Part shown: in pieces, positions 1-18,223 of the stretch
Numbering within the stretch: the stretch's first letter is position 1
Layout: every line of letters starts with the position of its first letter
DNA from: Saksenaea vasiformis B4078
Lineage: Eukaryota > Mucoromycota > Mucoromycetes > Mucorales > Saksenaeaceae
DNA length: 18,223 nt
Direction: 5' to 3'
Assembly: GCA_000697055.1 (NCBI GenBank)
Contig: JNDT01000529.1
Span: forward strand, 1-18,223
Made by a program: the position numbers and the translations under genes
The notes under the pieces: generated by a model
Databases searched by the model: none
The model's input: only the letters and a program-made list of their open reading frames with translations
Told to the model about the DNA's origin: nothing

Positions 1-39
1 TATCTATCATTAGTAGGAAGTCAGCACAATAAGTTTACA

Positions 40-859
40 TTAATAGCCACGAGGCGTACCAGCATTGTTTACATCAACGTTAGCGCTACTGGTGGGTATG
101 TCCTCGTTATCACTCTCACTGGAGTCATAACGATCGCTGTTCTCATACGCCTCTTGACTTTCCACGTTATCAGCTGGAGCATACCAATCATCATCGAACC
201 ACAATGCATCTGCGTCCTCATTAGCACTGCCTATATTTCCAACTCTATCTTGCGTTATATCCGTAACGTCCAGCGTTTGTAGATCCTCTGCTAGACTCGC
301 TACGGATTCTACTGGTAGCTCTGCTGTAGGACCTTGACTGGCAGTAGCAGTTGCGACTGATCTCCGTTCCGGCTCATTCGGATTTACACTATTTACAGGT
401 CGGTTCTATAGCGAAAGTCTTGTATTGATACCTTTGACCACCATATGACGGATTCCCTGCACTCGTTTCACCTTGGTTATAGGATCGCAGGCACGGGATG
501 ATGTGTCTATTGAAAACCCGTCTACTGTAAGTTGTCTTATACCAGCTGCACTGCACTCCGTCATCTGAGCGGTTTGAAGCATTTGTTCGCATGCGTTTGC
601 GCGATTGTTCCATGATTTTCAAAGAAATTTGACAGAGAAAGGAGTGAAAGCGGAGTTGTCCTGAAAGTAGTTCCCACGATTCCTGTTTCAAGATAATAAA
701 TATTGATTAGTCAACAGCCAATTTGAGTTTAAGATTTTCTCACGTTTTAACAGTATCCATAGCGTTATCATGCCTAACCCTCCCAGCAACAGATCGGTTT
801 TGACATTGCTCAACGATACCATACTTCCTGTTCTCCGTAGAATAGACTGCTTGACGAAA
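40..859 (-). pseudogene. Decayed transposon-type protein, C-terminal part
   Basis: One minus-strand frame can be followed from about 859 down to a TAA at 40-42. A plausible 61-nt intron (683-743, GTGAGA donor, GACTAATC branch region, CAG acceptor) joins a segment reading RKYGIVEQCQNRSVAGRVRH to NRGNYFQDNSAF without a frame change. The frame is then broken by an in-frame TGA (619-621) and TAG (406-408), and continues into a long acidic Ser/Asp/Glu-rich tail (DRYDSSESDNED near 110-150) ending NAGTPRGY. The basic patch followed by a low-complexity acidic tail resembles the C-terminal region of large transposon-encoded proteins in Mucorales, but I cannot name the superfamily from this piece alone. 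It lies inside the element whose terminus is proposed at 1913. Two nonsense codons argue for a dead copy; strain-specific readthrough or extra introns around the stops are less likely. Confidence 0.5.
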
Positions 860-1519
860 TCAAGAAAAAGCAAGAGGAAATACTTCGTTTGCTGAAGGAA
901 AACGAGATTCCTCCTGCGGCCTCGGAAGAAGAAACGGCGGCCATTGAAGACGAAAGGACGCTAGAAAGACCAACAAATATGGTGAATGGTAGGAGACGAG
1001 CAGCCAAATTGACTGCCAGGGCGTTCAGGGAATATGTCTGCCAAAGATTCTTTGAAGGAGACGAACCAAGGGCAGATAATGCACTTTGGAACCTCTCTGT
1101 CCTCGTGAAGGCAGTTATAGCTGATATTGGTTCCAGTCTGCCAGTCAATGACAACCCCCGTCTCTTGGAGTAACCTGGCGCAAGAGGTGCAAAACAAAGC
1201 AATCTCTGAAGTGGAACGCCAGGCCTCTCAGACGGGGATCATGCTCCAGCGATGCAAGAATTCCTGGGCAGCAAATGGCTTCTCCAATCAAAATGGGGAA
1301 ACCAATATCAATATCAGAACTTGCTGCGAAAGGTAACCCAGAACTATAGTGCTCGAGAGATTAACAAAAATTTTGACAATATAGAACTCTGATAATGTGA
1401 ACTTGTCAGAAGAGTAAGTAAGCCATATGTTGTCATCATGCAAATGAACTAATACATTTGTGCACAGCGAAGAAGAGGGTGACGAACGTCCGGCGAAAAG
1501 GCACCGCAACAGACTGTAA
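838..1519 (+). pseudogene. Decayed unknown gene, probably internal to the left transposon
   Basis: After a possible acceptor (CTCCGTAG at about 831-838) the plus frame opens with a charged helix (NRLLDEIKKKQEEILRLLKE), then TARAFREYVCQRFF and DNALWNLSVLVKAVIADIG, and stops at 1171-1173. The reading continues in a second frame (VSWSNLAQEVQNKAISEVER, from about 1160) and a third (KWLLQSKWGNQYQYQNLLRK, from about 1272). The switches fall at a C5 run (about 1156-1160) and an A run (about 1271-1273). A convincing 54-nt intron follows (1414-1467, GTAAGTA donor, ACTAATAC branch, ACAG acceptor), leading to a short acidic/basic last exon, DEEEGDERPAKRHRNRL, with TAA at 1517-1519. One more frame change is needed just before that intron. 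I do not recognise the family. Its 3' end points toward the proposed element terminus at 1913. Confidence 0.5.
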
Positions 1520-1689
1520 AAATTTATTGTGGATAATGTGTCTTTTACAAATGTAGACCCTGAATTTGATGAAGTGAAATAAAGAGTAGAGTTAATTGGT
1601 TACCACAGAAAAATACCATATGTAAAGTCCTAAGGTCAGCAGAATTATCCTTGTCAATGCATGAAAGAGCTCGTGAAGTAATTTTGGTT

Positions 1690-1913
1690 GATGGCTGTCA
1701 CGGTATTTCCATGATGCATCCAAGATCAATCCTGTAGATAATCCTGGAATTAAAGGATAAACGCAGGATCTATCACGGAATCTGCTATCATGGAATTTCC
1801 GTGCTTATTGTAAAATTATCGTGGAACTATCCTGTACACTATCATGGAATTCCGTGATGATCATGGAACAATCCTGGAAATTGACAATTTCCAGGATTAT
1901 TTTTCCCGTAGTG
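1690..1913. repeat. Palindrome-rich subterminal zone and CACTA-like transposon terminus
   Basis: The stretch repeats, in both orientations, short motifs of the type ATCATGGAAT / ATTCCGTGAT and ATCCTGG / CCAGGAT. Examples are 1772-1780, 1787-1803, 1818-1826 and an imperfect palindrome at 1841-1858. It ends with a perfect 14-bp inverted repeat around one base (1870-1883 and 1885-1898), followed by a T-rich run and CCCGTAGTG ending at 1913. Read from the other strand the edge begins CACTACGGG. Known CACTA (EnSpm) elements have CACTA/TAGTG ends and arrays of short subterminal repeats where transposase binds, so this is read as the right end of an element extending left. The opposite end and the target-site duplication are not in the window. 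Confidence 0.5.
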
Positions 1914-2060
1914 ATGTCTTCTTGATTCACCAACACTGGGTGCAATCAAACGAAAAGCTACTGAAGAACAGACTTAAGTACCTTTTTTTCCTTTTCCATG
2001 TGTCCATTGTACCCACTCAAAACGCATTCATTATTCTCCAATCACAATACTGATATATAG
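1914..2060. other. Spacer between the two mobile elements
   Basis: AT-rich DNA between the proposed CACTA-like end and the GC-rich tail of the Fanzor locus. I see no convincing coding frame; the short open frames here have no family resemblance. The outer boundary of the Fanzor element probably lies in or just left of the TATATA-containing stretch near 2050-2060, but no terminal inverted repeat pairs with it in the 5.2-5.5 kb region by eye. Confidence 0.3.
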
Positions 2061-2307
2061 ACTTTCGCGTGTTCCCGCGAGCCCCCGGAGCCCCCAAGAG
2101 TGCGCACCGTCTCGTGTTTTGGGCTGAAAACTAGATCGTACAAAGGGAAATGCTGCTGATAAAACTTTCATATTCCCCCAAGAGTGCAAGCCATGGTTGC
2201 CCTCCGGGCTTAGATGATTGCTCTGAGGCCAGTTTGCAATTTTACAGAATGAAAAGGCTATGGGCCGGCGAATGGGACAAAGGGCCAGTTTCAAAGGGCA
2301 GTGCTAA
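2061..2307 (-). ncRNA. Candidate Fanzor right end / omega-RNA region
   Basis: The 250 bp immediately downstream (minus strand) of the Fanzor stop codon is clearly more GC-rich than its surroundings. It contains a 13-mer direct repeat (minus strand GCACTCTTGGGGG, at 2091-2103 and 2175-2187), a short GC hairpin (GCCC-TCC-GGGC, 2199-2209) and a C/G-run segment at 2075-2100. In TnpB and Fanzor elements the guide RNA is transcribed from the 3' end of the nuclease ORF into the right end, with the guide specified by DNA just beyond the element edge. The position and structure fit that arrangement, but the RNA itself is an inference and its 3' end cannot be set from this single copy. Confidence 0.4.
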
Positions 2308-2595
2308 CTAGTTGATGGATGCGGCTGTGTGATCAGCTGCGTTCGTTCGGTGGAAAGGAGGAGGACGCTCGTTTTCGTTCCGCATCATGTACATGAAAAC
2401 CTTCCAGATGTTACTGGCGGCCATGCGGTCCCGATCCCAGAAATTCGCCGTGCATGAACTGTTTTGACACTTCAACACAGCGTGGATCTTCGTTGCATCT
2501 TGTTTTTCCTTGGCATTCTTTAAATCGCGTATACCACAGAGAGGACAGATTTGCAATGTCAAATATTCATCTATCATAAAGACGAAAGTAGGAAC
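2308..2595 (-). other. Fanzor last exon: zinc ribbon and RuvC-III
   Basis: After the 44-nt intron 2596-2639 (GTAAGTG donor, CTCTAG acceptor, phase 0) the exon reads VPTFVFMIDEYLTLQICPLC, then LKCQNSSCTANFWDRDRMAA. The CxxC...CxxxxC pair is the RuvC zinc ribbon, and the second Asp of the WDRD stretch matches the RuvC-III metal ligand. The Glu of MIDEY sits where Fanzors and some TnpBs carry a relocated catalytic glutamate; this is from family knowledge and not testable here. This exon itself is free of stops or frameshifts, ending in a short tail NAADHTAASIN. Confidence 0.85.
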
Positions 2596-5217
2596 CTAGA
2601 GACAGGTGTGAGTAATGTCCTGCCTTGAATATCACTTACACTTCGTTGTTTTGCCTTCTGTTTGAGTTTGCTGACTATTGCCTTCGTTGGTGCAGCTGGT
2701 CTGCCTTTCATACTCCCGGAGAAGGCGGCATTCCCGTACGCGATGATGATCGGACGGTTTCTTTCGTCGGCTTCATCATTCGGCGAACGCGGCACCCATT
2801 TTTTCTTGCTTGCTTTTTTCATGTTTTTCGTATTGTTGTGATCGTATTTCACGCTCCCATACAGGAGACGATTAGCAATTTCATTTGTTCCTTTTTGTCT
2901 TCCGATGTAGGATTTGAATTTCAATTTGCTATATCTTAAAGTAAAGTTGTCAGTGCAAAGAGACTGTCATTCCCACAGTATACCTGAGGTCGCGGTAATC
3001 CTGTCGTAATGGGTGAATATGTAGGACATTGCCGAAGTCATTTCTCCCAAATCTACTGTTTTCAGCGAGGGAATCTTATCGATGATAGATTTCGTTTCGG
3101 GTTCTTTCTCAAGGTAAGAATTTCGTAAGCGAGTCGCATGATTAAATCCACAAAGAGAATAATACTCTTTGGTTGTGGTTCGGCGTATCTGTGGGCTGTA
3201 TTACCATCTCCATCCGCAGCCACGAATAAACTGGAGACCCCGGGGTCGACGCCCCAGATTACTGCGTCTGGATACTTGTCTTTGATATCGGCCGGCATAA
3301 GGGCTTTTCGCTTCGGATCGAAAGGAGTCTTGTATTTTTTAAAAAGGCACTCAATATCCACGCCATTGGTGCGGATTGTGTCCCTATGAACCATGTCAGA
3401 AGTACTCCCAAAAAATCGTACAAATTTATCAAAATATCGAAGTCTCTGTCTCAAGACTTTCAAAGGTTTTGTGCCCGATTTTCGCCATATCAAACGCGCG
3501 GAAATATCCGCGCTGGACATCTGCTGTTTTCCAGGCCGAGTCACTATCACGCATACCAGCTTAGTGAGCAATCGACCAAACGCCTGACTGTCGATGGTTA
3601 TATGTCGCATCTGGAGACTGTACAGCGGAAGGATCGTAAATCTTCTTGATCCTTTTGGGTCCGTGTATTTGTGCGGGAAAAATGAATCGTTTTCAATTGA
3701 ACTTGTGGTATCTTTGATAAACTTCTCAACAGCTATGATCTCTGTCTCCGGAAGGGTTTTGATCTTCTTTGGTAGTTTTAGAGCGGAACGATTTTTGATA
3801 GCTGTTCTGATTGCGTACTTGAGACTTGACACGATTGGCTTGGACATATTGCTCATGTTTACTAACTATAACGTAGATCAGTCGCCGGATGTATAGCAGG
3901 CAAACATTACCTCTTTGGTCTTTCGATGAATGTACCCTAACGATACATACTTCTGCTGTTTTGGTTCTTTGATTGATACCTTTTTGTTAAAGCGTTCCAG
4001 AATATGGAAGAACCAAGATAAAAAGAGATGCGGTTCGGCGTTCAGTATCTTCTCGTCAATCTTGCTGATATCAATGATTTTCTGAACCGTTGCGACTTGG
4101 TCATTTACATATTTTCGATTCTCCTTCGTGCGCGGAATCGAGCCAGGCCAAGAGTGGTCGTCACCACAGACTTTGTGATAGATTATATCCGCGACCATTC
4201 GGCGATCTTTTATTGGTAATGCTTTCAGGACAGCAGAGTTATCGCCGTCAGACATGCACACCAGCAAGTATTGTTTGGTTCGTCTTTCAAAGTTCTCTGT
4301 AACGTGATTTCGGATTGTTTCTTCGTACTCCTTCGAAGCTGAGGAGATGATTGTCATGAATCCTTCGGAATGAAATTTGAAGGATCAAAGCTAGGTATCA
4401 ATAGCTTGAATGCGGCATACGTTTCTTGCAACGTTGCATCCGAATCTTTGCCGTAACCAGCGATAAGCGAGAACATGTTATAACAGAGGCTATGCGTAAT
4501 CTGCGGCAGTTGCTTTTTCTCAGAGTATAGCTTTGTGAAGTAATAGTTTGCAAACACCGCCCCGGCATATGTGATATCTCTCTCATTTTTTTTACACAGT
4601 TTACGATGTGGCCGGTAAGGTTCGGGTCGCGCCAGACCGTGCTGAGCGATGCCTTTATCACGCTGGTGCGCTTGAAATCTTTGGGCGGTTTCCGCTTTTT
4701 GACGTGCTTTTCTCACAGTTTACTGGTGCTTCTTTGATGGTCGGTCTTGCCACACGTGGGACAACGCGATTTTCTTCCCTTTGAGTGTAACACCTCTCTT
4801 CTTTCTTTTGCAATCTTTGCTCGTGCTTCGCATTTTGCGTCCCGCTTGCCATATGCTTTCTCAGCCTTGGCAAGCGCCTTCGACTTTTTAGTTGACGTAC
4901 TCGCTGAGGTTTGATAAAATTAATGACATATGAAATCTGAAAGTGGTCATACCTGATGTAGAGGCCACACCAGGATCGTCCTCAGACGATGATGGAACGG
5001 AACGGTGATGAGAACTACTGCCGGCTTCAGACAGAGCTACCGCTTTTTTCCTTCCCTTTTTCTATCTTGAAATAATGTCAAGTCTTTTTTTTCTTATCTT
5101 TGGAAAAAAGTCAAAGGAACTCCTGTACGTACCTAACCGTGTTTTCCTGTGTATTTTTATGGGAGGTTGGAAATCTTCGTCGTCGGGATCCAGTTTGGGC
5201 TTTTCTGATGATTCCAT
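2308..5217 (-). pseudogene. Fanzor (eukaryotic TnpB-like RNA-guided nuclease), degenerate copy
   Basis: Fanzors are eukaryotic relatives of TnpB that cut DNA guided by an RNA from the element's own 3' end. Here about 2,700 coding nt (roughly 900 aa) are seen. Exon 1 starts at ATG 5215-5217 (MESSEKPKLDPDDEDFQPPI). A zinc knuckle (RCPTCGKTDHQRSTSKL) follows near 4720-4765, then a helical region (4.0-4.7 kb) and FTILPLYSLQMRHITID near 3600-3640. RuvC-I is AVIWGVDPGVSSLFVAADG, with Asp at about 3245-3247. A RuvC-II-like block is IIIAYGNAAFSGSMKGRPAA (about 2700-2760). The zinc ribbon is CPLCG...KCQNSSC and RuvC-III is NFWDRDRMAASNIWKV; TAG is at 2308-2310. Clean introns: 4904-4952, 3866-3910, 2596-2639; a first intron about 5062-5132 has mismatched phase. 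Defects: TGA 4713-4715, frameshift in the A8 run 4586-4593, frameshift at about 4357, frameshift at about 3110, TGA 2967-2969 (a weak 48-nt intron could remove this last one). Family assignment is strong; activity is unlikely. Confidence 0.9.
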
Positions 5218-5517
5218 TTTTGATGAGACAACAAGGAAAAAGAGAGAAGTCAGATCAATTTCGTGCGATTTGTATGATATGTACTACAGTCACATTAATG
5301 CGATCATTGCAATCGTCAAAGTGAACGAATCCATTTGATCAGTTACATCTAAGAAAAGGCAAGCGGAGCAAATCCAAGGACGACATTGCTACCGGGAACA
5401 GGTGGGGAATTGATGATGTACTTCAAGAAGACCATCCGTAGATATATGTCACACGCGGTCGTCTCGTAAAAAAAAACGCTAAACTAAAAAATAAAGGCCG
5501 GTAGAAGAAACGCACCA
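5218..5517. promoter_or_regulatory. 5' flank of the Fanzor gene
   Basis: AT-rich, with no convincing frame on either strand. It should hold the Fanzor promoter and the left end of its element, but I could not find a terminal repeat matching the right side. Short broken plus-strand reading such as PRTTLLPGTGGELMMYFKKT near 5375-5435 suggests old coding debris. Confidence 0.3.
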
Positions 5518-5799
5518 ATGAAGCATTACAAAAATTCGCATCACATAGGAGGACTCGAAAAAGTGCTGCTTGCTGAGAACGCTGTGTATACTTGGAGGAG
5601 ACTTTAGGATAATCCTGAAAATCTTACAACAGTGATGTATCAATTTTATGCGTCTGATATAAATCCATACGGCAGGGGAATCAAAAGGACAAGGGCACGA
5701 CTGTACGATTCAGTCATACAAAGTAAGCAAACTTCATGTCAGATACTGGATATTTGCTTCTTGGGAGCCGTAAAGGATTCCGAAACTCCACCACGCTAG
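5518..5799 (+). pseudogene. Short coding relic with one nonsense codon
   Basis: A 93-codon plus-strand frame from ATG 5518 to TAG 5797-5799 carries one internal TAG (5605-5607). On both sides of that stop the reading is protein-like: HHIGGLEKVLLAENAVYTWR before it and DNPENLTTVMYQFYASDINP, then RARLYDSVIQSKQTSCQILD, after it. The family is unknown to me. Its position between the Fanzor 5' flank and the 3' end of the membrane-protein gene, and its decayed state, suggest debris of a larger gene or element. Confidence 0.4.
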
Positions 5800-5811
5800 A
5801 TTACCATTAGT

Positions 5812-6267
5812 TCATCTCGAAACTTTGATATCTTTTTTTTTCTCAATAACCATGAGGATGTAAGGCTTTTGCTGACAGAAAAAAAAAAGCAGGGACAGCA
5901 GGATCAATAGTAGCAGGAAGCAAGAGCCAGTATGTTCAATGCGATGGCGGATGTCCAGAAGTTTTGTAGATATGAAATTGTTTTCCGAATCGAAAGATGA
6001 TGAATAAATATGCAACGTCTGACCGGCCGATCTTCTAAGAAATATGGTTGATTGAAATGGTCGCCGCTGTACGATAGTACAAACGTTTCTAAAGAGGACG
6101 CACTCATTTTATTTAGAAGGGTCCGTTTGAAAGGGATGACGTGTGATGTCCGAACACACAGCATTCATTAAACTTTCGGGTGTTCCAATGAGACATGACC
6201 ATCCTCCATACACGGAGAAAAAAGAAAGAAACAGAACGGTAACAGAAAGCAGGGCTGGTATGGTCAT
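5812..6267 (-). CDS. Small predicted type I membrane protein
   Basis: From ATG 6265-6267 the frame begins MTIPALLSVTVLFLSFFSVY, a textbook signal peptide, followed by a short Cys-containing ectodomain (GGWSCLIGTPESLMNAV). It ends with a strong transmembrane segment (about 5868-5912, SCFLLLLILLSLLFFFC) and a basic tail, EKKKDIKVSR, with TGA at 5812-5814. A TAA interrupts the frame near 6114. A 69-nt, frame-keeping intron (GTGTTC donor about 6183, TTCTAAAT branch, CTTTAG acceptor about 6115-6119 on the minus strand) would remove it, giving a protein of roughly 125 residues; otherwise it is a nonsense mutation and this copy is dead. The topology (signal peptide, ectodomain, one membrane pass, basic cytosolic tail) suits a cell-surface or secretory-pathway protein. 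I do not recognise a family. Confidence 0.55.
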
Positions 6268-7219
6268 TGCAGTTTGGGTCTCTCAGTCCATAATGCCATG
6301 CGGATAAACGCCAATGAAACGGTGTTTTGCGCTTTTTAGTCCAATCAAGGCTCTCAGTTAAAAAAGACTATTTCCTTAGTAAGAGGTCCTTTTCTAGATT
6401 ATCGCGAATAACTTGTTGCAATAGACAGAAGGCAGAATGTGTCAGGTGTGATTTAAGGTATTCCGCATATTGGACTATTAAACAAGTGAATGAACTGCCG
6501 GTATGAGAAGTTGCTTTGAATAACAACGACCGATGAAGAGCATGCAAAGATGTGACACAATTTCTCTAATTAAAGTCTATTGCAATACTCCGAAAATGCC
6601 GAGAAAATGGTAACGAGTTGGGTTACCACCATCTCTTTTATCCTCGAGCAGACAGATAACACAATGGAGGCGCCGCAAGAAAAAAAAAGAAGAATCTTTT
6701 TGAGAGAGACAGTATATCATAAGAACGATCGTGATTCGTCAATTTTCTTGGTCATAACCGAAGATTTATTTTTCAGGAACTCCGCTGAAGCTGGTTTATC
6801 CTCTGTCAAGCATTCTTGGACAGATGAATCTGAATAGAGTTTTCAGGCACGGAGGATCTACGCTTAGTGTGTGTCTCAGAGACGACATCTGCTAAGCCAT
6901 AATAGGGAAAAATGTAGTGTTTGGTTTCACAATCGCCTAATTAAGGTGTCTGTACCACACTACATACACTTTGATGTACCGCTGCAACCTACACAACAAC
7001 AACATATTGTAGCTGTAACAAAGGGAATTCATGCTACAGGGTCGTATTTTCCATTGGAATGGTCTATGGGAAATCTACTCCTTACGAATAGACGAACGCA
7101 TTTGCAGCTAAACTGCACTACAAACTGAATGTCGGTGTGACGTGCCCACGTTTTCAGCTACTAGTTTTTAACAGCGATGCTTCCCTTCAAGCTTCAGCGT
7201 TCCTTTTCTTTCTTTCTTT
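6268..7219. other. Intergenic stretch between divergent genes
   Basis: About 950 bp separate the start of the minus-strand membrane protein from the start of the coiled-coil gene. Open frames at 6580-6837 and 6871-7128 (plus) have no recognisable domain and no splice support, and I do not call them genes. The last 20 bp before the ATG at 7220 is a pure pyrimidine tract (CTTTTCTTTCTTTCTTT type), which fungal promoters often show just upstream of start codons. The rest probably holds both promoters. Confidence 0.5.
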
Positions 7220-10152
7220 ATGGTAGATAAAGTAGCCAGTGGTGGGACCAAAACAGGACCGCCAACGACAACAAAGCGAAAGTCTGTGCTTGGAGAGCTG
7301 GGCATTAAACCTGGCGGACCAGGACAGCCAGCAGCGAAACCAACCACCACAACCCTGAAAAGGGCGCATACAGTGACAGGAACTGCTGCTGGTCCTGCTC
7401 GCTCGACCACAGCATCATCAGCGCAGAAATCGGGATCGACTCGACCTCGCCCTTTGTCTGTCGTCTCAAGCTCGCCATCGGCCGGTGTACCGGCATCACC
7501 TCAGCGATCCACGAGTTCATTAAGCAGAACAAGTAACTCATCAACAGGTAGTGCCACGAGCAAGACAGTTCGCAAAAAGGCTACCACCCCAACCGCCATA
7601 TCAACTACAAGTGGCTCGCGCAATGCTCCAGTAGCATCACCTACGACTCCAACACCGTTGCCTAAGCGACGATCGGTTGTTCCTACTACATCCAGTCAGA
7701 AACAGCAATCCGGCTCGCCCCTCGTTCGAAGATCCTCCGTCGTCGCCTCATCCACACCCGCTGCAACCAAACGCAAATCTTCTCCTGCTGGACTAGAGTC
7801 CCTTCAAGAAGTGAAGACACTGAAGGATAAGGTTTGGGCAACAGTAAAAAACATAAAATAAAATATGAAAATACTAAAAGGAAGGATAATTGTAGCTGGC
7901 GGAGAAGGAAGAATTGCTTAAGAAAAGCCAGGATGCGATGAATGAGTTGCAGAGCAAAATCGAGCAGTTGGAAAAGGAACGCGCAGAACGACAAGCAGAA
8001 GCTCAGACGCCGTTGTTATCCTCCTCATCCCATCTTATACCCTGTGAGTTGTCAGTAGATTCCGAGCACTTGTACGAAACCAAGATAAGGACTGTGGTAA
8101 GGAAATACACAGCAGTTATCGCTTTTCTTTTTCTGATATCAAAAAACAAAGGGCGAGAAGGAGGTGATCCGAGTGGGTGTGGAAAAGAAACAGAATGAAG
8201 CCGATGCGGAGAACAAGGAGGTAGTGAAAATTGAGGGAAAAAAGAAAAGATGGCGAAGTGTGTCTCATGCTGTACAAAAGGTTGAGCCTATTACAGAAGA
8301 AGTTAAACAAGCATTAAAGGTAAACAAGGATGCACTACAGCTTAGGCTTTTAATTTAACGATGTCACAGGAACAAATCAAAGAAGAAATGAAAGCAGAAA
8401 TTACGCAGTTGCAACAAACAATAGACGAAAAAGGAACACAAATGGAACAATTAAAAAAAGAGTACGAACAAGAGCGCCAAATGCTAATGGGTGACCATGA
8501 AAAAAAGTTAATCGAACTGCGAGAGACTTACGAGGTTTGCGATTACCTTTCTATGTTTTACGGATGTGATTCAAACTAGAAGAATTCTATTAGGCAAAAG
8601 CAAAAGAAGCCTCTGAATTGGCCAATCATGAAAAAGAAAGAAGCTTAGCTCACTTAAAAGAGGAACATGAGATAGAGCGAAGCAAGTTGGAAAAACGAGC
8701 AGAGGAAGCCGAGAAATTACTGAAAGAGTCGCGCAATGCGTCCCATATCCTAAAATTAGAGCAGCAATTGAGTGATGCACATGCGTTATTTGAGGAATAC
8801 AAGCGTGAGAGAGAGCAAGCAACTGAAAACTTGGAGCGTCGATTCCGTGACGAGATACAGCAGCTGCAAAATGGAAGCGACGATACGGCCGAAGTATGGC
8901 TTGAGAGAAGTCGCGCATCACAGAGAGAGATTGATCGCTTGCATGACACTGTGCGACGTATGGAGGAGACGCACAAACAGAGTTTGGAAGAGGCAGAACG
9001 AACATTTACGGAACGCTTGGACGAGTGGAAAGAAAAATGTGAGGCGCAAGAGAATGAGATGGATACCCAAGCACAGCGGATTACATCCTTGCTATCTCAA
9101 ATAGACACATTGCATAATTCTCTTGAGGAAGCAACAATACGTCTCGAGGAGCATACGTCCAAGAAATCGAAACCAAGGGAAGATGTTTCGCAAGATACAG
9201 ATGGATCGCTTCATCAAGCATGTGAAGAGCGACTACAAGCTCGTCAGCAAGATATCAATGAGTTACAGAGACGTATTAGCGAACTCAAAGAAGCCCATGA
9301 ATCTCAGTTGAATCGATTGGGACAGGAAAAGGCTCGAAACTTACAGGAGCTCCAAGAAGAAATCACTACATTGAATGAAAAGTGTGAAAGCAACAGTAAA
9401 TTGAACGAGGTAGGGTTTTAATTTATGAAGAGTCCATTCATTTTGATGATTGAATGATCTATTTTAGGAGAGACTCCAATCTATTGTTAAGCAGCATAAA
9501 CAAGAAATTGCACTGCTGTATCAGCAGTATCAGCATTTAGTGGATGCAAAAGATCACGAGATAGAAGATTATGCATATCGTCTCAAAGCGTTATCAACAA
9601 CAAGACAGAAAGAAATAGAGCAACTGAAGATCGAGTCAGCACAGAAGGTTGAAAAGTACGAGCAAGAAATCGAAGGATATGAGGTGAGTTTCATACTATC
9701 AAAAAGATATTTTCCCTTTTTTCGTTTTTGTCTTTTCTATTTATCATTCTCTTTCTTTATTTTCTCTTTCTTCTTCTTTTTACTTTGCGTTGAAGTACTA
9801 CACTCTAATGATTTGAATCCTGTATATAATCTATTCTGTAAAAAAAAAGACAAAGCGACATCTCTTCCTGTTTTCCATCATCCCCCTTTCACATCCAAAC
9901 TACCTTCTTTTTTCGATTTTTATTCTTTGTTTTTATAGAAACGTGTCCGAAATTACGTTGAAACTATTCAAGGATGGGAGAATCATAGGATTGCAACCGA
10001 ATCGATCCTGGAAAAACTTAAAAAGGATTATAATGCTTCTCGCGATGAAAATGAACAACTATCGCAGTAAGTACCCGAATAGTTCTCGAAGCATCTTTCT
10101 AACAATGGCCTGCAGTTTGATCACTAAGCTACAACGCGAATTCCATAAATGA
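7220..10152 (+). CDS. Large coiled-coil protein with basic Ser/Thr/Pro-rich head
   Basis: Eight exons join into one 784-codon frame: 7220-7843, 7896-8096, 8152-8319, 8370-8534, 8594-9409, 9468-9683, 9939-10066 and 10116-10152 (TGA). All introns are phase 0 except the last, which is phase 2. Residues 1 to about 200 are basic and rich in Ser, Thr, Pro and Ala (for example SSTGSATSKTVRKKATTPTA), typical of a disordered microtubule- or filament-binding head. From about residue 200 to the end the protein is almost wholly Glu/Lys/Gln heptad coiled coil, closing with DYNASRDENEQLSHLITKLQ. The layout recalls CLIP-type cytoskeletal linkers, but no CAP-Gly domain is visible, so that is only an analogy. 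ATG 7220 is chosen because it follows a pyrimidine tract and no better upstream exon is seen. No breaks were found. Confidence 0.85.
9684..9938 (+). other. Unusually long, pyrimidine-rich intron
   Basis: The intron between exons six and seven of the coiled-coil gene is 255 nt with a good donor (GTGAGT) and acceptor (TTTTATAG), about five times the length of the gene's other introns (49-59 nt). Its first 110 nt are strongly T/C-rich on the coding strand and it contains an A9 run near 9840. Joining the flanking exons keeps the coiled-coil frame. Confidence 0.75.
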
Positions 10153-10307
10153 ATACCCCAATCTCAATTACTACCCTTATTCTCCACTTATAGAATGGAG
10201 GAATGTAATACCCATGTTTAACGTAATGGATAAAGTTTTATTCTATATTACAGAACCATATCGAATCGGAACAGAGAGAGAAAGACCCGTGCGGTATGAC
10301 AACTACA

Positions 10308-11049
10308 TCACGGTGTCTTGATTTTGATGTCGAGAGCATGAGATATCGTTTTAAAGCTTTGAATTGCTAGCAGCGACGGAACCTGATCGATGAATGAGAG
10401 TTTCTATTTTCTTCCCGCATTATTACACATACCACCAGCCACGGCGAATTGAATGCAACAAAGTAAATCCAAAAGTAGAACGGATGTGGGTTGCAGTTTT
10501 CAAAACCTCTGGGAAGATCAAGAAGGAAATAGAAGCTGGTGCTGAATAGATGTGCCATGGCGACAATCAACTGTGATAAGTACTGTTTTTGGGATCGATG
10601 CCAGATATGCCATGCTGACATGAAACAAAGGGGTCCCCATAAAAACTTTGGGTTGGTTGATAAGTACGCATTAATGTGTCAGCATGTTTCCTTACAACTG
10701 TGATACGTTCCAATACGAGTAAATTTGACTCGCTGTACAAGTAACGCGAATCTGAGTGCGCGTACTCCTTCCACAATTCAGCTAGTAGATCAGAGCGTTG
10801 AGACATGGTGCTGTGATGACACAGCCAGTAGCCTTCGAATCCGCAATGCAGAATGCCGCTAATGAGAAACCATGTGATGCGCAGTGATTCAGAGACCGTT
10901 AATTGCTTGTTTCTAGAGAAGAAGTAGGAAGCGATGGCAACAGTGCCAAGCACTCCGCCAACAACCGAGAGAAGATGCATCATGGGGATGACATTGGCAA
11001 CGTAATTTGGCAGATCAAGCGTCTGTGGATAATACGGATGACTCGGCAT
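10308..11049 (-). CDS. EBP: EBP-type sterol delta8-delta7 isomerase
   Basis: The emopamil-binding protein family moves the C8-C9 double bond of sterols to C7-C8 in late sterol (here ergosterol-type) synthesis in the ER membrane. Three exons (11049-10696, 10645-10433, 10382-10308) encode 213 aa, close to the usual 220-230. Introns are 10646-10695 and 10383-10432, each 50 nt. The start HPYYPQTLDLPNYVANVIPM is the family's N-terminal signature. ILHCGFEGYW gives the His and Glu, SNLLVLERITV gives the second Glu of the active site, and FLWGPLCFMSAWHIW and PFYFWIYFVAFNSPWLVV cover the last helices. Without the second intron the frame would end in a junk tail; with it the ending is VPSLLAIQSFKTISHALDIK, which fits. 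It is tail-to-tail with the coiled-coil gene and 51 bp from the ACT gene's stop. Many fungi use the unrelated ERG2 instead. Confidence 0.93.
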
Positions 11050-11100
11050 GACAAGAATAAGAAAAAAGAAAGAAAGAAAGAAAGGTACTGGTGTTTTTAT
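11050..11100 (-). promoter_or_regulatory. Compact EBP promoter with (AAAG)n tract
   Basis: Only 51 bp lie between the ACT gene's stop codon and the EBP start codon on the same strand. They contain an AAAG tandem repeat (plus strand about 11068-11083), i.e. a pyrimidine tract in EBP sense, like the one before the coiled-coil gene. Either EBP transcription starts inside the ACT 3' end or this short tract is the core promoter. Confidence 0.5.
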
Positions 11101-11517
11101 TTATTTTCCTAGAACGGATTCTCCTGGTTTAAGAACGATGTTGTCGACCGCGTTCAGAACGCCAATTGCTTTCTCTAATATGTCTTTCTTCACCAAAACG
11201 TAATCCGTATCAAATGTACTGACAGCAAAGACCGCGATTTCATTATCACGAAGTGGATCGATGATGTTTGCCAGGATGCCTACAAGGCCAAAATCCATTT
11301 GGGCATCCACTTGTAAACAGCGCCATCCAGGTTCTTTCTTCGACGCCTGAAGCAGGTCCGGTGAATTTACATCAGATGGAACAAGAAGAGACAATTCGGA
11401 TGCGGTCTTGGATAGAGTGTACCATGGCAATTCGAGCAGATTAGGAGAAAGTTTGTAATCTCGGCTCCATTGGTAAAGAGTGAATTCGTCTGGCAAGATT
11501 CGAAGTGTGATTGTCAT
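11101..11517 (-). CDS. Small ACT-domain protein
   Basis: A single-exon 138-aa frame (ATG 11515-11517, TAA 11101-11103). The N-terminal half begins MTITLRILPDEFTLYQWSRD and includes WYTLSKTASELSLLVPSD. The C-terminal half, GWRCLQVDAQMDFGLVGILA followed by DNEIAVFAVSTFDTDYVLVK, is a typical ACT beta-alpha-beta-beta-alpha-beta fold of the aspartokinase/CASTOR-like group. Stand-alone proteins of this size are widespread in fungi and bacteria; ACT domains usually bind amino acids, but the ligand and partner here are unknown. It is followed closely by EBP on the same strand. A wrecked duplicate lies at about 16383-16800. No defects were seen. Confidence 0.88.
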   Translation of the reverse strand: MTITLRILPDEFTLYQWSRDYKLSPNLLELPWYTLSKTASELSLLVPSDVNSPDLLQASKKEPGWRCLQVDAQMDFGLVGILANIIDPLRDNEIAVFAVSTFDTDYVLVKKDILEKAIGVLNAVDNIVLKPGESVLGK

Positions 11518-11732
11518 TTGAAAAAAGGAGAGAAAGTGTCACCCCAATCCAACCAAAAATATTATGCATTTATGGCCGCCGAAATATCAATTGCGCAGCG
11601 GGAAAAAATCTATCTGGTTGGTAACTTGGCTGACTGCAATGAGGCGGCTGTGTGCTGATGTGAGTCAGATCAACGAAAAACGACGCCTGGGAATGACTTC
11701 ATTTCCCGACAGAGTACCCCACGAATAAGTTT

Positions 11733-12044
11733 ACTCAGCATTTCGTCGTAATTTTTTACCGAAAAACGGGCGTCTCATATCATTTGCGCACGTTTTTACG
11801 TATACAACTCTATCCACGTTTAGCACACGATATGCGATTTCCATTTAACATGGTTTTATCCGTTGTTGCAACTATTAAGAGTTTGTGAATCAACCTTATT
11901 ACTTTTTTGGAACCGTGAGCCGAGCTACCAAACTTGGGAATTTCCTATGTACTGTCGCCGAGACTGGGTACAATAACAGGCAGACAACAATAAGCTTTCG
12001 ATGTCATCTGAAAGCGTCCTGCAAGTGAATCTTTCTCTGATTAC
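11733..12044 (-). pseudogene. Decayed copy of the unknown small gene between ACT and methyltransferase
   Basis: The 687-bp gap between the ACT gene and the methyltransferase start has no intact gene, but patches match the open minus-strand ORF at 16916-17191 in the second block. Shared features are an ATGGAAATMGCA segment, the closing GCTGAGTAA, and a TTGCA-containing start region. In this copy the frame is broken by several stops (for example after YIGNSQVW). I read it as the dead paralogue of that ORF. Confidence 0.5.
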
Positions 12045-12204
12045 ACAAAATAAAAATGAAAATAAAAATAGAAAAACTGTAAAATAAGTACCGTTGTCCC
12101 TTCCCTTTGTTTCTTGTATCATCCGACGCAACAGACACGGATATCTGTACAGATTAGGAGATATACCCAAAGAACCCTGCTTGCAAACTCTCAGAAAACA
12201 GGCT

Positions 12205-13415
12205 ATGACGAACATAACTGCAGTGAATACAACCAAAACGCAGGTCTCTCTCCAGCGTGAATTTCATAAAGATAAATCTTCAAGCTACTGGCTCCCGAAC
12301 GATGAACAAGAGCAGTCTCGCCTTAACCAGGTAGATAAATGTCCACTTCAGGAAAGGGAAAGGCAAAGGAAAGGAACAAAAGACCCACTTTCTGTCTCTG
12401 TAGTTACATGATGTTATGAAGGCATTATTTGATGGGTAAGATTTTGTGGCTTCGTCCAAAAAAGAAAAGAATCATTGTATCATTTACACGTCTTCACAGT
12501 CTTGTTTTATCTAAAGTGCCCGAGGTGGTACCGTTTGCTCAAGGCGCCAAAGTACTCGATGTTGGCTGCGGATCAGGTGCTTGGATCAAGGTTTGTAGCA
12601 TACCAATGCTCAGTCCGCGTTCTTATTTGATAACACGACAGAATATGGCCGAAATGTATCCAAATTCCACTTTTGTGGGCATAGACATCGTAGACGCTGT
12701 CAAAGACAAGCCCTCCTCTGACAAAGTTCAGTTTCGTAATGGTAACGCTGTAGCAGGGCTGGAATTTGAGGATGCCACCTTTGACATGGTCAATATGAGA
12801 TTTATGGTACTCAGTTTCCGCGCTGAAGAATGGCCCAAAGTGATTAAGGAGATCGTACGCGTAACCAAACCAGGAGGGGTTATTCAGTTGTTGGAGCCTT
12901 CTTACAAGGTAATCACAACACAGAGACGCAGGGTTTTAACGCAATTCAGATGGGCGGAAATCCAATAGTCGTCAAAGCGATCCAAGCGCGTGAGTGTAGC
13001 CATTTCGCCTGAGTGATTTCAAGGATTCCTTTTCTGAAGACTACATTCGTAGTGGTAGACACGTGTAACGCGCGGGGTCAGGATGCCTTCATTGTTGACA
13101 AATTAAGTGGGATTTTGACAGACGCTGGGGCCCCGGTTGTTCAGAAGCAGGACGGGATCGTTAATCTATGTAAGTTATTATGATTTGCTCTACCCCAGCA
13201 ACTAAATGAATATAAAAGCATCGAAAACACCTGTAGCAGAAGGTCTCGTATGGATGTGGACAAACCTCTTCAAATCTATGCTACCCGTCATTAAATCTAC
13301 TCTGAGTGTACACACAGAAGAGGACGGACGTCGATTTTTAGAAGAATTGAATGCCGGCTATATAACTTCCGACGTCTTTAGTCATCATATAATGTTCGTA
13401 GCTCGGAAGGACTAG
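12205..13415 (+). CDS. Class I SAM-dependent methyltransferase
   Basis: Seven exons encode 287 aa: 12205-12330, 12404-12435 (a 32-nt microexon), 12500-12590, 12642-12908, 12950-12989, 13059-13169 and 13219-13415. The protein starts MTNITAVNTTKTQVSLQREF with a family-like SSSYWLPNDEQEQSRLNQ. Motif I is VLDVGCGSGAWI (SAM-binding glycines), the acidic loop is FVGIDIVDAV, and later strands are FDMVNMRFMV and VTKPGGVIQLLEPSY. Such proteins in filamentous fungi are UMTA/Methyltransf_25-like enzymes of unknown small-molecule substrate. The microexon and intron layout is mirrored in the second copy at 17330. Intron 12591-12641 is 51 nt and free of stops, so retention would add 17 residues after motif I. 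AATAAA is at 13464-13469. Confidence 0.88.
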
Positions 13416-13470
13416 CTCAAAGCAAGAATGGAACTGTATCTTATGCTATAATGATAGTAATGAAATAAAG

Positions 13471-14215
13471 CTATTGTACACCGTTCAAAAATTTCCGATT
13501 TTCGTTGTGGTCGAAGAGATATTGGTTATGAGAATCCTTGAACGCAGCCATTTCCGCATCGGATGGTTCTAGTGATGCCTTCAAAAGAGATTGATGATGT
13601 TGACTATCACCGTACCCAAAGTTATGCATAATATACTTTCAATGTCCAGAAAATCTTCATCGTATCCCAGGTGTTCTCGACTTGATTAGGATCCGGGTTG
13701 ATCTCACATTTCAAAATCCATTTCAAAGGCATGAGCTTGTCACCACGTGCCTGTTTCATGACTCGACCCCGAAGGCGCTTGTCTTCAGTCAGTAATAGAA
13801 ACAGAGCGATTGGGACCACACTTTGCACAACTGCACACCCACCAAAGCTATCCTAAGCTTATTGATTTCCGAGCCAGGAAATTTGGTATGGCTCCAAGTT
13901 TTGGTATAGCTCCTAAGAAACAGGTACTGGAAAGGATTAGTAAATCCAGACGGGAACTCTCTTAGTCTGTTTATTACCTCTGCCGCTGGCGACAACGAAA
14001 ACTACAGAAATATCTTCCAGCAGTGACCGATCGGTGCACTGGTACCGTTTCAATATAGCTATAACTGCCAAAGGCACCTTTCAAGTAATCGTACACATGC
14101 TTTCTCAAGAACTTATGGTCGGATGCTCCCGAAGCTTCCACATATGTAGCCCCATCAGTATAGTACTTGTCGCATTCGTCCGTGGCCGGTGCTGCCGTTA
14201 GATGTGTCTACACAC
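13471..14215 (-). pseudogene. Unknown multi-exon gene, probably decaying
   Basis: Reading from the 3' end, TAG 13471-13473 closes LEPSDAEMAAFKDSHNQYLF. Three introns with good signals stitch upstream exons in frame: 13579-13636, 13783-13838 (TTACTGACT branch) and 13927-13977 (GTAATA donor, TTACTAATCC branch, TTTCCAG acceptor). The joined exons give YLFLRSYTKTWSHTKFPG and RGRVMKQARGDKLMPLKWIL, then NPDPNQVENTWDTMKIFW. Further up, SDHKFLRKHVYDYLK and VPLAVIAILKRYQCTDRSLL read in two frames offset by one base near 14075, and the join into exon 13839-13926 is out of phase. No domain is recognised. It is convergent with the methyltransferase, 55 bp from its stop. Confidence 0.45.
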
Positions 14216-14966
14216 TCTAAAATTTATATTTATGTTGGGCAGAATTCTTCGTAGATTTCGCAGTTATCCGCGTGAGAGCCCAGAGGGTATGAAGACAATA
14301 GGTCTTTTCTGAATATTGTAAGTCAGCTGGCGTAGAACTGTCATGGATAGTCTCTGAACTACCGTGAAATGCAGGTGAGCCAATGTCATGCTTACGGGAA
14401 GTGGGCACTGATTACACTCACAACTTGTACAAGAATTGTCGGAGAAATTGGAGAGTTTTGTGATAGTACGCTTTCACCAGTCGCTATATCGGCGAAAATC
14501 TTAGGTGCGCACTCCGGTGTTCCCTGTGGTTGATCCAAATGAGGCGCCGAAGTGATGGATGCTACACACGACTCCTACGGGCAGCGCTCTCCTTCTAATT
14601 TTAAGGTCATTGAAATTAAAGCCAGTCTCTTTCAAGAAGATTGGCGGAGGCGGCCAGAACACACTGCTGATTTTCAAGCACCCAGCAGAATCAGATTCAA
14701 TGTTATAAGGAAAGTTGAAACTGCTATCGGGGGGAACTTGTTGCTTCGAAAACGCTTTTATTGATCAGTTTCTTGCGAAATATGACGTAATAGCCATTTG
14801 TGTCATAATGCATTTGTTCTCGCGATCTATCTCGTATTTTTCGTAGATCATCCGTGACTCTTCCATATTTCTCTTCAGCAACGGAATCTATCACAGTGTC
14901 AGTACGTAATAGTTGATCTCACACTGGAAAATATGCTCTCTTTCAAAACTTCAAATACTTACTGGA
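14216..14966 (-). other. Degraded coding-like DNA, minus strand
   Basis: Short frames on the minus strand look like coding remains: SPAFHGSSETIHDSSTPADL near 14300-14390, PKIFADIATGESVLSQNSPI near 14440-14510, KISSVFWPPPPIFLKETGFN near 14610-14680, and EEKYGRVTDDLRKIRDRSRE near 14805-14870. No pair could be joined over more than one junction with good splice signals and I recognise no family. They may be upstream exons of the gene ending at 13471. Confidence 0.35.
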
Positions 14967-15165
14967 TTAGCACAATCCCTTCGTCTTTATAGACTTGTCT
15001 ATTGGTTCTGGCGGACCATTATACTTTCGTTCCAAGGTTTTTGAGATTGTCGTCACGATGGGTTCCTTTGAGAGACCAAGCTGGTTCTCCACCCAAGCCG
15101 AGAGCTCTAAAAGCGTCATCTGAGGACCTCTTTTTTCTATCCATGTTATATGGCGTTGTTCACTG
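14967..15165 (-). pseudogene. Pogo/CENP-B-like helix-turn-helix fragment
   Basis: A minus-strand frame reads YMTSEQRHITWIEKRGPQMT, LLELSAWVENQLGLSKEPIV, then TTISKTLERKYNGPPEP. The pattern (opening recognition of the LT.EQR.EI..KK type, L.EL..WV...LGL.K.P..STIS) is that of the N-terminal CENP-B/pogo transposase DNA-binding helix-turn-helix. The frame stops at 14967-14969, and no DDE catalytic part can be read downstream. Upstream it runs into sequence homologous to the methyltransferase 3' end, so it is a fragment. It could instead be a domesticated HTH domain of a decayed host gene. Confidence 0.5.
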
Positions 15166-15199
15166 GTCATATAAGTATCATGTGGCGAAATCCTACTGT

Positions 15200-15375
15200 A
15201 CCTGTCAGTAAATCCATTCAGGATATTCATAAAGAAACTGGATTTCGATTTTTAGAGGAATTGAATGCAAGATATAAGATGTTCAGCGCCTCAGTCATCG
15301 TATAATATTCGTAGTTCGGAACCACTAGCTCAAAGCGATAATAAAATGGTATTTTATGCTACGATGACAGCAAAT
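15200..15375 (+). pseudogene. Relic of a third methyltransferase 3' end
   Basis: The reading VPVSKSIQDIHKETGFRFLE followed by ELNARYKMFS mirrors the last exon of the intact methyltransferase (LPVIKSTLSVHTEEDGRRFL, then EELNAGYITS). The DNA stays similar beyond the stop codon: both copies have a CGATTTTTAGA-GAATTGAATGC core and an ACTAGCTCAAAGC segment after the reading frame, then TTATGCTA-GATGA. Stops break the frame at about 15303. Upstream homology fades at about 15170. This is a separate copy from the truncated one at 17330. Confidence 0.8.
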
Positions 15376-15426
15376 AGGCACATCAATTCGTTCCACAGGC
15401 TTCTATAGAGCTTTTAGGATCTCATA

Positions 15427-16020
15427 CGTTAGTCCACGATCATACAGTGTTTGATAACGCGCGGTTACACCATGCAGTGCATGTGGAATTATCCGTTCGT
15501 ATACACTTGAATGTTGAACAATGGGAACAAAACTTTACCCGAGATTTGTGTCCCGAGCAGAATAACAAAAGTGCGGTACCGAGAAAAACATCAACGACCA
15601 TTCACAGTGTTCTGTCACCGTGAGAGATGCGATCGGTGATCGATGACACTTTTAGCAAGTACGTGACAGAAATCAAAGGCCGAACGCGAAGTTGTAGGTT
15701 GCACCTGGATGCCGCTCGATTACAAGGAAACTACCCGCACACGAACGTTCCATGGGAACAAACGCAAAGGTCACATCAAATTCTCGACACGAAGCTTAGG
15801 TATGGCGCGGAAATAGTCTCGCCTGCTACTCAAGCTGCTCTACTGGGCACAGGTTCTAGAGTTCGGACTTGTGCAACTGTTCGTACATACCGACATGGGT
15901 CAGATTCCAGACCGGGGCAGTTGTTCATGCTACAGTAGAGCAAAACTACTGGCGTGCATCCACCATCCTTGTGGAAAACTTTCTCAACTCAGTTTGGACA
16001 ATTTCTAGCAATAACGGCGA
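15427..16020 (+). pseudogene. Unidentified frameshifted gene remnant
   Basis: Protein-like plus-strand segments occur in successive frames: FDNARLHHAVHVELSVRIHL and NFTRDLCPEQNNKSAVPRKT to a TGA near 15620; MRSVIDDTFSKYVTEIKGR from 15627 with HTNVPWEQTQRSHQILDTK; then in another frame LLKLLYWAQVLEFGLVQLFV with HTDMGQIPDR near 15825-15915; and in a third WRASTILVENFLNSVWTISS ending NNGE with TAG near 16021. At least one nonsense codon and two frameshifts are needed to connect them. I do not recognise the family. It lies between the methyltransferase relic and the second EBP relic. Confidence 0.45.
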
Positions 16021-16169
16021 ATAGCTGTCAAACAAAATGATAGATGTCGATCGTCAATATGGACACGTCTTGCCAGTAGAAATATTGACATATTGTCACA
16101 GACATAAGATTGTCTACTGCGAAAAAGTCTTAATATTACGAATGGGATTTAAGAATACAATGTAAGAGG

Positions 16170-16346
16170 TGCTCCAGTTCATATAAATAGAAGGATGACA
16201 GCAAAGACGAGGACGATAGTGGAAATAATGAGTATAACAAAGATATATATTCTCTCTCTCTCTCGAGGGGAGCGAACATGGGAATGAAGTTAAAAACATA
16301 GTTTGGATAATTAAGCATCTGCGGACAGTAAAGCATGACCCGACAT
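16170..16346 (-). pseudogene. EBP: Relic of a second EBP gene (5' end)
   Basis: On the minus strand from ATG 16344-16346, the first 75 bases align by eye with the intact EBP start: ATG-CG-GTCAT, then TCC-CAGA-GCTT-AT-TGCCAA-like spacing, and the segment translating as NYVFNFIPM matching NYVANVIPM. An early stop and frame changes destroy it, and a (TC)n run at about 16250-16264 interrupts the alignment. The remaining two thirds of the gene are not recognisable. Confidence 0.75.
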
Positions 16347-16382
16347 GCCACGAATACAAAGGAGGCAGAAAAACAAAAGAGA

Positions 16383-16800
16383 TTCTATATCCTAGAACGG
16401 ATACTACAGGGTTAAGCATGATGTTTCAGCTCCATCCAGAACGCCAATGTTTTTATTCAACGCTTGTCTCTTTAGTAATGGGTAACCTCACATCAGATCT
16501 GCTGATAGTGAAGGCTGTAAGTCCGTTAGCACGAAGGACATCGATCATACTTCCTAGGATTCCTACGACGCTAAAATCCATTCGGTTATCCATCTATGGA
16601 CGGTAATACTCAGGCTCTCATATTGGGGCCTCAAATCAGCCGGATGAATGTGCCTTGGATGGGACCAAGTAGAGGCAATCTGGACGTCGTTTTAGACGGA
16701 GTTTACCATGGGGCTCGAGTAAGTTACAAGAAGGTTTGCGATAGGTCTTCCATTTATAAATATTGAACCCGTCCGAAGGCAAGAGACGTTATCTCAGATC
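16383..16800 (-). pseudogene. Relic of a second ACT-domain gene
   Basis: The plus-strand sequence from CCTAGAACGGATACT (16391) tracks the intact ACT gene from its stop codon upward. Shared landmarks in order are CCTAGAACGGAT, a CAGAACGCCAAT segment, a CTAAAATCCATT (versus CCAAAATCCATT) segment, a GTTTACCATGG (versus GTGTACCATGG) segment and a GGCAAGA segment near the start codon. The frame is broken throughout. Confidence 0.8.
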
Positions 16801-16915
16801 CCAACTACGCACTCATGCATTTTCGGCGTCCCTTAGATAATTGCTAGTACATAAACGTAATTTTGAAAACTTATGGATGAGTCGGTTCTCTGTGCGGTAC
16901 CACGGATAATGTTAC

Positions 16916-17191
16916 TCAGCGCTTCTTTAATTCTTTCCATACAGGTAGATCTACGACAAGTTTATCTTGACCGTCCCACCTAGTTTGTACAGTTGCATGA
17001 TATCTTTTAATTGCTATTTCCATACAGTATGTCTCCAGCCGATTGGTGACTATTAAGAACTGTTTCCCCTGGCGAATGTGAAACAGGATGCCGGATTTGG
17101 AAAATCCCCTATGTACCGGATATAGTGGACATGCACAGTAACTTTTCACGCCACGTACGGATTCCTTGCAAAATGGGTCTTTTTCAATCAT
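16916..17191 (-). CDS. Small unknown ORF in the duplicated block
   Basis: A 91-codon minus-strand frame starts at ATG 17189-17191 (MIEKDPFCKESVRGVKSYCA) and ends at TGA 16916-16918 (DKLVVDLPVWKELKKR). Further upstream ATGs in the same frame would lengthen it to 117 codons. It contains CPLYPVHRGFSKSGILFHIR and RLETYCMEIAIKRYHATVQT. The composition is that of a real globular protein with several Cys. The homologous stretch of block 1 (11733-12044) is scrambled, so this is the only open copy. It sits between the ACT relic and the divergent methyltransferase copy. The family is unknown; it could be a fragment of a longer gene. Confidence 0.5.
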   Translation of the reverse strand: MIEKDPFCKESVRGVKSYCACPLYPVHRGFSKSGILFHIRQGKQFLIVTNRLETYCMEIAIKRYHATVQTRWDGQDKLVVDLPVWKELKKR

Positions 17192-17329
17192 AGGAGGATA
17201 AAACGAGAAGGTATAAAAGGTAATCATATTTCCCACCCTTTTTGTAGTTGTCTTTAACTCCAGTAACAAAAGATTTATCCGTACGAGTTAGAAGGGCAAC
17301 CAAGTCTACTCATTCTCAGGACATAGGAA

Positions 17330-17838
17330 ATGACAACAGCTCCCGTAACGAGTCCTGAAAAGGAAACAAAGACCGTACTCCAACGCGAATATCACGAAAA
17401 CAAATCTTCCACTTACTGGCTCCCAAAGGATGAAAGAGAGCAGTACCGTCTTAACAGGGTAGAAACAACCGAAGACCGCCTTTAAGCGCAGAATAATAAT
17501 CTCTCTCTTTTCCCTCAATAGCAACACGAAGCCATGAAACGATTGTTTGACGGGTAAATTTTTTTCTTCTAGAAAATTCATGGTGTCATTTACATGACTT
17601 TCTCAGTATCGTCTTGCCGAAAATCTCTGAATTGGTACAACTCTCTCAGGGAGCCAATGTGCTTGATGTTGGTTGTGGATCAGGTGCTTGGATCAAGGTT
17701 TGTCGCATACCAATCTTCGTTTCCCTTTCTTATTTAATGCAACAACAGGATATGGCCCAACAGTACCCAAACTCCAGTTTTGTGGGCGTAGACCTGGTGG
17801 ATGCTGTCAAAGACAACACTGCGGGAAAACTCCGGTAA
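17330..17838 (+). pseudogene. Second methyltransferase copy, truncated by a mobile element
   Basis: Exons 17330-17458, 17522-17553 (again a 32-nt microexon), 17607-17697 (91 nt, as in copy 1) and from 17749 onward mirror the intact gene. Protein landmarks are MTTAPVTSPEKETKTVLQRE, KSSTYWLPKDEREQYRLNR, VLDVGCGSGAWI and YPNSSFVGVDLVDAVKD. All splice sites up to that point look functional, and no stop occurs until the sequence departs from copy 1 at about 17828, where TAA follows GKLR. The remaining half of the enzyme, including later SAM-fold strands and the C-terminal region, is absent from the window, displaced or deleted by the CACTA-like terminus beginning at about 17839. Confidence 0.85.
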
Positions 17839-18073
17839 CACTACGGTTACTTCTGGTTAAAAACGGTGACTTTTCGGGGATTTGGGCAAAACTACCGAAT
17901 ACGTTCGGTAGTAATTGGTTAAATTCCGGTTAATGAAATGGGTACCAGAATTTTTGGTCGAATTCGGTCGAATTCGGTCATCGACGACTTAGCATTTTTT
18001 TCTTTTCGTTTTACCATCGACATGCCCGGTTGATTTCGGTGATATTCGGTTATTTAGGACTAAGTTTTTTTTA
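17839..18073. repeat. CACTA-like terminus with CGGTT-rich subterminal repeats
   Basis: Starting CACTACGGTTAC at 17839, the stretch repeats CGGTTA, CCGGTT and ATTCGGT motifs in both orientations. It includes a perfect 9-bp inverted repeat (17891-17899 and 17904-17912) and two tandem copies of GGTCGAATTC (17956-17975). Read outward-in, it parallels the 1690-1913 terminus: both begin CACTACGG, then an A/T stretch and a CTGG. It interrupts the methyltransferase copy. The far end of the element is beyond the window. Confidence 0.55.
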
Positions 18074-18223
18074 TTAAATTTTTCTGATGTCCCCGATGGA
18101 GATCTCTTGCATTGACATGCTCGGGAACACGTAGTGGCCCCTCATGGCACTCGTCGTGGAAGGCAGAACTCCCACCAAGTAGTCGATGTACTCAGCCTTT
18201 GTGACGTACAGCTTTCGCTGTCG
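18074..18223 (-). CDS. Transposon-encoded protein, C-terminal end (partial)
   Basis: An uninterrupted minus-strand frame enters from the right edge and ends at TAA 18074-18076. It reads RQRKLYVTKAEYIDYLVGVL, PSTTSAMRGHYVFPSMSMQE, ISIGDIRKI. Being immediately inside the CACTA-like terminus, it is probably the last exon of an element gene pointing toward that terminus, the same layout as the gene ending at 1519 relative to the terminus at 1913. The family cannot be named from 49 residues. Confidence 0.5.
   Translation of the reverse strand, partial: RQRKLYVTKAEYIDYLVGVLPSTTSAMRGHYVFPSMSMQEISIGDIRKI

Follow-up and report, generated by a model that had tools for sequence, protein, structure and literature searches.

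The 18,223-nucleotide stretch of Saksenaea vasiformis B4078 DNA analyzed here (contig C6, hereafter the window) carries what had been described as a Fanzor RNA-guided nuclease locus. It raises three questions: which nuclease the gene encodes, whether the copy could still work, and what kind of DNA it travels in. We compared the window with the genome it comes from (38.7 Mb in 666 contigs). Judged from the sequence comparisons below, the locus is probably a dead Fanzor1 gene inside a rolling-circle element of non-autonomous Helitron1 type in a Mucorales genome.

Identity of the gene

All features given below lie on the minus strand. The gene covers 2308..5217, with its ATG at 5217-5215 and its TAG stop codon at 2310-2308, and is a frameshifted, non-functional copy. 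Read from the N-terminus, it has a zinc knuckle of the form C-x2-C-x4-H-x7-C (4713..4763, with TGA in place of the last Cys codon in the window copy), the motif FTILPLYSLQMRHITID (3640-3590), the RuvC-I motif GVDPG (3239..3253, within GVDPGVSSLF at 3253-3224, catalytic Asp codon 3247-3245), the motif AYGNAAFSGSMKGRP (2741-2697), an alternative RuvC-II glutamate, Ealt (2566..2568, within IDEYLTLQIC at 2574-2545, six residues N-terminal of the first zinc-binding Cys), a C4 zinc ribbon (2452..2547, C-x2-C ... C-x4-C) and the RuvC-III motif WDRD (2428..2439, within WDRDRMAASN at 2439-2410, catalytic Asp codon 2430-2428). The Fanzor motifs named in the preliminary description are thus all present, and in the order it gave, as is the N-terminal zinc knuckle at 4763-4713. 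Its size estimate of roughly 900 residues agrees with a spliced relative of 884 residues. The block it had called RuvC-II-like was misassigned, as this AYGNAAF stretch occupies the canonical RuvC-II place without a Glu, and the Fanzor glutamate is instead the one at 2568-2566.

Fanzors are marked by DPG in RuvC-I and by a RuvC-II glutamate shifted to six residues before the zinc finger (PMC10711439). Both marks are present in the window gene, and the Ealt glutamate is invariant in all four sub-families aligned. The Fanzor1 motif has been given as D-X(125,275)-[TS][TS]-XX-C4 zinc finger-X(5,50)-RD (PMC3627910). Its spacing and RD fit. At the [TS][TS] position, F4 and F5 have TS and F2 has SS, whereas the window copy reads TL.

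Profile searches also supported a Fanzor identity. A profile built from the C-terminal parts of four sub-families of this genome, which are 55-65% identical to the first of them, matched SpuFz1 (8gkh, E 7.9e-13) and GtFz1 (9cer, E 1.2e-8) in the PDB. At E values up to 1 these two, both Fanzors, were the sole distinct PDB sequences matched, which rules out a chance likeness. PpFz1, the structure of which has been solved (PMC11423790), was absent among the PDB matches of this profile. The spliced window-type sequence scored just above the cut-off of PF07282 (27.1 vs 26.3 bits), whereas the raw window exon missed it (24.3 vs 26.3), and the 267-aa window ORF by itself gave no PDB match. Two protein searches (24 and 4 matches) returned relatives in Rhizopus, Mucor, Parasitella, Thamnidium, Rhizomucor, Cokeromyces, Apophysomyces and Radiomyces. 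By its motifs and profile matches, the minus-strand gene of the window is a Fanzor1; Fanzors occur in eukaryotes and are related to the CRISPR nucleases.

The gene belongs to a large family. Its 267-aa RuvC-I segment has at least 116 matches in the genome, and grouping those down to about E = 3e-7 (93 matches) within 5 kb yields 51 loci, a count in which some contigs are near-duplicates of one another. We labelled the sub-families F1 (that of the window) to F5 and read parts of several. DPG, Ealt, zinc ribbon and RuvC-III are kept across sub-families at 55-65% identity.

Introns and decay of the copies

Alignment of the copies, together with splice signals, points to six introns of ~44-71 bp in the Fanzor1 gene, at 5062..5132 (donor position approximate), 4904..4952, 3866..3910, 3384..3429, 2935..2983 and 2596..2639. 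The three introns named in the preliminary description (2596-2639, 3866-3910 and 4904-4952) were right, and three more, at ~5132-5062, 3429-3384 and 2983-2935, had been missed. The donor GT of intron 4 is lost in the window copy, C151 and C13, and kept in C4, C282, C10, C648 and C559.

Besides this lost donor, the window copy has frameshifts in exons 3 and 5 and the TGA that replaces the last Cys codon of its zinc knuckle. The broken state that had been described is therefore real, and an intact, active Fanzor in the window was rejected on the frameshifts, the knuckle TGA and the lost splice donor. As far as its sequence tells, the window Fanzor1 copy is dead. The suggestion that intact relatives exist elsewhere in the genome did not hold for the copies read, which cover part of the 51 loci. 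All eight window-type copies compared exon by exon (C6, C151, C4, C282, C371, C10, C655 and C648; C115 matches C10 and was left out) are broken in at least one exon. Additionally, L024, L026, L047, L048, L069, L070, C544 and C626, read over most of their length, each have a stop, a deletion, a change of frame or a contig end.

A mobile element with Helitron1-like ends

Comparison of the copies shows that the F1 copies are one multi-copy repeat unit of 4.09 kb with sharp ends and differing flanks. The extent first given for the locus (2308..5217) holds for the Fanzor gene, but the repeat unit reaches 6398. The whole mobile element is Helitron1-like, measures 4,091 bp (2308..6398) and runs from 5'-TCTAGAAAAGG (at 6398) to CTAG-3' (at 2308). 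Its 5' leader (5218..6398) has no assigned gene and contains a high-copy repeat at ~5945-6207. The terminal CTAG (2308..2311) has the TAG stop codon inside it, i.e., the stop codon of F1 is the last three bases of the element. The mobile element, its termini and the link to Helitrons are additions to the preliminary description.

Helitron1 elements start with TC, end with CTRR, have a hairpin 10-12 nt from the 3' end and insert between A and T without duplication (PMC5148889). In F1 we find the 5'-TC, the CTRR-3', a subterminal hairpin and insertion between A and T without duplication. All six F1 copies with a readable 5' end begin with TC, and five of them have an A just before it. The CTAG 3' end is found in 11 of 12 F1 copies with distinct flanks (14 rows, two flank-sharing pairs merged), followed by TT in 10/11 and by TTA in 7/11. 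Exceptions to the rule of CTAG, T or A are L018, which lacks CTAG, L010, in which CTAG is followed by G, and L017. No target-site duplication was visible by eye in the five distinct-flank F1 copies with both ends. The element also has short imperfect inverted ends (CTAGAAAAGG / CTAGTTAAGG), which Helitron1 does not require.

The hairpin, GCAGCTG-ATCACA-CAGCCGC, lies 9 nt before CTAG (2321..2340) and has one mismatch in the window copy. In the less decayed copies L009 and L012 the 7-bp stem is perfect and ends 13 nt before the terminus, and the folding of the hairpin is matched by only 2/500 and 1/500 shuffles, respectively. The window-copy hairpin is not significant, as 120/500 shuffles fold as well. 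Across copies, pairing is found in 90.5% of cells vs 85.8% in shuffles, and covariation is weak, with one pair changed on both sides, which 166/500 shuffles reach.

RepHel was found neither in the window nor in those window-type loci that were scanned. Since the F1 element is without RepHel, it is at most a non-autonomous Helitron1-type element and no autonomous Helitron.

The insertion site

The 3' flank of the window copy (2247..2307) is the right half of a dispersed repeat, R, and starts with TTAGC directly after CTAG. R is uninterrupted, i.e., empty, in C648, C526, C26 (21.6 kb) and C400. The left half of R, as far as A113/T114, adjoins the F1 5' end at C26:1289-1324 and C21:24024-24059, where the F1 5' ends lie at C26:991-1291 and C21:24057-24320, while in the window (2307-2247) and in C13 the right half, from T114, follows directly on the F1 3' end. 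As base 113 of R is A and base 114 is T, the half-filled and empty copies place the insertion between A and T, leaving a single T ambiguous; this boundary pools different copies, and the C26 and C21 junctions are given by match coordinates and not by letters. None of 11 joined flanks, among them L015 joined at a wrong 5' point, matched an empty site.

On its 5' side, the window copy has a unique flank that differs from the left half of R. The left side of the window copy is therefore rearranged, chimeric or the product of a separate event.

Ends of the other sub-families

The end motif recurs outside F1. All seven F2 copies read have CTAGTTA; the F2 end is mostly CCTTAACCTAGTTA, and in copies with an open frame the TAG of this CTAG doubles as the stop. 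In F3 the CTAGTTA end is present in 8/8 copies and the stop comes ~25 nt earlier. The end is CTTGTTA in both F5 copies and in three of four F4 copies, and L052 and L064 have a CTTG end too. As CTTG is not CTRR, F4 and F5 fail the Helitron1 rule at the 3' end. The Fanzor stop lies at most ~45 nt from the element end in each of F1 to F5. Since the end motif stands in different frames, or 3' of the stop, it is kept as DNA or RNA and not as protein. Searching the genome with TTAACCTAGTTA gave 27 matches vs 14 for a reversed control, and at least 16 of the 27 are at Fanzor ends (14 by letters, two by coordinates). Hairpins at these ends are no better than shuffles (F2 205, F3 349, F4 84, F5 194, L052 217 and L064 353 of 500).

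A repeat ending in CTGG before a T lies directly against the 5' side of the F2 and F3 Fanzor units in C457, C630 and the F3 copies; C648, C187, C596 and C92 lack it. This repeat is possibly a Helitron 3' end.

Links to Helitron RepHel genes

RepHel genes are present in the genome, with 23 matches to PF14214 and 33 to PF05970. A RepHel gene adjoins a Fanzor in the same orientation in C457 (L047), C527 (L048) and C184 (L071). In C457 the RepHel ORFs lie at 393-4903 and the Fanzor unit extends to ~9085, and in C184 a single open frame runs from the helicase into a 5'-truncated Fanzor. RepHel similarity was found in three of the 30 sources scanned, and these three loci had been selected for Helitron matches on the same contig. 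By coordinates only, C92 has the same RepHel-Fanzor order as C457, C527 and C184. Additionally, the C-x2-C-x4-H-x7-C knuckle, an unusual one, is common to the Fanzor sub-families and the Helitron N-terminal ORFs (L034 and two in L048), with none in shuffled sequence. Some elements may join RepHel and Fanzor in one unit.

Possible role of the Fanzor in the element

The bacterial IS200/IS605 elements with TnpB combine HUH single-strand transposition with a nuclease gene at the element end and a subterminal hairpin. By analogy, F1 would follow a similar layout, with its nuclease gene at the element end and a subterminal hairpin. It differs in being eukaryotic, in its introns and Fanzor1-type active site, and in having no TnpA. 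We tentatively suggest, while holding it rather doubtful, that the Mucorales Fanzors re-created the IS200/IS605 plan in Helitrons: an HUH rolling-circle machinery would mobilise the DNA, the 3' hairpin and stop-bearing CTAG would be both Helitron end and 3' end of the guide scaffold, and each insertion would take its guide from its flank.

The F1 element appears to lack a transposase gene of its own and was probably mobilised in trans by a Helitron RepHel. An intact Fanzor may have bound RNA read off the 3' end of the element, with the scaffold ending at the hairpin and CTAG and the flanking host DNA serving as guide. By cutting element-free sites, it could have favoured retention or spread of the element. 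The window copy itself is no longer capable of such cutting.

If this model is true, a eukaryotic RNA-guided nuclease would be tied to a single-strand, rolling-circle transposon, and comparison with IS200/IS605 would offer a test of what the Fanzor does for its element. A stop codon formed by the last three bases of the transposon would give a direct prediction of where the guide starts. For annotation, the finding accounts for a repeat family rich in Fanzors in a fungal order of medical relevance.

The omega RNA of GtFz1 overlaps the end of the ORF by 17 codons, and that of ISDra2 also overlaps the ORF end (PMC10432273). In F1, folding of the final 114 nt is no better than that of shuffled sequence (z 0.09), a search of Rfam gave no match, and the 3' end of the ORF has no extra DNA conservation: identity to L018 is 68 and 65% in its final two 50-nt blocks, values inside or under the range of the other blocks.

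These three results speak for a rival to the proposed mechanism, in which Helitrons picked up the Fanzor gene as a passenger, as they do host genes, and the gene has no RNA-guided role for the element. This reading competes with the mechanism and not with the anatomy, as it is compatible with a Helitron. The many broken copies and the 5'-truncated Fanzor fused to a helicase in C184 also point towards it. Against a mere passenger, DPG, Ealt, zinc ribbon and RuvC-III are all retained between sub-families that share 55-65% identity, and random capture would not produce again and again a layout in which the stop falls within ~45 nt of the element end in each of F1-F5. We regard mere capture as possible, with the odds somewhat against it.

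The anatomy itself could be read differently if another duplication-free recombinase, a tyrosine or serine enzyme of Crypton- or IS607-like type, had moved the element. Such an origin would fit the lack of both duplication and long inverted ends, and the CTTG, not CTRR, ends of F4, F5, L052 and L064; Crypton is also among the known partners of Fanzor1 (PMC10711439). Nevertheless, the TC, hairpin, CTAG and insertion between A and T jointly fit the Helitron1 definition in the window sub-family (PMC5148889), and CTAG is also found in 7/7 F2 and 8/8 F3 ends read, making this origin improbable. Least probable of all is a DDE element, of MuDR-like or other type, with terminal inverted repeats and flanking target-site duplications, which has a Mucorales precedent in the Fanzor1 elements of Rhizopus, Phycomyces and Mucor (PMC3627910) and could claim the visible short inverted ends CTAGAAAAGG / CTAGTTAAGG, but which we rejected, as there are no long TIRs and no 9-bp duplications, no duplication by eye in five distinct-flank copies with both ends, and at most one ambiguous base (T) in the empty-site comparison.

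Relation to known systems

The window gene resembles SpuFz1 (8gkh) and GtFz1 (9cer) in the RuvC-I DPG, the Ealt six residues before the ribbon, the C4 ribbon and the RuvC-III RD. Unlike these two, it has a longer N-terminus with the C-x2-C-x4-H-x7-C knuckle, its last zinc pair is C-x4-C, it has six introns and the window copy is broken. In the literature searched, from which subscription journals were mostly outside, we found no paper on a Fanzor with a zinc knuckle.

SpuFz1 sits in a TIR element (PMC3627910, PMC10432273), and Bao and Jurka (2013) placed Fanzor1 in Helitron2 elements of Chlamydomonas and in MuDR-like elements of Rhizopus, Phycomyces and Mucor (PMC3627910). The closest counterparts of F1 are of two kinds. 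CRe-1, 2 and 3 of Chlamydomonas reinhardtii also carry Fanzor1 in a Helitron that lacks RepHel, and share the habit of 5'-truncated copies with 3' ends kept, seen here in L020, L022, L025 and L048 (PMC3627910). They are non-autonomous Helitron2 elements with two hairpins, asymmetric inverted repeats, a TTTT target and often duplications, whereas F1 has Helitron1-type TC...CTAG ends, a target between A and T, no duplication and the stop codon in the terminus. ROr-4, PBl-3 and MCi-4 are, like F1, Mucorales transposable elements with Fanzor1 and no transposase gene (PMC3627910); they have MuDR TIRs and 9-bp duplications, neither of which was found in F1. As the association of Fanzor1 with transposons is already known, we call the Helitron1-type form in Mucorales a variant on it. 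We recognised no description of Helitron1-type Fanzor elements in Mucorales in the literature searched, which mostly did not extend to subscription journals.

The window also carries an ACT-domain host gene (11520-11101), again on the minus strand. Its closest relative is in Apophysomyces (84%), followed by other Mucorales, which bears out the fungal host proposed in the preliminary description.

Helitron and possible Helitron sequence at Fanzor boundaries

On the reverse strand of locus L071 (contig C184), at 1904-2584, a single open frame runs from Helitron helicase straight into a 5'-truncated Fanzor. Two further loci, L080 (C383:72650-73000) and L048 on contig C527, share 97% identity across their junction between a Helitron remnant and a Fanzor, which reflects either a duplicated composite or a segmental duplication. 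At Fanzor units of sub-families F2 and F3, the 5' boundary is adjoined by a repeat with a CTGG|T end, found on the reverse strand of locus L070 (query bases 152-207) and also on contigs C637, C70, C406 and C380. This repeat is possibly a Helitron 3' terminus.

Repeated and neighboring sequence in the window

The 5' leader of the Helitron1-like element contains a high-copy repeat at 5945-6207. When the genome was searched with a 300-base query extending into this repeat, there were 308 first-look candidates. Of the 40 matches listed, the majority span the repeat alone. The left part of the window (1-4176) has a 95% copy in contig C13 that includes the same insertion, and therefore allelic or duplicated contigs are present in the assembly.

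Adjoining the element, the plus strand at 7172-10150 carries multi-exon ORFs that are charged and coiled-coil-looking, and a Pfam search of these ORFs gave nothing above the cut-off. Methyltransferase-like coding sequence occupies two stretches, 12420-12968 and 17551-17838, for which Pfam gave Methyltransf_25 (E 3e-13) in the first and Methyltransf_23, below the cut-off, in the second. The two translations resemble each other in their wording.
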